NCBI GenBank assembly: GCA_902622845.1
Contig: CACNRI010000002.1
Span: forward strand, 1-64,000
Source: an uncultured SAR86 cluster bacterium
GTDB taxonomy: Bacteria > Pseudomonadota > Gammaproteobacteria > Magnimaribacterales > D2472
Direction: 5' to 3'
DNA: 64,000 nt
Below are positions 1-64,000 of the stretch, in pieces. The translations under genes and the position numbers were made by a program. The stretch's first letter is position 1; every line of letters begins with the position of its first letter. The notes under the pieces were generated by a model. It was given only the letters and a program-made list of their open reading frames with translations. It did not search any database and was not told the DNA's origin.

Positions 1-751
1 TTTGATTAATATTTTTTAAATTTTTTAAAAGAGTTTTTTTGTAGTTTTTAAAATTTGTAAAGTTTTTCTCATTTATATCATGAGTAATTTTTTCACTCTC
101 AATAAGACTGCAAGGTGTTGGAATATTTTTTGATAGCTTAAAATCTTTTTTTAGATATTTTAAAAAACTGTTTTTAAATCTTTTTTCCTTCAAATCATTA
201 TAAAAAACATGATGAAAATGCCCAGATTTATTTTTGGAAAGGATTTCTAAAAGAGATATTGAGTATGAAAAAACTAGGAGTTCAGCATATATATTTGAGA
301 GTCCATCTCTTTTCACCAGACTTGAAATTATCTCTGTCGGATTTCTAACTATTGAGATTAATTTGATTTTAAAACCCATATTCTCAAGACATTTTTTCCA
401 AAGATAATATAATTTAATGATCCTTGGGTCTTTGATAATTATGTTTTTATTTTTTAAATAAGCATTATTAATTGCAGCTTCAAGCTCTTCCCGATATTTT
501 CCATATAGCTTAATTTGATATTTTTGATCATAAATCTCAGTTCCGTACCAAGAAGAACCTATGTCTTGGAGAATCTTCTCATTAAGTTGACTGATTGAAT
601 TACTTTCAAAATGACCAGCAATATTATCAAGCTTGTCTTTCATTAAATCCCGCGGAAGAGAAGCATTAAAGAAATCCGATGCTTTCTTTGTTATATAAGA
701 TGTTCCACTTCTGTGCATTCCCAAAACCAAGATTGCTGTTTTAGAGTTCAT
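1..751 (-). CDS. Sulfotransferase family protein (3' partial)
   Basis: An open frame starts at ATG 751 and stays open to the left edge, giving 250 visible residues and no stop. Residues 11-18 read GMHRSGTS, the 5'-phosphosulfate-binding loop of the sulfotransferase family, and a later VRNPTEIISSL segment matches the 3'-phosphate-binding strand-helix (R and S). The family transfers sulfate from PAPS to hydroxyls of sugars or other acceptors. It overlaps the end of rfbC by 11 bases and is the last visible gene of the dTDP-rhamnose block, so I infer that it sulfates a rhamnose-containing surface polysaccharide or glycolipid. The acceptor cannot be read from the sequence. The C-terminus lies outside the window. 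Confidence 0.8.
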   Translation of the reverse strand, partial: MNSKTAILVLGMHRSGTSYITKKASDFFNASLPRDLMKDKLDNIAGHFESNSISQLNEKILQDIGSSWYGTEIYDQKYQIKLYGKYREELEAAINNAYLKNKNIIIKDPRIIKLYYLWKKCLENMGFKIKLISIVRNPTEIISSLVKRDGLSNIYAELLVFSYSISLLEILSKNKSGHFHHVFYNDLKEKRFKNSFLKYLKKDFKLSKNIPTPCSLIESEKITHDINEKNFTNFKNYKKTLLKNLKNINQ

Positions 752-1307
752 TGGATTTTCTTTCTAAAAAAAATTCAAGTGACATAGCGTCAAGATCTTT
801 ATCACTTATGTTTTTATCAAAAATATCTTCAGATGGCCAAGAAATACCTATATTCGGATCATCCCATCTAATTGATACTTCAGAGTCTTTGTTGTAGAAG
901 TCAGTTGCTTTGTAAAGAACATGAGCTGTTTCTGAAAGGGTTAAAAAAGCATGACCAAAGCCTTCAGGTATCCATAATTGATTCTTTTCCTCGCTACATA
1001 AAATAGCACTGGTCCATTTACCAAAACTTGTTGAATCTTTTCTTAAGTCGATGGCAACATCGAATATTCGTCCATCAGCTACCCTTACAAGCTTTCCTTG
1101 CTCAAAAGGCTTCTTTTGATAATGTATTCCCCTTAAAACACCTTTTTTTGAGAAAGAATGATTATCTTGACAGAAGCTTACTTCCTCTCCTATCTTTTCT
1201 CTAAAAACCCTCTGATTAAAGCTTTCAAAGAAGAATCCCCTGGAATCCTCATAAACTTCAGGTTGAATTTCAAATACGCCGGATATATTTTTTTCAATAA
1301 ATCTCAT
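741..1307 (-). CDS. rfbC: dTDP-4-dehydrorhamnose 3,5-epimerase
   Basis: 188 residues, normal length for RfbC/RmlC. This cupin-fold enzyme epimerises C3 and C5 of dTDP-4-keto-6-deoxyglucose, the third step of dTDP-L-rhamnose synthesis in the cytoplasm. Family segments are clear: EDSRGFFFESFN near residue 20, QDNHSFSKKGVLRGIHYQ (catalytic His of RGIHYQ), VRVADGRIFDVAIDLR, and WIPEGFGHAFLTLSE. Its ATG overlaps the rfbA stop as ATGA, indicating translational coupling. The other three rhamnose genes lie directly upstream. Confidence 0.97.
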   Translation of the reverse strand: MRFIEKNISGVFEIQPEVYEDSRGFFFESFNQRVFREKIGEEVSFCQDNHSFSKKGVLRGIHYQKKPFEQGKLVRVADGRIFDVAIDLRKDSTSFGKWTSAILCSEEKNQLWIPEGFGHAFLTLSETAHVLYKATDFYNKDSEVSIRWDDPNIGISWPSEDIFDKNISDKDLDAMSLEFFLERKSNEL

Positions 1308-2167
1308 AAAAGAGTTTTAAGATATTCAGCATAGTCCCCACTAGCATCTTTTAAATTATTCTCAAACTCTTCTTTCGAAATCAAACCTTTTTGAAGAGCA
1401 ATTTCTTCGGGGCAGCTTATTTTCCTGCCTTGTCTTTTCTCAAGAGTATAAATAAAGTTTGAAGCTTCCATCATAGATTCAGGTGTTCCTGTATCAAGCC
1501 AAGTAAAGCCAGATGACATTTTCTTTAAACGAATATTACCTCTCTCAATATATTTTAAGTTTAAGTCAGTAATTTCTAGTTCTCCTCTAGGAGATGGTGA
1601 GAGTTCTTTTGCAAGTTTTGAGACATTAGAATCATAAAAATAGATACCAGTTACAACATAATTTGATCTCGGATCTTTTGGCTTTTCTTCAATACCTAAA
1701 ATATTATCATTTTCATCAAATTCAATAACGCCAAATCTTGAGGGATTTGAGACCCTATACGAGAAGATAGTTGCATTTTTTGTATCATTGTTTGCAGAAA
1801 TTAGTAATTCCTCTAATCCAGCCCCAAGAAAGATATTATCTCCTAATATTAAACAGCAAGGATTTGAATCTATAAAACTTTCTCCAATAATAAAAGCTTG
1901 CGCTAAACCTCCTGGATAATCTTGAACTTCATAATAGAGATTTATTCCAAATTGAGATCCATCACCAAGAAGATTTTGAAATAATGAAATATGATCTGGA
2001 GTTGAGATAATCAAAACTTCACTAATGCCGGCCTTCATCATTGTTGACAATGGGTAATAAATCATTGGTTTGTCATAAATAGGTACTAGTTGTTTTGAAA
2101 TTGATTTTGTTGATGGAAATAATCTTGATCCTGAGCCTCCAGCAAGGATGATACCTTTTCTATTCAC
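1304..2167 (-). CDS. rfbA: Glucose-1-phosphate thymidylyltransferase
   Basis: 287 residues if started at GTG 2167. This start is preferred over the longer frame beginning at 2203 because a GGAGG lies nine bases before the GTG and the protein then begins VNRKGIILAGG, as the family does. It makes dTDP-glucose from glucose-1-phosphate and dTTP, the first step of dTDP-rhamnose synthesis. Visible motifs are LAGGSGSRLFP (nucleotide binding), KQLVPIYDKPMIYYPLS, LGDNIFLG and EEKPKDPRSNYVVTGIYFYD. The GTG lies within the last eight bases of rfbD, and the stop overlaps rfbC by four bases. Confidence 0.96.
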   Translation of the reverse strand: MNRKGIILAGGSGSRLFPSTKSISKQLVPIYDKPMIYYPLSTMMKAGISEVLIISTPDHISLFQNLLGDGSQFGINLYYEVQDYPGGLAQAFIIGESFIDSNPCCLILGDNIFLGAGLEELLISANNDTKNATIFSYRVSNPSRFGVIEFDENDNILGIEEKPKDPRSNYVVTGIYFYDSNVSKLAKELSPSPRGELEITDLNLKYIERGNIRLKKMSSGFTWLDTGTPESMMEASNFIYTLEKRQGRKISCPEEIALQKGLISKEEFENNLKDASGDYAEYLKTLL

Positions 2168-3032
2168 AATACAAATCCTCCAGGAATGAAATAAGATAAT
2201 CATCCCAATTCTTTAGCTTTATTTTAAAGGTTTTTTTTAAATAAGCATTATCCAAACAGGAATATTGTGGGCGAGCTATTTCAGTATTAAGATCTTTTGA
2301 TTTAATTCGATAGATTTTTTTTGAGTAATTCTTAAAGTTTTTTTTGATCATTTCAGCCATATCATGTCTTGAACAGAAATTATTTGGTGAAATATTATAG
2401 ATACCATAGTTGTTTGTTAATTCATGCTGAGAAATTATCTTAAAAATTGTTTCAACAATTCCAGAAGTTGAGATAGGCGCTCCAATTTGATCATCAACAA
2501 CTGTTAAATCAGCATTATCATTTATAAATTTAATAATTTTTGTTGGAAAATTATTGCCATACTTTCCATATATCCAAGACACTCTAAAAATAAAAAACTT
2601 GCTGCAGTTTTTTAGTATCGCTTCTTCACCTAAATGTTTTGTCATTCCATAAAAATTAAGTGGATTTTTCCGATCAGTTTCTTTAATAGATCTCTTAGAA
2701 ATTCCATCAAACACATAATCAGTTGAAAAATGGATGAGTGTGATATTCATCTCCTCACATAATTTTGAGATATTTGATACTGCAAGATTATTAACTAAGT
2801 TTGCTTTTTCTTGCTCATACTCAGCATTGTCAACATTCGTATACGCTGCACAATTAAATAAGAAATCTGGTTTACCTTCTCTAAGTATCTCTTTAGCTGA
2901 ATCAAAATCGGTTATGTTGCAATCATTTTTGTTGAAAGAGACCATATTGAAGTTTTTTTGAAAATCTTTTGAATTTATAAACTCCTTTCCTAATTGACCA
3001 GAAGAGCCAAAAACAAAAATCTTTTTATTCAT
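2160..3032 (-). CDS. rfbD: dTDP-4-dehydrorhamnose reductase
   Basis: 290 residues. RmlD-type short-chain dehydrogenase that reduces dTDP-6-deoxy-L-lyxo-4-hexulose to dTDP-L-rhamnose. The N-terminal GSSGQLG is the NAD(P)-binding glycine motif, FNCAAYTNVDNAE follows, FSTDYVFDG carries the conserved Ser/Thr-Asp, and YGMTKHLGE is the catalytic YxxxK. The C-terminal third has the RPQYSCLDN segment typical of the family. It overlaps rfbB by 8 bases and rfbA by 8 bases in a tightly coupled operon. Confidence 0.96.
   Translation of the reverse strand: MNKKIFVFGSSGQLGKEFINSKDFQKNFNMVSFNKNDCNITDFDSAKEILREGKPDFLFNCAAYTNVDNAEYEQEKANLVNNLAVSNISKLCEEMNITLIHFSTDYVFDGISKRSIKETDRKNPLNFYGMTKHLGEEAILKNCSKFFIFRVSWIYGKYGNNFPTKIIKFINDNADLTVVDDQIGAPISTSGIVETIFKIISQHELTNNYGIYNISPNNFCSRHDMAEMIKKNFKNYSKKIYRIKSKDLNTEIARPQYSCLDNAYLKKTFKIKLKNWDDYLISFLEDLYCE
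2174..2182 (-). promoter_or_regulatory. Ribosome binding site deciding the rfbA start
   Basis: On the minus strand the bases before GTG 2167 read GGAGGATTTGTATT, a strong Shine-Dalgarno with suitable spacing, lying inside the end of rfbD. It supports the GTG start and argues against the longer frame that begins 36 bases upstream. Confidence 0.6.
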
Positions 3033-4044
3033 TTGATAAGAAATTTTTTAGGTACCACAAAATTGTTTTTTTGATTCCTGATTTAAAATTCTCTTTAGGT
3101 TTCCAATTAATATCAGAAGATATTTTTGATGCATCTATGCTGTACCTAAAGTCATGACCCGGCCTATCTTCAACAAAAGTAATCAAGTCTTTATAAGAGT
3201 TTATTTTTTTTGATACATTTAAATTTGATGATGTTGGATATAGCTCATCAAGGCTTTCGCAAATGATCTCTACAACCTCTAAGTTTGTTTTCTCAGAATT
3301 TCCTCCAATGTTGTAAACTTCACCAACTTCTCCTTTAGTCATAAGGTTATAAATTGCATCACAATGATCCTCAACATATAACCAATCTCTTATATTAGAT
3401 CCATCTCCATAAATAGTAATATCCTTCCCATTCAATGCATTAAGAATTGTAAGCGGAATAAGTTTTTCAGGAAATTGAAATGGACCATAGTTATTTGAAC
3501 AATTTGAAGTTAGAACATTAAGCTTATAAGTGTGGAACCAAGCTCTTACAAGATGATCTGACGCAGCTTTTGATGCAGAATAAGGACTGTTAGGTTGATA
3601 CTTATTTTCTTCAGTAAAGGACTTATCAGTCAAACCTAAAGACCCATAAACTTCATCTGTCGAAACATGTAAGAATTTAAAGTTTTTATCAATCGAGTTA
3701 TTTTCTAGTGAGACCCTTAATAGATTATATGTTCCTAAAATATTTGTATTTAGAAACACTTTTGGATCATTTATAGATCTATCAACATGACTCTCAGCAG
3801 CAAAGTTTACTAAAAAATGTATTTTATTTTGATTAAAAATCCTACTCACAGTTTCATAGCAAGTTATGTCACCCCGAATAAAAGAATAATTGGGGTTATT
3901 AATAAAATCTTCATTATTTTTTTCATTACCTGCGTATGTAAGATTGTCCAAATTTATAACTGAATAGTTACCTTTTTTCATAATATAGTGAATAAAGTTG
4001 GAACCAATAAAACCTGAACCCCCAGTTACTAAAATCTTAGTCAT
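3025..4044 (-). CDS. rfbB: dTDP-glucose 4,6-dehydratase
   Basis: 339 residues. Extended SDR enzyme that converts dTDP-glucose to dTDP-4-keto-6-deoxyglucose. GGSGFIGSNF at the N-terminus binds NAD; NFAAESHVDRSI, VSTDEVYGSLG (catalytic Thr-Asp-Glu) and YSASKAASDHLV (YxxxK) are intact, as is SNCSNNYGPFQFPEKLIPL. A good AGGAGA site sits before ATG 4044. The order rfbB-rfbD-rfbA-rfbC, with overlaps throughout, makes a complete dTDP-rhamnose operon. The glycosyltransferase at 4064 ends 19 bases upstream. Confidence 0.97.
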   Translation of the reverse strand: MTKILVTGGSGFIGSNFIHYIMKKGNYSVINLDNLTYAGNEKNNEDFINNPNYSFIRGDITCYETVSRIFNQNKIHFLVNFAAESHVDRSINDPKVFLNTNILGTYNLLRVSLENNSIDKNFKFLHVSTDEVYGSLGLTDKSFTEENKYQPNSPYSASKAASDHLVRAWFHTYKLNVLTSNCSNNYGPFQFPEKLIPLTILNALNGKDITIYGDGSNIRDWLYVEDHCDAIYNLMTKGEVGEVYNIGGNSEKTNLEVVEIICESLDELYPTSSNLNVSKKINSYKDLITFVEDRPGHDFRYSIDASKISSDINWKPKENFKSGIKKTILWYLKNFLSNE

Positions 4045-4063
4045 TAATCACAAATCTCCTGCA

Positions 4064-4975
4064 TTAAATTTTCTTAAAAACAATCATCAAAAATAATGAA
4101 ATATTTCCAATAAAAGTTTGCCTGTATATTCCCAAATCTATAAATAAGCAAATCCTCTTAAAGATATTTTTCTCATTTCTCATTCTAATAAATTTTTTAA
4201 ATGTACTGAGATTAATCTTAATTTGAGGGATAACTTCATTTATTTGAGATATGTTTGAATTTATCCAAGATTTCCATGAACCATTAAAAACTTTTTTAGC
4301 TCTTCGATAAAATGCAACAAGACCCTTATTAGAACCAATTTTATTATTTTTATGTATTCTATATTTTATCTGCGGAATATTATCATAGTATATATTTCCA
4401 CCTACTGCCGAAACTAAAACATAGGTTAACCAATCATGACTAACAATGGGCTTATTCAGGCTAACCATACTTAAAAGATTTTTTGTTTCCTTGTTAAAAA
4501 CCATAGTATTTCCGCCAGCAATTGATTGAACGAGGGCATTAAGAAACGAAGGCTTTTTTCTAAAAGATGGAGAAAAGCCAATTTCATTTCCAGTTTCATT
4601 TATGAGAAGGGTTCTTCCACAATAGAGATTTGGCTTTGAGTTATCATAGGCTCTCAAACAATCTATTGAGTGTTTTAATTTACTCTTCATCCAAATATCA
4701 TCATGATCACAAAATGCATAAAAATCATATTTATTTGGAACATTATTTAGAGAGTATATAAAGTTCTTTGCAAAACCATCTTTGGGGCCAGCAAAGATTT
4801 TTTTAGCATGCTTTTTCAGGATTTTTTCAGTTTCTTTTGAACATCCATCATTCCCTACAAAAATATCACAATCAACAAATTCTTGAATACGAATTGAATC
4901 TAATTGCTCAAAAAGATAGTCTTTACTGTCTTTCACGCAAAGAATAATAGCTACCTTATCTTTTAATGATTCCAT
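4064..4975 (-). CDS. Family 2 glycosyltransferase (rhamnosyltransferase-like)
   Basis: 303 residues. A GT-A fold is indicated by VAIILCVKDSKDYLFEQLDSI at the start, FVGNDGCSKET (nucleotide binding), and FCDHDDIWMKSKL around residue 95, the DxD region; the form CDxDDIW is typical of rhamnosyltransferase-like GT2 enzymes. A hydrophobic stretch near the C-terminus (IGNISLFLMIVFKK) could be membrane-associated. It leads the minus-strand polysaccharide operon ahead of the rhamnose genes, so a role adding rhamnose to a surface glycan is plausible; donor and acceptor are inference. Only 43 bases separate it from the divergent export operon. Confidence 0.85.
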   Translation of the reverse strand: MESLKDKVAIILCVKDSKDYLFEQLDSIRIQEFVDCDIFVGNDGCSKETEKILKKHAKKIFAGPKDGFAKNFIYSLNNVPNKYDFYAFCDHDDIWMKSKLKHSIDCLRAYDNSKPNLYCGRTLLINETGNEIGFSPSFRKKPSFLNALVQSIAGGNTMVFNKETKNLLSMVSLNKPIVSHDWLTYVLVSAVGGNIYYDNIPQIKYRIHKNNKIGSNKGLVAFYRRAKKVFNGSWKSWINSNISQINEVIPQIKINLSTFKKFIRMRNEKNIFKRICLFIDLGIYRQTFIGNISLFLMIVFKKI

Positions 4976-5018
4976 ATCAAGACTCTATTTGTTACAAGTT
5001 TTAAGTTAAAATTCGAAT

Positions 5019-5810
5019 ATGCAGACTTCAACAAAATTTAGTAACTTAATTTTATCACTTATATTCATGAATTTCGCACGAATGTCTATGAATGATAATA
5101 TGAAAATTGTTAGGGGAAATATGTCCTTTAATTTTGGTATTTTATGGAATACATTTAATCCATTAATTATTGTCTACGGTCTTACGTTTTTATTTGCGAT
5201 TGGCTTAAGAGGCAGTGGACTACTTATTAGACCAGAATTTTTTGTATTTATTATTTTATCGTGGTTCAATTTTCTAAGCATTATTCAGACTCTTCTTTCT
5301 GAAGACACAGAGCAAAATTTTTATAAGAATAAAGACTTCGGGAACTTATTTGTTGTGTCTATTGCTTCAGTTTTAACTTCGTTAATTCAGAGCACTGGAA
5401 AATTTATTTTAACAATTTTAATAGTCCTTTTTTTAGGCTTTGAGATCAAAATTCTGGTTATTCTTACAAGTTTTTACCTAACCTGTTCTTATGGAATATT
5501 GATGGCAATATTAATAAAGTTTTTAATTCTTAATAATAAATTATTAATTAACATAATGAATTATTTCTTTACAGCACTTTTTTTTGCATCAAATGTTATT
5601 TTCCCAATTTCCATTTTTCCCCCAAGTATTCAAGAATACTTATACTATAACCCTCTTGTACACATAAATGAGTTCATTAGGGAAGGTTATTTAGAAACTT
5701 ATGGAGGAATGGTTGATATGAGTTATCCTTTATACCTTCTTATTCCTTTAATGCTGATTATCTTATTTGTATTTTTATCAAGGTTGAATTTAATTTTGCC
5801 AAGATTATGA
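5019..5810 (+). CDS. Capsule-type ABC-2 permease (KpsM-like)
   Basis: 263 residues with about six membrane segments. It resembles KpsM/Wzm, the inner-membrane channel of ABC polysaccharide exporters: LWNTFNPLIIVYGLTFLFAI corresponds to the LW..EP membrane entry, and FPISIFPPSIQEYLYYNPLVH matches the conserved C-terminal loop before NEFIREGY. The N-terminal cytosolic segment before LWNTFNP is poorly matched to the basic coupling segment (RFG..R.GYLW) of classical KpsM. It heads a four-gene operon whose next gene sits where the KpsT ATPase belongs. A TAAAAT hexamer at 5007-5012 lies six bases before the ATG and no ribosome site is visible, so a leaderless start is possible. Confidence 0.8.
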   Translation: MQTSTKFSNLILSLIFMNFARMSMNDNMKIVRGNMSFNFGILWNTFNPLIIVYGLTFLFAIGLRGSGLLIRPEFFVFIILSWFNFLSIIQTLLSEDTEQNFYKNKDFGNLFVVSIASVLTSLIQSTGKFILTILIVLFLGFEIKILVILTSFYLTCSYGILMAILIKFLILNNKLLINIMNYFFTALFFASNVIFPISIFPPSIQEYLYYNPLVHINEFIREGYLETYGGMVDMSYPLYLLIPLMLIILFVFLSRLNLILPRL

Positions 5811-6409
5811 AGATTAAATCTTTTGAAGACTTGCAGCCTTATATAGGAAACTACAAAGTAATGATTTTTTTTAAAACAAAAGATAAACAATTCGATGAGT
5901 TTAATACTTTTAAACAAATAACTAAATCATTTTTATTTGGGAATGAACTCTATACGGATAATTTTTTTAATAACTCTCTATCCATATTAGATAATCTCGA
6001 TTTTCATGGAATACAAAATAACTTTGAGAAAGATTACTTCTTTGACAGCTTGAAATTAGAGAAAAGTGAAAAGTTTTTCAAGGCGAAAAAGAATTCTGAC
6101 CATTATCTATGGCGTCTATCATCTCAAACCTGCTATTTAATGGTTAATAGGCACAGTGTTTTAAATCATACTTTTTCTTTAAGTTTTAGAGAAAAAGAAA
6201 TTGAAAAAAGTACTGAAAGCAAAACCTGCAAAGCAATAAATGAATTCATGCATAATTTAATGAGAGTAACAAATTATACCTTCATAACAAAAAAACCTTT
6301 TCAAATATCTGAAGGCTATGACTTATATGTACTTTATGATGAGTGTGATTTTATTGAATGTTACAATGATGCTGACACATTAACACATATGTTAAAGAAA
6401 TATGACTAA
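5807..6409 (+). CDS. Putative degenerate KpsT-like protein without ATPase motifs
   Basis: 200 residues in the kpsT position: the ATG overlaps the permease stop as ATGA, and the KpsE-like gene overlaps its own end by 8 bases. No Walker A, Walker B or LSGGQ-type signature can be found. Compared by eye with KpsT from memory, the last two thirds keep its spacing: DNLDF corresponds to ENVKF, then about 44 residues to LSSQ (KpsT YSSGM signature), then 35 residues to a Cys-Lys helix, and a tail with YTFITKK, DLYVLYDE and ECYNDADTLTHMLKKY that parallels KpsT's switch-His and C-terminal strands. I infer a catalytically dead ABC ATPase relative. It could instead be an unrelated small cytosolic protein. 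Confidence 0.5.
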   Translation: MKIKSFEDLQPYIGNYKVMIFFKTKDKQFDEFNTFKQITKSFLFGNELYTDNFFNNSLSILDNLDFHGIQNNFEKDYFFDSLKLEKSEKFFKAKKNSDHYLWRLSSQTCYLMVNRHSVLNHTFSLSFREKEIEKSTESKTCKAINEFMHNLMRVTNYTFITKKPFQISEGYDLYVLYDECDFIECYNDADTLTHMLKKYD

Positions 6410-7361
6410 TCTAAATTATATTCTTTTTGATAAAGTTGGCTTAGGTAAACTTTCTTTATACCTATCTTTATTATTTTTGTTTGCTCTTATCGGTTTATAT
6501 AGCCCACAATATAAGTCTGTTTCTATTGTGAGTGTTCAAGATCAAGAATCCGAAACAAATTTTTCAAGCTCAGTAATTAGCTCATTTGTAAATAACTCTC
6601 CTGAATCTCTTCATCAATTAAAGTCATTTCTTGAATCTAATGATGCAAGCTCTAAATTCTCAAATCTAATTGATATAGAAAGGTTTTATGAATCAAAAGA
6701 TATCAGGTTTTTATCAAGATTTGGCACAATCTTTTTAAATAGATTTCATGATTATTACTTAGGAATAACAAATTTTAAGATCATGGACGAATCTAATACA
6801 ATCGAAATAGAAACCTTCGGTTTTTCAGCAGAACATGCGCTAAGAGCTAATATCGCTCTTATATATATTTCATCAGAGTTTTTTGATCAAAGGGAAAGGC
6901 TTTCGGCATCAATAGCATTGGCAAAAAAACGTTGTGAGCTGGCTATATCCAAATCTGACGATATAAATGAAGTATTCATTGATCCAAACTTTAATCAAAT
7001 GATTGATCTGAACATGTTTGATTCAGCAAATGAACTTATTTCGTCAAAATCATCCGCTTTTTACAATAATTGTTTAAATTATGAATTAATTGAAGATTCA
7101 GTATCTCCGGAATTACCCCTGAGCGCATTAAATGAAGTCAACTCGTCAAGTTCAAAGTTACTTGTAGGCGAAATCTTTGATTCAAAAATGGACACTCTTT
7201 CAATAACAGATAATATTATTATTATTGCCGAACCAATTATACCAACAAAGGCACAAGGAAAAAGACTATTCATTAAGACCCTTTTCTTTTTTTTCGGAAC
7301 TTTTTTAATTCTTTTATCAATTAAAGTGCTTCTTAAGGTAAGGGATAATTTTATTTCCTAA
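6402..7361 (+). CDS. Capsule export co-polymerase, KpsE-like
   Basis: 319 residues. The architecture fits the polysaccharide co-polymerase/KpsE group: one membrane helix near residues 17-33, a periplasmic region, and a second helix near residues 286-310 preceded by the proline-containing IIAEPIIPTKAQGKR. The segment ESNTIEIETFGFSAEHALRAN resembles the KpsE stretch DSxSxIxxIxxxAFxAExA. The coiled-coil region that follows is shorter than in KpsE proteins of about 380 residues. It would link the inner-membrane permease to the outer-membrane exporter at 7384. Co-transcribed with its neighbours by overlap. Confidence 0.75.
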   Translation: MTNLNYILFDKVGLGKLSLYLSLLFLFALIGLYSPQYKSVSIVSVQDQESETNFSSSVISSFVNNSPESLHQLKSFLESNDASSKFSNLIDIERFYESKDIRFLSRFGTIFLNRFHDYYLGITNFKIMDESNTIEIETFGFSAEHALRANIALIYISSEFFDQRERLSASIALAKKRCELAISKSDDINEVFIDPNFNQMIDLNMFDSANELISSKSSAFYNNCLNYELIEDSVSPELPLSALNEVNSSSSKLLVGEIFDSKMDTLSITDNIIIIAEPIIPTKAQGKRLFIKTLFFFFGTFLILLSIKVLLKVRDNFIS

Positions 7362-7383
7362 AATATATTACAATAATCAGACA

Positions 7384-9183
7384 ATGAATAACTTCAAATA
7401 CTATCTCCAAATGAAGCATTTGTTGGTACCTGTGTTCTTATTTTTGTGCATCAGTACTTTTTCTCAAGAAATGAATGACGACTTTTTGGAATCTCTGCCT
7501 GAAGAATTAAGAGAGCAATTTTTGTCGGAAAACGATACTTTTAATAATACTGATTTAAAAAATTATGAATCGTTTAGCTCCGCTGTTGAAAAAGATTTGG
7601 AAGAAGATGATTTTGGGCTTAGTATTTTTGGAGAATCTTTTTTTTCTTCCTACTCATCTACTTTTATGCCGATCAATGATCCTGCTGCGTCTTCAAACTA
7701 TATTCTCGATGTTGATGATTTAGTCTCAATTCAGTACCTTGGAGACTCCAATGATAATTTTGAAATTAGAATTGATAGAGCTGGAAATGCAGTTTTACCA
7801 GAAATTGGCATCTTAAAGCTTGCTGGACTTTCAGTTAGTCAAGCTAATTTACAGTTAAATCAGTCCCTTAATAGGGTTCTTATAAATACATCAGCTGTAT
7901 TAACATTGAAGGAAATAAGAGATATCAATATTCTTGTGACAGGGTTTGTCGTTAATCCAGGAATATATGTATTAAGTGGATATTCAAATATTTTATACGT
8001 TTTAAATTCTGCTGGAGGTGTTTCAAAGAATGGCTCCTATAGAAATATTGTGGTTAAGAGAAAGGGAAAAGTAGTTCATCAACTTGATCTTTATGATATT
8101 TTTGTAAGAGGCGATACCCTCTCAAATATTTCTCTAAGATCCGGAGACTCAGTTGTTGTCGAAGCATCAAATAACTTTGTTCCTTTGATGGGAGCTGTTA
8201 ATAGACAAGCAATTTATGAATTTAAGGATGGAGAATCTGTTGAAGACATTATTGATTTTGCTGGTGGTATCTCATCTGATTCCAATGACCAGAATAAATT
8301 TTTCCTTATTAGGCAAAACAATGAAAGAATTGAATTAATTGAAGAAGATTTTAAGATTGCATCCAGATTTGAGCTAGAAACAAATGATAGACTTTTTGTT
8401 AAGTTTAAAGATTACAAAAAAGATGAAATGTTTTTATCAGAAAATGAGGATTTCATCAGTAAACCAGTTATTGTCAGTGGAGCTGTAAAATTTCCTGGCG
8501 AGTATTACATCGACCAAAATCAAACTCTTTCAGAGCTAATAACTGAATTTGGAGGATTTAGAGAGGATGCATATATTTTCGGAGCAGCATTGTTTAATGA
8601 AGATGCTGCGAATCTTGAAAAAGAATTTAACTCAAGACTATATAATGATGCAATTAAATCAGTTACCAATGTTGGTAGTGTTGCGAGAACTAATAATTTA
8701 GAGTCTTTGTCATCTTTATTAAGTGAATTTAATGAAATTGAGCCAAAAGGCAGAATAGTGACGGAGTTTTCTGTCGATAAACTTAGAGCAGATGATGAAT
8801 TAAATTATATTCTATCTCCCGGTGACAGAATCCATGTTCCTTATTTTAAAAAGATTGTATATGTTTTTGGAGAAGTGCTTAATCCTGGAACACAAGTTTT
8901 TGTCAGTGATATGAAGGTCGACGACTATATTAAGAAATCTGGAGGCTTTAATGATTATGCAGATAAATCTTCAGTAATTATTGTTCATCCAAATGGGGAA
9001 AGCGAAAAAGTTGCACTCAAACTCTTTACTAATAATAAAACTAATCTATATGCTGGATCAGTAATTTATGTTCCAAGAGACCTTAAACAAATTGATGGCA
9101 TTGAATTGGGTTCAGTAATGGCACCCATAATTAGCAGTCTTGCAATATCTCTTGCTTCATTGAATTCAATCTCTAATAATTAA
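7384..9183 (+). CDS. Polysaccharide export outer-membrane protein (KpsD/Wza-like)
   Basis: 599 residues with a signal peptide (cleavage probably after CISTFSQ, no good lipobox Cys). An acidic linker precedes a polysaccharide-export domain starting near residue 105 (NYILDVDDLVSIQYLGD...GNAVLPEIGILKLAGLS). At least three SLBB-type repeats follow, seen as GFVVNPGIYVLSG, GAVKFPGEYYID and GEVLNPGTQVFVSD, each with an SAGG/FGGF/KSGGF turn. This matches KpsD/Wza proteins that span the periplasm and form the outer-membrane exit. The end is hydrophobic (PIISSLAISLASLNS). ATG 7411 is an alternative start giving a tidier signal peptide. Confidence 0.85.
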   Translation: MNNFKYYLQMKHLLVPVFLFLCISTFSQEMNDDFLESLPEELREQFLSENDTFNNTDLKNYESFSSAVEKDLEEDDFGLSIFGESFFSSYSSTFMPINDPAASSNYILDVDDLVSIQYLGDSNDNFEIRIDRAGNAVLPEIGILKLAGLSVSQANLQLNQSLNRVLINTSAVLTLKEIRDINILVTGFVVNPGIYVLSGYSNILYVLNSAGGVSKNGSYRNIVVKRKGKVVHQLDLYDIFVRGDTLSNISLRSGDSVVVEASNNFVPLMGAVNRQAIYEFKDGESVEDIIDFAGGISSDSNDQNKFFLIRQNNERIELIEEDFKIASRFELETNDRLFVKFKDYKKDEMFLSENEDFISKPVIVSGAVKFPGEYYIDQNQTLSELITEFGGFREDAYIFGAALFNEDAANLEKEFNSRLYNDAIKSVTNVGSVARTNNLESLSSLLSEFNEIEPKGRIVTEFSVDKLRADDELNYILSPGDRIHVPYFKKIVYVFGEVLNPGTQVFVSDMKVDDYIKKSGGFNDYADKSSVIIVHPNGESEKVALKLFTNNKTNLYAGSVIYVPRDLKQIDGIELGSVMAPIISSLAISLASLNSISNN

Positions 9184-9189
9184 AACTGA

Positions 9190-9789
9190 ATGATTGAATT
9201 CATTGATCTTTCTCAAGAAAAACCTTATCAAGTGTTTAAAGATTCTTATGAACATGCATTAGAAAATAAGCAGTCTGCTATTGATGCAATCTCAATAAGT
9301 TCATATAACCCTGAATTAAGTGAGGTTGAATCAAGATTTGTAAATTTAAAGTATATAGTTAACGATGAGTGGATCTTTTTTTCAAATTATGCTTCAGCTA
9401 AGTCTAAGTCTTTTAAGATGCATCCTCAAATAAGTGCAGTTATCTATTGGAAAAAAACCAATACACAAATTCGCATTAAAGCAAAAATCTTTAAAACAGC
9501 CGAAAAATTTTCAAATAAACACTTTGAATCGAGATCAACTGAAAAAAATGCACTTGCGATAAGCTCTAATCAATCTCAGATCATAGAAAGTTTTGAAAAC
9601 ATAAAAACAAAATATCTGGAGACTCTGAATAATAAAGATCTTCTTCAAACCAGACCCTCTTATTGGGGAGGCTATTCATTTAGACCCTATTCTTTTGAGT
9701 TTTGGACAGGAGACAAATTTAGACTGAACAAAAGATCTTTGTACATAAAGAATAAGGATAATTGGGATTATTATCTTTTAGAGCCATAG
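9190..9789 (+). CDS. pdxH: Pyridoxamine 5'-phosphate oxidase family protein (PdxH-like)
   Basis: 199 residues. The C-terminal QTRPSYWGGYSFRPYSFEFW followed by RLNKRSLYIK matches the PdxH hallmark RPxxWGGYxxxPxxxEFW, and SRFVNLKYIV...FFSNYASAKSKSF matches its FMN-binding strand and Asn-Tyr-x-Ser-x-Lys segment. PdxH oxidises pyridoxamine or pyridoxine 5'-phosphate to PLP with FMN and O2. The N-terminus is less conserved than usual. It sits between the capsule export operon and infC, six bases after the exporter gene, and has no functional link to either. Confidence 0.85.
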   Translation: MIEFIDLSQEKPYQVFKDSYEHALENKQSAIDAISISSYNPELSEVESRFVNLKYIVNDEWIFFSNYASAKSKSFKMHPQISAVIYWKKTNTQIRIKAKIFKTAEKFSNKHFESRSTEKNALAISSNQSQIIESFENIKTKYLETLNNKDLLQTRPSYWGGYSFRPYSFEFWTGDKFRLNKRSLYIKNKDNWDYYLLEP

Positions 9790-9927
9790 CACTTTTGAAA
9801 TGACAAGATTTAGTTTAAAATTCAACTAATTTATGTATAACCAAATGACTAATACTTTATGAACCCTTTTTATAAAGTTGCAAGCAGGTCTTATATAAAA
9901 AGTTAATGCCTTCCATAACAAATTATT

Positions 9928-10449
9928 TTGAAAAAAAAGACGCTCCCAATTAATTCAGCTATAAGAGCTGAAAAAGTTATGCTGATAGACCAAAATGGAA
10001 ACAAAGGTGGCATCATTTCTACGACAGATGCAATCAAGATGGCTGAAGCAAGTTCATTGGACCTTGTTCAAGTAACTCCAAATGACTCAGAGCCAGTAGT
10101 TTGTAAGATTTTAGACTATGGTAAATATGTTTTTACCAAAAAGAAAAACACACAGTCCGCTAATTCCAAAACAAAAAAAACTTCTCTTAAAGAAATAAAA
10201 TTTAGACCATCAACAGATGTTGGAGATTACAATATAAAATTAAAAAAAATAAAAAGCTTTATTCTTTCAGGCGATAAGACTAAAATAAGCGTCCGTTTTA
10301 GGGGAAGAGAAATACTTAATAGTAATTTAGGTTTAGAACTTCTCAATAGAATTAAGCTTGATTTGGAAGATTGCTCACAAGTTGATCAAGAACCATCTCT
10401 AGAAGGGAGACAGCTACAAATGGTTTTATCTCCAGTAAGAAAAAAATAG
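9928..10449 (+). CDS. infC: Translation initiation factor IF-3 with non-AUG start
   Basis: About 173 residues. N-terminal domain ([38 protein letters not shown]) and C-terminal domain ([31 protein letters not shown]) are both complete. IF-3 binds the 30S subunit and polices start-codon choice. No ATG is available: the frame opens ATT ATT TTG AAA AAA AAG, so the start is TTG 9928 or one of the two ATT codons at 9922 and 9925. E. coli infC uses AUU to let IF-3 repress its own translation, and the same logic probably applies here. There is no clear Shine-Dalgarno. Confidence 0.96.
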
Positions 10450-10454
10450 AAGAT

Positions 10455-10646
10455 ATGGGATATAAATTAAAAAAACATTCAGGTGCTTCAAAGCGTTTTA
10501 AGAAAACGAGTTCTTCTTTTAAGTCTAGAAGTGCCAATAGAAACCATATTTTATCTAAACAATCTACAAAAAGGAAAAGACATAATAGAGGGCTTAACAA
10601 GCTTACTGGAAATGTCTTAAAAGTAGTTCAAAAACTGACAAGATAA
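10455..10646 (+). CDS. rpmI: 50S ribosomal protein L35
   Basis: 63 residues, highly basic. [16 protein letters not shown] is the conserved L35 start, with [17 protein letters not shown] in the middle. It sits five bases after infC and six before rplT, the universal infC-rpmI-rplT order, and is subject in other gammaproteobacteria to L20 autoregulation. I did not find the L20-binding pseudoknot by eye. Confidence 0.97.
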
Positions 10647-10652
10647 TTAATT

Positions 10653-11000
10653 ATGGCTAGAGTAACAAAATCTAATACAGCTAAAAAAAGACATAAGAAA
10701 GTACTAAGTGCTACCAAAGGCCATTATGGTGCTAGAAGTCGATTATATAAAACAGCCAAGCAATCTAATATTAAAGCTTTGCAATATGCTTTTAGAGATA
10801 GAAAAAATAGAAAAAGATCCTTTAGGAACTTATGGATCTCTAGAATCAACGCTGCATCAAGAGAGTTAGGAATTTCTTATTCAAAACTTATAAATTTACT
10901 TGAAAAAAAACAAATTAAAATAAATAGAAAAATCCTTGCAGACATTTCTGTAAGTGATAAAAGAACATTTCAGGAAATAATCAATAAAGCCTCAGGCTAA
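10653..11000 (+). CDS. rplT: 50S ribosomal protein L20
   Basis: 115 residues. [18 protein letters not shown] and [15 protein letters not shown] belong to the extended basic N-terminus that threads into 23S r[24 protein letters not shown] and the globular C-terminus are intact. Needed for early 50S assembly. The stop overlaps the pheS ATG by one base (TAATG), so ribosomes may pass directly to pheS. Confidence 0.98.
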
Positions 11001-11725
11001 TGTCACCTAAAGAAAATTTATTTATTTCTAGCATCAAAAAAGATGTTGGATCTCCACATCCTGTTGAGGAAATGAAAAATAGGCTTGTAAGTATATTGCA
11101 ATCATTTGGCTTTAGTTATGAAGAGGGTCCTGAAGTTGAAACCGAAGAGAACAATTTTGACATGCTCAATATTCATAAAAATCATCCTGCTAGACAAATG
11201 CATGATACTTTTTATGTTGAAAATAAATCTCTTGTTTTAAGAACGCACACTTCGCCAGTCCAAATAAGAAGTATGCTCAAGCTCAAACCACCAATTTCTA
11301 TAGTTTCTGCAGGAAAAGTATATAGAAAAGATGATGATGCAACTCATTTGCCCATGTTCCATCAAGTTGAAGCAATTTGTGTTGATGAAGATATAAGCTT
11401 TGCTAATTTGAAGTATCTTATATATGAAATCTGTTCAATATTATTTGGTTCTAATGTTGAAATAAGATTTAGACCATCATATTTTCCATTTACTGAGCCA
11501 TCTGCAGAAGTGGATATAAAATCAGAAAATGGTAAATGGCTTGAAATTCTCGGATGCGGGGTAGTTAATCCAATTGTACTTGATAATTGTAATATTAATT
11601 CTACTAAGTTCTCTGGTCTAGCTCTCGGAATGGGCGTAGAGAGAATAGCAATGCTTTTAAATAATGTTAATGACATAAGAGATTTTTACAAATCGAATCT
11701 TGATTTTCTTGGTCAGAATAAATGA
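11000..11725 (+). CDS. pheS: Phenylalanyl-tRNA synthetase alpha subunit lacking its N-terminal domain
   Basis: 241 residues against about 327 in E. coli. The complete class II catalytic core is present: GPEVETEENNFDMLNIHKNH with HPARQMHDTFYV (motif 1 region), LRTHTSPVQIR, GKVYRKDDDATHLPMFHQVE (motif 2), IRFRPSYFPFTEPSAEVD, WLEILGCGVV and GLALGMGVERIAML (motif 3). The roughly 85-residue N-terminal coiled coil, which contacts tRNA-Phe in known structures, is absent. It cannot be recovered by moving the start, because ATG 11000 overlaps the rplT stop and upstream sequence is rplT coding. PheS normally pairs with PheT as an alpha2-beta2 enzyme. The stop overlaps pheT by four bases (ATGA). Confidence 0.96.
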   Translation: MSPKENLFISSIKKDVGSPHPVEEMKNRLVSILQSFGFSYEEGPEVETEENNFDMLNIHKNHPARQMHDTFYVENKSLVLRTHTSPVQIRSMLKLKPPISIVSAGKVYRKDDDATHLPMFHQVEAICVDEDISFANLKYLIYEICSILFGSNVEIRFRPSYFPFTEPSAEVDIKSENGKWLEILGCGVVNPIVLDNCNINSTKFSGLALGMGVERIAMLLNNVNDIRDFYKSNLDFLGQNK

Positions 11726-13644
11726 AGTTTCATTACCAGCACCTCATAGAGCTTCTAAAAAAAACTCCCACTAAAGCTGAACTCTCTGAAATACTTTTTC
11801 AGCTAGGGCATGAAAATGAAATTGAAGGTGAAATTTTTAATCTCGAGCTTACTCCAAATAGAGGTGATTGTCTAAGCCTGACGGGTATTGCTAGAGATTT
11901 AAATTTCTTTTTTGAATATAAAGATAATTTAAAAATTTATGATGGTGCGATAGAAAAGTTTGACTTTGATTTTGTTAATCATGAGCCTGATGCTTGTCCA
12001 GATATTAACTTCTTGTATATAGAGATAGATAATAAGGTAAACTCTTACAAGGATTACCTTCAGTCATATTTTCAAGATCTTCCAAATAATAGAGTTAATT
12101 TTTTTACGGATATTTCAAATTATGTTTCCTATGAGCTTGGTCAACCAACACACTGTTATGATTTTTTATCTCTGCAGGGAACTTTAGAACTTAAAAAGAT
12201 TGATCAAAAAGATGATTTCACTACATTGCAAGATGAAAAGATTGTGATTGATGAAGGCAGCTTAGTTTTCTCTATTAATGATGAGGTTATTAATTTAGCT
12301 GGGATCATGGGAGGTAAAAATACGCGATGCAGTGATAAAACTACTAAGGTTCTATTAGAATGCGCTCACTTTAAACCTGAAGAAATTCTTGGAAAAAGTA
12401 CTCTTTATGGTTTAAATTCTGATGCATCTCACAAATATGAGAGATTTGTTGATCCTAATCTTCAAGAGTTCGCAATAAAGAGGTTTATTAAAATTGTTGA
12501 AGATCATGCTGATATTAAGGAAATTAAACTTTATAAAAATTCTAATTATAAGCATCAAGATAGAATGCTAGAGCTCAACTCTTCTAAGATAAATAATATT
12601 CTAGGAACAAATTTAGATGACAAAATGATCATAAAAATTCTCGATAACTTATTTTTTGAGACAATAGATAATCAAGTGAAAGTTCCGTCATTTAGAAATG
12701 ATATTCATACTACAAATGACTTGGCTGAGGAGATAGCCAGAATTGTAGGGTACAATAATATTGCCTCGCAGAGTATTAATCTTCCAAAAATTAAAAAAGA
12801 CTTTTCACTTTCGCAGTTCCTAAGAGATTTTCTTTTAAAAAACGGTTTTACCGAGGTTATTAATTTTCAGTTTTCAAATATAGATGAGTCTGAAACTATA
12901 AGTATTGATAATCCTCTTGATCAAAACAAAACACAGATGAGAACCTCGCTAAAGGATTCACTTCTTGAAAATCTACTTTTTAATGAGAGAAGGCAAAAAA
13001 GTTCAATAAAGCTATTTGAGATTTCAGACTTATACTCAATAGATCCAAGTGGAAACATAGATATCAAAAAAGTCATGGGCATAATTGCGTCTGGGCATGT
13101 GGCAAATAATTATGAAGACTTCTCAAAAAAAATTAATACACAATTTATGGATACAATTTTTAAAGATTTAAATTTTGATTCATCTCAATATTCATCCAAT
13201 ATTGATAGACAGTCAATAAATTCCAAAAGAAAAGAGGAGATCGTATATGTAGAAATTCCTCTTGAGAGATTTGAAGTTTATCGTAATGATGAATATGTTG
13301 AGAAATTAGATGAGGATATTCAATTTTTCAAATATAAAGAAATTTCCGGCTTTCCATCATCAACGAGAGATTTTTCATTTATGGTGAGCAATCTTGATAC
13401 GATCAATAAAATTTCTCAAAAGATTTTCGATTTTGATTCAAAGATATTAAAGGATGCATTTTTATTTGATTTTTATGAAAATGCTGCTAATCAGGAAGTT
13501 AAAGCAGCCTTTAGATTCATTTTTCAAGATTTTTCAAAGACTCTTACTGATAATGAAATCAATCAAGAATTAGAACCATTGTTAAGTGAAATCCTTAAAC
13601 TTGAAAATGTATCTATTCCTGGATATAAGCATGATATCCCTTAG
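11722..13644 (+). CDS. pheT: Phenylalanyl-tRNA synthetase beta subunit lacking the OB-fold domain
   Basis: 640 residues against about 795 in E. coli. B1 starts normally (FHYQHLIELL, LFQLGHENEIEG) but runs straight into NLELTPNRGDCLSLTGIARD. The roughly 110-residue B2 EMAP-II-like OB domain that normally splits B1 is missing. The B3/B4 editing module (VTNYV equivalent ISNYVSYELGQPTHCYDF, LAGIMGG, LLECAHFKPEEI), B5 (LAEEIARIVGYNNIAS), B6-B7 core and C-terminal FDX-ACB domain (FPSSTRDFSFMV...FIFQDFSKTLTD) remain. Together with the truncated PheS this gives a streamlined PheRS. No frameshift is visible. Confidence 0.96.
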   Translation: MKFHYQHLIELLKKTPTKAELSEILFQLGHENEIEGEIFNLELTPNRGDCLSLTGIARDLNFFFEYKDNLKIYDGAIEKFDFDFVNHEPDACPDINFLYIEIDNKVNSYKDYLQSYFQDLPNNRVNFFTDISNYVSYELGQPTHCYDFLSLQGTLELKKIDQKDDFTTLQDEKIVIDEGSLVFSINDEVINLAGIMGGKNTRCSDKTTKVLLECAHFKPEEILGKSTLYGLNSDASHKYERFVDPNLQEFAIKRFIKIVEDHADIKEIKLYKNSNYKHQDRMLELNSSKINNILGTNLDDKMIIKILDNLFFETIDNQVKVPSFRNDIHTTNDLAEEIARIVGYNNIASQSINLPKIKKDFSLSQFLRDFLLKNGFTEVINFQFSNIDESETISIDNPLDQNKTQMRTSLKDSLLENLLFNERRQKSSIKLFEISDLYSIDPSGNIDIKKVMGIIASGHVANNYEDFSKKINTQFMDTIFKDLNFDSSQYSSNIDRQSINSKRKEEIVYVEIPLERFEVYRNDEYVEKLDEDIQFFKYKEISGFPSSTRDFSFMVSNLDTINKISQKIFDFDSKILKDAFLFDFYENAANQEVKAAFRFIFQDFSKTLTDNEINQELEPLLSEILKLENVSIPGYKHDIP

Positions 13645-15577
13645 TAAATTCATTAAAATATTTTTTTTTATTTTAGTATTATTTTCGGAAGATTTACTTG
13701 TTGATGATTTTGTAAATAATATTTACAACAATCATGGTTCAGTTGGTCTAATTAATATGCCTTCTGCTAGATTTTATGACGAAAGCTCATTCGGAATTAC
13801 GGTTTACGATGGCACTCCTGATCAAAAGGTCACTCTAACATCTTCTCCATTTGATTGGCTAGAAGCATCTTTTTTCTATACAAATATTCAGGGGTTACCT
13901 TATCCTGGATATGAATATCAGGACTACAAAGATAAAGGTTTCAATGTAAAAATGAGACTTAAAGAGCAGGGAGTACTTCCGGCAATTGCAGTTGGCATCA
14001 ACGATTTAGCTGGAACTGGTTTTTATAGCGGAGAGTATGTTGTAAGTTCATATGAACTAAATAATATTGATTTCCACTTTGGTTTAGGCTGGGGTACTTT
14101 AAATGGTAAGAACGATTTTAAAAATCCCTTATCATTATTGGATGAAAGATTTAAAAATAGACCAACAGAATTTGAGGATCAAGGTGGTCAATTTCAGCCT
14201 TCAAGATATTATTCAGATGAAAATGTTTCTGCTTTCTTTGGATTTTCTTATATCCTCAATGATAGAACTCTATTTAAGTTTGAAAGAGATACTACCTCAA
14301 CAGACTCACAAATTGACTATCAGCTTGCTAAAAGCGACTTTAGTTATGGTTGGGAATACAGAGTAAACAAAAATTTAAGCATTGGATTATTTAATGAAAG
14401 AGATAATTTTTATTCGTTAAAATTTATTTATAAGCAAAATCCTAAACAAGAAATTCCAAGATATAAATATATACCTCCAAAAATTAAGGAAGATACATCT
14501 TCTTATGAAAAATTTATAGCTAATTTAAATAATAATGGCATAGGCGTAAATAAAATCATAAAAAAAGGAAAAATTATTGGCGTCGATATCACTCAATTTA
14601 TACATCCGAATGTTAATGTAATTAATGAAATAATCGATAATGCTAAATCTGACAGCAGTCTAACTGAAGAAGTTTTAGTAAATTATAAAATTGTGGATCT
14701 GAGTGTCATAGAAAATTATGATAATTCCTTTGAGGAGGAAAGCGAGCAAATTTATATCAGGAATAAGCAAAAAGGTTTCAATAGCAGTACTAAATTTAAC
14801 TTTAGACCCTTTTTGGCTTCAAGGGAAGGATTTTTCAAAGGTGCATTACTTCTAGAGAATGACTCTGAATATTTATTTGCTGATAATTTGATCTTTTCTT
14901 CAAACCTGAAGTATTCATTATGGAATAATTTTGATGACCTTGTAATACCGCCCAGAAATACCTACCCAGCTCAAGTAAGATCTGACGTTAAAGACTACTT
15001 AAGAGGCTTTAATGATGGAATTGTGATAGGTCGAGCCCAAATTGATTTTTATCAAAGTTTGAAAAACAATCATCATATTATGGTTTCAGCAGGATTGTTT
15101 GAGGAAATGTTTAGTGGAGCGGGTTTTGAATATTTATATTTTCCTAGTGAAAAAAATTATGCAGTTGGTTTCGAGGTCTTTGAAGTAATTAAAAGAGACT
15201 ACAAGCTTCAGTTTGGAACGTTGGATTACAGAAACACTACTGGACATATTAATTTCTACCATAGAAATTACAAATATATTCCTTTCGATACAAAGATTTC
15301 ATATGGCGAATATCTAGCTGGTGATGTTGGTGCAACAATTCAATTTTCTAGGAGTTTCAGAAATGGAGTAGAGTTCGGGGTATTTGCTTCGTTTACTAAT
15401 GTATCGTCTGAGCAGTTTGGTGAAGGCTCCTTTGATAAAGGAATATTTTTTAATTTGCCAGTTTTTTCAAATTTCATTAATTATTCATGGCGTCCGTTAA
15501 CAAAAGATCCTGGGGCAAAACTTACACGAAAGAACAATTTGTACGATCTTTTAGTAAAATTTAGGCCAATTAACTAA
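13631..15577 (+). CDS. YjbH-like outer-membrane exopolysaccharide protein
   Basis: 648 residues from ATG 13631, which overlaps the pheT stop by 14 bases and gives a proper signal peptide (MISLSKFIKIFFFILVLFS). GSVGLINMPSARFYDESSFG, FDWLEASFFYTN, YKDKGFNVKMRLKEQG and VGINDLAGTGFYSGEYVVSS match the YjbH (DUF940) family, beta-rich lipoprotein-like or barrel proteins linked to exopolysaccharide secretion in E. coli (yjbEFGH). The C-terminal half is rich in alternating aromatic strands as in outer-membrane barrels. No yjbE, yjbF or yjbG partner is present here. It lies between pheT and ihfA, which are usually adjacent. Confidence 0.8.
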   Translation: MISLSKFIKIFFFILVLFSEDLLVDDFVNNIYNNHGSVGLINMPSARFYDESSFGITVYDGTPDQKVTLTSSPFDWLEASFFYTNIQGLPYPGYEYQDYKDKGFNVKMRLKEQGVLPAIAVGINDLAGTGFYSGEYVVSSYELNNIDFHFGLGWGTLNGKNDFKNPLSLLDERFKNRPTEFEDQGGQFQPSRYYSDENVSAFFGFSYILNDRTLFKFERDTTSTDSQIDYQLAKSDFSYGWEYRVNKNLSIGLFNERDNFYSLKFIYKQNPKQEIPRYKYIPPKIKEDTSSYEKFIANLNNNGIGVNKIIKKGKIIGVDITQFIHPNVNVINEIIDNAKSDSSLTEEVLVNYKIVDLSVIENYDNSFEEESEQIYIRNKQKGFNSSTKFNFRPFLASREGFFKGALLLENDSEYLFADNLIFSSNLKYSLWNNFDDLVIPPRNTYPAQVRSDVKDYLRGFNDGIVIGRAQIDFYQSLKNNHHIMVSAGLFEEMFSGAGFEYLYFPSEKNYAVGFEVFEVIKRDYKLQFGTLDYRNTTGHINFYHRNYKYIPFDTKISYGEYLAGDVGATIQFSRSFRNGVEFGVFASFTNVSSEQFGEGSFDKGIFFNLPVFSNFINYSWRPLTKDPGAKLTRKNNLYDLLVKFRPIN

Positions 15578-15703
15578 GGGCAACCAAAATTTGGATGTCA
15601 AAAAGAAATTATGTCTAAAAAAAATACTTTATTTTGTAAAAAAGTAATCAAAATTATTTAAATATGAACAAAATTTATGCATAATTACTCTTTGAGGAGC
15701 TTA

Positions 15704-18484
15704 ATGTCAATGAAAAAAATATTATTATCACTATTAGTCCTTGTTTCATACTCATTCGTTAGTATAGAAACAATTGCCTTTACAGATGAAGATCTTGCAG
15801 AAATTAATGAAAACCTTGAAGGATTGTCAGTTGATGAGCTTCTCGAAAGAAGAGATTTTTTAATTGCCCAGCTTGAGATAGACGAAGAAGACTGTGCTGG
15901 TGTTTTAGGTGGAACTGCAATCATTGATGAAGAAGGCAATTGTAATGAAGATCCAACTGAAGAGAAAGAAGATTCTAATGAAGAAAGTGTTGACTCCGGT
16001 ACTCCTGCAAAACCATCAATTCTTGCTGAAATATCAATTATTGAGGCTATGTTAGGTGTTTTAGGTATTGCTGTAATAGATAATGCTCTGTCAGATGATG
16101 ATAAAGATACTTTGGCACCTGTTATTACAATACTTGGTGATAACCCTGCAACAGTTGAGCTCGGTACTGCATATACTGATGCTGGTGCAACAGCAACTGA
16201 TAACTCTGGATCAGCAGTTGTCACCTCATCCGGAACAGTAGATACTAACACTGTTGGTTCATACACAATCACTTATACTGCAACTGATGCATCTGGTAAT
16301 AGTTCTTCTGCAACAAGAACAGTTAATGTTGTCGATACTACAGCTCCTGTCATCACTGTTACCGGAGATAACCCTGCAACAGTTGAACTCGGGACTGCAT
16401 ATACTGATGCTGGTGCAACAGCCACTGATGCTTCAGGCACAGTTTCTGTGACTTCATCCGGCACAGTTGACACTAATACGCTAGGATCATATACCATTAC
16501 TTATACATCAACAGATGCTTCGGGAAATACTGGAACAGCAGCTAGAACAGTCAATGTTGTTGATACCACTCCTCCTGTTATAACAATACTGGGTGATAAT
16601 CCTGCTACGCTAGAGCTTGGCGATACTTATGTTGATGGGAATGCTACTGCAACAGATCTTTCTGGCGCAATTGAAGTTTCTGCTTCTGACGACATCGATC
16701 CTGATGCTGTCGGAACATACACAGTCACCTATACTGCTACCGATTCTTCTGGAAACACAGCTGTAGCAACAAGAACAGTAAATGTTGTTGATACTACGGC
16801 ACCTGTTTTCACTTCTGTTGGCACTTACTCAGTTGATGAGAATACATTAACAATAGGTGTAGCATCAGCAACTGACTTAGCTGGTGTAACAATTACCGCT
16901 GCGGATGGTGGAAGTAGGTTTACTTTTGCTGAATCAGAAAACTCATCGTCCTCTCCCGCAACTCTTCTCATAAGACAAGATGCAGCTAATCAAGGCTATA
17001 ACGATTTCGAAACATATCAATCATGGGGTTGCCCAACAGGTTATGAGGCAAATGGTTACAGAATTAGAGCTACAGACCCTAGTGGTAACTCAACTGACCA
17101 GAATATTTGTATTCAAATCAATAACATTAATGATGTTGAACCAGTTGTAACATCACCTGGTGGATTTACAGCTGATGAAAATCAGCTTGAGATTGGAACA
17201 GTTACTGCTATTGATGGAGATGGCGGGCTTACTGATGTTACTTTCTCGCTTGATGATAATGATGCTGGTAATGACGCATCTAATGTAACAATAGATGAAA
17301 ATACTGGAGTACTTAGTTTTATAACTGCGCCAGATTATGAAAGTGTCACATCTTATACTTTCACAGTTGTGGCATTTGATGGTCTCTTTTATGCAAGACC
17401 AGTAACAACTATTACTATTAATGACGTAAATGAAGCGCCATCAATAACTTCTGATGCAGCATTCACTGCTCCTGAAAACCAGACAGCTATTGGAACTGTT
17501 ACTGCTACCGATCCAGAGAGCGATACATTGACATTCTCTGTATCTGGATCTGATTTAGCCATTGATGCATCCACCGGTGTACTTACTTTTGTAAGTGCTC
17601 CTGATTTTGAAACAACAACTTCTGTAACAGCAACAGTTACTGTTAGTGATGGAACATTAACTGATACCCAAGAAGTAACAGTTACAGTTACAGATGTTAA
17701 TGAAGCGCCTACTATTACCTCGGCATCTTCATTTAGCGTTGATGAAAATGAAACTTCAGTAGGTCAACTTACTGCAACAGATCCTGACGGTGATGAAGTA
17801 TCATTTAGTCTAGCAGGAACCGATGCGGCTAGCTTTACTTTAAATAGCCCATTAGCTTTTGCTACTGCTCCTGATTTTGAGTCAGGTAAAACTAGTTATT
17901 CGCTTACCATTGTTGCAAGTGACGGAACTAACTCAGTAGAGCAAGAGGTTACAATTTCTGTTAATAACTTAAACGATAATGCTCCAGTTGTTTCATCATC
18001 TGATTCAATAACAGTGCCGGAAGGTGCAACATCCTTAACCACTCTTACTGCAACTGATGCAGATGGTGACGATGTAACTTTTTCTCTCGGAGGAACTGAT
18101 GCGTCAAGCTTTACATTGGATTCTTCTGGAGCCTTCTCATTCTCTTCTGCAGCAGACTTTGAAAACCCAACCGATGCAGATGCTAATAATGTTTATGAGG
18201 TAACAATTACGGCCAGTGATGGTGTAAACTCGGGCTCACAAGATTTAACTATTACTGTTACTAATGATGAATCTGATGATGACGACTCAGGTACAGGCAC
18301 AAGCACAGGCACAAGCACAGGCACAAGTACTGGAACAAGTACAGGTACTGGAACAGGCACTGGCACTGGAACTGGAACAGGTACTGGAACAAGTACAGGT
18401 ACTGGAACAGGAACAGGAACAGGTACAGGTACTGGAACCGGAACCGGAACTGGAACTGGAACAGGTACAGGTACAAGCACTTAA
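15704..18484 (+). CDS. Secreted Ig-like/cadherin-repeat surface protein with Thr-Gly tail
   Basis: 926 residues from ATG 15704, chosen because GAGGAG lies just upstream and MSMKKILLSLLVLVSYSFVS is a good signal peptide. An acidic region with a Cys pair and a hydrophobic helix (ISIIEAMLGVLGIAVID) is followed by three DUF5011/HYR-type Ig-like repeats of about 75 residues, each opening APVIT.LGDNPAT and closing ATRTVNVVDTT. Five cadherin-like repeats follow with DxNE and ATDxDGD calcium-binding motifs. The last 64 residues are almost pure Thr-Gly with some Ser. No membrane anchor or sorting domain follows. Probably a calcium-stiffened adhesin or surface stalk; export route and partner are unknown. 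Confidence 0.85.
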   Translation: MSMKKILLSLLVLVSYSFVSIETIAFTDEDLAEINENLEGLSVDELLERRDFLIAQLEIDEEDCAGVLGGTAIIDEEGNCNEDPTEEKEDSNEESVDSGTPAKPSILAEISIIEAMLGVLGIAVIDNALSDDDKDTLAPVITILGDNPATVELGTAYTDAGATATDNSGSAVVTSSGTVDTNTVGSYTITYTATDASGNSSSATRTVNVVDTTAPVITVTGDNPATVELGTAYTDAGATATDASGTVSVTSSGTVDTNTLGSYTITYTSTDASGNTGTAARTVNVVDTTPPVITILGDNPATLELGDTYVDGNATATDLSGAIEVSASDDIDPDAVGTYTVTYTATDSSGNTAVATRTVNVVDTTAPVFTSVGTYSVDENTLTIGVASATDLAGVTITAADGGSRFTFAESENSSSSPATLLIRQDAANQGYNDFETYQSWGCPTGYEANGYRIRATDPSGNSTDQNICIQINNINDVEPVVTSPGGFTADENQLEIGTVTAIDGDGGLTDVTFSLDDNDAGNDASNVTIDENTGVLSFITAPDYESVTSYTFTVVAFDGLFYARPVTTITINDVNEAPSITSDAAFTAPENQTAIGTVTATDPESDTLTFSVSGSDLAIDASTGVLTFVSAPDFETTTSVTATVTVSDGTLTDTQEVTVTVTDVNEAPTITSASSFSVDENETSVGQLTATDPDGDEVSFSLAGTDAASFTLNSPLAFATAPDFESGKTSYSLTIVASDGTNSVEQEVTISVNNLNDNAPVVSSSDSITVPEGATSLTTLTATDADGDDVTFSLGGTDASSFTLDSSGAFSFSSAADFENPTDADANNVYEVTITASDGVNSGSQDLTITVTNDESDDDDSGTGTSTGTSTGTSTGTSTGTGTGTGTGTGTGTGTSTGTGTGTGTGTGTGTGTGTGTGTGTGTST
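18289..18481 (+). repeat. Hexanucleotide-period repeat encoding a Thr-Gly/Thr-Ser tail
   Basis: About 193 bases built from ACN GGN and ACN AGY codon pairs (period 6), encoding about 64 residues of TG with interspersed TS, ending one codon before the stop. Threonine and glycine codons vary (ACA/ACT/ACC, GGA/GGT/GGC), so the repeat is imperfect at DNA level and may be old. Loss or gain of six-base units would keep the frame and only change tail length. All six frames stay open across it, so long opposite-strand Val-Pro frames here are artefacts. Confidence 0.9.
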
Positions 18485-18760
18485 TTGAGTTCTGTTACTA
18501 AGAAGGACTTAGCAAAAGGAATATCAAAAAAATTAGGGCTATCTCAAAAAGATAGCCTTTTTTTTGTATCTGAGTTCTTTGGTTTTATATCTAAGCATTA
18601 TGATGAGAGCATAAATATCCAGAGATTTGGGACTTTTTTGGAAAGAAAAACTCCAAAAAGAGTTGGAAGGAATCCCAAAACAAAAGAAGAATTTATTATT
18701 AAAGAGAGACAAAGAATATCTTTTATGCCTTCATCAGATTTTAAGAAGAGCATTAATTAA
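18485..18760 (+). CDS. ihfA: Integration host factor alpha / HU-family DNA-binding protein
   Basis: 91 residues. VTKKDLAKGISKKLGLSQKD opens the helical body and RFGTFLERKTPKRVGRNPKT with the Asn-Pro intercalating tip forms the DNA-bending arm. It should form a heterodimer with IhfB and bend DNA at specific sites. Position downstream of pheT supports IHF alpha over HU, although two surface-protein genes now intervene. The start is TTG 18485, immediately after the TAA of the repeat protein, with only a weak AGGT upstream, so translation probably depends on coupling. A perfect terminator-like hairpin lies in codons 18-27. Confidence 0.9.
   Translation: MSSVTKKDLAKGISKKLGLSQKDSLFFVSEFFGFISKHYDESINIQRFGTFLERKTPKRVGRNPKTKEEFIIKERQRISFMPSSDFKKSIN
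18537..18565 (+). terminator. Intrinsic-terminator hairpin inside ihfA, likely bidirectional
   Basis: GGCTATCT (18537-18544), loop CAAAA, AGATAGCC (18550-18557), then eight T (18558-18565): a perfect 8-base stem and U-tract, all within ihfA coding sequence. On the minus strand the same stem is followed, after four bases, by seven T (from 18530 downwards), so it could also stop the tRNA-Pro transcript that runs antisense into ihfA. On the plus strand a translating ribosome would melt it, so it may act as a translation-sensitive attenuator. Confidence 0.65.
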
Positions 18761-18762
18761 TT

Positions 18763-18839
18763 TGGTCGGGATGGCCGGATTTGAACCGACGACCACCACA
18801 CCCCCAGTGTGGTGCGCTACCAGGCTGCGCTACATCCCG
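18763..18839 (-). tRNA. tRNA-Pro (anticodon GGG)
   Basis: 77 bases with encoded CCA. Acceptor stem CGGGATG pairs perfectly with CATCCCG, including the C1-G72 pair typical of bacterial tRNA-Pro. The D-arm reads GTAGCGCAGCCTGGTAGCGC, anticodon stem CCACA/TGTGG closes the loop CTGGGGG with anticodon GGG, and the T-arm carries GGTTCGAATCC. The 3' end lies two bases from the ihfA stop on the opposite strand. Confidence 0.97.
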
Positions 18840-18846
18840 TAAATAT

Positions 18847-18852
18847 ATTATA
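18847..18852 (-). promoter_or_regulatory. -10 element for tRNA-Pro
   Basis: A consensus TATAAT on the minus strand ends seven bases before the mature tRNA 5' end, where transcription would begin. No convincing -35 was seen. Confidence 0.5.
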
Positions 18853-18882
18853 TTTCAAAATTTTAGTTTTGATCTATTGATA

Positions 18883-18888
18883 TATAAT
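18883..18888 (+). promoter_or_regulatory. -10 element for the carboxylesterase pair
   Basis: TATAAT on the plus strand, about 20 bases before ATG 18909, with AAAGGA at 18898-18903 as ribosome site. The -35 region is weak. Confidence 0.5.
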
Positions 18889-18908
18889 GAGAAGCTTAAA
18901 GGAAAATA

Positions 18909-20402
18909 ATGAGTCTAGTGCAATGCAATGCTGGTCAATTTGAGGGCATTTTTCAAGATGACTGTCATCAATTTTTTGGTATCCCATATGCGAAATATGA
19001 ACAAAGATGGTGTGAATCTAATCTTATTGAACAAGAGATAAATCTCAAAACCATGCAAAAAGGTGATTCAGCTCCTCAAACAAGATCTGATGATCATAGT
19101 CAATCAGGAACAAGTTTTTTTCAAGATAATTCATTATCAAAACAATCTGAAGATTGTTTAACTCTAAATATTTGTTCAAATGATATTAATGCTGAAAATC
19201 CAGTAATGATTTGGATACATGGAGGCGCTTTAGTAACTGGTGGTTCTAGCAGCATTATGTATGACTTAAAGCATTTGGCCAAAAGAGGAGTGGTTGCGGT
19301 ATCTATAAATTATAGATTAGGACCGTTTGGATTTTTAAAACTTGATGAGGTTACGGATGGTGAGATCAAATCAACAGGCAATGAAGGACTTATAGATCAG
19401 AGAAATGCAATTAAGTGGGTAAAAGAAAATATTTCCTCCTTTGGAGGCGATCCAAATAATATCACTATTTTTGGTGAGTCAGCAGGTTCATGGAGCTGTA
19501 ATTTACAAATTGCTGCAGGCAATGATGGCTTGTTTAAAAAAGCAATCTGTCAAAGCGGTGGTCTTGATGCGATTGCCTCTGTAGAAAAAGCAAATCTATG
19601 GGCTGAACTCTTTATTGAACAGTTTGAAGAAGATGGACACAAAGTTTCTGATTTAAGATCATGTGAATGGGAGTTGATAATTGATACAGCTAAGAAGTTA
19701 AAACACTCAGCATTGAGCGATGGAAAGAGATGGATCTTTCCTGAAGTAGGCTTTCTTCCAGTTTTAGATAATAGATTTATTAAGGATGATTACTTAGAGA
19801 CATATTCATCTTCAAGTATTCATTTAATTGCTGGGACAACTCTTGATGAATATAAGCTATGGAGCACTTTCCATCCAAGAATAGGTAAAAATGATGAAGG
19901 ATATATCACAAGAAGGTTATCAAAAATGTTTGAATCTAGTAAGTTGCCTGAACTAATTTCTGCTTATAGCGAATATCTTAAAATTAGTGAGCTAGGAGAT
20001 ATTTATTCAGCGATTCTCACGGATATTTGTTTTGGTATTCCAACTCACAATACTCTTCAGAAAAAAGAAGGAAATTCTTATGGATATTTATTTTCAACAC
20101 AAAGCGAAATATTAAGAGGAAAATTAGGATGTTTTCATGCCTCAGAACTTCCATATGTATTTGGTGTTCATTCAAAAAAACCTTATTCAAGTTGGGGCCC
20201 AAAAGAATCAAAAGAAATTTCTGATAACTTTCAAATACCATGGACAAACTTTTCTAAAACAGATGATCCAAGTTTTGGAGATTTCGCATGGAGCAATTAT
20301 AATGATTCGTTCGAATTAGCACTTATTGGTAATAAAGTAAGGGCTTTAAGAAACCCTTTCTTAGAACGATATGAACTTATTGAGAAATATAAAATCTTTT
20401 AA
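18909..20402 (+). CDS. Type-B carboxylesterase, cytoplasmic
   Basis: 497 residues, no signal peptide. Carboxylesterase family (PF00135): EDCLTLNIC, MIWIHGGALVTGGSS (oxyanion hole), YRLGPFGFL, and the nucleophile elbow FGESAGS with Ser191. An acidic residue in GTTLDEYKLW and a His in CFHASELPYVFG would complete the triad. Such enzymes cleave carboxylic esters; the substrate is unknown. It overlaps a second, secreted family member by 32 bases, suggesting a duplicated pair acting on related esters in different compartments. Confidence 0.9.
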   Translation: MSLVQCNAGQFEGIFQDDCHQFFGIPYAKYEQRWCESNLIEQEINLKTMQKGDSAPQTRSDDHSQSGTSFFQDNSLSKQSEDCLTLNICSNDINAENPVMIWIHGGALVTGGSSSIMYDLKHLAKRGVVAVSINYRLGPFGFLKLDEVTDGEIKSTGNEGLIDQRNAIKWVKENISSFGGDPNNITIFGESAGSWSCNLQIAAGNDGLFKKAICQSGGLDAIASVEKANLWAELFIEQFEEDGHKVSDLRSCEWELIIDTAKKLKHSALSDGKRWIFPEVGFLPVLDNRFIKDDYLETYSSSSIHLIAGTTLDEYKLWSTFHPRIGKNDEGYITRRLSKMFESSKLPELISAYSEYLKISELGDIYSAILTDICFGIPTHNTLQKKEGNSYGYLFSTQSEILRGKLGCFHASELPYVFGVHSKKPYSSWGPKESKEISDNFQIPWTNFSKTDDPSFGDFAWSNYNDSFELALIGNKVRALRNPFLERYELIEKYKIF

Positions 20403-22248
20403 ACTTCTTATAGTTATATTTTGTGGAACTGTTGTAGGTATCCCTGAAGAAATTACTAATCCGCAAACTTATGATTATTACCAAGATAAAGGTGATAGTT
20501 TTAACCATATTGGAGCTACAACCTACAAGGGAGATTTTATTCAAACTACATCTGGGAAGGTTCTTTCCCAGAGGACAGAAGGGATTTTGTATTGGGAGGA
20601 TATCCCATTTGCATTACCTCCTTTAGGAAACTTAAGATGGAAGGCGCCAGTAGATTTCGTTGCTGAAGATTTTCACATTAATCCAAAAGAAAATAATTTT
20701 TGTCATCAAGAAATTGGCGGACAAATTCAAGAAATAAATCATGCTGGCTCGGAGGACTGCCTATATCTTGATATTAGAGCGCCTCATGGAAGTAGAGATA
20801 ATTTGCCAGTAATGTTTTGGATACATGGAGGAGGAAATACTTCAGGGCATAAAGATTTTTACAATTTCTCAGAATTGGTAAAAAGGAAAGATGTTATCGT
20901 TGTTTCCCCAAATTATCGTTTAGGACCACTTGGCTTTTTTACTCACCCAGCAATTCAAGATTACCATTCAGGCATAGATAAGACCTCTAATTTTGGAATT
21001 TTAGATCTAGTGCTTGCACTAGAATGGGTTAAAGAGAATATAGCTTCTTTTGGAGGTGATCCTAACAACATTACTATTTTTGGTGAGTCTGCTGGCGGGC
21101 ATAATGTTTTATCGCTTTTAGTAGCTCAGCAGGCTGAAGGTTTATTTCATAAAGCAATTTCCCAATCAGGCTATACAAAATCCTCATCACTACAAAATGC
21201 CTACAAGTCCAAAAATTTTAACGAGGAGGGAATATCTGATAGTTGGACAGTACTAAATAAAATAATTGTGGATAATCAATTAGCAAGTGATCTAAATGAG
21301 GCAAATACATTTCAATCAAATACTAATAAAGATACTCTTAGAAAGATTCTTTATGAGACAAAAGCCCAAGATTTAGTTAATCTTTATGGCGATACTTTTG
21401 AAACTCCTTTGCTTACAAATGATGGCATTGTAATTCCTGAAATTGGTCTTAAGAAAGCTCTTCGTTCTGAGGAATATTTAAATAGAGTTCCAACAATTGC
21501 TGGATCGAATAAAGATGAAATAAAGCTCTGGCTTGGATTTTCAAGATATTTCATAGAAACAAAACAATCCTTTCTATCTAGAGGAATTGGTATACCAACA
21601 GTTGAAATTAAAGATGAAGAAAAATATCAATTTTATAATGAAATTAGATCAAAAGGATGGCAGTTAAGAGGGGTTCAAGAGCCGCTTGAAAATATGTTTA
21701 TTGCAGGAAACGAAGATCTATATGCCTACAGATATGATTGGGATAATTTAAGAGACTTTTTTGTTGGCGACTTCAGTAAGATTATTGGATCTGCTCATGC
21801 ATTAGAAATACCAATGATAAGTGGAGATTTTAGCCTTGCTGAAGAATTTGCTTGGATAATATATCCTCGATCACCGTCTAGACGTTTTGTCTCTAAGAAT
21901 ATGATGAATTTTTGGACTGAGTTTGCAAAAAATGGTGTACCTGGAATATCTTCAAACAATATTCTTTGGAATAAATATAATCCTAGAACAGAAAAGAATA
22001 TTTTTCATATCGATGAAAAGAAAAACCTTAGAATGGACAGTCTTAATTTAAGTATGCAGGAATTAGTGAATGAAATATTATCTTCGCAAATAATTGATAA
22101 GGAAGAAAAATGCATACTTTTATATGAAACTACAAACTATATTGGCGACAACTCTTTTGATGAATTTGTAAAAGATATAAATTTTAATTGCTCCAGAGAT
22201 GAGGCGCTAAGAATCTCAAAGAAAAATTCAGAAACAATTAATTTTTAA
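20371..22248 (+). CDS. Type-B carboxylesterase, exported
   Basis: 625 residues. Residues 1-24 form a hydrophobic signal sequence (SFKLLIVIFCGTVVG). The core has PFALPPLGNLRWKAP, EDCLYLDIRAP, MFWIHGGGNTSG, YRLGPLGFF and FGESAGGHN with nucleophile Ser240. SNKDEIKLW carries the probable acid and SAHALEIPMISG the His. It is longer than its neighbour through N- and C-terminal additions. The start lies inside the end of the previous gene. It probably hydrolyses esters in the periplasm or at the surface. The 3' end overlaps the convergent TerB-like gene by 11 bases. Confidence 0.88.
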   Translation: MNLLRNIKSFKLLIVIFCGTVVGIPEEITNPQTYDYYQDKGDSFNHIGATTYKGDFIQTTSGKVLSQRTEGILYWEDIPFALPPLGNLRWKAPVDFVAEDFHINPKENNFCHQEIGGQIQEINHAGSEDCLYLDIRAPHGSRDNLPVMFWIHGGGNTSGHKDFYNFSELVKRKDVIVVSPNYRLGPLGFFTHPAIQDYHSGIDKTSNFGILDLVLALEWVKENIASFGGDPNNITIFGESAGGHNVLSLLVAQQAEGLFHKAISQSGYTKSSSLQNAYKSKNFNEEGISDSWTVLNKIIVDNQLASDLNEANTFQSNTNKDTLRKILYETKAQDLVNLYGDTFETPLLTNDGIVIPEIGLKKALRSEEYLNRVPTIAGSNKDEIKLWLGFSRYFIETKQSFLSRGIGIPTVEIKDEEKYQFYNEIRSKGWQLRGVQEPLENMFIAGNEDLYAYRYDWDNLRDFFVGDFSKIIGSAHALEIPMISGDFSLAEEFAWIIYPRSPSRRFVSKNMMNFWTEFAKNGVPGISSNNILWNKYNPRTEKNIFHIDEKKNLRMDSLNLSMQELVNEILSSQIIDKEEKCILLYETTNYIGDNSFDEFVKDINFNCSRDEALRISKKNSETINF

Positions 22249-22660
22249 ATTCCTCTTTTGTTTGAAGCACTATTGATGGTTTGATGCCTAACATCTCTGC
22301 AGATCTTTTTATAATTCTCTCTTCATCAACATCAAGAACTTGATCTGCATAGGCTATTTCCCAAAGCATTCTTAAAACTTCTATTCTCTCCTTTTTATCC
22401 AAGTTTTTATTGATGTCATGAATGATGTCATAAAAGGAAACCCTGTTCTTGCCTTCTTGTTGAATAACTTCAAAGATTTCATTTTCCGTTAAGATACTTA
22501 AATCAATAGACTCTTTAATTTTTTCTAGAATTAAGTCTCTCTCACGGACATCAATATCATTATCTGCATTTGCAACCTCAAATGCTAAACATAATGCAAT
22601 CAATTTTATATTCTTTGGCTTTTCCTTCTCTTCCTTTTTCTTTTTAAAAAAACTAAACAT
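22238..22660 (-). CDS. TerB-like protein
   Basis: 140 residues from ATG 22660 (MFSFFKKKK), preferred because AAGGAG lies upstream; a frame seven codons longer exists. After a Lys/Glu-rich leader, two helical halves repeat the pattern ALCLAFEVANADNDIDVRER and LRMLWEIAYADQVLDVDEER, the paired acidic motifs of the TerB tellurite-resistance fold. Single TerB-domain proteins are common in proteobacteria and of uncertain function; metal binding or a link to envelope stress is possible. It overlaps the end of the WecA-like gene by eight bases. Confidence 0.75.
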   Translation of the reverse strand: MFSFFKKKKEEKEKPKNIKLIALCLAFEVANADNDIDVRERDLILEKIKESIDLSILTENEIFEVIQQEGKNRVSFYDIIHDINKNLDKKERIEVLRMLWEIAYADQVLDVDEERIIKRSAEMLGIKPSIVLQTKEEFKN

Positions 22661-23954
22661 TTTCTGATAATCTCCTTGCAATGAGATAGTAGGATAATGA
22701 AAAGATTATAAACGCATAAAATGAGTAGTAGCTTTGATCAAGATAATTTTTTTCAAAAAAAAGACCAACGTAAGCTAAAAAGCCTGATAACAGAATAAGA
22801 ACGATAAAGGTAGCTTCAGCTGAGATATTTTTGTTAATCATTTTATGGTGAATATGATCTCGGTGAGAGTTAAGAACCTTAAGCTTATTAAGGACTCTTG
22901 AAAAAATAACTCCAACAGCATCAACAAAAGGAATTGCAACAAGCCATAACGCAGTCACTGGTGAAATCACAGCATTTTCTATGCTACTAAAGTAAATAAG
23001 AACCCATGCACATAGAAATCCCAAAGCATTTGATCCATTATCCCCAAGAAATACTGTTCTATCGCCTAAAATTCCGAGGTTATACATCAAAAAACCAAAA
23101 ATTGAGCCCACAGGTAAAATAAGTGGAAAAAGGCTTGGGATACTATCAGCATTAATTATATAAATGATAGACATAAAACATATCAAACACATCGTTGCAC
23201 ATAATCCATTAATACCATCAATCATATTAAAAGCATTCATAATTCCAACTACACAAAATATAGTGAAAGGTATGCCAAATAAACCGAGACTAATTTCTCC
23301 AAATCCAAAAAGATTTCCTAAATTATTTATGTACATATCACTAACAAATATTAAACCACCAACACATACACTTTGAAGGAAAAGCTTAGTCAATGCTTTG
23401 AGGCCCCAAAGGTCATCAATAACCATTACAAATTGAACTAATAAAGTGAATAGAAACAACCCGAGGCTAAAATTCGTAATTCTAATTTGGTTTTCTGATC
23501 CTTCCTCTAAGACCATATATGAATCATTCCTTAGTGAGTTTTGATCCACATAAACTCTGTAAAGTCTTATTTCTCCATTTGGTAATGTAATAGTAAAGCT
23601 TGTATCATCAAACCTTTGAATTTTTACTTCTGTGCCATTATCAAGCTCATAAGAGTAAGAGTTGACAGTAGAATTTTCTTCTATTTGATTAGAATTAATA
23701 AATTTTTCAGTGGATATATCTAAATCATAATCTGAATCTGTAAATGCAAAAAGAAAAAGACCACTGAAAATAATACCAATACTGATTGCAATACCTCCTG
23801 TTGCTGGTGTTTTTTTGTGATGAAATTTTCTTTGGTCATTAGGAGTATCAATTAAGAAATTATATTTGATCGAAATTTGTCTTAAAATTGCATTTGATAC
23901 TAGTGAGGCAAAAAAGCTCAAAAAGAATAATGCTGCTGGTATAATTTTAATCAT
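22653..23954 (-). CDS. Polyprenyl-phosphate sugar-1-phosphate transferase (WecA/MraY family) with an inserted loop
   Basis: 433 residues against about 360 for WecA. Family motifs are intact: NFLIDTPNDQRKFHHKKTPATGG at the N-terminus, MVIDDLWGL (Asp180-Asp181), NAFNMIDGINGL (Asp246), FLGDNGSNALGF and the HIHH of SHRDHIHH. It should attach a sugar-1-phosphate, probably an N-acetylhexosamine, to undecaprenyl phosphate to start O-antigen or capsule synthesis at the inner membrane. Residues 72-163, between membrane helices 2 and 3, are a hydrophilic beta-rich insertion (ELDNGTEVKIQRFDDTSF, ITLPNGEIRLYRVYVD) not present in E. coli WecA. Its ATG overlaps the divergent gene's ATG in CATG. Confidence 0.88.
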   Translation of the reverse strand: MIKIIPAALFFLSFFASLVSNAILRQISIKYNFLIDTPNDQRKFHHKKTPATGGIAISIGIIFSGLFLFAFTDSDYDLDISTEKFINSNQIEENSTVNSYSYELDNGTEVKIQRFDDTSFTITLPNGEIRLYRVYVDQNSLRNDSYMVLEEGSENQIRITNFSLGLFLFTLLVQFVMVIDDLWGLKALTKLFLQSVCVGGLIFVSDMYINNLGNLFGFGEISLGLFGIPFTIFCVVGIMNAFNMIDGINGLCATMCLICFMSIIYIINADSIPSLFPLILPVGSIFGFLMYNLGILGDRTVFLGDNGSNALGFLCAWVLIYFSSIENAVISPVTALWLVAIPFVDAVGVIFSRVLNKLKVLNSHRDHIHHKMINKNISAEATFIVLILLSGFLAYVGLFFEKNYLDQSYYSFYAFIIFSLSYYLIARRLSENV

Positions 23955-25098
23955 GAATAAGTCAAATTATAAATTTTTTTCATACATATTTGTAATCTTC
24001 TCTATATTTCACTTAAAAAATATATACTCTGATGAAATTATAGATTCTTTGAATGTTCCCAATGGTTTCATAATAGAGGTATTCATAGATGGCATTGATT
24101 CACCAAGGCAGATTACTGAGAGTGATTCAGGAAATATATTTGTAGGATCTAGGAATGCAGGAACTATAAGTGCAATCAGTGTTAACAAAGACATTAGAGT
24201 TATAGCTAAAGGATTGTCTAATTCAACTGGTGTAACTTACCATAACGGTGACCTTTATTTTTCCGAAGTAAACTCTATTTGGAAAATCCCGAATATTGAT
24301 GAAGCTCTTTCAAGTTCAGAACAGATACCAGACAAGGTTCTAGTTACCAATAATTTGCCTTCAGATACATGGCATGGCTGGAAATGGATTGATTTTGGCC
24401 CGGACAACAAACTTTACGTTCCTGTTGGTGCCCCATGCAATATTTGCAATCCTTCACTTGAAGAAAAGTATAACTTTGACAAAAGATATGCTTCGATCAT
24501 GAGACTTAATGATGGTGAGTGGGAGTATGTAGCTAGGGGAGTTAGGAATACAGTTGGGTTTGATTGGCATCCTGAAACAGATAATCTTTATTTTGGTGAT
24601 AATGGACGAGATTGGATGGGAGATGACATGCCGTCATGCGAGCTTAATGTAGTTAAAAATGATGATTCTTTTTATGGATATCCATATAAACATTCTATGG
24701 ATGTTCTAGATCCAGATTATTCAAAAAAAATACCTGATAATGCTGAAGAATTTATTGATCCCATTCTTGAGCTTGGTGCGCATGTAGCCCCAACAGGTTT
24801 ATCTTTTTATGACGGTGATCATTTTCCAGCAAAATATAAGAATACTTTATTTATGACTCTTCATGGATCATGGAATCGATCAAGGAAAGTCGGATATAAG
24901 GTTATAGCCGTTCATTTTGATGAGAACGGAGAGCTGCTTTACCACAAAGATTTCATTACTGGGTGGCTTCAAAAAAATAATGGCCAGGAAAAAGTTTTAG
25001 GAAGACCAGCATCCGTTTTTCAAAAAAGTGATGGCTCCATTTTAATATCTGATGATGGAGCAAATGTCATCTATAGAGTTACTTACCAAAAAACTTAA
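23953..25098 (+). CDS. PQQ-dependent sugar dehydrogenase-like (sorbosone dehydrogenase family) protein
   Basis: 381 residues from ATG 23953, which gives a signal sequence (SYIFVIFSIFHLKNIYS). It is a six-bladed beta-propeller of the glucose/sorbosone dehydrogenase type: LNVPNGFIIEVFIDGIDSPR, GNIFVGSRNAGTI, WHGWKWIDFGPDNKLYVPVG, CNICNP, ARGVRNTVGFDWHPET, DDMPSCELN, YGYPY, FMTLHGSWNRS and GRPASVFQKSDGSILISDD. It would oxidise a sugar or aldehyde in the periplasm with PQQ; the true substrate is unknown. It diverges from the WecA-like gene with the two start codons sharing two bases. Confidence 0.85.
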   Translation: MNKSNYKFFSYIFVIFSIFHLKNIYSDEIIDSLNVPNGFIIEVFIDGIDSPRQITESDSGNIFVGSRNAGTISAISVNKDIRVIAKGLSNSTGVTYHNGDLYFSEVNSIWKIPNIDEALSSSEQIPDKVLVTNNLPSDTWHGWKWIDFGPDNKLYVPVGAPCNICNPSLEEKYNFDKRYASIMRLNDGEWEYVARGVRNTVGFDWHPETDNLYFGDNGRDWMGDDMPSCELNVVKNDDSFYGYPYKHSMDVLDPDYSKKIPDNAEEFIDPILELGAHVAPTGLSFYDGDHFPAKYKNTLFMTLHGSWNRSRKVGYKVIAVHFDENGELLYHKDFITGWLQKNNGQEKVLGRPASVFQKSDGSILISDDGANVIYRVTYQKT

Positions 25099-25129
25099 TC
25101 GGATAGATTTTCACTTTTAAGTTTACTAA

Positions 25130-25918
25130 TTATTTTTTTAATTTGTTAAGGTAGTCCTCAACTAGTTTAATATCTTCAGGAATATCTACAGATAGACCAA
25201 CATCTCTAACTTTAGTCATTTCTACTGAGTACCCATGCTCCAAAAATCTCAATAATTCAACCTGCTCTGATTTTTCTAACGAAAGACTCGGCAGTTTTGA
25301 AAAAAGATTAAGAGCCTCTTTAGAATAAATATATAACCCAAGTTGTTGGAAAAATTTTCCTGATTTTCCCTTAAGAAATGGCAACGGATATCTTGAGAAA
25401 AAAAGAGCCTTTTTATTTTTATCAAAAACAACTTTTACAACATTTTTATCATGCAACTTTTTATCATCTTTTATTTCTGTATATGCATTTCCAATTCTAA
25501 TTTCTGATCTGGGAAATACATTTGTGTTACTGTCATTTTCCAAAAAATTCTTAATAAGCAAATCAATTGAGCCAGGATCAATTACAGGCTCATCTCCCTG
25601 GATATTTACAAAAAAGTCTGCCTCTATGGATTCAATAGCTTTTGCGCATCTATCTGTACCTGTTTCACAATCATCATCAACTCTCAAACAAGGTATTGAA
25701 TTCTCTTTACAGAACTCCTGTATTCGATCATCATCGGTGAGCACTATTACTTTATCAAGTGATTCAACAAGGGAACATTGATTATATACCCTCTCTATCA
25801 TCGGCTTGCCATTTATTAGCTTGAGAGGCTTACCTTCAAAACGTGAAGATTGCCATCGAGCTGGAATTAAACCAATAATTTTGGAAGATCTGATAGTCGA
25901 TCTACTTTGTAATTGCAT
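25130..25918 (-). CDS. kdsB: 3-deoxy-manno-octulosonate cytidylyltransferase
   Basis: 262 residues. IIGLIPARWQSSRFEGKPL, INGKPMIERVY, VLTDDDRIQEF, ETGTDRCAKAI, VNIQGDEPVI, KNVVKVVFD, ALFFSRYPLPF, HRLGLY-equivalent QQLGLYIYSKE, and LEKSEQVELLRFLEHG match KdsB. It activates Kdo to CMP-Kdo for lipopolysaccharide inner core. ATG 25918 lies 52 bases inside the preceding HAD gene and adds about 12 residues before the conserved core; no better start is seen. A capsule-dedicated KpsU role is possible given the export operon, but lipopolysaccharide is likelier. Confidence 0.92.
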   Translation of the reverse strand: MQLQSRSTIRSSKIIGLIPARWQSSRFEGKPLKLINGKPMIERVYNQCSLVESLDKVIVLTDDDRIQEFCKENSIPCLRVDDDCETGTDRCAKAIESIEADFFVNIQGDEPVIDPGSIDLLIKNFLENDSNTNVFPRSEIRIGNAYTEIKDDKKLHDKNVVKVVFDKNKKALFFSRYPLPFLKGKSGKFFQQLGLYIYSKEALNLFSKLPSLSLEKSEQVELLRFLEHGYSVEMTKVRDVGLSVDIPEDIKLVEDYLNKLKK

Positions 25919-26466
25919 TTAACATCACCATATCCATATTTAGCATGAACAAATTTTACACCAGCTGCGTGAGCACAATCATAATCTGTCTTCATATCCC
26001 CAACATAAATAACTTCATCAGGATTTAATCTTAGTTTTCTCAGAGTATATAGCATTTGGTCAGGTGATGGCTTGCCATTAAGGTTTTCGCTAGGACAACT
26101 TACAAAATCAAAAAATGGTAGCCTATTTAATATGAGATCTGTTCTCTCTTTTGGCTTGGATGTAACAATAGCAAGGAGATAGTTTTTCTTTAAAAGACTT
26201 AGAGTATCCTTTACACCATCATAAATATTTATTTTGTCACAAGAATCATTTGCATATGAGTTATAAATCTTTTCTACTTGCTCATAATTCGCTTCAGGAA
26301 CTCCAATTGCATGCAAAATGTCCTTAAAGGGTTTACCAATTTCATCAAAATATTTTTCAAATGAAATATCTATTTTGCAGTGATGCTTTACCATGCTCCA
26401 TGCATAAGACATATTCTCACGAGAGTCTATAAGTACTCCATCTAAATCAAATATAACTCCCTTCAT
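25867..26466 (-). CDS. HAD-superfamily phosphatase (phosphoglycolate phosphatase-like)
   Basis: 199 residues from ATG 26466, which places the motif I GVIFDLDGVLIDS at residue 3; a frame twelve codons longer exists. Motif II is VTSKPKERT, motif III lies in LNGKPSPDQML and motif IV in VIYVGDMKTDYDCA. The cap between motifs I and II is helical (subclass I). This is not the KdsC type, which lacks this cap, so the substrate is probably a small phosphorylated sugar or phosphoglycolate. It overlaps kdsB by 52 bases, suggesting coupled expression. Confidence 0.85.
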   Translation of the reverse strand: MKGVIFDLDGVLIDSRENMSYAWSMVKHHCKIDISFEKYFDEIGKPFKDILHAIGVPEANYEQVEKIYNSYANDSCDKINIYDGVKDTLSLLKKNYLLAIVTSKPKERTDLILNRLPFFDFVSCPSENLNGKPSPDQMLYTLRKLRLNPDEVIYVGDMKTDYDCAHAAGVKFVHAKYGYGDVKCNYKVDRLSDLPKLLV

Positions 26467-26607
26467 TTTAGTTTTTATAATTTGGCAGAAGACTACCTTC
26501 AATCAATATTTTAAATTACCAGTTTGTGAAGGTAAACTCTCTTATTTATGGAGAAAACCTTAATTTCAATTACAATTGATAGATAAAACTTTATTCAAGA
26601 ATTGGCG

Positions 26608-27348
26608 ATGAGTAATTTCAATACTGAACTCAATATTGCGAAAGAGGCCTCTCTAATTGCCTCAAAAATTTTAATTTCAAATAAGGAAAAATTTAACAAG
26701 GTCCTTTCTGATGAAGGAAGAGATATTAAACTCAAAGCTGATTTAGAGTCTGAGTCAGCCATTAGAAAATATCTTGAGGCTAATTCAGAGTATCCAATTC
26801 TTGGTGAAGAATCTGGAGCAAATATGGAGCTTGGAAATACGTTTTGGGTTGTCGATCCCCTTGATGGGACTTCAAATTATTCAAGGGATTTCCCAATATG
26901 TTGTATATCCATTGCACTTATATATAACGATGAAATAGTTTTAGGCTTAATAAATGACTTTAATAGGGATGATATTTATGAGAGTACTATCAACTCAAAA
27001 GCAATGCTCAATGGTTTTGAAATACAAGTATCTTCTGTTAAAGAAACTTCTAAAGCAACCCTCGCAACAGGATTCCCTGCTAAAGGCAATTTTGATCAAA
27101 ATTTTATCCAAGGATTTTCTGAGAACTTATTAAAATGGAAAAAAGTAAGAATGATTGGTTCTGCGGCAATGTCCTGTGCCTATGTGGCATCTGGGCAGTT
27201 TGACCAATATCAAGAGAGCGGTATTTTTTTATGGGATGTTGCTGCAGGTTTATCTTTGATAAGATCTGCCGGAGGAAAATTTTCTTATAAAAGACATAAG
27301 GATGACATATTTAAACTTGATGTAATTGCAAATAATGACTCTTTGTAA
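26608..27348 (+). CDS. Inositol monophosphatase family protein
   Basis: 246 residues from ATG 26608. Lithium-sensitive phosphatase motifs are intact: LGEESG, WVVDPLDGTSNYSRDFP (metal-binding Asp residues) and LWDVAAGLSLIRSAGG. The family dephosphorylates inositol-1-phosphate, 3'-phosphoadenosine 5'-phosphate (CysQ) or sugar phosphates. Because the window also encodes a PAPS-using sulfotransferase, a CysQ-like role in removing PAP is possible, but sequence alone does not decide. It sits with lipopolysaccharide genes and diverges from the HAD/kdsB pair. Confidence 0.88.
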   Translation: MSNFNTELNIAKEASLIASKILISNKEKFNKVLSDEGRDIKLKADLESESAIRKYLEANSEYPILGEESGANMELGNTFWVVDPLDGTSNYSRDFPICCISIALIYNDEIVLGLINDFNRDDIYESTINSKAMLNGFEIQVSSVKETSKATLATGFPAKGNFDQNFIQGFSENLLKWKKVRMIGSAAMSCAYVASGQFDQYQESGIFLWDVAAGLSLIRSAGGKFSYKRHKDDIFKLDVIANNDSL

Positions 27349-27386
27349 TTAAGAATAATAATCCTATAAATGATCAAACTCCTAAG

Positions 27387-28379
27387 ATGAAAAAAGTTTT
27401 AATCATAAGTGATCAAATACCAGGTCACTTTAATCAGTCTATTGGGATATGCGCACTCCTCAATGAAAATATTGGAGTTAAATATACAATTATTGAAATG
27501 CATTGGAGAATAAATGCTTTCAGATTTCTATTTAGGATTATTTCAAGAATGCTATGCAAAAACCTAACAAATTTTAATTCAAAATTAATAGTAAGTTTTT
27601 TTAAAAAAATTGATGTTAGCGGATATGATCTTTTGATTGCTTCTGGAGGTAATACATTTTTTATAAATGCGGCACTTTCCAAGCTGCATGGTATACCTAA
27701 TATTCAATTAGGTTCTCCAAGAGGAATTAAGTCAGAACTCTTTAACGCTCATCTTACTGCTCAAAGATATTCAAATTCTGAAAACAATATTGTCTATGAT
27801 GTAACCCCAAACAAATACTCACCAAAAGCATGCATGAGCAATAATGAAGATGAAAAAAATATACTTCTTTTATTCGGTGGAAATGGTATGGGATATGAGT
27901 ACCTAGATCGAGACGTAAAAAATATTATAGAAACTATGAATACACTTACGAAAAAAAATAAAAAACAATTGATATGTGTAACTTCAAGAAGATCAAAAGA
28001 AAATCATGAAAATATTTTGATAGAAAATCTTAATAATTTATCTAAAAGATCTATTTGGTTTCATAAAGGTGGAGAGAATGCAAACCTTAGAGACTTATTC
28101 TCGTTATCTGACTTTATTTTTGTAACCGAAGATAGTGCTATGATGATTTCAGAATCTATTTCATCAGGGAAAATAGTTACTACGCTTTTTCCAGAAAAAG
28201 TAGTTACACCTGAGAGATATAAGAATCATATAGATTTATATCTAAATAAAGGTTTCATTTTCAGATCTAAAATTGGCGATCAACTTGTCCTCAGAAAAAA
28301 TAATGATCATAGCCAAAAGATTGAAGAATCTAGAAAAAAACTACTTAATCAGATTCTTTGCAATATAGACTTACGCTAA
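27387..28379 (+). CDS. ELM1/GtrOC1-family putative glycosyltransferase
   Basis: 330 residues. It matches the ELM1 (DUF1022) family: VLIISDQIPGHFNQSIG at the start, LIASGGNTFFINAAL, NIQLGSPRG, a nucleotide-sugar-binding-like LLLFGGNGMGYEYL, and FIFVTEDSAMMISESISSGK, the GT-B-type acidic/Ser motif. In bacteria such genes occur in lipopolysaccharide core clusters and are predicted glycosyltransferases. The kdsB gene close by is consistent. Donor and acceptor are unknown. Confidence 0.75.
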   Translation: MKKVLIISDQIPGHFNQSIGICALLNENIGVKYTIIEMHWRINAFRFLFRIISRMLCKNLTNFNSKLIVSFFKKIDVSGYDLLIASGGNTFFINAALSKLHGIPNIQLGSPRGIKSELFNAHLTAQRYSNSENNIVYDVTPNKYSPKACMSNNEDEKNILLLFGGNGMGYEYLDRDVKNIIETMNTLTKKNKKQLICVTSRRSKENHENILIENLNNLSKRSIWFHKGGENANLRDLFSLSDFIFVTEDSAMMISESISSGKIVTTLFPEKVVTPERYKNHIDLYLNKGFIFRSKIGDQLVLRKNNDHSQKIEESRKKLLNQILCNIDLR

Positions 28380-28412
28380 CATTTAATTCTAAAACTAGAA
28401 ATATTTATAGGT

Positions 28413-28418
28413 TATAAT
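28413..28418 (+). promoter_or_regulatory. -10 element for the aldehyde dehydrogenase gene
   Basis: TATAAT about 26 bases before ATG 28444, followed by AGAGGT as ribosome site. No clear -35 is seen. Confidence 0.45.
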
Positions 28419-28443
28419 CTTTTGACGATTTAAAGAGGTAGTT

Positions 28444-29871
28444 ATGTTAGAAAAATTACAAATGTATATAAATGGAGAATGGGTTGATTCTCATTCAACA
28501 GAAACAATTGAAGTTATGAACCCTTCGGATGATTCGGTTCTTGGAGTTATTACTGCAGGAAACTCCGATGATGTTGATGATGCTGTGGCTGCGGCTAAAA
28601 CAGCCTTTGTTGATTTTAGTTTTTCAACTAAAGAGGAAAGAGTCCAAATCTTAGAGAATATCATTGCAGAATACGAAAAAAGATCTGAGGAATTAGCCGA
28701 GACAATATCTAAGGAAATGGGTGCTCCAATATGGTTATCTCAGGTTGCCCAAGTTGCCTCTGGCCTTACCCATTTTAAAGATACCCTTAATGTCCTTAAA
28801 AATTATGAATTTGATTATGAAAAAGATGGTTATCTTGTTCGCAAAGAACCTGTTGGGGTGATAGGAATGATTACTCCATGGAATTGGCCAATGAACCAGA
28901 TGTGTACAAAAGTGGCATCGGGAATAGCAGCAGGATGTACGATGGTACTTAAACCCAGTGAAATAACTCCTTTCTGTGGAATTATTCTTGCTGAAATCAT
29001 TCATGCTGCTGGTGTGCCAGCTGGAATATTTAATCTAGTAAATGGAATGGGTCCCGTTGTTGGTGCTTCTATGTCAGAGCACAAAGATATAGATATGATG
29101 CATTTTACCGGATCTACTCGAGCAGGAGTTGCAGTTGCTCAAGCATCTGCTCCAACAGTAAAAAGAGTTGCTCAGGAACTTGGTGGAAAGTCTGCAAATA
29201 TAGTTCTTGATGATGCAGACATTGAGAAGGCTGTATCTGCCGGAGTTTCATCATGTTTCCTTAATACTGGACAATCATGTAATGCGCCTACCAGAATGCT
29301 TGTCTCATCCAAAAATTATGAAAAAGCAGTAGAGGTTGCTGCGAATACTGCAAATGCTATGAAAGTTGGAGATCCTTTTGATCCTGATACAAAAATGGGA
29401 CCAATTTCTAATAAGACTCAATATGAGAAAGTTCAAAGGATGATACAAATTGGGATTGATGAAGGTGCAACACTATCTGCAGGTGGCGTTGGTCTCCCAG
29501 ATGGTTGTGAAAGTGGCTACTATGTTAAACCAACCATATTTTCTGATGTAACAAATGATATGACAATTGCAAGAGAAGAGATCTTTGGTCCAGTTTTATG
29601 TTTAATTAAATATGAAACAGAAGAGGAAGCTATTGAGATAGCAAATGATACACCTTATGGTCTTGCCGGATATGTTCAAGGTGAGCAATCTCATGCAGTT
29701 GAAGTTGCTTCAAAAATAAGAGCTGGTCAGGTCACTATCAATAAAGGAGCTAGAGTTAGGTCTGCCCCTTTTGGTGGTTACGGCTCCTCTGGTAATGGAA
29801 GAGAGCATGGCACGCATGGTCTTGAAGAGTGTCTAGAGACCAAAGCTGTAATAGGTGCTTTAGTCGAATAA
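28444..29871 (+). CDS. NAD(P)-dependent aldehyde dehydrogenase
   Basis: 475 residues, full length. PVGVIGMITPWNWPMNQ, KPSEITPFCG, FTGSTRAGVAVA (cofactor glycine), VAQELGGKSANIVLDDAD (general-base Glu) and NTGQSCNAPTRM (catalytic Cys) are all present, as is EEIFGPVL. It oxidises an aldehyde to the acid in the cytoplasm; resemblance to broad-range enzymes prevents assigning a substrate. It has its own promoter and converges on a class II aldolase gene, with which the last 12 bases overlap. Confidence 0.93.
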   Translation: MLEKLQMYINGEWVDSHSTETIEVMNPSDDSVLGVITAGNSDDVDDAVAAAKTAFVDFSFSTKEERVQILENIIAEYEKRSEELAETISKEMGAPIWLSQVAQVASGLTHFKDTLNVLKNYEFDYEKDGYLVRKEPVGVIGMITPWNWPMNQMCTKVASGIAAGCTMVLKPSEITPFCGIILAEIIHAAGVPAGIFNLVNGMGPVVGASMSEHKDIDMMHFTGSTRAGVAVAQASAPTVKRVAQELGGKSANIVLDDADIEKAVSAGVSSCFLNTGQSCNAPTRMLVSSKNYEKAVEVAANTANAMKVGDPFDPDTKMGPISNKTQYEKVQRMIQIGIDEGATLSAGGVGLPDGCESGYYVKPTIFSDVTNDMTIAREEIFGPVLCLIKYETEEEAIEIANDTPYGLAGYVQGEQSHAVEVASKIRAGQVTINKGARVRSAPFGGYGSSGNGREHGTHGLEECLETKAVIGALVE

Positions 29872-30669
29872 ATCGGGCTCTTTTTTAGAGATCATATCAA
29901 AAGCAGGCTGAAAACTTGCCCATGCAGCAACGTCATTAGCTATAAATGATCTTGTTTTGATTGCTGTATCATGAGGAATTAATTGCGTCTCACCAGCAGC
30001 ATCAGCCATCAATTGAGCTTGGCAGCAACGCTCCATAGATGTGTAAAACCATAGCGCTATATCGACAGATGGACCAGTTGTTAAAATTCCATGGTTTTGA
30101 AGGATAATAACTTTTTTATCTCCTAATGCTTCAGCAATTAGGTCTCCTTCATCAACTTCTTCAACAACACCAGAAAAATCTTTATAAATAGCTTGAGTTT
30201 CATAAAAAGCACAAGCGTCCTGAGAAATAGGATCTAACAATTTTCCTAAGGTTGAAAAAGTTCTTCCATAAATAGAATGAGAATGAGCTGCAGCATTAAC
30301 GTCAGGTCTTGCTTTATGTAATCTGGAGTGAATTGCAAATGCGGCAACATTTACTGCTTTATCACCTTGAACAACTTCACCTTCATGATTTACCAGTATT
30401 AGGTCTGAGACCGAAATTTGTGAGAAATGAACACCAAGAGGATTTACCCAGAAATGATCAGGGAATTCAGGATCTCTATAAGTAATATGACCTGCCACTC
30501 CTTCGTTAAAACCAAAATGTGCAAACATTCTGAAACCCGCAGCAAGCTTTTCAAGCTGATCTCTTCTTAACTCGGCTACAGATGAAAAATCTTTCATGTC
30601 TAGGCCTTTATCTTTCAAAGGCAGTCTACCGTCATTAACATCAATTTTTAATGGAGTTACTTTTCCCAT
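29860..30669 (-). CDS. Class II aldolase/adducin family protein
   Basis: 269 residues. Zinc-binding His residues lie in AAAHSHSIYGR and in LQNHGILTTG, and GFNEGVAGHITYRDPEFPDHFWVNP forms the substrate pocket region. Family members cleave fuculose- or ribulose-phosphates by retro-aldol reaction, but this longer branch (with FWVNPLGVHFSQI) is often annotated only as class II aldolase/adducin and its reaction is unknown. It converges with the aldehyde dehydrogenase and diverges from fumC with a 59-base gap. Confidence 0.88.
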   Translation of the reverse strand: MGKVTPLKIDVNDGRLPLKDKGLDMKDFSSVAELRRDQLEKLAAGFRMFAHFGFNEGVAGHITYRDPEFPDHFWVNPLGVHFSQISVSDLILVNHEGEVVQGDKAVNVAAFAIHSRLHKARPDVNAAAHSHSIYGRTFSTLGKLLDPISQDACAFYETQAIYKDFSGVVEEVDEGDLIAEALGDKKVIILQNHGILTTGPSVDIALWFYTSMERCCQAQLMADAAGETQLIPHDTAIKTRSFIANDVAAWASFQPAFDMISKKEPDLFD

Positions 30670-30728
30670 ATGTTCTATCTCCTTTAACTTTATAGGTGTA
30701 AAATAGTTTACATAAAAACGAGGTAATT

Positions 30729-32120
30729 ATGAAATTTAGAATAGAAGAAGATAGCCTTGGAAAAGTAAGGGTGCCAAGAAATGCTCTATGGGGAGCACAG
30801 ACTCAAAGAGCAATAGATAATTTCCCAATTAGCGGCATCTCAATGAACTTCCCTTTCACGAATACCTTTATAGCAATGCTGGGCTATGTAAAAGATGCTT
30901 CAGCAAGAGCAAATAAAAATCTGAAGCTATTAGAAGCAAAAAAACAAAAAGTCATTTCAAGGGCTGCAAAAGAGGTTTGGACTAATAAGCATGGAAAAGA
31001 GTTTCCAATTGATGTTTTTCAAACTGGGTCTGGAACAAGTACAAACATGAATGCAAATGAGGTAATAGCAAATCTTTGCTACAAAACCTCCAAAGTTAAG
31101 ATTCATCCAAATGATGATGTAAATATGAGCCAAAGCTCTAACGATGTAATTCCAACTGTCATGAATCTGGCCTATTACTTCGATTCAACAAAGAAATTAA
31201 TGCCAGCATTAAATTTACTCATTGAAACTTTAGAGAAAAAAGCTGAATCAGTGAAGGGAATTACAAAGACGGGCAGAACACATCTTATGGATGCCATGCC
31301 AGTTGATATGTCTGATGAATTAAATGCTTGGAATACTCAACTTAAATGCTCTAGAGAATCAATAGCAGTTGTTCTAGAGAAGCTTTTATTTCTTCCTCAG
31401 GGAGGAACTGCAGTTGGATCAGGAATAAATGCACACAGAAGATTTTCAAAAGAATTTGCTAAGGAACTTTCAAAACTCACTGGATTTAAAACTAAGCCAA
31501 GCAAAGATTTTTTTAGAAACTTAAGTGCACAAGATTTATCTGTCCAGCTATCTGGAGAGCTTAAAAATTTAGCTACAATCCTTTTAAAAATATCTAATGA
31601 TCTTAGATGGATGAATAGTGGACCCTTATCAGGAATCTCTGAAATTGAACTTCAGGCTCTTCAACCGGGAAGTAGCATAATGCCTGGAAAAGTAAATCCT
31701 GTAATTCCTGAGGCTGTAGCAATGGCCGCAGCAGATGTTATTGGTAATGATGTTTCTATAACAGTTGCAGCTCAATCGGGAAACTTCCAACTTAATGTGA
31801 TGTTACCAGTAATTGCTTATTGCAACTTGAAAAGTGTAAATATACTTGCTGGCAGTATGAATGTTCTTGCTAAAAAAGCTATAAAGACCTTCAAGGTAAA
31901 TCATAAAAAGATTGAAGAATCACTTTCAAGAAATCCAATCTTGGTCACTGCTTTGAATCCGGTCATTGGTTATCAGAAGGCAGCAAAAATAGCTAAAAGA
32001 GCTTATAAAGAATCTAGACCTGTTATTGATGTAGCTCACGAAGAAACAGGCATTTCAGTTTCTCGGCTTAAAAAACTCTTAGATCCTTCAAAATTAACGA
32101 AGGGTGGTATTAAGTCATAA
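30729..32120 (+). CDS. fumC: Fumarate hydratase class II
   Basis: 463 residues. Hydrates fumarate to malate in the TCA cycle. RVPRNALWGAQTQRAI, TGSGTSTNMNANEV, DDVNMSQSSNDVIPT, TGRTHLMDAMPV and the superfamily signature GSSIMPGKVNPV are complete. Upstream, GAGGT provides a ribosome site. The stop overlaps phhB by one base (TAATG), linking two genes that share no obvious pathway. Confidence 0.97.
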   Translation: MKFRIEEDSLGKVRVPRNALWGAQTQRAIDNFPISGISMNFPFTNTFIAMLGYVKDASARANKNLKLLEAKKQKVISRAAKEVWTNKHGKEFPIDVFQTGSGTSTNMNANEVIANLCYKTSKVKIHPNDDVNMSQSSNDVIPTVMNLAYYFDSTKKLMPALNLLIETLEKKAESVKGITKTGRTHLMDAMPVDMSDELNAWNTQLKCSRESIAVVLEKLLFLPQGGTAVGSGINAHRRFSKEFAKELSKLTGFKTKPSKDFFRNLSAQDLSVQLSGELKNLATILLKISNDLRWMNSGPLSGISEIELQALQPGSSIMPGKVNPVIPEAVAMAAADVIGNDVSITVAAQSGNFQLNVMLPVIAYCNLKSVNILAGSMNVLAKKAIKTFKVNHKKIEESLSRNPILVTALNPVIGYQKAAKIAKRAYKESRPVIDVAHEETGISVSRLKKLLDPSKLTKGGIKS

Positions 32121-32458
32121 TGTCATCAGATCTCACAAGTCAAAAATGTGAAGCTTGCACTATCGATGCACCAAAAGTCACCAAGGAGGAATCTGTCGAA
32201 CTAATAAAAACGTTAGATAATTGGGTAATCATGAATGATGGGTTTGATTATTTAGAAAAGATTTTTACATTTGATAATTATGAAAAAGCAGTTGAGTTCT
32301 CCAATCAAGTTGCTGCGCTTGCTGATGTTGAAGATCATCATCCATTAATTATTTTAGAGTGGGGAAAGGTTACAGTTAAATGGTGGTCTCATAAAATCAA
32401 TGGCCTTCATAAAAATGATTTTATTTGTGCGGCAAAGACAGACTTGTTGTTAAATTAG
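32120..32458 (+). CDS. phhB: 4a-hydroxytetrahydrobiopterin dehydratase
   Basis: 112 residues. Pterin-4a-carbinolamine dehydratase fold with ADVEDHHPLIILEWGKVTV (catalytic His pair) and KINGLHKNDFICAAKTD. It recycles the pterin cofactor after aromatic amino acid hydroxylation or acts as a DCoH-like protein. No phenylalanine hydroxylase is in the window. Two Cys in the N-terminus (QKCEACTIDAP) resemble other bacterial PhhB proteins. Confidence 0.95.
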   Translation: MSSDLTSQKCEACTIDAPKVTKEESVELIKTLDNWVIMNDGFDYLEKIFTFDNYEKAVEFSNQVAALADVEDHHPLIILEWGKVTVKWWSHKINGLHKNDFICAAKTDLLLN

Positions 32459-32503
32459 CTCTTGTTTAAAGTCTGAATTATTTTTTTCTTAAAGATCTTT
32501 TGT

Positions 32504-32509
32504 TATACT
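32504..32509 (+). promoter_or_regulatory. -10 element close to the guaB start (possible leaderless mRNA)
   Basis: TATACT ends five bases before ATG 32515, where transcription would begin at or next to the start codon. No Shine-Dalgarno is present in the intervening CTTCTGC-like sequence. The -35 region is only a T-run. Confidence 0.45.
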
Positions 32510-32514
32510 TCTGC

Positions 32515-33975
32515 ATGGACAAAGTAAAAGCCAAAGCACTCACTTTCGATGATGTACTTCTTGTTCCGTCCTATTGCGACTTTCTTCCAAGCCAAGCATC
32601 TTTAAAGACGTCTCTTACCAAAAATATTGATATTAATTTGCCGTTGTTATCTGCTGCTATGGATACAGTTACAGAATATAGAATGGCAATTGCCCTCGCA
32701 GAAGCAGGAGGTATGGGAATTCTGCACAAAAATTGTTCGATCCAAGAGCAATCAAATGCTGTTAGGAATGTAAAAAAATATGAAAGTGGAGTTGTTCGTG
32801 ATCCAACCACAATAAGCTCTAAACAAACAATCGACCAATTAAAACAACTCACAGGAGAGTTGAATATATCTGGTATGCCTGTGGTTGATGATGGAGTGGT
32901 AAAAGGAATAGTTACCAGTAGAGATTTTAGATATGCAGACAATATGGATGACCTGGTTGAATCGATTATGACACCTCGTGAAAAATTAATTACGGTTCTT
33001 GAAGGTACCTCACAAGAGGTGGTTAAGAAAATGATGTATGAAAACAGAATTGAAAAAGTTCTTGTCTTAGATAAGACAGAAAAGTTAACTGGTTTAGTAA
33101 CAATGAAAGATATTGAAAAGTCTGAAAAGCATCCAAATGCTACTAAGGATGATGCAGGTCAGCTAAGAGTTGGAGCTGCAATAGGAACAGGAGCTGAAAC
33201 TTTTGACAGAGCTAAGTCTTTAGCTGATTCAGGAGTTGATTTGTTTGTTGTTGATAGTGCACATGGTCATACTAAAAGTGTAATAGAGACAGTAAAAATG
33301 ATTAAAAAAGAATTTCCAACAAAAGATGTCATTGCTGGAAATGTTGCTACCCCAGAAGGAGCAGAGGCGTTAATAGAAGCTGGTGCAGATGGCATAAAGA
33401 TTGGAATGGGTCCAGGATCAATATGTACAACAAGAATTATTGCTGGCATTGGAGTTCCACAAATTTCTGCAATATTGACAATTTATGAAAAAGTAAAAGG
33501 AAAGGTGCCGCTAATAGCTGATGGCGGTATGCGCTATTCAGGAGACATAGCCAAAGCAATTGCAGCAGGGGCTGACAGCGTAATGCTTGGAAGTATTTTT
33601 GCTGGAACTGAAGAAGCTCCTGGAGAATTTGAGCTCTATCAAGGAAGAAGCTTCAAGACTTACAGAGGAATGGGGTCCTTGGGAGCAATGTCTAAAAGAG
33701 ATGATAGCAACAGATATTTTCAAGAAGATATTGATGCTGAAAAACTTGTACCTGAAGGCGTTGAGGGTAGGGTTCCTTATAAAGGATGGGCTATCAATGT
33801 TATTAACCAACTTATTGGAGGTCTTAGACAGAGTATGGGCTATGTTGGTTGTAAAAACATTCAAGAAATGAAAGAAAATAGCAGGTTCGTTGAAATTACA
33901 AATGCTGGAATGACTGAAAGCCATGTGCATGATGTTCAAATCACTAAAGAAGCACCAAACTATCAAAGAAGTTAA
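32515..33975 (+). CDS. guaB: IMP dehydrogenase
   Basis: 486 residues from ATG 32515 ([20 protein letters not shown]); a TTG five codons earlier lies in the probable -10 region and is rejected. Oxidises IMP to XMP with NAD, the committed step to GMP. The TIM barrel has [22 protein letters not shown] (catalytic Cys), [15 protein letters not shown] and [10 protein letters not shown]. Two CBS domains (about residues 95-205) are inserted as usual. guaA follows after eight bases. Confidence 0.97.
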
Positions 33976-33983
33976 GTTTTAAA

Positions 33984-35561
33984 ATGTCAGTCCAATCAAA
34001 GCTCGACATAAAAAGTAAAAATATTGATACTATTCTCGTTTTAGATTTTGGCTCTCAATATACTCAATTAATTGCAAGAAGAATAAGAGAATCAGATGTC
34101 TATTCTGAAATTCTTCCTTGGGATGTAGATATTAAGAAAATAGAGGATATTAATCCAAAGGGAATAATCTTATCAGGCGGACCAGAATCTGTTACTGACA
34201 TTCATACACCAAGAGCACCAAAGATAGTTTTTGACTTGCAGGTTCCTATTCTTGGTATTTGTTACGGGATGCAGACTTTAGCTGAGCAAATGGGAGGCCA
34301 AGTTACAACTTCTGAAAAAAAAGAATTTGGATTCTCTGTCCTAAATATTGAAGATAACTCAAAACTATTTACCGGATCTTCATCTGAAGCAATTGATGTC
34401 TGGATGAGTCATGGAGATAAAGTAGAAACTTTACCAAACGATTTTAAATTAATTGCTTCCACAGAATCGGCTCCAATAGCTGCAATGGAACATTCTTCAA
34501 AACCTATTTATGCACTTCAGTTCCATCCAGAAGTGACTCATACAAAAGGTGGCAAGCTAATTTTAGATAACTTCATCTTTGAAATTTGCTCATGTAAACC
34601 AGATTGGAAGCTTGATGATCTAATTTCTAGCAGGATTAAAGAAATCAAAGATATAACAAATGGAGAAAAAGTACTACTTGGATTATCTGGAGGAGTTGAT
34701 TCCTCCGTAACAGCTGCACTTTTATCAAAAGCAATAGGAGAAAATCTTGTGTGCGTTTTTGTTGATAACGGACTATTAAGAAAAAATGAAGCAGAGGAGG
34801 TAGTTCAAACATTCAAAAATGAAATGGATCTAAATCTTCTTAAAGTTGATGCACAAAAGATATTTTTAAGACATTTGAAGGGCATAGAAGACCCAGAACA
34901 GAAAAGAAAAATTATCGGTAGAACTTTCATCGATGTTTTTGATGCTGAGGCTGCTAAGCTTGAGAACATAGATTTTTTAGCTCAAGGAACAATTTATCCA
35001 GATGTAATAGAGTCTTCAGAATCTGAATCAAAGGAAGCCAGAGTTATTAAGTCTCATCACAATGTTGGAGGCTTGCCTGAGGAGATGAAGCTCAAGCTTG
35101 TTGAACCTTTGAGAGATCTATTTAAAGATGAAGTCAGGAGATTGGGTTCCCAACTTGATTTGCCTGAGATAATTTTAAACAGACATCCATTTCCAGGCCC
35201 TGGTTTAGGCGTGAGGATTCTCGGAGAAGTAAATGAAAAGAAGATAAAGATTCTTCAAGAAGCGGATTCCATTTTTATAGAAGAGCTTAGAGAAGCTGAT
35301 TTGTATGACTCAGTCAGCCAAGCATTCGCAGTATTTTTACCAATTAAATCTGTTGGAGTGGTTGGTGATGAGAGAAGATACTCCGAAGTGATTGCTTTAA
35401 GGGCTGTAGAGACAGTTGATTTCATGACGGCAAACTGGGCTTATCTTCCTCACGAATTTTTAGATAAAGTTTCAAGACGGATCGTAAACGAAATAGAGGA
35501 TGTAAGTAGGGTCGTTTATGATATTTCTGGAAAACCACCAGCAACTATTGAGTGGGAATAA
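33984..35561 (+). CDS. guaA: GMP synthase (glutamine-hydrolysing)
   Basis: 525 residues. The amidotransferase domain has [32 protein letters not shown] (catalytic Cys) and [11 protein letters not shown] (His-Glu). The ATP-pyrophosphatase domain begins at [17 protein letters not shown], and the C-terminal dimerisation domain ends PPATIEWE. It aminates XMP to GMP. Part of the guaB-guaA unit. Confidence 0.98.
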
Positions 35562-35617
35562 AAATATCATCTTAGTTATTTTAAACATCAGCTTATTAAT
35601 ATAAAGTAGATTAGTCG

Positions 35618-35623
35618 AGGAGG
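35618..35623 (+). promoter_or_regulatory. Shine-Dalgarno deciding the guaC TTG start
   Basis: AGGAGG, a full anti-16S match, lies eight bases before TTG 35632. It supports the TTG start; no in-frame ATG exists near the beginning of the conserved protein. Confidence 0.75.
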
Positions 35624-35631
35624 ACTTACTT

Positions 35632-36624
35632 TTGTTAATTAATGAAGATATAAAACTTGATTATTCAGATGTTTTAATTAGACCAAAGAGGTCTACGATG
35701 AGCTCCAGAGGAGAGGTAAGGCTTCAAAGAACACATCGCTTCCTTTGGAGTAAGAAAAAGTGGACTGGAATTCCAATCATGTCTGCAAATATGGACACAG
35801 TTGGAACACCATCAATGCATAAAGTTCTATCAAAACATAAACTCATAACCTGTCCGGCAAAGCATCACCTTAAAAAAAATTCTAATGAATTTAAGACAGG
35901 CCAACCAAATATATGTTGGTTTGGTGGCATAGATGACATATCAAAATTATCAAAAGCTAACTCAGGCTTTATCGGTCTTGATGTCGCAAACGGATATACC
36001 ATTAAATTTGTAGATTCCGTAAAAAAGCTTAGAGATAAATGTCCCAACGCTACTATTGCTGCAGGAAATGTAGTTACAGCAGATATGACACAGGAATTGA
36101 TCTTAGCAGGAGCAGACATAGTTAAAGTTGGTATTGGACCTGGTTCGGTTTGCACAACAAGAATTAAGACTGGTATAGGTTATCCGCAACTAAGTGCGGT
36201 TATTGAATGCGCGGATGCTGCCCACGGACTAAATGCACATATTATTGCTGATGGTGGATGTACGAGCTCTGGCGATATTGTAAAAGCTTTTGCTGGAGGT
36301 GCAGATTTTGTAATGATTGGCGGAATGTTAGCAGGACATGATGAATGCGATGGTGAAGCTGAAGATGGTGTTATGAAGTTTTATGGAATGGCATCTGAAT
36401 CAGCAATGACTAGACACAGTAATCATAATGATTATAGGGGAACAGAGGGGAAAACAGTTGAAGTTGAATACAGAGGTAAAGCGGACGATACAATAAAAGA
36501 TATTTTGAGCGGTATTCGATCAGCATGCACTTATGTTGGAGCAAATAAATTAAAAGATCTTTCAAAATGTACAACCTTTGTTAGAGTCAACAATACTCAC
36601 AATACAATTTTTGGGAACGAATAA
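35632..36624 (+). CDS. guaC: GMP reductase
   Basis: 330 residues starting at TTG 35632. Belongs to the IMPDH/GMPR barrel family without CBS domains: [51 protein letters not shown] (catalytic Cys) and [32 protein letters not shown] reductase returns GMP to IMP with NADPH, the opposite direction to guaB-gua[10 protein letters not shown] and [15 protein letters not shown] separate it clearly from IMPDH. It follows guaA by 70 bases and may have its own promoter. Confidence 0.95.
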
Positions 36625-36631
36625 AATCTAA

Positions 36632-37663
36632 ATGAAAATTTTATTTATAGTCGTTATTTCGATTATCCTTTTAATTACCATTTTTTCTTTTCATATCACT
36701 AGAGATGGAAAAATAGTTACTCCAGTGGGAGAGGGAACTATTACTCTTGATTCTGGTACTTACGAAAACTTTCCTTTGCCAGATTATGCAGCAAAGATGG
36801 TTTCAGTTGATTATAAAAGCTATTTTATTGAAGTAGAGCCTGGCATTAAAGTGCACATTCTTGAGGTTGGTCAAGGACTTCCAGTATTTTTAATGCATGG
36901 GAATCCAACCTCAGGTTTTCTATATAGAAAAATAGCAGATAAGCTACCACTTGAAAAAGTTAGAGTAATTATGCCAACCACAATTGGTTTAGGCTTTTCA
37001 TCAAAGATTCCTGCAAGTCAACATACTTTGGATAATCATATTCGATGGATTAATAAGGTTTTAAATGAGCTAGAACTGAATGAGGTTATATATTCTGGTC
37101 AGGACTGGGGAGGTCCAATTGGAATGGGGGCACTATCCCTGTCACCTGACCTCATAAAAGGGGCTGTATTAATGAATACAGTCTTTAATGCACCAAAAGA
37201 GAAAGTAGATTTAACTTCTATGCATGCAAGAGTGAAGACTCCCATTATTGGTGAACTGTTTGTTGAGATTCTTTTTAATCCCTTTGAGCAATTAGCAAGG
37301 GTTCAGGGAGATCCTAGTTCTTGGTCTGATGAAGTTATAAAAATATATGCAAAACCAGTATTTGATAGTGGTAACTCTAAAGTAACCTTATCTATGATGA
37401 GAATGGTACCTGATGGTCCAGATCATAGAGATGCCGCCGCTATGAGAAAAATAGAAGAATATGTGAAGACTTTACAAATCCCAGCTGAGATTGTGTGGGG
37501 TATGAAAGATCCTATTCTTGGAAAGGGACTTTCTGCAATGGAGGACAATTTTCCAGATGCTCTAGTTACTAAGACCCAAGCGGGACACTTTCTTCAAGAG
37601 GAGACTGCTGATGAAATTGCAAATGCTTTAATAAGAGTGATAGATAAAGTTGAAAGAAGATAG
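36632..37663 (+). CDS. Alpha/beta hydrolase, haloalkane dehalogenase/epoxide hydrolase-like
   Basis: 343 residues. An N-terminal membrane helix (ILFIVVISIILLITIFSF) suggests membrane anchoring or export. The core has FLMHGNPTSGFLYR (oxyanion HGNPTS), YSGQDWGGPIG with the nucleophile Asp of GQDWGG, WGMKDPILG with the probable acid, and TQAGHFLQEE with the catalytic His. An Asp nucleophile is characteristic of haloalkane dehalogenases and epoxide hydrolases rather than esterases. The true substrate is unknown. It overlaps the following transporter gene by 14 bases. Confidence 0.85.
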   Translation: MKILFIVVISIILLITIFSFHITRDGKIVTPVGEGTITLDSGTYENFPLPDYAAKMVSVDYKSYFIEVEPGIKVHILEVGQGLPVFLMHGNPTSGFLYRKIADKLPLEKVRVIMPTTIGLGFSSKIPASQHTLDNHIRWINKVLNELELNEVIYSGQDWGGPIGMGALSLSPDLIKGAVLMNTVFNAPKEKVDLTSMHARVKTPIIGELFVEILFNPFEQLARVQGDPSSWSDEVIKIYAKPVFDSGNSKVTLSMMRMVPDGPDHRDAAAMRKIEEYVKTLQIPAEIVWGMKDPILGKGLSAMEDNFPDALVTKTQAGHFLQEETADEIANALIRVIDKVERR

Positions 37664-39002
37664 TTCTGCAAATAAAGCACCTCGAACAGTTATCGATAGA
37701 TTAAGATTTATTGGACCAAGCGCAATCGTTACTGGAAGTGTTGTTGGGAGTGGTTCAATAGTTATGACTCCACTCTTAGGAGCAGCAGCCGGGTTTACTC
37801 TTTTATGGTGGTTACTTTTAAGCATATGGACCAAGCCAATTATTCAAGCTGAAATTAGCAGGTATGTTGTAGTTACTAAAAAAACTTTTCTTGAAGCTTT
37901 TGCAGAAATTCCAGGTCCAAAAACAAATATAAATGGGAAAACAACTTCCTGGTTAGTATGGTTTATGTTTCTGGGAGTGTTGCCTGCAATTATTGGTATG
38001 GGTGGATTAGTTGGAGCAGTTGCAGAGGCTGGAACAAATTTACTCCCCTCTATAAATATTGAGATATGGGTTGTTCTATCATGCTTAATTACTTGGCTAA
38101 TATTAATTAGAGGCTCCTACTCGATCCTTGAAAATATTCTTCTTGGGATGGTTTTAGTATTTTCTCTGATTACTTTAATTATTGTTTTTTCTATGCAGTC
38201 AACTAGTTATGAGCTCAACACTGCTCAAGTTTTTTCAGGTTTAAATTTCTCTCTTCCTTTTGAATATTTACCATTAGCTTTGGCAGTTTTCGGTTTCACA
38301 GGAATAAGTTACGGAGAAATAATGGCTTATACCTATTGGTGTCTTGAGAAAGGTTATGCTCAGGGAGATTCTGGGGATATACAAGAGACTAAAAATTGGA
38401 TTCGAACAATGCAAACTGATGTTTGGGTAACTATCTTTTTCATTACTATTGGAACACTTCCTTTTTTCTTTCTTGGCGCAGGAGTATTAAATACTTTGCC
38501 ACAACTACAAGAATCTTTAGCAACACAATCATTTTGGGATGTTGATATAATCGGTGCGCTTCAAAATATGTTTTCTCTAGTTTTAGGGGGCTGGGCAAAA
38601 TGGCTTTTTATAGTTCTTGCATTTTTCATCCTTTACTCCACCCTTTTGTCAGGAACAGCTGCATTTACGAGAACAATTTCTGATTATCTAATCTCAATGG
38701 GATTTGTTTATGAAAAAGAAAACACTAGAAAGATATTAATAAAACTCATTGCCTTTTTAGTGCCATTTTTTTCCGGAGTTTTCTATTTTTTGTTACCAAA
38801 TCCGATAACTCTTTTATTAATAGCTGGAATTTGGGCTGCAATGGGGTTACCCATAGTGAATATAGGAGCAATTTACCTTTCAAATAAGCTTCAAAAAGAA
38901 CTACAGCCAAGTTTATTTATAAAATTAATTCTTTGGCTAAGCTTATTATTTCAACTCTCAATTGCTGCCTTAATCGTAATTGATATAAGCGCTAATTTTT
39001 AA
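37650..39002 (+). CDS. Nramp-related transporter lacking canonical metal motifs
   Basis: 450 residues, about eleven membrane segments, TTG start overlapping the hydrolase gene. The N-terminal LRFIGPSAIVTGSVVGSGSI followed by GFTLLWWLLLSIWTKPIIQAEISRY follows Nramp/MntH helix 1-2 layout. However, the DPGN metal-binding motif of helix 1 is replaced by VGSG, and the helix 6 MPH motif is replaced near FGFTGISYGEIMAYTYW. Related DPGN-less groups transport Mg2+ or other substrates, so manganese or iron uptake should not be assumed. Co-transcription with the hydrolase suggests, but does not prove, a shared substrate. Confidence 0.75.
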   Translation: MKEDSSANKAPRTVIDRLRFIGPSAIVTGSVVGSGSIVMTPLLGAAAGFTLLWWLLLSIWTKPIIQAEISRYVVVTKKTFLEAFAEIPGPKTNINGKTTSWLVWFMFLGVLPAIIGMGGLVGAVAEAGTNLLPSINIEIWVVLSCLITWLILIRGSYSILENILLGMVLVFSLITLIIVFSMQSTSYELNTAQVFSGLNFSLPFEYLPLALAVFGFTGISYGEIMAYTYWCLEKGYAQGDSGDIQETKNWIRTMQTDVWVTIFFITIGTLPFFFLGAGVLNTLPQLQESLATQSFWDVDIIGALQNMFSLVLGGWAKWLFIVLAFFILYSTLLSGTAAFTRTISDYLISMGFVYEKENTRKILIKLIAFLVPFFSGVFYFLLPNPITLLLIAGIWAAMGLPIVNIGAIYLSNKLQKELQPSLFIKLILWLSLLFQLSIAALIVIDISANF

Positions 39003-39038
39003 GATATTTGATAAAATAGTATTTTAAAAGAGAAAAAA

Positions 39039-39581
39039 ATGAGTGATAAATTAGATTTAAAAAAACATATTCGAGATGTAGAAGATTTCCCAATTCCAGG
39101 GATAAAGTTTAGGGACATAACCAGCTTAATTGAAACACCTGAACCATTTAGAAAAACCTGTAAAGAATTAACTAAGATGACAGAAGGCTTCAATGCAGAT
39201 TTAATTGTGAGTATTGAAAGTAGGGGATTTATCTTTGCTGGTTCCGTTTCAACCGACCTATTACTTCCATTTGTTTTAGCAAGAAAACCAGGCAAGTTAC
39301 CCAATGAAACATATGTAAAGAGTTTTGATCTTGAATATGGAAGCACTTCGATAGAAATTCAGAAAAATACAAATATCGAAAAAGGACAGCGTGTCGTGAT
39401 TATTGATGATTTAGTTGCTACTGGCGGAACTGCAATAGCATGTGCAGAACTTCTTACTGAAAATTTCAATGTTCAGAAATCGGATATATTAATTTTATGT
39501 ATTATTGATCTGCCAGAACTTGGTGGTAGTAATTTAATTAAAGAACAAGGATATAATATTGAGACTTTAGTTTCCTACTAA
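39039..39581 (+). CDS. apt: Adenine phosphoribosyltransferase
   Basis: 180 residues. FPIPGIKFRDITSLIE and KLPNETYVKSFDLEYGS are typical of Apt, and VVIIDDLVATGGTAIACAEL is the PRPP-binding loop. Salvages adenine to AMP. An AGAGA site precedes the ATG. It ends one base before the convergent csoR gene, and fits with the nearby guaBAC genes as purine metabolism. Confidence 0.96.
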   Translation: MSDKLDLKKHIRDVEDFPIPGIKFRDITSLIETPEPFRKTCKELTKMTEGFNADLIVSIESRGFIFAGSVSTDLLLPFVLARKPGKLPNETYVKSFDLEYGSTSIEIQKNTNIEKGQRVVIIDDLVATGGTAIACAELLTENFNVQKSDILILCIIDLPELGGSNLIKEQGYNIETLVSY

Positions 39582-39582
39582 A

Positions 39583-39843
39583 TTATCTTTTTAAAACTTT
39601 TAAAAGCTCGTTAACTTTTTTTTCATAGTCTTTTGATCCTTCAAGAGAGCTTTTTAAGCATGCACTTAAATGGGCCTCAAGGATTTTTCTTTCAACAGAT
39701 GAAATTGAATTTTTTACTGCCTTCACTTGGTTCAATATATCAATGCAATACTTTTCACTTTCTACCATTTTAATGATGCCGCTGACTTGTCCCTCTATTC
39801 TTTTCAGGCTTGCGATATGTCTCTTATGATTAGGATGACTCAT
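39583..39843 (-). CDS. csoR: CsoR-family copper-sensing repressor
   Basis: 86 residues, all-helical. RHIASLKRIEGQVSGIIKMVE is the family signature. Cys33, His58 and Cys62 occupy the x-C-H-C positions that define Cu(I)-binding CsoR, as opposed to the H-C-H-H set of Ni/Co-sensing RcnR. In the absence of Cu(I) it would bind G-tract palindromes; such a site lies at 41216-41238 over the promoter of its own operon. It is the last gene of a four-gene minus-strand operon and overlaps the MerT-like stop by one base. Confidence 0.92.
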   Translation of the reverse strand: MSHPNHKRHIASLKRIEGQVSGIIKMVESEKYCIDILNQVKAVKNSISSVERKILEAHLSACLKSSLEGSKDYEKKVNELLKVLKR

Positions 39844-40208
39844 TAGATAAATCTAGGAATAACATAAGTGAAGATAGTTGCGAATAAAAATAAGACAGCT
39901 GAAAAATAATAGATATAGCGTGATCTCTTTCTAGATTCTGCACACAACCTTCCCAGCTCAGGATCAGCCGGACAGGGCATATTATAGGTTTTATAATTAA
40001 CATATCCTGCAAATGCCAACATTATTAGTGCAAATGAGGTTATCCATATTTTGTATTGCGATAAAACTATTAAGAATGGAAAGATAGTTATAATGCTAGC
40101 AAATGTTGCGCCAGCCCCAAGCAGAACAAAAATTGATGGAAGAGCACAGCATATTAATGTAGACGATGATGCAAAAAGCGATAAAAAATTTGCTGACTTG
40201 TCATCCAT
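39843..40208 (-). CDS. MerT-like metal transport membrane protein
   Basis: 121 residues with three predicted membrane helices. STLICCALPSIFVLLGAGATF in helix 1 carries the adjacent Cys pair that receives metal in MerT, and a cytosolic or periplasmic loop holds two further Cys (MPCPADPELGRLC). MerT moves Hg(II) from MerP inward. Here the control gene is CsoR, not MerR, and no mercuric reductase is present, so copper is a more likely substrate. Direction of transport is not readable. Confidence 0.7.
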   Translation of the reverse strand: MDDKSANFLSLFASSSTLICCALPSIFVLLGAGATFASIITIFPFLIVLSQYKIWITSFALIMLAFAGYVNYKTYNMPCPADPELGRLCAESRKRSRYIYYFSAVLFLFATIFTYVIPRFI

Positions 40209-40216
40209 TTAATATT

Positions 40217-40618
40217 TTAGATTTTCAAGACCTTCATTGCGGTAGCATTTTGACCATTCATGACTATTTTTGCTTTTATTTCCTCAAAATCAATTTTTCT
40301 TTCCATTTCATAAGCAATTAAAACTTTTCCTTTATTTAAATCAACATCAATCTTTTTTACAGTTTTATCTTTGATGAAAGTCTTTTCAATCCCTCTTGCA
40401 CAAAAGTCACAGACCATACCCTTAACACTCACAACAGCTACCTGAGAATCAGTTAATCCATTGAGAAATTTCTTATATCTATCTGGATCCACCTCAAGAT
40501 TTTCACCATCAACAAGCTTTTGATGTAAATGACCGTCATGATTATGCATCCCATCATCAGTAGATGCCGCTAAAAAAAATGCTGGGACTAAAGAAAATAA
40601 TAATAATTCACGTTTCAT
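40217..40618 (-). CDS. Periplasmic heavy-metal-associated (MerP/CopZ-like) protein
   Basis: 133 residues. A signal peptide (LLLFSLVPAFFLAAS) is followed by a His-rich stretch MHNHDGHLH and a C-terminal HMA domain: VVSVKGMVCDFCARGIEKTF with the metal-binding CxxC Cys70 and Cys73, then KIDVDLNKGKVLIAYE. It should bind Cu(I) or another soft metal in the periplasm and pass it to the MerT-like protein encoded just downstream. Confidence 0.88.
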   Translation of the reverse strand: MKRELLLFSLVPAFFLAASTDDGMHNHDGHLHQKLVDGENLEVDPDRYKKFLNGLTDSQVAVVSVKGMVCDFCARGIEKTFIKDKTVKKIDVDLNKGKVLIAYEMERKIDFEEIKAKIVMNGQNATAMKVLKI

Positions 40619-40626
40619 AGCTTCTC

Positions 40627-41226
40627 CTAAAATCTATACATGATATGAGTATCCCACTCAGTTTTGTCATTATAACCAAACTCAATGAGAAAGTTTCCTT
40701 TAAAAAATTTTAAAACTGGATAAGTTGAATTGCCTCCCAGAAGAGAATTTTTTTTACTTTTAAGCATAACCCATGTATGCAAATCACCGTACTCTCCCAA
40801 ATATGGTGCAAATCCAACTTGAATATATTGATCAGAGTAGTCCTTGATATTATTTTGAACACTCTTATATCCAAATCCAGTAAACCATCTTCTTGTTTCC
40901 CAATCTCCATGCATACCAATAAAATTTTCTGAAAGTTGATCAGGGTTGATGCCTGACTGAAAATAGAGATTCCTTTGGGAAATGTCAGTATTTTTTCTAT
41001 TTAATAAATAAGTGAATCTTAAATAAGAAAAATCTTTTTCAAAATATTTATTACTGATAGCCTCGATGCCAATTGAATATTTGTAAGTTGGCGAATAATG
41101 ATAATAGAGCGATTCTTTAATATTGTCTGAAAACGCCATCAAAGTAGAGCCACTTGAATACGATATCGGCCTAGCCTCCAGACCAAACGAGATAAATAGC
41201 ACTAAAAAGATCTTAAATATACCCAT
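40627..41226 (-). CDS. Outer-membrane beta-barrel-like protein of the metal operon
   Basis: 199 residues. Signal peptide MGIFKIFLVLFISFGLEA, then alternating aromatic strands (SLYYHYSPTYKYSIGIEAI, FSYLRFTYLLNRK, YIQVGFAPYLGEYGDLHTWV) ending HIMYRF, the C-terminal aromatic residue of outer-membrane barrels. I do not recognise the family. It is first in the CsoR-controlled operon, so a role in metal passage or sensing at the outer membrane is inferred. The ATG lies inside the operator and nine bases after a TATAAT, so the mRNA is probably leaderless. Confidence 0.65.
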   Translation of the reverse strand: MGIFKIFLVLFISFGLEARPISYSSGSTLMAFSDNIKESLYYHYSPTYKYSIGIEAISNKYFEKDFSYLRFTYLLNRKNTDISQRNLYFQSGINPDQLSENFIGMHGDWETRRWFTGFGYKSVQNNIKDYSDQYIQVGFAPYLGEYGDLHTWVMLKSKKNSLLGGNSTYPVLKFFKGNFLIEFGYNDKTEWDTHIMYRF

Positions 41227-41238
41227 GGGGGGTATATT
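41216..41238. promoter_or_regulatory. CsoR-type operator
   Basis: A perfect nine-base inverted repeat AATATACCC (41216-41224) and GGGTATATT (41230-41238) around ATGGG. It contains the TACCC/GGGTA arms with a G-tract, the known layout of CsoR sites. It covers the start codon of the barrel gene and touches the -10, ideal for repression by the CsoR encoded at the end of the same operon. It may also affect the divergent PepSY gene. Confidence 0.75.
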
Positions 41239-41241
41239 ATA
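41236..41241 (-). promoter_or_regulatory. -10 element of the metal operon
   Basis: TATAAT on the minus strand, nine bases upstream of ATG 41226 and overlapping the operator arm. A TTGTAT lies further upstream with 19-base spacing. Confidence 0.5.
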
Positions 41242-41280
41242 ATATAAACTTTTATTTTAAATACAATTTGAATTAAAGTG

Positions 41281-41943
41281 ATGAGAAACATAGTCAGAAA
41301 CACTCACAAATACTTGAGCTTTTTTATTTCAGTTCAATTATTCTTATGGACTGCTTCCGGTATATATTTTGCGTTCAATAAGATTGAGCTTGTGAGAGGT
41401 GAGCAATACAGATTAACGGAAAGTTTTCCAATTAATTTCGATGAAGTTAAGTTCTCAAGGTCTGATGTCCAGCAGATTAAAGCAATAAAAAGATTGGATG
41501 AAATTATTTTTGTTTTGAGTGGAAGTAAGGGCATCGAGTATCTTGATGCTTTTGGTACTCCTGTTAACAAACTAAATAAAAATGAAGTTTTTGAAATTGT
41601 CAGATCATCCTCAACACTTGAACCAATAAATTTAGAGGAAATTACAGAATCTTCAAAAGGCTCAGAGTTTAGAGGCAGAGATCTTCCTTTATACAAAGTA
41701 ACCTCTCTAAATGATAAAGATAAGAAGATTAATTTATATTTAAATGTTTTCTCTGGCGAAATAACTGCAGTTAGATCACTTCAGTGGAGAATCTGGGACT
41801 TAATGTGGGGATTTCATATTATGGATTGGCAAACAAGAGATAAGATAAATAATATTTTCCTTAAAATCTTTTCAATCTTAGCTTTAGTAAGCTCTATCTC
41901 AGGAATTTTGCTATTTTTTAAAGTTGATTATAAATCTAGATGA
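41281..41943 (+). CDS. PepSY-domain membrane protein
   Basis: 220 residues from ATG 41281. An N-terminal membrane helix (LSFFISVQLFLWTASGIYFAF) with preceding HKYLS, a periplasmic PepSY-like middle (DLPLYKVTSL, INLYLNVFSGEITAVRSLQW), and a C-terminal helix after WDLMWGFHIMDWQTRDKINN. The His-containing ends resemble PepSY-associated iron/copper reductase proteins. It diverges from the CsoR operon across about 50 bases containing the operator. Its function is unknown; a link to metal or redox handling is inferred from position. Confidence 0.75.
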   Translation: MRNIVRNTHKYLSFFISVQLFLWTASGIYFAFNKIELVRGEQYRLTESFPINFDEVKFSRSDVQQIKAIKRLDEIIFVLSGSKGIEYLDAFGTPVNKLNKNEVFEIVRSSSTLEPINLEEITESSKGSEFRGRDLPLYKVTSLNDKDKKINLYLNVFSGEITAVRSLQWRIWDLMWGFHIMDWQTRDKINNIFLKIFSILALVSSISGILLFFKVDYKSR

Positions 41944-42590
41944 GTTTTATTAACTCCAAATTTCTTTCTGAACTTATTGGTACCAGTTTTCTAGTAATGG
42001 TTGTCGTTGGATCGGGAATTATGGCAAGTAACTTGTCTAATGAGATATCAATGATACTTCTAGCAAATACAATAGCAACTGGAGCGGGACTAACTGCACT
42101 AATTTGGACTTTTATTAAGATATCTGGAGCTCATTTTAATCCATGCGTAAGCTTGGTCATGTTCCTAAGGAAAGATATCTCATTATTTGAACTATGTAAC
42201 TTTATCCCTGCTCAGCTTATTGGAGGGTTTATCGGAGTGATGTTGGCAAACCTAATGTTTGATTTAGATGCATTTCAGCTTTCACAAAATAGCAGGTCTG
42301 GCATTAATATCTTTCTATCAGAATCAATAGCTACTTTTGGCTTATTAATGATAATTCTTGGAACTTTAAGATTAAATAGCGATTTAGTTGCTCCCTCAGT
42401 TGGGCTATATATTTCTGCAGGATATTGGTTTACATCATCAACTTCTTTTGCAAATCCTGCCGTTACGTTTGCTAGGATTTTTACTGATACATTTACTGGC
42501 ATTTTTTATCTTGATGCGGCCTGCTTTATATTTTTCCAAATTCTGGGAGCAATATTTGCTTTTAAAGTATTCAAATCGCTGGAGAATTGA
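41940..42590 (+). CDS. MIP-family (aquaporin/glycerol facilitator-like) channel
   Basis: 216 residues, six membrane helices. The two pore half-helices are SGAHFNPCVSL (NPC in place of the first NPA) and SFANPAVTFARIF (NPA followed by Arg). Such channels pass water, glycerol or metalloid hydroxides such as arsenite. The start overlaps the PepSY stop as ATGA. Being next to a metal-regulated operon allows a metalloid role, but this is not shown. Confidence 0.88.
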   Translation: MSFINSKFLSELIGTSFLVMVVVGSGIMASNLSNEISMILLANTIATGAGLTALIWTFIKISGAHFNPCVSLVMFLRKDISLFELCNFIPAQLIGGFIGVMLANLMFDLDAFQLSQNSRSGINIFLSESIATFGLLMIILGTLRLNSDLVAPSVGLYISAGYWFTSSTSFANPAVTFARIFTDTFTGIFYLDAACFIFFQILGAIFAFKVFKSLEN

Positions 42591-42614
42591 TTAAGTAGAC
42601 TTTTTTACTTGTGG

Positions 42615-42620
42615 TATAAA
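42615..42620 (+). promoter_or_regulatory. Extended -10 before the Rieske oxygenase gene
   Basis: TGGTATAAA at 42612-42620 is an extended -10 (TGN plus TATAAA), ten bases before ATG 42631. No Shine-Dalgarno is evident. Confidence 0.45.
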
Positions 42621-42630
42621 ATATAGAACT

Positions 42631-43842
42631 ATGATTTATAAAAGCCATCAAACTTTGCCAGCTTGGACGTATACAAGCGATGCATTTCTAGAGCTTGAAA
42701 AAAGACACTTATTTCTAAATAACTGGCAGTTGATATGTCACTCTTCAAATATTCCTAATGCAGGAGATTATTTTACTTTCAATTTCTTTAATGAAAGATT
42801 AGTTGCTATAAGGAATGAAAATGATGAGATAAATGTTTTTCATAATGTTTGCTCTCACAGGGCAACAAAGCTTTTAGAGGATGATGGGAATTGTGGTAAA
42901 AGAATTAGATGTCCTTATCATGCATGGAGTTATGACCTATTCGGTAACCTTAAATCTGTTCCTTATGAAGAGCAATTTAAAAACTTTGACAAAGAGGATC
43001 ACAACTTAAAGCCGGTACAAATGGAAATCTTTTTAGGATTTATTTTTGCGAAGATAAATCCAAGTTCAGCGCCAAGCGTAGCCGATCAATTCAATCCTTA
43101 TCTAGAAGAATTATCTTTATACAAATTAGAGGATATAAAACCATTAGGGAGGGTAACAATGAGGCCAAGAGATGTTAATTGGAAGCAGGTTGCTGATAAT
43201 TATGTTGATGCTTTGCATATACCTGTTGCTCATCCTGGTCTATCCGGTTTAGTTGGCAATAGTTATGGAATTGAATTATCTGAGGACGGAGGATTTATTC
43301 ACAAAATGTGGGGCGATCTTAATAAAACAAGAAAGAAAAATTTATCCAACGACCTCTATAAAAAATTACTACCAGAATCTAAACATTTACCTAAAAATAA
43401 GCAAATGCATTGGTCTTACTATAGATTGTGGCCTAATCTAGCATTTGATATCTATCCAGATCAGATGGATTTTATGCAATTTATACCAATCAACTCTCGC
43501 AAGACTCTTATTAGAGAAATACCATATGCGTTGCCAGATGAAAGAAGGGAGATGAAAGCAGCAAGATATTTAAATTGGAGAATTAATCGCGAAGTGAATG
43601 CAGAAGATACGGAACTTATTAATTTTGTCCAGGAGGGAATGGAAACATCTGCATACAGTTCTGGTCCGCTTGCTGAGTCAGAAATATGTCTTATCGATAG
43701 TGCAGAAAAGATTCGTAATTCAATTCCTGTATCGTGCTTAGAGGTTGAACCAGACGCAGATGAAATAGTGAAAATAAATGAAGAACTTCTAGAAAATAAA
43801 GATAAAAAAGTTAAGAATATATTTGATAAGAAGAAAACTTAA
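42631..43842 (+). CDS. Rieske [2Fe-2S] oxygenase alpha subunit
   Basis: 403 residues. The Rieske cluster ligands are Cys74-x-His76 and Cys94-x-x-His97 (NVCSHRATKL, RIRCPYHAWSYD). The catalytic iron site is in DNYVDALHIPVAH with bridging Asp193, His196 and His201. Overall similarity is to ring-hydroxylating or carnitine/choline-type monooxygenases. No dedicated reductase or ferredoxin gene follows, so electrons must come from elsewhere. It overlaps the flavin monooxygenase by one base (TAATG), suggesting consecutive oxidations of one substrate. Confidence 0.9.
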   Translation: MIYKSHQTLPAWTYTSDAFLELEKRHLFLNNWQLICHSSNIPNAGDYFTFNFFNERLVAIRNENDEINVFHNVCSHRATKLLEDDGNCGKRIRCPYHAWSYDLFGNLKSVPYEEQFKNFDKEDHNLKPVQMEIFLGFIFAKINPSSAPSVADQFNPYLEELSLYKLEDIKPLGRVTMRPRDVNWKQVADNYVDALHIPVAHPGLSGLVGNSYGIELSEDGGFIHKMWGDLNKTRKKNLSNDLYKKLLPESKHLPKNKQMHWSYYRLWPNLAFDIYPDQMDFMQFIPINSRKTLIREIPYALPDERREMKAARYLNWRINREVNAEDTELINFVQEGMETSAYSSGPLAESEICLIDSAEKIRNSIPVSCLEVEPDADEIVKINEELLENKDKKVKNIFDKKKT

Positions 43843-45299
43843 TGAATATACACTCTCAAAAAATTTACGATACCATTGTAGTAGGAGCAGGTATTTCAGG
43901 TTTAAGTGCAGCCTATCATCTTAAGAAGTTTAGCCCCAAAGCTGAATTTTTGGTTCTTGAGGGCAGGGATAACTTTGGGGGTACATGGGACTTCTTTAAA
44001 TATCCTGGCATTCGTTCAGATTCAGATATGCATACCCTTGGATTCTCGTTTAAGCCTTGGAATAGCAGAAAGTTTATTGCAGATGGCCCTGCAATAATGA
44101 ACTACTTAGATGAAACTATTGAAGAAAATAACCTTAAAGATTTAATCAAATTTAACATGCATATTGAGTCAGCCTCATGGAATTCCGTGGATTCGCTTTG
44201 GGAGCTGAGAATCAATAATAAAAAACTAAATAAACTAGAAATAATTAAAACTAAGTTTATTCAGATGTGTGCTGGATATTACAGTTACAAAAGTGGACAT
44301 AAACCAGTCTTCAAAGGGTCCGAGGATTTTGTGGGACAAATTATTCATCCTCAAGAGTGGAATAGCACCATTGATTATGAAAATAAAAAAGTAGCTGTTA
44401 TTGGAAGTGGGGCTACAGCAGTTACTTTAGTGCCTCAGATTGCAAAAAAAGCTAGTCATGTAACCATGATCCAAAGATCTCCAACATATATTGCTTCCGT
44501 TCCAAGTAAATACAAGATTCTTCATTTACTTAATTATATCTCGCCTAAGTTTGGCTATAAGATAATCAGATTTACAAATATTCTTAGACAAAGAAGGATT
44601 TATAGAAGAGCGCGAAGAAGTCCAGAATTAGTAAAAGATTATTTACTAGGTCTTGTTAGAGACGAACTCCCGGATTTTGATATTGAAAAACACTTTACTC
44701 CTTCTTATAACCCTTGGGAGCAAAGGTTATGTTTAGCACCAGATAGTGACTTCTTTGAGAGTATCAAACAAAAAAGAGTATCTATAGAGACAGAAACAAT
44801 TGATTCATTTTCAGAAAAGGGAGTTCAGCTTGATTCAGGAAAATTAATTGAAGCAGATATTATTGTTACAGCAACTGGAATAAAGCTTCAAAATTTTGGT
44901 GGAATCAGGATTTTTGTTGATGAAAATGAGATCGATATTTCTAAAAGCTTTATCTACAAAAGCATGATGTATACCCAAATACCAAATTTTATTAATACCT
45001 TTGGCTATATAAATGCTTCTTGGACTCTAAAAGCAGACCTTACAAGCAAATATGCCTGTAGATTAATCAATTTTATGGATGATAATAATTATGCTAAATG
45101 TCTTCCTGAAGCTCCTGAGGATTTAGAAGAAACTAAAGGATTCTTAGATGATTTCTCATCAGGTTATGTCAGAAGAGCGGCCTCCATTACTGTCAAGCAA
45201 GGAAATAAAAAACCATGGATTAATAATCAAAACTATCTGAAAGATATTTTCGAAATAAATTATGGGAAAATAGAGGACAACAGTTTAAGATTTTCATAA
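43842..45299 (+). CDS. Flavin-containing (Baeyer-Villiger-type) monooxygenase
   Basis: 485 residues. FAD motif TIVVGAGISGLSAAYHL, then EGRDNFGGTWDFFKYPGIRS and DSDMHTLGFSFKPW, and an NAD(P) motif VAVIGSGATAVTLVPQIA followed by VTMIQRSPTYI. These features match class B flavin monooxygenases that insert oxygen into ketones or oxidise heteroatoms. The VTATG segment near the end (IVTATGIKL) is conserved. It is co-transcribed with the Rieske oxygenase. Confidence 0.9.
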   Translation: MNIHSQKIYDTIVVGAGISGLSAAYHLKKFSPKAEFLVLEGRDNFGGTWDFFKYPGIRSDSDMHTLGFSFKPWNSRKFIADGPAIMNYLDETIEENNLKDLIKFNMHIESASWNSVDSLWELRINNKKLNKLEIIKTKFIQMCAGYYSYKSGHKPVFKGSEDFVGQIIHPQEWNSTIDYENKKVAVIGSGATAVTLVPQIAKKASHVTMIQRSPTYIASVPSKYKILHLLNYISPKFGYKIIRFTNILRQRRIYRRARRSPELVKDYLLGLVRDELPDFDIEKHFTPSYNPWEQRLCLAPDSDFFESIKQKRVSIETETIDSFSEKGVQLDSGKLIEADIIVTATGIKLQNFGGIRIFVDENEIDISKSFIYKSMMYTQIPNFINTFGYINASWTLKADLTSKYACRLINFMDDNNYAKCLPEAPEDLEETKGFLDDFSSGYVRRAASITVKQGNKKPWINNQNYLKDIFEINYGKIEDNSLRFS

Positions 45300-45324
45300 A
45301 TTTTCACAATTAAATCATACCTAT

Positions 45325-46014
45325 ATGCAAGAATTTGAATTACTATCCATATCTCACTTTTTGGGCTTTTGTATTTGCCTGGCGGCAATAATTTTTATTC
45401 CAAAAGCAATTCAAGCAAAGCCAGGATTAGAAAATTTTTCAAAATATTTTTTAGTTTTTTTACTAGTCGAGAACCAGATTAGATCAACGTATGTTGAAAC
45501 TTTTATTAAAGGGGGCAACCTATTAGAAAATTTGCCTTTGCATCTGTGTGACTTCTCAGCAATTGTAATTGCAGTCTTTCTTTTAACAGGATTTAGACCT
45601 TTATTTATTTTTGCATATTTTTGGGGAATTGCCGGTGCTGGCATGTCTATATTAACTCCTGACTCTGAGTTTGCTTTTCCTCATTATGAGTATTTTGCAA
45701 CTATGTATGGCCATTCATTAATCTTATTGGCAGTAGTCTTTTCAATTGTTAACTTGGGTCAACGGCCTTATTTAAGTGATATTCCAAAGCTAATATTTTA
45801 TTCATCAATTCTGTTAGTGATTATGTATGGTATAAATTATATTTTGGGAGCAAATTACTGGTATCTTAATGAAAGACCATATGGCGATAATATTCTTTCA
45901 TTAATGCCCGAACCGCCGGTTCATATGTTTATACTATATCCAGTAGCTATATTTTTTATATATTTAGTTTACTCGCCATATATTTATTTAGATAGAAGAA
46001 AGATAGGAGGATAA
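45325..46014 (+). CDS. TIGR02206/YwaF-type membrane protein
   Basis: 229 residues, about seven membrane helices. ENLPLHLCDFSAIVIAVFLL and WGIAGAGMSILTPD are the conserved segments, and a C-terminal MPEPPVHMFILYPVAI follows. The family is uncharacterised; distant similarity to rhomboid-like or sensor membrane proteins has been suggested for it. It sits between a flavin monooxygenase and a cupin gene in the same orientation. I cannot assign a function. Confidence 0.7.
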   Translation: MQEFELLSISHFLGFCICLAAIIFIPKAIQAKPGLENFSKYFLVFLLVENQIRSTYVETFIKGGNLLENLPLHLCDFSAIVIAVFLLTGFRPLFIFAYFWGIAGAGMSILTPDSEFAFPHYEYFATMYGHSLILLAVVFSIVNLGQRPYLSDIPKLIFYSSILLVIMYGINYILGANYWYLNERPYGDNILSLMPEPPVHMFILYPVAIFFIYLVYSPYIYLDRRKIGG

Positions 46015-46018
46015 ATAA

Positions 46019-46543
46019 ATGAGAAGAATTATTACAGGACATAATGCGGAAGGAAAATCAGTTGTAATGCATGAGGGGCCGCCAGCCAGATCCATTGGTG
46101 AAGATGTTGGAGGCCTATATGAGATTTGGAATACTGAAGCAACTCCTTTTACAACAAAGGGTTTTGAGGATAAGGCTGATATCGATATAGAGCTTGAACC
46201 TTCAAAGGGAGGAACGAAATTTAGATACTTTCAAATTAACCCCACTCCAGAAGGTGTTCCAGTTGAAATTTTAAATGAAATGGCTGCAGATGCATTCGAT
46301 AAGATCAAAGCATCTCATTGCAGAGTTGATGTATCAAAGCATCCAGCAATGCATAAGACAGACAGTATTGATTATATTATTCTATTAAAAGGTGATGTTA
46401 CCCTCATACTCGATGAAGATGAAATAGACCTTAAACCTTTTGATACTGTTGTTCAAAGAGGAACAAATCATGCATGGCGGAATAATGGAAATGAACCTGC
46501 TCTATTTATAGCTGTTTTAATAGATTCAGAAATAGACGCATAG
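46019..46543 (+). CDS. Cupin-domain protein
   Basis: 174 residues. A single conserved beta-barrel cupin: HPAMHKTDSIDYIILLKGD (motif 1) and FDTVVQRGTNHAWRNNGNEP (motif 2), with metal-binding His/Glu positions partly replaced. An AGGAGG lies before the ATG. The N-terminal part (GLYEIWNTEATPF) occurs in cupins found beside oxidoreductases. Perhaps an enzyme or binding protein acting on products of the upstream oxygenases. Confidence 0.85.
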   Translation: MRRIITGHNAEGKSVVMHEGPPARSIGEDVGGLYEIWNTEATPFTTKGFEDKADIDIELEPSKGGTKFRYFQINPTPEGVPVEILNEMAADAFDKIKASHCRVDVSKHPAMHKTDSIDYIILLKGDVTLILDEDEIDLKPFDTVVQRGTNHAWRNNGNEPALFIAVLIDSEIDA

Positions 46544-47932
46544 ATGCAAAAAAACTTCATTTTTAGTGATACTGAAACCACAGGCTTAAGGGAAAAAGAT
46601 TTTATACAAATAATTCAATCTGCCTCAATCTTAACGGATGAGAGTTTTGAAAGAATTGATGCTCAGAATATTGAATCTAGACCACTACCATGGGTCGTTC
46701 CTCAACCAGGCGCTTATTTAATTCACAAAAAGATTTCAAGCCTAGATTCAAATATATCTCATTACCAAATGATGAAAGATATATATGATACTTGGGAGAA
46801 ATGGAGTGATGATAAACAGTCAATTTTTATAACCTATAATGGTCACCAGTTTGACGAAGAGCTATATAGAAGACAGTTCTATTGGAATCTATTGCCACCA
46901 TATATTACAAACACAAATGGTAATGGTAGAAGCGATTTATATTTCTTAATTTTGTTAGTTTCCTATCTCTATCCTGACTTTATTAAGTTCAATATGAATA
47001 ATTATGATTTACCAATACTAAAACTTGATCAGATTCTTCCAAAAATTGGTATTGATGTATCAGATGCTCACGATGCTCTTACAGATTGTGAATTCATGGT
47101 GCATCTTATTAAGTACATTTATTCAGAGCACTCTGATTTAGTTGAAGATTTTTTTCTTCAAGCAACAAAAACAAGTTTCATAAAAATGCTTTCAACCAGA
47201 AACTATTTTGGTTATGTGCAAAGGGGCCCGAGATACAGGTTTATATATCCACTAACATTTATTTGTCAGAATCCAGAGTCTCCAAATAAAGCAATTTTCT
47301 TAGACCTGTCGTATCCAATCGAGGATATCCTTGAGCTTGAATATCATGAACTCATTTCTTATATTGAAAAACCAAATGCTGAATCACCTTTTAAAGTATT
47401 AGCAATAAATAAGTCTCAAGCAGTGGCCGATGGTGAGAAATTTGATTTCAAATTTGATTTAACTCAGGATGAGCTTGTAACAAGGGCTAAAAAGATAAAA
47501 GAGAATTTTGAATTTAAAGAGAGAATAGTTGCTGCTTGTTCAGATATAGATAAGCCATTTTATCCTGCAAAGGACTTTATTGAACAACAGGTTTATGAAG
47601 GATTTCCATCACCCGAAGATTCAAGACTGTTTCAAGAATTTCATAAATCTGAAGATTTTGAAACGAAACATAATATTGCTATCAGAATTAAAGACGATAG
47701 ATATAGAGAATTTGCTAAAAGAATCCTATACCTTCATTTCCCTGACAGGGTTGATAGCAAGATTGAAAAAAATGTTTCAGAATTAATACATAAAAGGTTT
47801 AACGAAGAGGGTCCATGGCCAGATGCCGCAAAAGCGTATCAGGAACTTATTTCTAAGATGGAAACTGCTGAGGGTTCCCAAAAAAAGATACTAGAAAAGC
47901 TTCAAAACTTTTTTGCAAGCTCAAATAATTAA
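46544..47932 (+). CDS. sbcB: Exodeoxyribonuclease I
   Basis: 462 residues, DnaQ-like 3'-5' exonuclease that digests single-stranded DNA. Exo I motif is IFSDTETTGLRE, Exo II YNGHQFDEELYRRQFYW, Exo III DAHDALTDCEF. The following SH3-like and C-terminal helical domains of ExoI are recognisable (YPLTFICQNPESPNKAIFLDLS, QVYEGFPSPEDSRLFQEF). It starts immediately after the cupin stop and abuts tadA, so these three genes are probably co-transcribed. Confidence 0.93.
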   Translation: MQKNFIFSDTETTGLREKDFIQIIQSASILTDESFERIDAQNIESRPLPWVVPQPGAYLIHKKISSLDSNISHYQMMKDIYDTWEKWSDDKQSIFITYNGHQFDEELYRRQFYWNLLPPYITNTNGNGRSDLYFLILLVSYLYPDFIKFNMNNYDLPILKLDQILPKIGIDVSDAHDALTDCEFMVHLIKYIYSEHSDLVEDFFLQATKTSFIKMLSTRNYFGYVQRGPRYRFIYPLTFICQNPESPNKAIFLDLSYPIEDILELEYHELISYIEKPNAESPFKVLAINKSQAVADGEKFDFKFDLTQDELVTRAKKIKENFEFKERIVAACSDIDKPFYPAKDFIEQQVYEGFPSPEDSRLFQEFHKSEDFETKHNIAIRIKDDRYREFAKRILYLHFPDRVDSKIEKNVSELIHKRFNEEGPWPDAAKAYQELISKMETAEGSQKKILEKLQNFFASSNN

Positions 47933-48376
47933 ATGAAAGAACTATTTATGAAAGAAGCTCTAATAAGGGCTAAGATAGCTTTCGAAAAGGATGAAGTTCC
48001 AATAGGCGCAGTTGTGGTGAAAAATAATGAAATTATTGGATATGGTCAAAATAGAACAATTGAAAAAAATTCGGTCTTTGCTCATGCAGAAATTGAAGCT
48101 ATTAACATGGCATCAAAGAAAGAGCAGAATTATAGGTTAGTTGGGTGTGATATTTATTCGACTATCGAGCCTTGCCACTTATGCGCAAAGGCAATTGTTG
48201 CTTCAAGAATAGATAATCTTTATATCGGAGCCAGGGAACCAAAAGAAGGATCAATAGTTTCGCAAGACAACTTTCTTGATAAGCCATTTCATAATCATAA
48301 GACTCATTATGAAATTGGAATTTTAGAGAGTGAATGCAAAGAGATCATTCAAAGATTTTTCAAAGCAAAGCGTTAA
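47933..48376 (+). CDS. tadA: tRNA-specific adenosine deaminase
   Basis: 147 residues. Zinc-dependent deaminase with His51-Ala-Glu53 and Cys81-x-x-Cys84 (FAHAEIEAIN, EPCHLCAKAIVASRI). Converts wobble A34 to inosine in tRNA-Arg(ACG). VPIGAVVVKNNEIIGYGQNR at the start is typical. Translation begins directly after the sbcB stop. The end meets the convergent xthA gene with no gap. Confidence 0.95.
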   Translation: MKELFMKEALIRAKIAFEKDEVPIGAVVVKNNEIIGYGQNRTIEKNSVFAHAEIEAINMASKKEQNYRLVGCDIYSTIEPCHLCAKAIVASRIDNLYIGAREPKEGSIVSQDNFLDKPFHNHKTHYEIGILESECKEIIQRFFKAKR

Positions 48377-49180
48377 TTAAGCCAACTCTAACCAAATAGG
48401 GCAGTGATCAGATGGTTTTTCCATGGCACGAGCATCATAATCCATGCCGGTGGTCTTAATAGAGCTTTTAAGAGACTCTGATACGAGTATTTGATCAATC
48501 CTTAAACCTCTTTTGGGATCTTGATCAAACATCCTTGATCTATAATCAAACCAAGTATATTTATCATTTATTCCAGGATTTTGAGATCTCCAGCTATCAG
48601 TAAATCCCATGTTTAGGATCTTAAACCACATTTCTCTCTCTTCAGGAAGAAAAGCACATTTTCCCTCTCTCAACCATCTTTTTGCATTTACATCACCAAT
48701 GCCTATATCCTCATCTTCAGGAGCTACATTGAAGTCACCCATTAGAATAATATTTTCTTTATCAAGATTTTGTATGTACTTCTCCAAATCTTTGTAATAC
48801 TTAACTTTTTTAGGAAACTTTGAGGGGTGCTCTCTATTTTCTCCTTGCGGGAAATAACCATTCAAGATATCAAATTCTTTTTTTTCTATTTTATAAGTGC
48901 AGTGAATGAACCTTTTTTGCTCATCCTCATCATCATCTGGAAAACCCTTTTGAACAAAAATTGGTTTTTCTTTGCTAAGTAACGCAACACCATAATGACC
49001 TTTGCCACCCCAATGTTCTGCGTGATAACCAATTTCATTAATTTCCTCCATGGGAAATTCAGGATCATCAACTTTTGTTTCTTGAAGGCCTATAACATCT
49101 GGACCAAGATTATCTCTTAGATGAATGAGTTGATGTGGTCGAGCACGAACGCTATTTATATTAAATGATATACATTTCAT
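48377..49180 (-). CDS. xthA: Exodeoxyribonuclease III
   Basis: 267 residues. AP endonuclease and 3'-5' exonuclease of base-excision repair. Motifs: FNINSVRARPHQL, IGLQETKV (catalytic Glu), NGYFPQGENREHPSKFPKK, ILMGDFNVAPEDEDIG (Asp-Asn), WRSQNPGINDKYTWFDYR, RIDQILVS and SDHCPIW (catalytic Asp-His). The ATG overlaps the prc stop by one base. Confidence 0.96.
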   Translation of the reverse strand: MKCISFNINSVRARPHQLIHLRDNLGPDVIGLQETKVDDPEFPMEEINEIGYHAEHWGGKGHYGVALLSKEKPIFVQKGFPDDDEDEQKRFIHCTYKIEKKEFDILNGYFPQGENREHPSKFPKKVKYYKDLEKYIQNLDKENIILMGDFNVAPEDEDIGIGDVNAKRWLREGKCAFLPEEREMWFKILNMGFTDSWRSQNPGINDKYTWFDYRSRMFDQDPKRGLRIDQILVSESLKSSIKTTGMDYDARAMEKPSDHCPIWLELA

Positions 49181-51249
49181 TATGTGTTTCTCCAGCTTAG
49201 AAAATTAGATTCTGAATCAATATAGTCACCAATAATTTCTATACCTTGAAGTAAAGAATAGTCTCTAATTGTATCAATATCCTCAGCATCAAAATTATCA
49301 TTAAATTCATCCATGCTTTCGTAATCTTTAAAAAGTTCCATGCCAAGAGATGACCTTCTTTTATTTTCTACCTCAAGAAGCCATTGCTTTCTCTCTTCTT
49401 GCTCAAATCTTCTTTCGTCTATATTAAGAGATAGTTCCATTTTATTTTTATTTTGATCATAGCGTGACCTAACATCTTTTAAATAAATTAGATTTGGATC
49501 AGTAGATAAACGTTCTTCAAATGCAACAATAGTTTTTTCAATTGCAATTGAGTCTTCGGTAAAGGTTCTATATCTTGTTGGTTTTATTTTATCCCATGGC
49601 AAATGAGTGGGAAGGGAACTTTCACCAACTGTTTCTATATCCCAGGTTGAAGGAAGAACAATATCAGGATCTATGCCTCTACTTTGAGTACTATCTCCAC
49701 TGACTCTATAAAACTTTGACTCAGTAATTTTTAACTGTCCCTCAGATAAATTATCTAATCTTTGAACTGTTCCTTTTCCAAATGTTCTCTGTCCAATTAC
49801 TAGCCCTCTTTGATAATCTTGAATTGCACCTGCAAATATTTCAGAAGCCGATGCAGAATACCTATTAACTAAGACCGCCATAGGTTTTGACCAAGCTTGC
49901 CTCACTCTTGCATCACCCCAGGGGATAATATTGCCATTAGATTCTTTGATTTGAAGCGTAGCCCCAGCTGATGTAAATAACCCTGTAAGTTTATTTGCTT
50001 CCGTAAGAGCTCCACCAGAATTATTTCTAAGATCAACCAAAACTGCATCTACTGATTGTTTTTTAAATTCATCCAAAATATTTTTAACATCTTTACTGCT
50101 ACTTTTATAACTTGGATCCCTGGCTTGCCATGCTTCAAAATCTAAATAAAAAGAGGGCAGGTCAATAATTCCAATTTTATATTCACTACCATTCTTATTA
50201 AGAGAATAAATTTTTGATTTTGCCGCTCTCTCTTCTAATTCGACTATCTCTCTCTCAATTTCAATTATTTTTCGAACACTGTTATCTTCAGCATCTCCTG
50301 GTATGATCTCCAATGTTACGAGAGTCTGAGGCTCCCCTCTAACTTTTTGGACAACTTCATCAATCCTCCATCCAGTTACGTCTTCAAAAATATCTTCATT
50401 TTGTTGTTTGATCTTTACGATTTTGTCATTAGGCTCCAGTTCACCATTTTTTTCTGCAGGACCACCTGGAACAAGACTTACAATTATTGCGTAGTCCTCT
50501 GTCGCAGAGTTTGAAAGCAATGCACCTATGCCACCAAGCTTTAAACTCATATCAATCTCAAAATCTTCTGCATTATAAGGAGATAAATATGTTGAATGAG
50601 GATCAAACTGCCTAGTCATTATATTTATCGCTAATAAAAAGATGTCTTCATCTTTTCTTTGCAGGACTCTTTTAATTCTTCTTTCATACCTACTTGTAAG
50701 ATTAGAAATAATCTCATCTTCATCATCTTTTGCTAAAACAGAAACGATAAAATCATTTTTTGTTGTTTTCCTCCATCTCTCTTTTAACTCAAGCATAGTA
50801 GAAGCATATTCATTGTCATCATAAAAAATATCAATACCCTCATCTACAGATAAATCAAAGCTATCTTTTTGAGCTAACTTAATTTGATATTCAGAAATCT
50901 TAATGACTCTATTAAAGTAGGTATTGAGGATTTCATAAGCCAAATCAATATCAAAATTCTCTCTATTTTTTTTGTAATTAGAAGATTTTCTTTTAAAAGA
51001 TTTTATTTCATAGCCTAAAAATAGATTTTTATTTCCATCTAATTCCTCTATGAGGGCATCAATATACAATTCATTAAAACTTTCTTTATCAATTTCTCTT
51101 GTGTAGTGATGCGAGGATATGTTCTTGAAAATCTCAGAGCTTAGATCTTGATATTTTTCGGAAACTGAAAAATCAACTTTTTCAGAAGATGCAAATAAAG
51201 ATATCCCTAAAAAGGATAATAAAAATAAATTTTTAGTTATTTTTTTCAA
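49180..51249 (-). CDS. prc: Carboxy-terminal processing (tail-specific) protease
   Basis: 689 residues, close to E. coli Prc/Tsp. Signal peptide LFLLSFLGISLFASS, N-terminal helical domain (DALIEELDGNKNLFL), PDZ domain around GGIGALLSNSATEDYAIIVSL and S41 protease core with LVDLRNNSGGALTEA, YSASASEIFAGAIQDYQRG (Ser) and TFGKGTVQ (Lys), then the C-terminal region. Periplasmic enzyme that degrades proteins with nonpolar C-termini and trims penicillin-binding protein or peptidoglycan hydrolase partners. It is followed by xthA. Confidence 0.95.
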   Translation of the reverse strand: MKKITKNLFLLSFLGISLFASSEKVDFSVSEKYQDLSSEIFKNISSHHYTREIDKESFNELYIDALIEELDGNKNLFLGYEIKSFKRKSSNYKKNRENFDIDLAYEILNTYFNRVIKISEYQIKLAQKDSFDLSVDEGIDIFYDDNEYASTMLELKERWRKTTKNDFIVSVLAKDDEDEIISNLTSRYERRIKRVLQRKDEDIFLLAINIMTRQFDPHSTYLSPYNAEDFEIDMSLKLGGIGALLSNSATEDYAIIVSLVPGGPAEKNGELEPNDKIVKIKQQNEDIFEDVTGWRIDEVVQKVRGEPQTLVTLEIIPGDAEDNSVRKIIEIEREIVELEERAAKSKIYSLNKNGSEYKIGIIDLPSFYLDFEAWQARDPSYKSSSKDVKNILDEFKKQSVDAVLVDLRNNSGGALTEANKLTGLFTSAGATLQIKESNGNIIPWGDARVRQAWSKPMAVLVNRYSASASEIFAGAIQDYQRGLVIGQRTFGKGTVQRLDNLSEGQLKITESKFYRVSGDSTQSRGIDPDIVLPSTWDIETVGESSLPTHLPWDKIKPTRYRTFTEDSIAIEKTIVAFEERLSTDPNLIYLKDVRSRYDQNKNKMELSLNIDERRFEQEERKQWLLEVENKRRSSLGMELFKDYESMDEFNDNFDAEDIDTIRDYSLLQGIEIIGDYIDSESNFLSWRNT

Positions 51250-51251
51250 TT

Positions 51252-52340
51252 TTAAATAAGTTTCTGGATTTTAGCTGCTTCTTCTCTGATAATCTCTGGA
51301 GCACCAAGAAGCTGTCTATTAACACCAATTCTCTTGAACCAATAATGAAGCCCAAGTAAATCAGTAAACCCCATTCCACCATGGACTTCCGTAGCTTTTT
51401 TTGCGATTACCTTTCCAACTTCAGAAGTATGAGCTTTAGAATGACATGACATAAATCGCGAATCCTCTTCATCTTCATCTATGCAATGAGCTGCGTGCCA
51501 AACCATCGCATAGCAAGGCTCAAGGTCAGCAGTCATTTCAGCACACATATGCTTAACGGCTTGAAATGAACCTATAACTCTACCAAATTGTTTTCTTTCC
51601 TTTGAGTACTCAACAGCTTTATTTATCATTTCTTGAGCTGCGCCTAAAGTATCTGCTGCTAAAGCTACCCTTCCAGCATCTATAGACTTTTGGATAGGAT
51701 TAAGAGCGTCTTTAGTTTTTTCTAGTAATTCAACTTCAACTTCTTTAAATATTACCTCAGAAAAAGATCTAGTTTTATCTACAGTAGTGAGATGGTTTTT
51801 AGATAAACCCTCAGAGTTCATAGATGCAATATAAATCTTTCCATCTTTGTCAGCGACCATAATGTGCGAAGCATCATTAGAATCTAATACAAAAATTGAC
51901 CTTCCATTTAATTTACCATTTTTAAAAATAATCTCACAATTTTCTCTGGCACCAATGAATTCAGAAAAACCAACAGCAAAACTAATTTTTCCAGAGGCTA
52001 TATCAGGAAGATATAGTTTCTTTTGGTCCTCAGAGCCACCATTCAAAATAGCGATTGGAGCCATAACATATGATCCTATAAATGCAGAAGGTGCAATCCC
52101 TGACCCTAATGCCTGACTTACAGCTGTTGCAAAAAGAATATTAAGACCTAACCCACCGTATTCTTCAGGTACTAATAAGCTATTGATACCAAGAGAAACA
52201 AGACCTTCTTGAATATCTTTCTGATGCTCAGGATGATCCGTTGCAATCTTCCTTATAACATCTACTGATGCGTTGTCATCTAAGAATTTCTTTATATTTT
52301 CTTGAAAAAATTCTTGATCTTCTGAGAGTCCAAAATACAT
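51252..52340 (-). CDS. Acyl-CoA dehydrogenase, second of a pair
   Basis: 362 residues. Acyl-CoA dehydrogenase fold: helical N-terminus (LSEDQEFFQENIKKFLDDN), LLVPEEYGGLGLN, a beta domain with AVGFSEF, and C-terminal helices (YSKERKQFGRVIGSFQAVKH, VHGGMGFTDLLGLHYWFKR). The usual catalytic Glu position near the end (YEGTxxIQ) reads LLGAPEII, so catalysis may need the partner. It lies two bases after the larger dehydrogenase, as in heterotetrameric FadE pairs, and would introduce a double bond in a branched or long acyl-CoA. Confidence 0.88.
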   Translation of the reverse strand: MYFGLSEDQEFFQENIKKFLDDNASVDVIRKIATDHPEHQKDIQEGLVSLGINSLLVPEEYGGLGLNILFATAVSQALGSGIAPSAFIGSYVMAPIAILNGGSEDQKKLYLPDIASGKISFAVGFSEFIGARENCEIIFKNGKLNGRSIFVLDSNDASHIMVADKDGKIYIASMNSEGLSKNHLTTVDKTRSFSEVIFKEVEVELLEKTKDALNPIQKSIDAGRVALAADTLGAAQEMINKAVEYSKERKQFGRVIGSFQAVKHMCAEMTADLEPCYAMVWHAAHCIDEDEEDSRFMSCHSKAHTSEVGKVIAKKATEVHGGMGFTDLLGLHYWFKRIGVNRQLLGAPEIIREEAAKIQKLI

Positions 52341-52341
52341 T

Positions 52342-53568
52342 TTAATTATCCTTTACCTTCGGTTCACGAGGCATTCCAAGACCTCTTTCAGAGATAATAT
52401 TTTTTTGAATTTGACTTGTTCCGCCGCCAATTATTAGACCTAAGAAATACATGTAAATGAATTGCCAACTCCCGCCATCTCTCAAAAGAGGACTTTGTTC
52501 ATATAATGTTCCTAATTCTCCCATTATATCGATAGCAAATCCTTCTAATTCATGCCTCAATTCTGTCCCAACTAATTTTTGAATCATTTTTCCTAGTTTT
52601 ACATCCTGCCCAGGATTAATTTTTGAAGATAGAGTTCTAAGACTGTGAGATTGAAAAGCAACTACTTTTCCTTGAAGTGCCATTAGTTTGTCTCTGTAGA
52701 CTGGAATATCAATAAGTTTCTTCCCATCAATTGACTCTTCTTTCATTAGATCAATAAGCATATTGATTCTATTCATTGTGGCATTTGGGTCAGCAAGAGA
52801 ACCTCTCTCATGGCTTAAGGTTGCATTTGCAACAGCCCAACCTTCACCTCTATTTCCTACAATATTAGTTGCCGGAACTTTTACATCTGTAAAAAAAACC
52901 TCATTGAATCCAGCTTTTAAAGTCATATCAACTAAAGGTCTTATTTCTATTCCGGGTGTATCCATTGGAATAAGCAAATAACTAATACCACCATGTTTTG
53001 GAGCATCAGGTTCAGTTCGCACAAGACAAAACATCATTTGGGCATATTGAGCAGTACTAGTCCATATTTTTTGGCCATTTATAACCCACTCATCACCAAT
53101 GAGCTCTCCTTTTGTTTGAAGACTTGCAAGATCACTTCCTGCATTTGGCTCAGAGTAGCCTTGGCACCAAATCATCTCCCCATGAAGGGTTGGCATGATA
53201 TATTTTTGTTTTTGCTCTTCTGTTCCTAGCTCCAGAAGAGTAGGGACAAGCATATCAATCCCTTGTCCACCCATTCCTGAGGGAACTTTAGCTTTAGAGA
53301 ACTCTGCTGCTATTATTCTTGATTTTATAATGTCTGGATCGCCACCATATCCACCATATTCTTTTGGCACTGACCTTGCAAAATATCCTTTTTCAATCAG
53401 CAACTTTTGCCAGTCAGCTCTTGTAAGCTCTGGACCATGTTTTCCTTTTCCATCTGATGCAAGAGGTGATTGTGAGCTATCGACAAATCTTAGATCCTTA
53501 TATTCATTGCAAAAAGATTGAACCTCTTTTTTAAAATCTTCATATTGTGGACCATAATTTAAATCCAT
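52342..53568 (-). CDS. Acyl-CoA dehydrogenase, first of a pair
   Basis: 408 residues. VPKEYGGYGGDPD, WCQGYSEPNAGSDLASLQTK (FAD/substrate), VINGQKIWTSTAQYAQMMF, ATLSHERGSLADP, and the C-terminal LIIGGGTSQIQKNIISERGLGMPR. The YEGT motif holding the Glu of medium-chain enzymes is IGGGT here. By context it resembles citronellyl-CoA dehydrogenase-type enzymes of the Atu pathway, but the paired arrangement with the next gene recalls steroid-type heteromeric dehydrogenases. Substrate not assigned. Confidence 0.9.
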   Translation of the reverse strand: MDLNYGPQYEDFKKEVQSFCNEYKDLRFVDSSQSPLASDGKGKHGPELTRADWQKLLIEKGYFARSVPKEYGGYGGDPDIIKSRIIAAEFSKAKVPSGMGGQGIDMLVPTLLELGTEEQKQKYIMPTLHGEMIWCQGYSEPNAGSDLASLQTKGELIGDEWVINGQKIWTSTAQYAQMMFCLVRTEPDAPKHGGISYLLIPMDTPGIEIRPLVDMTLKAGFNEVFFTDVKVPATNIVGNRGEGWAVANATLSHERGSLADPNATMNRINMLIDLMKEESIDGKKLIDIPVYRDKLMALQGKVVAFQSHSLRTLSSKINPGQDVKLGKMIQKLVGTELRHELEGFAIDIMGELGTLYEQSPLLRDGGSWQFIYMYFLGLIIGGGTSQIQKNIISERGLGMPREPKVKDN

Positions 53569-53975
53569 TAGAAGTCCTTTGTTTCAATATTTAGTTGACC
53601 TTCAAGACCTGCTGATCTGTGTTTTTCAATCTCTTGGTAATAGGGATCCATAATCATTTCGAGCATTGCTTTTCTACTTGGATATCTTGCTATTGCAACA
53701 GAGTCCCATAGATCCTCAACTTCTCCCAGCATTAGTCTGCTAACCACACCAGAGAAAACAAGTTCAGCACCAACCTTCTTAAGACATTCTTGAACTTTCT
53801 CTCCATAAATAGCATATGCCTCAGCACCAGATAGATTAGTATCTCTACCATCTTCATACTCTGCCTTTTCTTTAAATTTAAGGAGATTTACCATAGCAAT
53901 TGGAGTCTCTACGTCTCCTTCCACAAAACCATTAAGTTGTTCTTCATTGGGAGATAATTTATTAAATACTTTCAT
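53568..53975 (-). CDS. DUF1330-domain protein
   Basis: 135 residues. TPIAMVNLLKFKEKAEYEDG, YAIYGEKVQECLKKVGAELVFSG and WDSVAIARYPSRKAMLEMIMD match DUF1330, a dimeric ferredoxin-like fold related to the EthD/ABM group. Function is unknown. It abuts the hydratase and dehydrogenase genes (one-base overlap with the latter), so it may act on an intermediate of the same acyl-CoA pathway. Confidence 0.85.
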   Translation of the reverse strand: MKVFNKLSPNEEQLNGFVEGDVETPIAMVNLLKFKEKAEYEDGRDTNLSGAEAYAIYGEKVQECLKKVGAELVFSGVVSRLMLGEVEDLWDSVAIARYPSRKAMLEMIMDPYYQEIEKHRSAGLEGQLNIETKDF

Positions 53976-53979
53976 TTTT

Positions 53980-54789
53980 TTATTTCCAGTTCGGATCTCT
54001 TTTTTCTAAAAATGCTGTAATACCCTCTTTTGCATCATCACTTTTTAGACATTTTTCTAGCTGTTCTTTAAGGAAAGGAACAGCTTCATCAAAATCCATT
54101 TTATCTTGATGGTTATATGCTTCAAGTCCCAATTTCATTGTTCCCGGAGCTAGTTTTGAAAGCTCGACTGCAATCTTATTAACCTCTTTACTTAGCTCCT
54201 CTCTATGAACAACTTTGTTAACAAGACCAAATCTTTCAGCATCATGAGAACTAATTTTATTGCCTCTCATAATAAAATCTAGACCTTGTCTTTTAGGCAT
54301 AACTCTAAATAGACCAGCCATAACCATGAAAGGCCAAATTCCTCTTTTAATCTCAGGCGCAGAAAAAGTAGCTTCTTCAACAGCAATTGCATGAGTTGAA
54401 TTTGTAACCATAAGTAGAGCGCCAGCAAGAACAGGGCCCTGTATTTCACAAATCACTGGCTTATTCAAACTTCTTATTCTAAGGCTTATTTCTTCAGTTC
54501 CACCCCCGAGTGATGGCACATTCGAGATGCTCTCAGATGATTTACCCGACATAGTACCAAGATCACCACCAGCACAAAACACATCACCATTTGCTTTTAT
54601 TACTACAACTCTAATGTCTCTTTCCTGGGCAGCAAATGCCAACGAATAAATAATTTCATTAGCCATTACTGGATTAATGGCATTCTTTTTTTCAGGCCTA
54701 TTCAGAGTAATACACATAATATTATTTACAACCGACAATTCAATTGCCTCAAAGATTAGTCCTTCTAAAGATAAATTCTTATTATCCAT
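53980..54789 (-). CDS. Enoyl-CoA hydratase/isomerase family protein
   Basis: 269 residues. Crotonase fold: ITLNRPEKKNAINPVMANE, DVFCAGGDLG (oxyanion loop), CEIQGPVLAGALLMV (second oxyanion loop), FSAPEIKRGIWPFMVM and HDAERFGLVNKVV. In the Atu pathway AtuE hydrates isohexenylglutaconyl-CoA; in leucine breakdown LiuC hydrates methylglutaconyl-CoA. Position between AtuA and dehydrogenases fits either. Confidence 0.9.
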   Translation of the reverse strand: MDNKNLSLEGLIFEAIELSVVNNIMCITLNRPEKKNAINPVMANEIIYSLAFAAQERDIRVVVIKANGDVFCAGGDLGTMSGKSSESISNVPSLGGGTEEISLRIRSLNKPVICEIQGPVLAGALLMVTNSTHAIAVEEATFSAPEIKRGIWPFMVMAGLFRVMPKRQGLDFIMRGNKISSHDAERFGLVNKVVHREELSKEVNKIAVELSKLAPGTMKLGLEAYNHQDKMDFDEAVPFLKEQLEKCLKSDDAKEGITAFLEKRDPNWK

Positions 54790-54790
54790 T

Positions 54791-56563
54791 TTAAATTTCT
54801 TTTTTTAGTATCTTAGGAACTTCAATATGTTTAGCTCTTAAGTATTCACCAAGTGATTTTGCTTGTCCATCTTTTCTATTATTAGAAGAAATTCCATCTT
54901 CTAGAATGCCATGAATATAAAAATTTAATGACTTTATATTTGGAAGATCATATCTTTCAATTTTGAATTCAGATAAGTCTGGGAGGAGTTCTTTTAGCTT
55001 CTCAACGGATAAATAAGAACTAAGAAAAGAAAAAGCCATATCAGTCTTTGCCCATACTCCTAAATTGGCACATCCGCCTTTGTCTCCAGACCTAGTCCCA
55101 AAAATCCTTCCAAAAGCTATTTTTTCTAATTCATCCTCAGGGCAGGGGAGAATATCTACAGGTTCTTTTTGATAGTAAATATCATCGAGTCCTAACTCGC
55201 TTGTTGGAGTAATCTCGAACACCTCATCATTTAAGTGAACCACTTCTTTAATATGCTTACTTTCTACTAATGCAGGCCAATAAACAATTACAGGACCGCT
55301 AGCCTTTACACCGCCTTGAGCAAAAAAGCCTGGATAGTTAGCAAGAGAAAGTTCAACAATTTTTGCGCTAAAAAGTCTTCCTACCAAATCAGGATCCTTT
55401 GATTTTACAGAAAGAGAAAGTGTTGCCATTGCCTCTTCATTTGAGTTTGGATTTTCTTTATCCGTTCTGTGAAGATCTGTTCGTACTTCATCAAACTGCT
55501 CTCTACCACCAACAAGATTAAAGAGAGTATCTGTAAATGCTTGAGCTTTTTTTTCAATATCAAGCCCAGTTAAGATTAAATCCATACCATTTCTATAACC
55601 TCCAGCAAGATTAATACATGCTTTATGCTTATTAGGAGGGGAGCTACCTCTGCAGCCCGAAACAAAGACCCTATCTTTATCAACATCCTCTATTTTTAAT
55701 GTATCAAAATGAGCTACCACATCAGGATTAATATAAGCAGGTGAACTAATCTCATATAAAAGCTGAGCAGTCACAGTTCCCGTAGAGACCAAGCCACCAG
55801 TGCCTGGATGTTTTGTTATAAAGAAACTACCATCAGATTGAATTTCAGCAATTGGGAAACCAACATTTTCGAAACTTGGAACTTCTTCAAAGAAAGCGTA
55901 ATTGCCTCCTGTTGCCTGACAGCCACATTCAATAATGTGGCCAGCAGCAAGAGCTCCTGCAAGTTGATCAAAATCATCTCTTTTCCAATTAAATTTCCAT
56001 GCAGCTGGACCAATTACGACTGCTGCATCCGTGACACGAGGGCAAACTACAATTTCAGCCCCTCTATCTAAAGCCTCTTTTATCCCCCATGCCCCAAGAT
56101 AAGCATTAGCTGTCAATGTAGTGTAGCCAGAATCTTTAAGAGAGACTTCTTTATCGATATTTATAAACTCTTCACCACTATTTTGAAGATCACTCATTCT
56201 TGGCATTAAATCATCGCCATCGATATAGGCAACCTGCATCTCTAAACCTAATTCACTTAGAATAATTTGAATTTCATTTGCCATAGACTTAGGATTTAAG
56301 CCTCCAGCATTAGTAACAATCTTTATTTCTTTTTCCTTACAAGTTTTTGCAACATCTTTTAGCTGTTTAAGGAATGTACCAACATATCCTTTATCATCTC
56401 CTCTTTTAAGCTTTTGGTTAAAAAGAATAGTCATGGTAAGTTCTGCCAAGTAATCACCAGTTAGGACGTCAATCGGACCTCCTTCAACCATTTCTTTTGC
56501 AGCAGATAATCTGTCACCATAGTAACCACTGCAATTTGCTATTTTTATTACTTCAGAACCCAC
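54791..56563 (-). CDS. atuA: AtuA-like acyclic terpene utilisation protein (DUF1446)
   Basis: 590 residues from GTG 56563. IANCSGYYGDRLSAAKEMVEG, DVLTGDYLAELTM, CPRVTDAAVVIGPAAW, ATGGNYAFF and TGGLVSTGTVTAQLLYE are DUF1446 hallmarks. The C-terminal domain with GRIFGTRSGDKGGCANLGVW is the added AtuA ferredoxin-like module. AtuA is required for citronellol and geraniol growth in Pseudomonas, but its reaction is unknown. It directly follows the carboxylase alpha gene by two bases. Confidence 0.92.
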   Translation of the reverse strand: MGSEVIKIANCSGYYGDRLSAAKEMVEGGPIDVLTGDYLAELTMTILFNQKLKRGDDKGYVGTFLKQLKDVAKTCKEKEIKIVTNAGGLNPKSMANEIQIILSELGLEMQVAYIDGDDLMPRMSDLQNSGEEFINIDKEVSLKDSGYTTLTANAYLGAWGIKEALDRGAEIVVCPRVTDAAVVIGPAAWKFNWKRDDFDQLAGALAAGHIIECGCQATGGNYAFFEEVPSFENVGFPIAEIQSDGSFFITKHPGTGGLVSTGTVTAQLLYEISSPAYINPDVVAHFDTLKIEDVDKDRVFVSGCRGSSPPNKHKACINLAGGYRNGMDLILTGLDIEKKAQAFTDTLFNLVGGREQFDEVRTDLHRTDKENPNSNEEAMATLSLSVKSKDPDLVGRLFSAKIVELSLANYPGFFAQGGVKASGPVIVYWPALVESKHIKEVVHLNDEVFEITPTSELGLDDIYYQKEPVDILPCPEDELEKIAFGRIFGTRSGDKGGCANLGVWAKTDMAFSFLSSYLSVEKLKELLPDLSEFKIERYDLPNIKSLNFYIHGILEDGISSNNRKDGQAKSLGEYLRAKHIEVPKILKKEI

Positions 56564-56565
56564 TT

Positions 56566-58488
56566 TTAAGAATCAACCACCATCAAAACGGCACCATTCT
56601 CGACCTGATCATTTTCCTTGATAAAAATATCAGAAATAACTCCATCCTCACTTGCCTTTATAGAATGTTCCATTTTCATAGCCTCTAGAATTACTAGAGT
56701 CTCTCCAGATTTTACCTTTGATCCTTTTTTTACTTTTAAATCGACTACTTTGCCCGGCATTGGAGCTACCAATCCACCAGCTTGCACCTCAAGACCTGGC
56801 ATTGAAAATCTAGGTTTAACTTCAAAAGATACATCACCGCTGGGGATATGAACTAATATAAATTCAGCATCCTCAGAGATTCTAGATTTGACTCTTACAC
56901 CATCAAAAACTAGATCTATATATTTATCATCAATATTAACTACTTCAACTTCTGAATTGAAAACAAGGAATTTATTTTTATTTATCAACTTATATTCAAC
57001 GAATATTTCTTCACCATCGAGCAGAAATGTAATATTAGGATTTGGAAGTCTCCCATTTGTCCATCCGGATGGAATATAAGGTGCGATATCTGAAGAGATT
57101 CTATTTCTCATTTGTTTCCACATGGCTGCAGCTGTTAGTGCAAGATTAAGCTCATCATTAGTAAGGTTTTTTACTCTTGGTGGTTTAACTCTCTCTATAA
57201 AGTCTGTTGTTGTATTTCCTTTTAAAAACTCATCAGACCTTAGTGTTGCAATTAAAAAATCTTTGTTAGTAATAACACCGCCAATATGAGAATCTTCCAA
57301 AGATTTAGCTAAAACTCTTGCAGCATCCTCCCTTGTTTCACCATAGGAAATAACTTTTGCAAGCATCGGATCAAAGTTAGTACCAATAACTGAATCTTTA
57401 TGAACGCCAGAATCCCACCTAGTCATAAAATCATTTTCAGCTTGTTCGTAAGCAAACATTTTTCCTGTTTCAGGTAAAAAATCATTATTTGGATTTTCAG
57501 CATACAGACGAGCCTCTATTGAGGACCCTGTCCACTCAATGTCCTCTTGCGAGTAATGTAGCTCTTCACCTCTAGCAATTTTTATTTGTTCAGCTACTAA
57601 ATCTATTCCAGTAACTTCTTCCGTAACTGGGTGCTCAACTTGCAGTCTTGTATTGACCTCTAGGAACCAAAATTCACCACTTTTATCATCAAAAAGAAAT
57701 TCAACAGTTCCTGCAGACTCGTATTTTATTTTTTTTGCAAGATCAACTGCTGCATTACCCATTGCAAATCTTATCTCTTCAGTTATTCTCGGAGATGGAG
57801 ACTCCTCAATTATTTTTTGATGTCTTCTTTGGATTGAGCATTCTCTTTCACCAAGATGAATAACATTGCCGTGAGAGTCTCCAAGAATTTGGATTTCTAT
57901 ATGTCGAGATTTTTCTACATATCTTTCGATGAAAACTCTCTCATCTCCAAAACCTGACAAAGCCTCTCTTTTCGCACCTTCAAGCGACTCTTGTAGATCT
58001 TTTTTATCAGTAACTACTCTCATTCCTTTTCCGCCCCCACCTGCAGCTGCTTTTATTAGAAGGGGGTATCCAATTTTTTTGACTTCTTTTTCATCTGAGG
58101 TCATTGGAAGAGTGGGAACGCTAGCTTTTATAGCAAGCTCTTTAGCTTTTAATTTATCACCCATTACAGAAATGACTTTAGGAGAGGGGCCAACCCAAAT
58201 AATTTTTTCTTTAATGACTCTTTTAGCGAACTCAGAATTTTCTGATAAGAAACCATATCCTGGATGAATAGCGCCAGCATTACTTTTTTGTGCTGCATCT
58301 AAAACTGCATCTATATCAAGATATCCTCCATCTGGAAGAAGTACTGCTTTATCAGCAAACCTAACATGAGGCGCATCCTTATCTGCGTCAACATAAATTG
58401 CAATAGTTTGGATGCCCATTGCTTGAGCAGTTCTCATTATCCTTAATGCAATTTCTCCTCTATTTGCAACTAAAATTGAATCAAACAT
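56566..58488 (-). CDS. Biotin-dependent acyl-CoA carboxylase alpha subunit
   Basis: 640 residues. Biotin carboxylase with ILVANRGEIALRIMRTAQ, PGYGFLSEN, IKAAAGGGGKGMRVV, ERECSIQRRHQKIIEE, FLEVNTRLQVEHPVTE; then a linker domain and a C-terminal biotinyl domain with LVILEAMKMEHSIKA (biotinylated Lys). Together with the beta subunit encoded upstream it carboxylates a 3-methylcrotonyl-, geranyl- or propionyl-like CoA. The presence of AtuA favours geranyl-CoA carboxylase (AtuF) or 3-methylcrotonyl-CoA carboxylase, which cannot be told apart by eye. Confidence 0.92.
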   Translation of the reverse strand: MFDSILVANRGEIALRIMRTAQAMGIQTIAIYVDADKDAPHVRFADKAVLLPDGGYLDIDAVLDAAQKSNAGAIHPGYGFLSENSEFAKRVIKEKIIWVGPSPKVISVMGDKLKAKELAIKASVPTLPMTSDEKEVKKIGYPLLIKAAAGGGGKGMRVVTDKKDLQESLEGAKREALSGFGDERVFIERYVEKSRHIEIQILGDSHGNVIHLGERECSIQRRHQKIIEESPSPRITEEIRFAMGNAAVDLAKKIKYESAGTVEFLFDDKSGEFWFLEVNTRLQVEHPVTEEVTGIDLVAEQIKIARGEELHYSQEDIEWTGSSIEARLYAENPNNDFLPETGKMFAYEQAENDFMTRWDSGVHKDSVIGTNFDPMLAKVISYGETREDAARVLAKSLEDSHIGGVITNKDFLIATLRSDEFLKGNTTTDFIERVKPPRVKNLTNDELNLALTAAAMWKQMRNRISSDIAPYIPSGWTNGRLPNPNITFLLDGEEIFVEYKLINKNKFLVFNSEVEVVNIDDKYIDLVFDGVRVKSRISEDAEFILVHIPSGDVSFEVKPRFSMPGLEVQAGGLVAPMPGKVVDLKVKKGSKVKSGETLVILEAMKMEHSIKASEDGVISDIFIKENDQVENGAVLMVVDS

Positions 58489-60146
58489 TACAACCTAAAC
58501 ACTCCATACTCTTTGGCACCCTCTATTGGAGTGTTGTTACAAATTGATAAACAAAAAGCAATTATCTTTCTTGTATCTCTTGGATCAATTATTCCATCAT
58601 CTGTTAGCATACTGCTTGCTACTAAAGCATGTGACATTCTCTCTGCAGCGTCTTCAACCATCTTTACAATTTCTGCATCTGCTTTTTCATCAAACTTCTC
58701 GCCAGTCCTCATTGCTTTCGCTTTCCTGACTATAGACATTACTCCTGCGATTTGCTCTGGACCCATCACAGCAATTTTTGCAGTCGGCCACAAAAAGGTA
58801 AAACGATTGTTGTATGCTCTTCCAGACATTGCATAAGTTCCTGCACCATAGGAGGCACCAACAATTATGGTTATATGAGGAACTGTTGAATTTGATACAG
58901 CATTTATCATTTGTGAACCTTTTTTAATGATTGCCTGCCTTTCAAAATCCTTACCTACCAAGAAACCTGTTACGTTTTGTAAGAAGATCAATGGTATATC
59001 TCTTTTATTGCATAACTGAATGAAGCTAGCTGCCTTTTCGGCACATTCTGGATAAATTGGGCCATTGTTACCTAGCACACCAACTTGATAGCCATGAATA
59101 CAAGCCCATCCACAAATCATAGTTTGACCATAAAGAGGCTTGAATTCCTCAAATTGTGAACCGTCGGTTACTCTAGAAATAATCTCTCTTATATCAACGG
59201 GAGACTTCAAATCCTCGCTTATCAATCCTAGAAGATCATCTTGATCATATTTAGGACTTTTAGATTCTTTTATTGGACCAATGCCTTTCTTCTCCCAATT
59301 AAGGTGTGAAACAACCTCTCTACAAATCCTAAGTGCATCCATCTCATCCTCAGCAAGATAGTCTGATAAGCCGGAGGTTTCTGAATGCATTTTTGCACCT
59401 CCAAGAGTTTCATCATCAGACTCTTCTCCAGTAGCCATTTTTACTAGAGGAGGTCCAGCAAGGAATACTTTTGATTGGTCTTTTATAAAAATATTGTAAT
59501 CTGACATTCCTGGTTGATATGCACCACCAGCAGTAGATGACCCAAAAACAACAGAAATGACCGGAATACGTAATTTTGACAGCTCGGTCATCTCATAAAA
59601 GAATCTTCCCGTGGCAGCAAAATGAGTTGTATGAAGTGTAGGCGCTATAGGAGCCTGTCCACTTTTACTACCGGTTCCCATACTCAGATCTCCACCAGCT
59701 GACTCAACAAAACTTATGAATGGAATTTGATTAACTCTTGCTATCTCAATTGCTCTCGCCCATTTTTCACCAACATAAACTGTCATTGCTCCAGCTTTAA
59801 CAGATGGATCATTAGCAAATACTACACACTCAACACCTGCAATAACTCCAACTCCGCTAACGCAACCACCACCAACTGTATAGTCAGTGCCATATGCTGC
59901 AAAAGGACTAATCTCAAGAAATGGCGTATCAGGATCTAGGACTTTCATTACTCTTTCCCTGACAGGCATTTTTCCTCTTTTTGCCAATCTTTCGTGATGA
60001 TGTTTACCTCCACCAAGCTCTACTTGATCTAGGAGGCCATCTAGAAATTCCAATTTATTAAGCATTACCTCTTTATTTTCAAGAAATTGTGAGGAGTTTT
60101 GATCAATGTTTGATTTCAAAATAGGGGCTAAATTCTTATTTTTCAT
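58488..60146 (-). CDS. Biotin-dependent acyl-CoA carboxylase beta subunit
   Basis: 552 residues. Carboxyltransferase with HHERLAKRGKMPVRERV, FLEISPFAAYGTDY, VFANDPSVKAGAMTVYVGEK, FVESAGGDLSM, VFGSSTAGGAYQPGMSDYN, FLAGPPLVKMATGEE, GFLVGKDFERQAIIKKGSQM and VVGASYGAGTYAMSGRAY. This is the MccB/AtuC-type branch. First gene of a seven-gene minus-strand operon; it overlaps the alpha subunit by one base. Confidence 0.93.
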   Translation of the reverse strand: MKNKNLAPILKSNIDQNSSQFLENKEVMLNKLEFLDGLLDQVELGGGKHHHERLAKRGKMPVRERVMKVLDPDTPFLEISPFAAYGTDYTVGGGCVSGVGVIAGVECVVFANDPSVKAGAMTVYVGEKWARAIEIARVNQIPFISFVESAGGDLSMGTGSKSGQAPIAPTLHTTHFAATGRFFYEMTELSKLRIPVISVVFGSSTAGGAYQPGMSDYNIFIKDQSKVFLAGPPLVKMATGEESDDETLGGAKMHSETSGLSDYLAEDEMDALRICREVVSHLNWEKKGIGPIKESKSPKYDQDDLLGLISEDLKSPVDIREIISRVTDGSQFEEFKPLYGQTMICGWACIHGYQVGVLGNNGPIYPECAEKAASFIQLCNKRDIPLIFLQNVTGFLVGKDFERQAIIKKGSQMINAVSNSTVPHITIIVGASYGAGTYAMSGRAYNNRFTFLWPTAKIAVMGPEQIAGVMSIVRKAKAMRTGEKFDEKADAEIVKMVEDAAERMSHALVASSMLTDDGIIDPRDTRKIIAFCLSICNNTPIEGAKEYGVFRL

Positions 60147-60201
60147 AATGCAATTTGAGAGATGATATTATATTAACAATAGCAAAAATAAGGAAATTAA
60201 G
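60147..60201. promoter_or_regulatory. Divergent promoter region, acyl-CoA operon and GST
   Basis: A 55-base intergenic region. On the minus strand TATAAT lies about 20 bases before ATG 60146. On the plus strand AAGGA precedes ATG 60202. No clear operator palindrome is seen, and no TetR- or MerR-type regulator is encoded nearby. Confidence 0.45.
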
Positions 60202-60825
60202 ATGGCAATAAAAATCTATAGTTGTGAGAATTCAAGAGGAGTTAGACCAATTTGGACAGCAGAAGAAATGGGATTAGATTACGAGTTGATAATGATGCCA
60301 TTTCCACCAAGAGTTTTTATGAAAGAATATCTAGAAACCAACATACTTGGTACTGTTCCATTCATGGTTGATGGATCTGTAAAAATGACCGAATCTGTTG
60401 CAATTTCTCAATACTTAGTAGAAAAATATGGTCCAAGCGATCTTCAAGTTACGCCTGACGAGGATGATTACCCAAATTACTTAAATTGGCTATTTCATTC
60501 TGACGCTACTCTGACATTTCCACAAACTGTTGTTCTAAGATATAAACTCCAAGAGCCAGGGGTTGCTGATGCTGCAGTAGAGGGATATAGCAGATGGTTT
60601 GTTTCAAGGTTGAAACTTTTAGAAAAAACCCTAGATAACAGGGAGTATTTGTGTTCAAACCGTTTTACCTTGGCTGATATATGTGTCAGTTATGCAATAA
60701 ACCTTGCTGAAGCTCTAGGAATAGAGCAAGCATTTAAGCCAAATATAAAGCGATGGACAGATAACCTTTTTTCTAGACCTGCTTTTATAAAAAGCAAAGG
60801 CTTTAAATATGAACCTGAAACTTAG
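60202..60825 (+). CDS. Glutathione S-transferase family protein
   Basis: 207 residues. Thioredoxin-like N-domain (IKIYSCENSRGVRPIWTAEE, LGTVPFMVDGSVKMTESVAISQYL, with the cis-Pro of TVPF and the Glu-Ser glutathione contact) and helical C-domain (RFTLADICVSYAINLAEALG with the N-capping Ser/Asp). Conjugates or isomerises with glutathione; maybe linked to the diverging acyl-CoA operon. It overlaps the Msr fusion by 17 bases. Confidence 0.88.
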   Translation: MAIKIYSCENSRGVRPIWTAEEMGLDYELIMMPFPPRVFMKEYLETNILGTVPFMVDGSVKMTESVAISQYLVEKYGPSDLQVTPDEDDYPNYLNWLFHSDATLTFPQTVVLRYKLQEPGVADAAVEGYSRWFVSRLKLLEKTLDNREYLCSNRFTLADICVSYAINLAEALGIEQAFKPNIKRWTDNLFSRPAFIKSKGFKYEPET

Positions 60826-62068
60826 ATTAGTTACTTTTTTCTTACTTATCCTATTTGCAAACTCTTTTGTATATGCAAATAAAACTAATCATATTCAAAC
60901 TATTCATCTTGGTTCAGGTTGTTTTTGGGGCGCTGAAAAGGGATATGAATCCCTTGATGGAGTTATTGATGCAGTTTCAGGTTATGCAAATGGGTATGGA
61001 GTAAGTCCAAATTATAGATCTATCATCCAGCTTAAGAACAAATATAATGAAAATAATTTTGCAGAGGTGGTAAAAGTAACCTTTAATAGCAATGCAATTT
61101 CACTTGATGAAATTCTAAAACATTTCTTTGAAACCCATGATCCAACACAACTTAATAGACAAGGAAATGATATTGGAACTCAGTATAGATCAGTGATCCT
61201 ATTCTCGAATGAAACTCAAAGAAAACTTGCTCAAGATATTTTGAATGAATATCAATCTCTTCTTTTTGAAGCGGGTTATGGGAGAGTAGTTACCCTTATA
61301 GAGCCATTAGACAACTTTTATTTAGCTGAAAACTATCATCAGGATTATTTAAAGAAAAATCCCAATGGTTATTGTCCAGACTTATCAACTGGTGTTGTAT
61401 TCAATGAAAAAGAAAAAGATATTTTAGATAATCAAGATCTACTTATCGGCAAGCAAATATTGATCCTGGACTCGCAAAATTATTGTCCCTACTGTGAGAA
61501 ATTAAAGCTTGATGTAACTAATGAATACAAAGGAAGCATTCCGATGTCTTATAGAACATCTGATCAATTGCATGACTTAGAAATTAATGCTCCCACTTGG
61601 GCAACTCCATCTGTAATCTTCTTAGAAGACGGTAAAGAGGTTTTTTCACATCAAGGCTATATTGATCAAAAAGATTTCTATTTGATGCTTGGAAAATTCA
61701 AATTAGGAGACACTGAAGCATATGATGTTGCATTTAATAATGGGACTGATGCAAGATTTTGTAAGGAATATGAAATCTTTAAAAATACTCCTGATGGCAT
61801 ATTTATAGATAAGCTAAGCGGAGAGCCTCTATTTGATACTAGAGATCGATTCGTATCAAGATCAGGATGGCTTTCATTTACAAGACCAGTAGAGGGCTCA
61901 GTTTATGAAAAACCTGATAATAGTTACGGCATGCATAGAACTGAAATTCGATCTGTATCCTCCGATATTCATCTAGGTCATGTTTTTGATGATGGCCCAA
62001 ATGGATTACCAAGATATTGTATAAATGCAACCGTTTTAGAATTTGTTCCTAGAAAAGGTTCTATTTAA
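60809..62068 (+). CDS. msrAB: Secreted MsrA-thioredoxin-MsrB fusion
   Basis: 419 residues, signal peptide (LVTFFLLILFANSFVYA). MsrA domain residues 30-195 with GSGCFWG (Cys38) and YHQDYLKKNPNGYC. Residues about 205-295 are thioredoxin-like with NYCPYCEKL (Cys226, Cys229) and cis-Pro ATPS (Pro267). MsrB domain residues 305-419 with RSGWLSF, HLGHVFDDGP and RYCINATV (Cys404). The zinc CxxC pairs of many MsrB proteins are missing (KLSG, VSSD). It reduces both methionine sulfoxide epimers in the periplasm. The domain order MsrA-Trx-MsrB differs from Neisseria PilB (Trx-MsrA-MsrB). Confidence 0.92.
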   Translation: MNLKLRLVTFFLLILFANSFVYANKTNHIQTIHLGSGCFWGAEKGYESLDGVIDAVSGYANGYGVSPNYRSIIQLKNKYNENNFAEVVKVTFNSNAISLDEILKHFFETHDPTQLNRQGNDIGTQYRSVILFSNETQRKLAQDILNEYQSLLFEAGYGRVVTLIEPLDNFYLAENYHQDYLKKNPNGYCPDLSTGVVFNEKEKDILDNQDLLIGKQILILDSQNYCPYCEKLKLDVTNEYKGSIPMSYRTSDQLHDLEINAPTWATPSVIFLEDGKEVFSHQGYIDQKDFYLMLGKFKLGDTEAYDVAFNNGTDARFCKEYEIFKNTPDGIFIDKLSGEPLFDTRDRFVSRSGWLSFTRPVEGSVYEKPDNSYGMHRTEIRSVSSDIHLGHVFDDGPNGLPRYCINATVLEFVPRKGSI

Positions 62069-64000
62069 TAAGAAATCCCATACCCAAATTCATAAGTTGG
62101 GTTTGCAGAGTCATCTGGCAAGTCTTCCTTTTGATTAAGTACTGATTCCATTGAGGATGGTATTTCAAAAGGTAATTTACCCGATGGATTAAATTCTCCA
62201 AACAGTCCCTCAAAAATTATCCGATCTTGAACACCAAAAGTTCCAATCAAACCAGACGAGCTTTCCTTGATACTTTTAAGAATAGCTGGTCTATTAAGAT
62301 CTACAACTACAATTAGCTTCTTTTCATTTGAATAGGCTTCAATTTTTTTAATTATTTCTTTATTAAAATTTAAGTCTCCATTCGGAAACAATGTACTTAG
62401 AAAGTTATCAAAAGCTCTATTTAATCCAGATTCTTGATTCCCATTAAATACAGTGTGAATATACATAATAACTGCATCGGCATCATCCGGATCCTTTACT
62501 AATTCACCAAATTCTCTTGCTTCTTCTTCGCTTAAACCATCGACGAATATTTTTGATCCTTTTTTTAGGGGTAATATCCCATTATTTTCCAGCAGAACTA
62601 TCGATTTTCTCTGGGCCTCTAAGCCCGCTTCGATATTATCTTGTGTATTGACTTTATACTGGACGAGCTCCTCATTTACATAAGGGTTATCAAAAAGACC
62701 TAATTCAAATTTATTTAAAAGAATTCTTCTTACAGATTCATCAATTCTGACTTCTGTAATTTGATCATCTTTTACGAGATCTATTAAATAGTCTGTATCC
62801 TTTTCTCCTCCGTATTGATCGATTCCAGCTTTAATAGACTTTTCATACCTTTGTTCAATTGAAAGCTCATCAACTCCCCAATGTCTTCCAGTAATAATCC
62901 CCCAATCAGAGCAAATTACTCCATCATAGTTAAGTTCTTCTCTTAGAAGATCTTTGAGAATATAACTGTTGAAAGCCATTGCAACATCTTCATCTGTTTG
63001 ACCAACGGGAATTCCATAATAAGGCATAACAACTTTAAGATTATTTTTTATTGCCTCTTTGAAGGGTAATAAGTGATATTCAAAATTACCACCTGGGTAG
63101 ATTTGATTTCTTCCGCTAAAAAGATGTGGATCAAGTCCATTTTCTTGTGGTCCGCCTCCAGGAAAATGTTTCACCATTGTCAAAACGCTTTTATTGCTGA
63201 TATCGTTCTGTTGAAAGCCGTTCATATATTCGATGGTCATTTTTGAAGACATCTCAGCATTTGACCCAAAGGTACCAAAGTTTCTAGCCCATCTTGGTTC
63301 AGTTGCTAGATCTGACATTGGATGTAAAGCTGTTCTTATCCCTACAGCTAAGTACTCATCTCTAACAATTTCTGCGAATTCCCTAATTATTTTTGGATTT
63401 GATGTTGCAGCAAATCCTAATTGAGATGGCCACTTTGAAAAACCATCAACAGAAAAAGATGCAACACCTCCACCTTTTGGAACCTCATGAATAGGGTCTG
63501 AGCTAATTGTTATTGGGATACCTAATCTGGATCTAGATGCAGTTTTTTGAAGAGAATTTATCTTTTTTGCTAACTCAGCTGGGCTAGGATTTCCATAAAG
63601 ATTGAAATGAGTAATATGATCAAAAATTATTTGTGATTCAGTTGATGAATTCCCTCTTATTGCGATTTCGTAAAGAAACATCAATAAATCTGGTTTGAGA
63701 ATAAAAGGAGGGTGAAACATTTGACCAACTTTCTCCTCAAGAGTCATTTTCCTTAAAAGATCATTGGCACGATCTCGTGGTAAATTTCTATGATCTTCAT
63801 AAATGTCTAATTGCCCATTTTTATTTAGGTCTCTAAATTCCTGTCCGTCTATAGTTAAGGTATTAACTTCTCCTGATAAGGCCCTATTTATTTTTATTTT
63901 CTCAACAGGTTTTATAAGTTTGAAAGAAAGAAGAACTAAAAGAGTTATTAGCAGTGAAAGTAGCAAATAAAATATATATTTAAATATACTCTTAATGCCT
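62065..64000 (-). CDS. Glycoside hydrolase family 3 protein, membrane-anchored (5' partial)
   Basis: About 645 visible residues. The frame stays open upstream of TTG 63966 to the right edge (GIKSIFKYIFYLLLSLL), so the true start probably lies just outside. A membrane helix is followed by a domain with TLEEKVGQMFHPP, FSVDGFSKWPSQLGFAATSN, LHPMSDLATEPRW, VKHFPGGGPQENG, FNSYILKDLLREEL and ICSDWG (nucleophile Asp), then the second GH3 domain. Likely a periplasmic beta-glucosidase-like exo-glycosidase on algal glucans; substrate not certain. The stop overlaps the msr stop by four bases. Confidence 0.88.
   Translation of the reverse strand, partial: GIKSIFKYIFYLLLSLLITLLVLLSFKLIKPVEKIKINRALSGEVNTLTIDGQEFRDLNKNGQLDIYEDHRNLPRDRANDLLRKMTLEEKVGQMFHPPFILKPDLLMFLYEIAIRGNSSTESQIIFDHITHFNLYGNPSPAELAKKINSLQKTASRSRLGIPITISSDPIHEVPKGGGVASFSVDGFSKWPSQLGFAATSNPKIIREFAEIVRDEYLAVGIRTALHPMSDLATEPRWARNFGTFGSNAEMSSKMTIEYMNGFQQNDISNKSVLTMVKHFPGGGPQENGLDPHLFSGRNQIYPGGNFEYHLLPFKEAIKNNLKVVMPYYGIPVGQTDEDVAMAFNSYILKDLLREELNYDGVICSDWGIITGRHWGVDELSIEQRYEKSIKAGIDQYGGEKDTDYLIDLVKDDQITEVRIDESVRRILLNKFELGLFDNPYVNEELVQYKVNTQDNIEAGLEAQRKSIVLLENNGILPLKKGSKIFVDGLSEEEAREFGELVKDPDDADAVIMYIHTVFNGNQESGLNRAFDNFLSTLFPNGDLNFNKEIIKKIEAYSNEKKLIVVVDLNRPAILKSIKESSSGLIGTFGVQDRIIFEGLFGEFNPSGKLPFEIPSSMESVLNQKEDLPDDSANPTYEFGYGISY

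Follow-up and report, generated by a model that had tools for sequence, protein, structure and literature searches.

The ihfA gene of an uncultured SAR86 bacterium probably carries, overlapping its start, an intrinsic (Rho-independent) terminator on the plus strand that has been kept by selection and would attenuate ihfA, leaving its expression to read-through. A sense-strand terminator of this kind, embedded in ihfA, was the core claim of a preliminary description of this DNA, and it is strongly supported by conservation and compensatory changes. The window, which is the whole stretch of 64,000 nucleotides that was analysed, belongs to a genome (G000) of 1.19 Mb in 9 contigs that is 91% complete.

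The ihfA locus and its hairpin

pheT is the classical upstream neighbour of ihfA. In the window, two genes are found between them, and the plus-strand order is pheT, a YjbH-family gene, a surface-type repeat gene and ihfA, with an opposing tRNA-Pro(GGG). Some other SAR86 loci have pheT followed by ihfA without inserted genes, as judged from a pheT-like end just 5′ of ihfA. The features are as follows.

11722–13644, plus strand: pheT
13586–15577, plus strand: YjbH-family gene (PF06082, E 2.5e-121), overlapping pheT
15677–18484, plus strand: upstream surface-type repeat gene with cadherin/Ig-like repeats and a Gly-Thr-rich tail
18485–18760, plus strand: ihfA (IHF alpha, 91 aa, TTG start; PF00216, E 2.9e-20)
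18526–18536, minus strand: weak T-tract CTAATTTTTTT following the same stem as below
18535–18559, plus strand: predicted terminator stem-loop of 10 pairs, with paired changes kept in the genus
18558–18565, plus strand: U-tract of eight T, in codons CTT TTT TTT
18763–18839, minus strand: tRNA-Pro(GGG), tail-to-tail with ihfA, 2 nt between them

The ORF at 18485–18760 is assigned to ihfA by its PF00216 domain, its best NCBIfam match and the pheT-ihfA neighbourhood. Its top NCBIfam match is ihfA at 64 bits, which is below the equivalog cut-off of 111, so the window ihfA is divergent. The TTG start directly adjoins the TAA stop codon of the repeat gene (18482–18484), as had been described, and the weak ribosome site proposed for ihfA is borne out by the lack of any Shine-Dalgarno-like sequence near the TTG. 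Within the genus, ihfA starts with TTG or GTG in 8/8 genes. A mis-annotated start, with the true one 3′ of the hairpin, was rejected: the IhfA proteins of all genera align right from the N-terminus, and there is no in-frame start soon past the hairpin.

Several other properties of the locus were observed. The window PheT is short (640 aa) and its N-terminal part is missing, the family match beginning at model position 155 of 798; in the nine members of the genus whose pheT is full-length, the frame spans 633–644 codons. Low-complexity DNA makes up the Gly-Thr repeat end of the surface gene (18290–18484), and in one relative, G005, the ihfA contig starts within or near this repeat end, which splits the locus. 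Tail-to-tail ihfA and tRNA-Pro genes with few nucleotides between them are found in most g1, g5, g8 and g9 loci examined, and the gap therefore offers no space for a terminator in these loci. Two neighbouring ORFs, putatively carboxylesterase-like, overlap by ~30 nt at 18909–22248.

The perfect 8-bp core of the hairpin pairs GGCTATCT (18537–18544) with AGATAGCC (18550–18557) around the loop CAAAA (18545–18549). The full stem at 18535–18559 has 10 pairs, including one G-U and one A-U, two of the 10 lying outside the core, and the hairpin RNA has a minimum free energy of −12.9 kcal/mol (z −3.5). Hairpin and T-tract together occupy ihfA codons 18–27, exactly where the preliminary description had placed a perfect 8-base stem, a 5-base loop and eight T. 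The structure has the form of an intrinsic terminator, with a stable short-loop hairpin and a U-rich tract directly 3′ of it, and compensatory substitutions maintain it among relatives. Comparison with Rfam returned nothing above the gathering score except tRNA.

Chance expectation and conservation

A simple terminator scan of the window genome covered C1, C2 and part of C3, which is 780 kb of 1187 kb, and yielded 49 terminator-like sites. The ihfA site ranks ninth by energy and T-run, its neighbours in the ranking are intergenic terminators, and its T-run score is the highest among the 25 top-ranked sites. It is the only strong gene-internal site in the 780 kb; no other comes close. A weaker terminator-like hairpin (L060; C2:145698–145717, plus strand) was observed 75 nt into a membrane-protein gene. 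Another apparent start-proximal terminator (C2:124839–124864, minus strand) was set aside, as its ORF has probably been extended too far and the site lies 5′ of the real start. A dispersed repeat or a common genome-wide terminator sequence was likewise rejected, the core pattern occurring once per genome.

We randomised the codons of each gene with the protein fixed and synonymous codons drawn by the usage of this genome (4000 trials per gene). The observed score was reached by 0, 2, 0, 2, 0 and 2 of 4000 randomised genes in six species, and by 104 of 4000 in a seventh, G008, in which the structure is weakened. The window genome was picked because of its hairpin, and the other six species are further tests. 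By this measure the combination of hairpin and T-tract is beyond chance.

The genus sample comprised 10 genomes, of which eight contain ihfA; the contigs of G001 and G003 end upstream of it, in a yjbH-like gene and in pheT, respectively, and these two genomes are thus missing data. Stem and T-tract are found at the same codons in 7/8 ihfA genes, as six strong predicted terminators and one weakened (G008, with a bulge in the stem and an interrupted T-run). In G005, stem and peptide are both lost. The hairpin is hence dispensable, given its absence from G005 and its weakening in G008.

This conservation is seen against deep divergence. PheT identity to that of the window is 43–51% within the genus, the median tip branch of the pheT tree is ~0.9 changes per site, and shared pheT codons are 51% identical versus 49% expected at saturation; synonymous sites in the genus are, by these pheT comparisons, saturated. 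Where amino acids are shared, stem codons are 86% identical; the figure is 54% for the remaining ihfA codons and 51% for pheT. The minor codons Leu-CTA and Ser-AGC are kept in 7/7 genes, and G000 and G007 have an identical 18-nt core at an IhfA identity of 49%.

The pairing changes point in the same direction. At alignment columns 16-38 and 17-37, G-U/G-C is replaced by G-C/A-U in G006 and G007 (GGG..CTT versus GAG..TCT), and this change in stem pairs is accompanied by an exchange of Gly18/Leu25 for Glu18/Ser25, so that two separate residues change together with the pairing. The pheT tree, in which some deeper forks are weakly supported, does not place G006 and G007 as sisters. A third pair changes from T-A to C-G in G006. 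In the pair counts, 90% of cells are paired and four pairs have changed on both sides; covariation is 0.257, versus 0.123 in shuffled and at most 0.154 in slid alignments. Eight sequences are few, and kinship could account for single columns; the codon evidence is independent of this. Taken from codons and pairs together, selection is acting on the stem beyond what the protein needs.

The preliminary description had called for stem conservation to be examined in relatives, and the stem proves to be kept, with paired changes, in 7/8 genes at saturated synonymous sites. It had also named relatives with the same peptide and no pairing or T-tract as evidence against the terminator. That comparison is not refuting: codons, and even amino acids, track the stem, and the stemless species G005 is also without the peptide.

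Outside the genus, none of 78 ihfA genes (22 + 56 loci, the 56 being from other genera and families) has a terminator-like structure inside ihfA on the plus strand. In a covariance-model search with the hairpin, the seven sites scored 52–63 bits; the rest of the 203 genomes of the order gave nothing above 37 bits and no weaker match at ihfA. Many species of the SAR86 genera g5, g8 and g9 have the repeat gene-ihfA order and a facing tRNA-Pro, with the hairpin absent. The peptide LGLSQKDSLFF shows no conservation in other SAR86 genera. The 78 genes without it suggest that the hairpin originated within the genus or just before its spread, and its distribution within the genus indicates that it was later lost or decayed in one subclade.

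Strand direction and other readings

The same stem could in principle act on the opposite strand. The preliminary description had reported seven T following it there and suggested that it could end the tRNA-Pro transcript. The seven T are present, but a CTAA spacer separates them from the 8-bp stem. A minus-strand or bidirectional terminator would end the tRNA-Pro transcript ~205 nt past the tRNA and keep down RNA antisense to both ihfA and the repeat gene. The tail-to-tail position of tRNA-Pro (2 nt off), the stability of the stem on the minus strand as well and the T-rich sequence after it in most species are all compatible with such a role. However, T-tract scores are 1.7–3.7 on the minus strand, where most species have a spacer separating the T from the stem, versus 3.4–5.2 on the plus strand (seven species). 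The U-tract that a bidirectional terminator would have on both strands is thus weak on the minus strand and variable among species. The G16-U38 pair also becomes a C-A mismatch on the minus strand in 4/7 species, and g5, g8 and g9 genomes have the same tail-to-tail tRNA-Pro without the hairpin. Because the T-run is stronger on the plus strand and G-U turns into C-A on the minus strand, the plus strand is better supported; because the minus-strand T-tract is weak, service to tRNA-Pro would be secondary at most. We regard termination on the minus strand as unlikely.

It is considerably less probable that the structure is the 3′-end of a small regulatory RNA that covers the last part of the repeat gene and the first part of ihfA. 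Such RNAs usually end in a hairpin followed by eight U, and ORF-internal small RNAs are known in E. coli (PMC7815308), which counts for this origin. Conservation is nevertheless limited to the terminator, with no upstream seed conserved, and Hfq was not found in the 91%-complete window genome, which weakens the case further.

A chance by-product of the protein sequence LGLSQKDSLFF and AT-rich codon use has a very small probability. In its favour, the peptide is conserved within the genus and Phe is mostly TTT. Against it, the stem is tracked both by the choice of codons and by the paired exchanges of amino acids, synonymous sites in the genus are saturated, other SAR86 genera lack conservation of the peptide, and chance origin was rejected on codon randomisation and pair counts. 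We give least credence to hairpin-stimulated transcriptional slippage at the T run yielding a frameshifted IhfA: a hairpin and then a T run is an arrangement reported for stem-loop-aided slippage, but the frame-shifted products in the seven species are dead ends of 26–42 aa with no shared sequence, frame zero is open in 7/7 and the T run is broken in G008.

Proposed attenuation of ihfA and comparison with known systems

For the favoured reading, a plus-strand terminator attenuating ihfA, the spacing of stop, start and stem is informative. The repeat-gene stop and the stem are 50 nt apart in five species, including that of the window, and 46 and 54 nt apart in two others, while the gap between this stop and the ihfA start is −1 to 7 nt. 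Reporter constructs in E. coli show that the ribosome masks terminators only a few bp from a stop codon and that efficiency is maximal beyond ~30 bp; terminators also perform well when placed in the first 100 bp of a coding region, the first ribosome being still behind (PMC4824070). As the ihfA site agrees with both positional rules, efficient termination is to be expected in the absence of a counteracting factor. We infer from spacing only that the genes are co-transcribed; termination in the cell, and its efficiency, are predicted.

Polymerase that has transcribed the repeat gene, and perhaps pheT-yjbH before it, would make the hairpin 46–54 nt past the repeat-gene stop, where a ribosome halted at that stop would be too distant to cover it. 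Release of polymerase at the U-tract would end the upstream message and attenuate ihfA. As every ihfA message must pass the terminator, ihfA would depend on read-through, and IhfA would be made from the read-through fraction, arising either by chance or with the aid of a ribosome. A ribosome restarting at the adjoining TTG/GTG could enter the left arm before the hairpin folds and so permit read-through. The terminator overlaps translated codons 18–27 and lies within ribosome reach, as in ribosome-controlled attenuators. No alternative antiterminator fold of the trp type is conserved upstream, and the ribosome is hence the only visible antiterminator.

A translation-sensitive attenuator is plausible from this position (46–54 nt past a stop, with the start adjoining or nearly so), and we put it forward tentatively. 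Terminators near start codons usually act despite translation (PMC4824070), which makes a fixed partial terminator setting a low IhfA level nearly as likely; it too is a possibility well short of even. It is conceivable, and again rather doubtful, that a translation-sensing attenuator within the IHF gene has its RNA signal dictate IhfA residues and ties IHF supply to the closeness of ribosome and polymerase as they leave a surface-protein gene. Against any attenuating terminator here, a brake in an important gene that all ihfA transcripts must pass seems costly. Messages cut in ihfA would leave ihfA ribosomes without a stop codon, and tmRNA could rescue them; both tmRNA and Rho are present in the window genome.

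Predicted gene-internal terminators are usually dismissed as noise. The ihfA case offers comparative evidence of selection for one, with paired amino acids following the stem. A streamlined genome that has no intergenic space may, as this example suggests, terminate a message within the gene that follows. The site is also a concrete candidate for transcription-translation coupling as a means of controlling a global chromosome protein, in a marine lineage that is uncultured, and it is a warning that RNA can drive peptide conservation.

ORF-internal terminators and attenuators are already known; what is unusual here is that the putative terminator occupies the codons of a global regulator and constrains its protein. 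The closest arrangement is that of E. coli tR2 constructs, in which a hairpin and U-tract likewise lie close to the start codon of an ORF and the upstream stop is more than 30 nt away; those are engineered, whereas the ihfA terminator is natural, compensatorily conserved and constrains the protein (PMC4824070). As in ribosome-controlled attenuators of the pyrBI-leader type, the terminator is in translated sequence and a close ribosome could block its folding. Unlike them, the ihfA site has no leader peptide and no antiterminator fold and lies inside a structural gene, and sensing is proposed only.

RNA mapping in E. coli and Borrelia has revealed premature termination and 3′-ends inside coding sequences, some of them with predicted intrinsic terminators, whereas the ihfA site is known by cross-species evidence of selection (PMC7815308; PMC10319736). 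Operon-internal terminators are reported to set gene ratios in clostridial ABC transporter operons, where partial termination lowers the distal gene; in SAR86 the distal gene carries the site in its own codons (PMC9045158). In enterobacteria, ihfA has a promoter of its own inside pheT and regulates its own expression, and the pheST-ihfA operon is subject to attenuation (PMC8942017). The pheT-ihfA neighbourhood is the same, but attenuation there is phenylalanine-responsive and acts on the whole operon, whereas in SAR86 the putative terminator is located in ihfA itself, downstream of the two genes inserted there.
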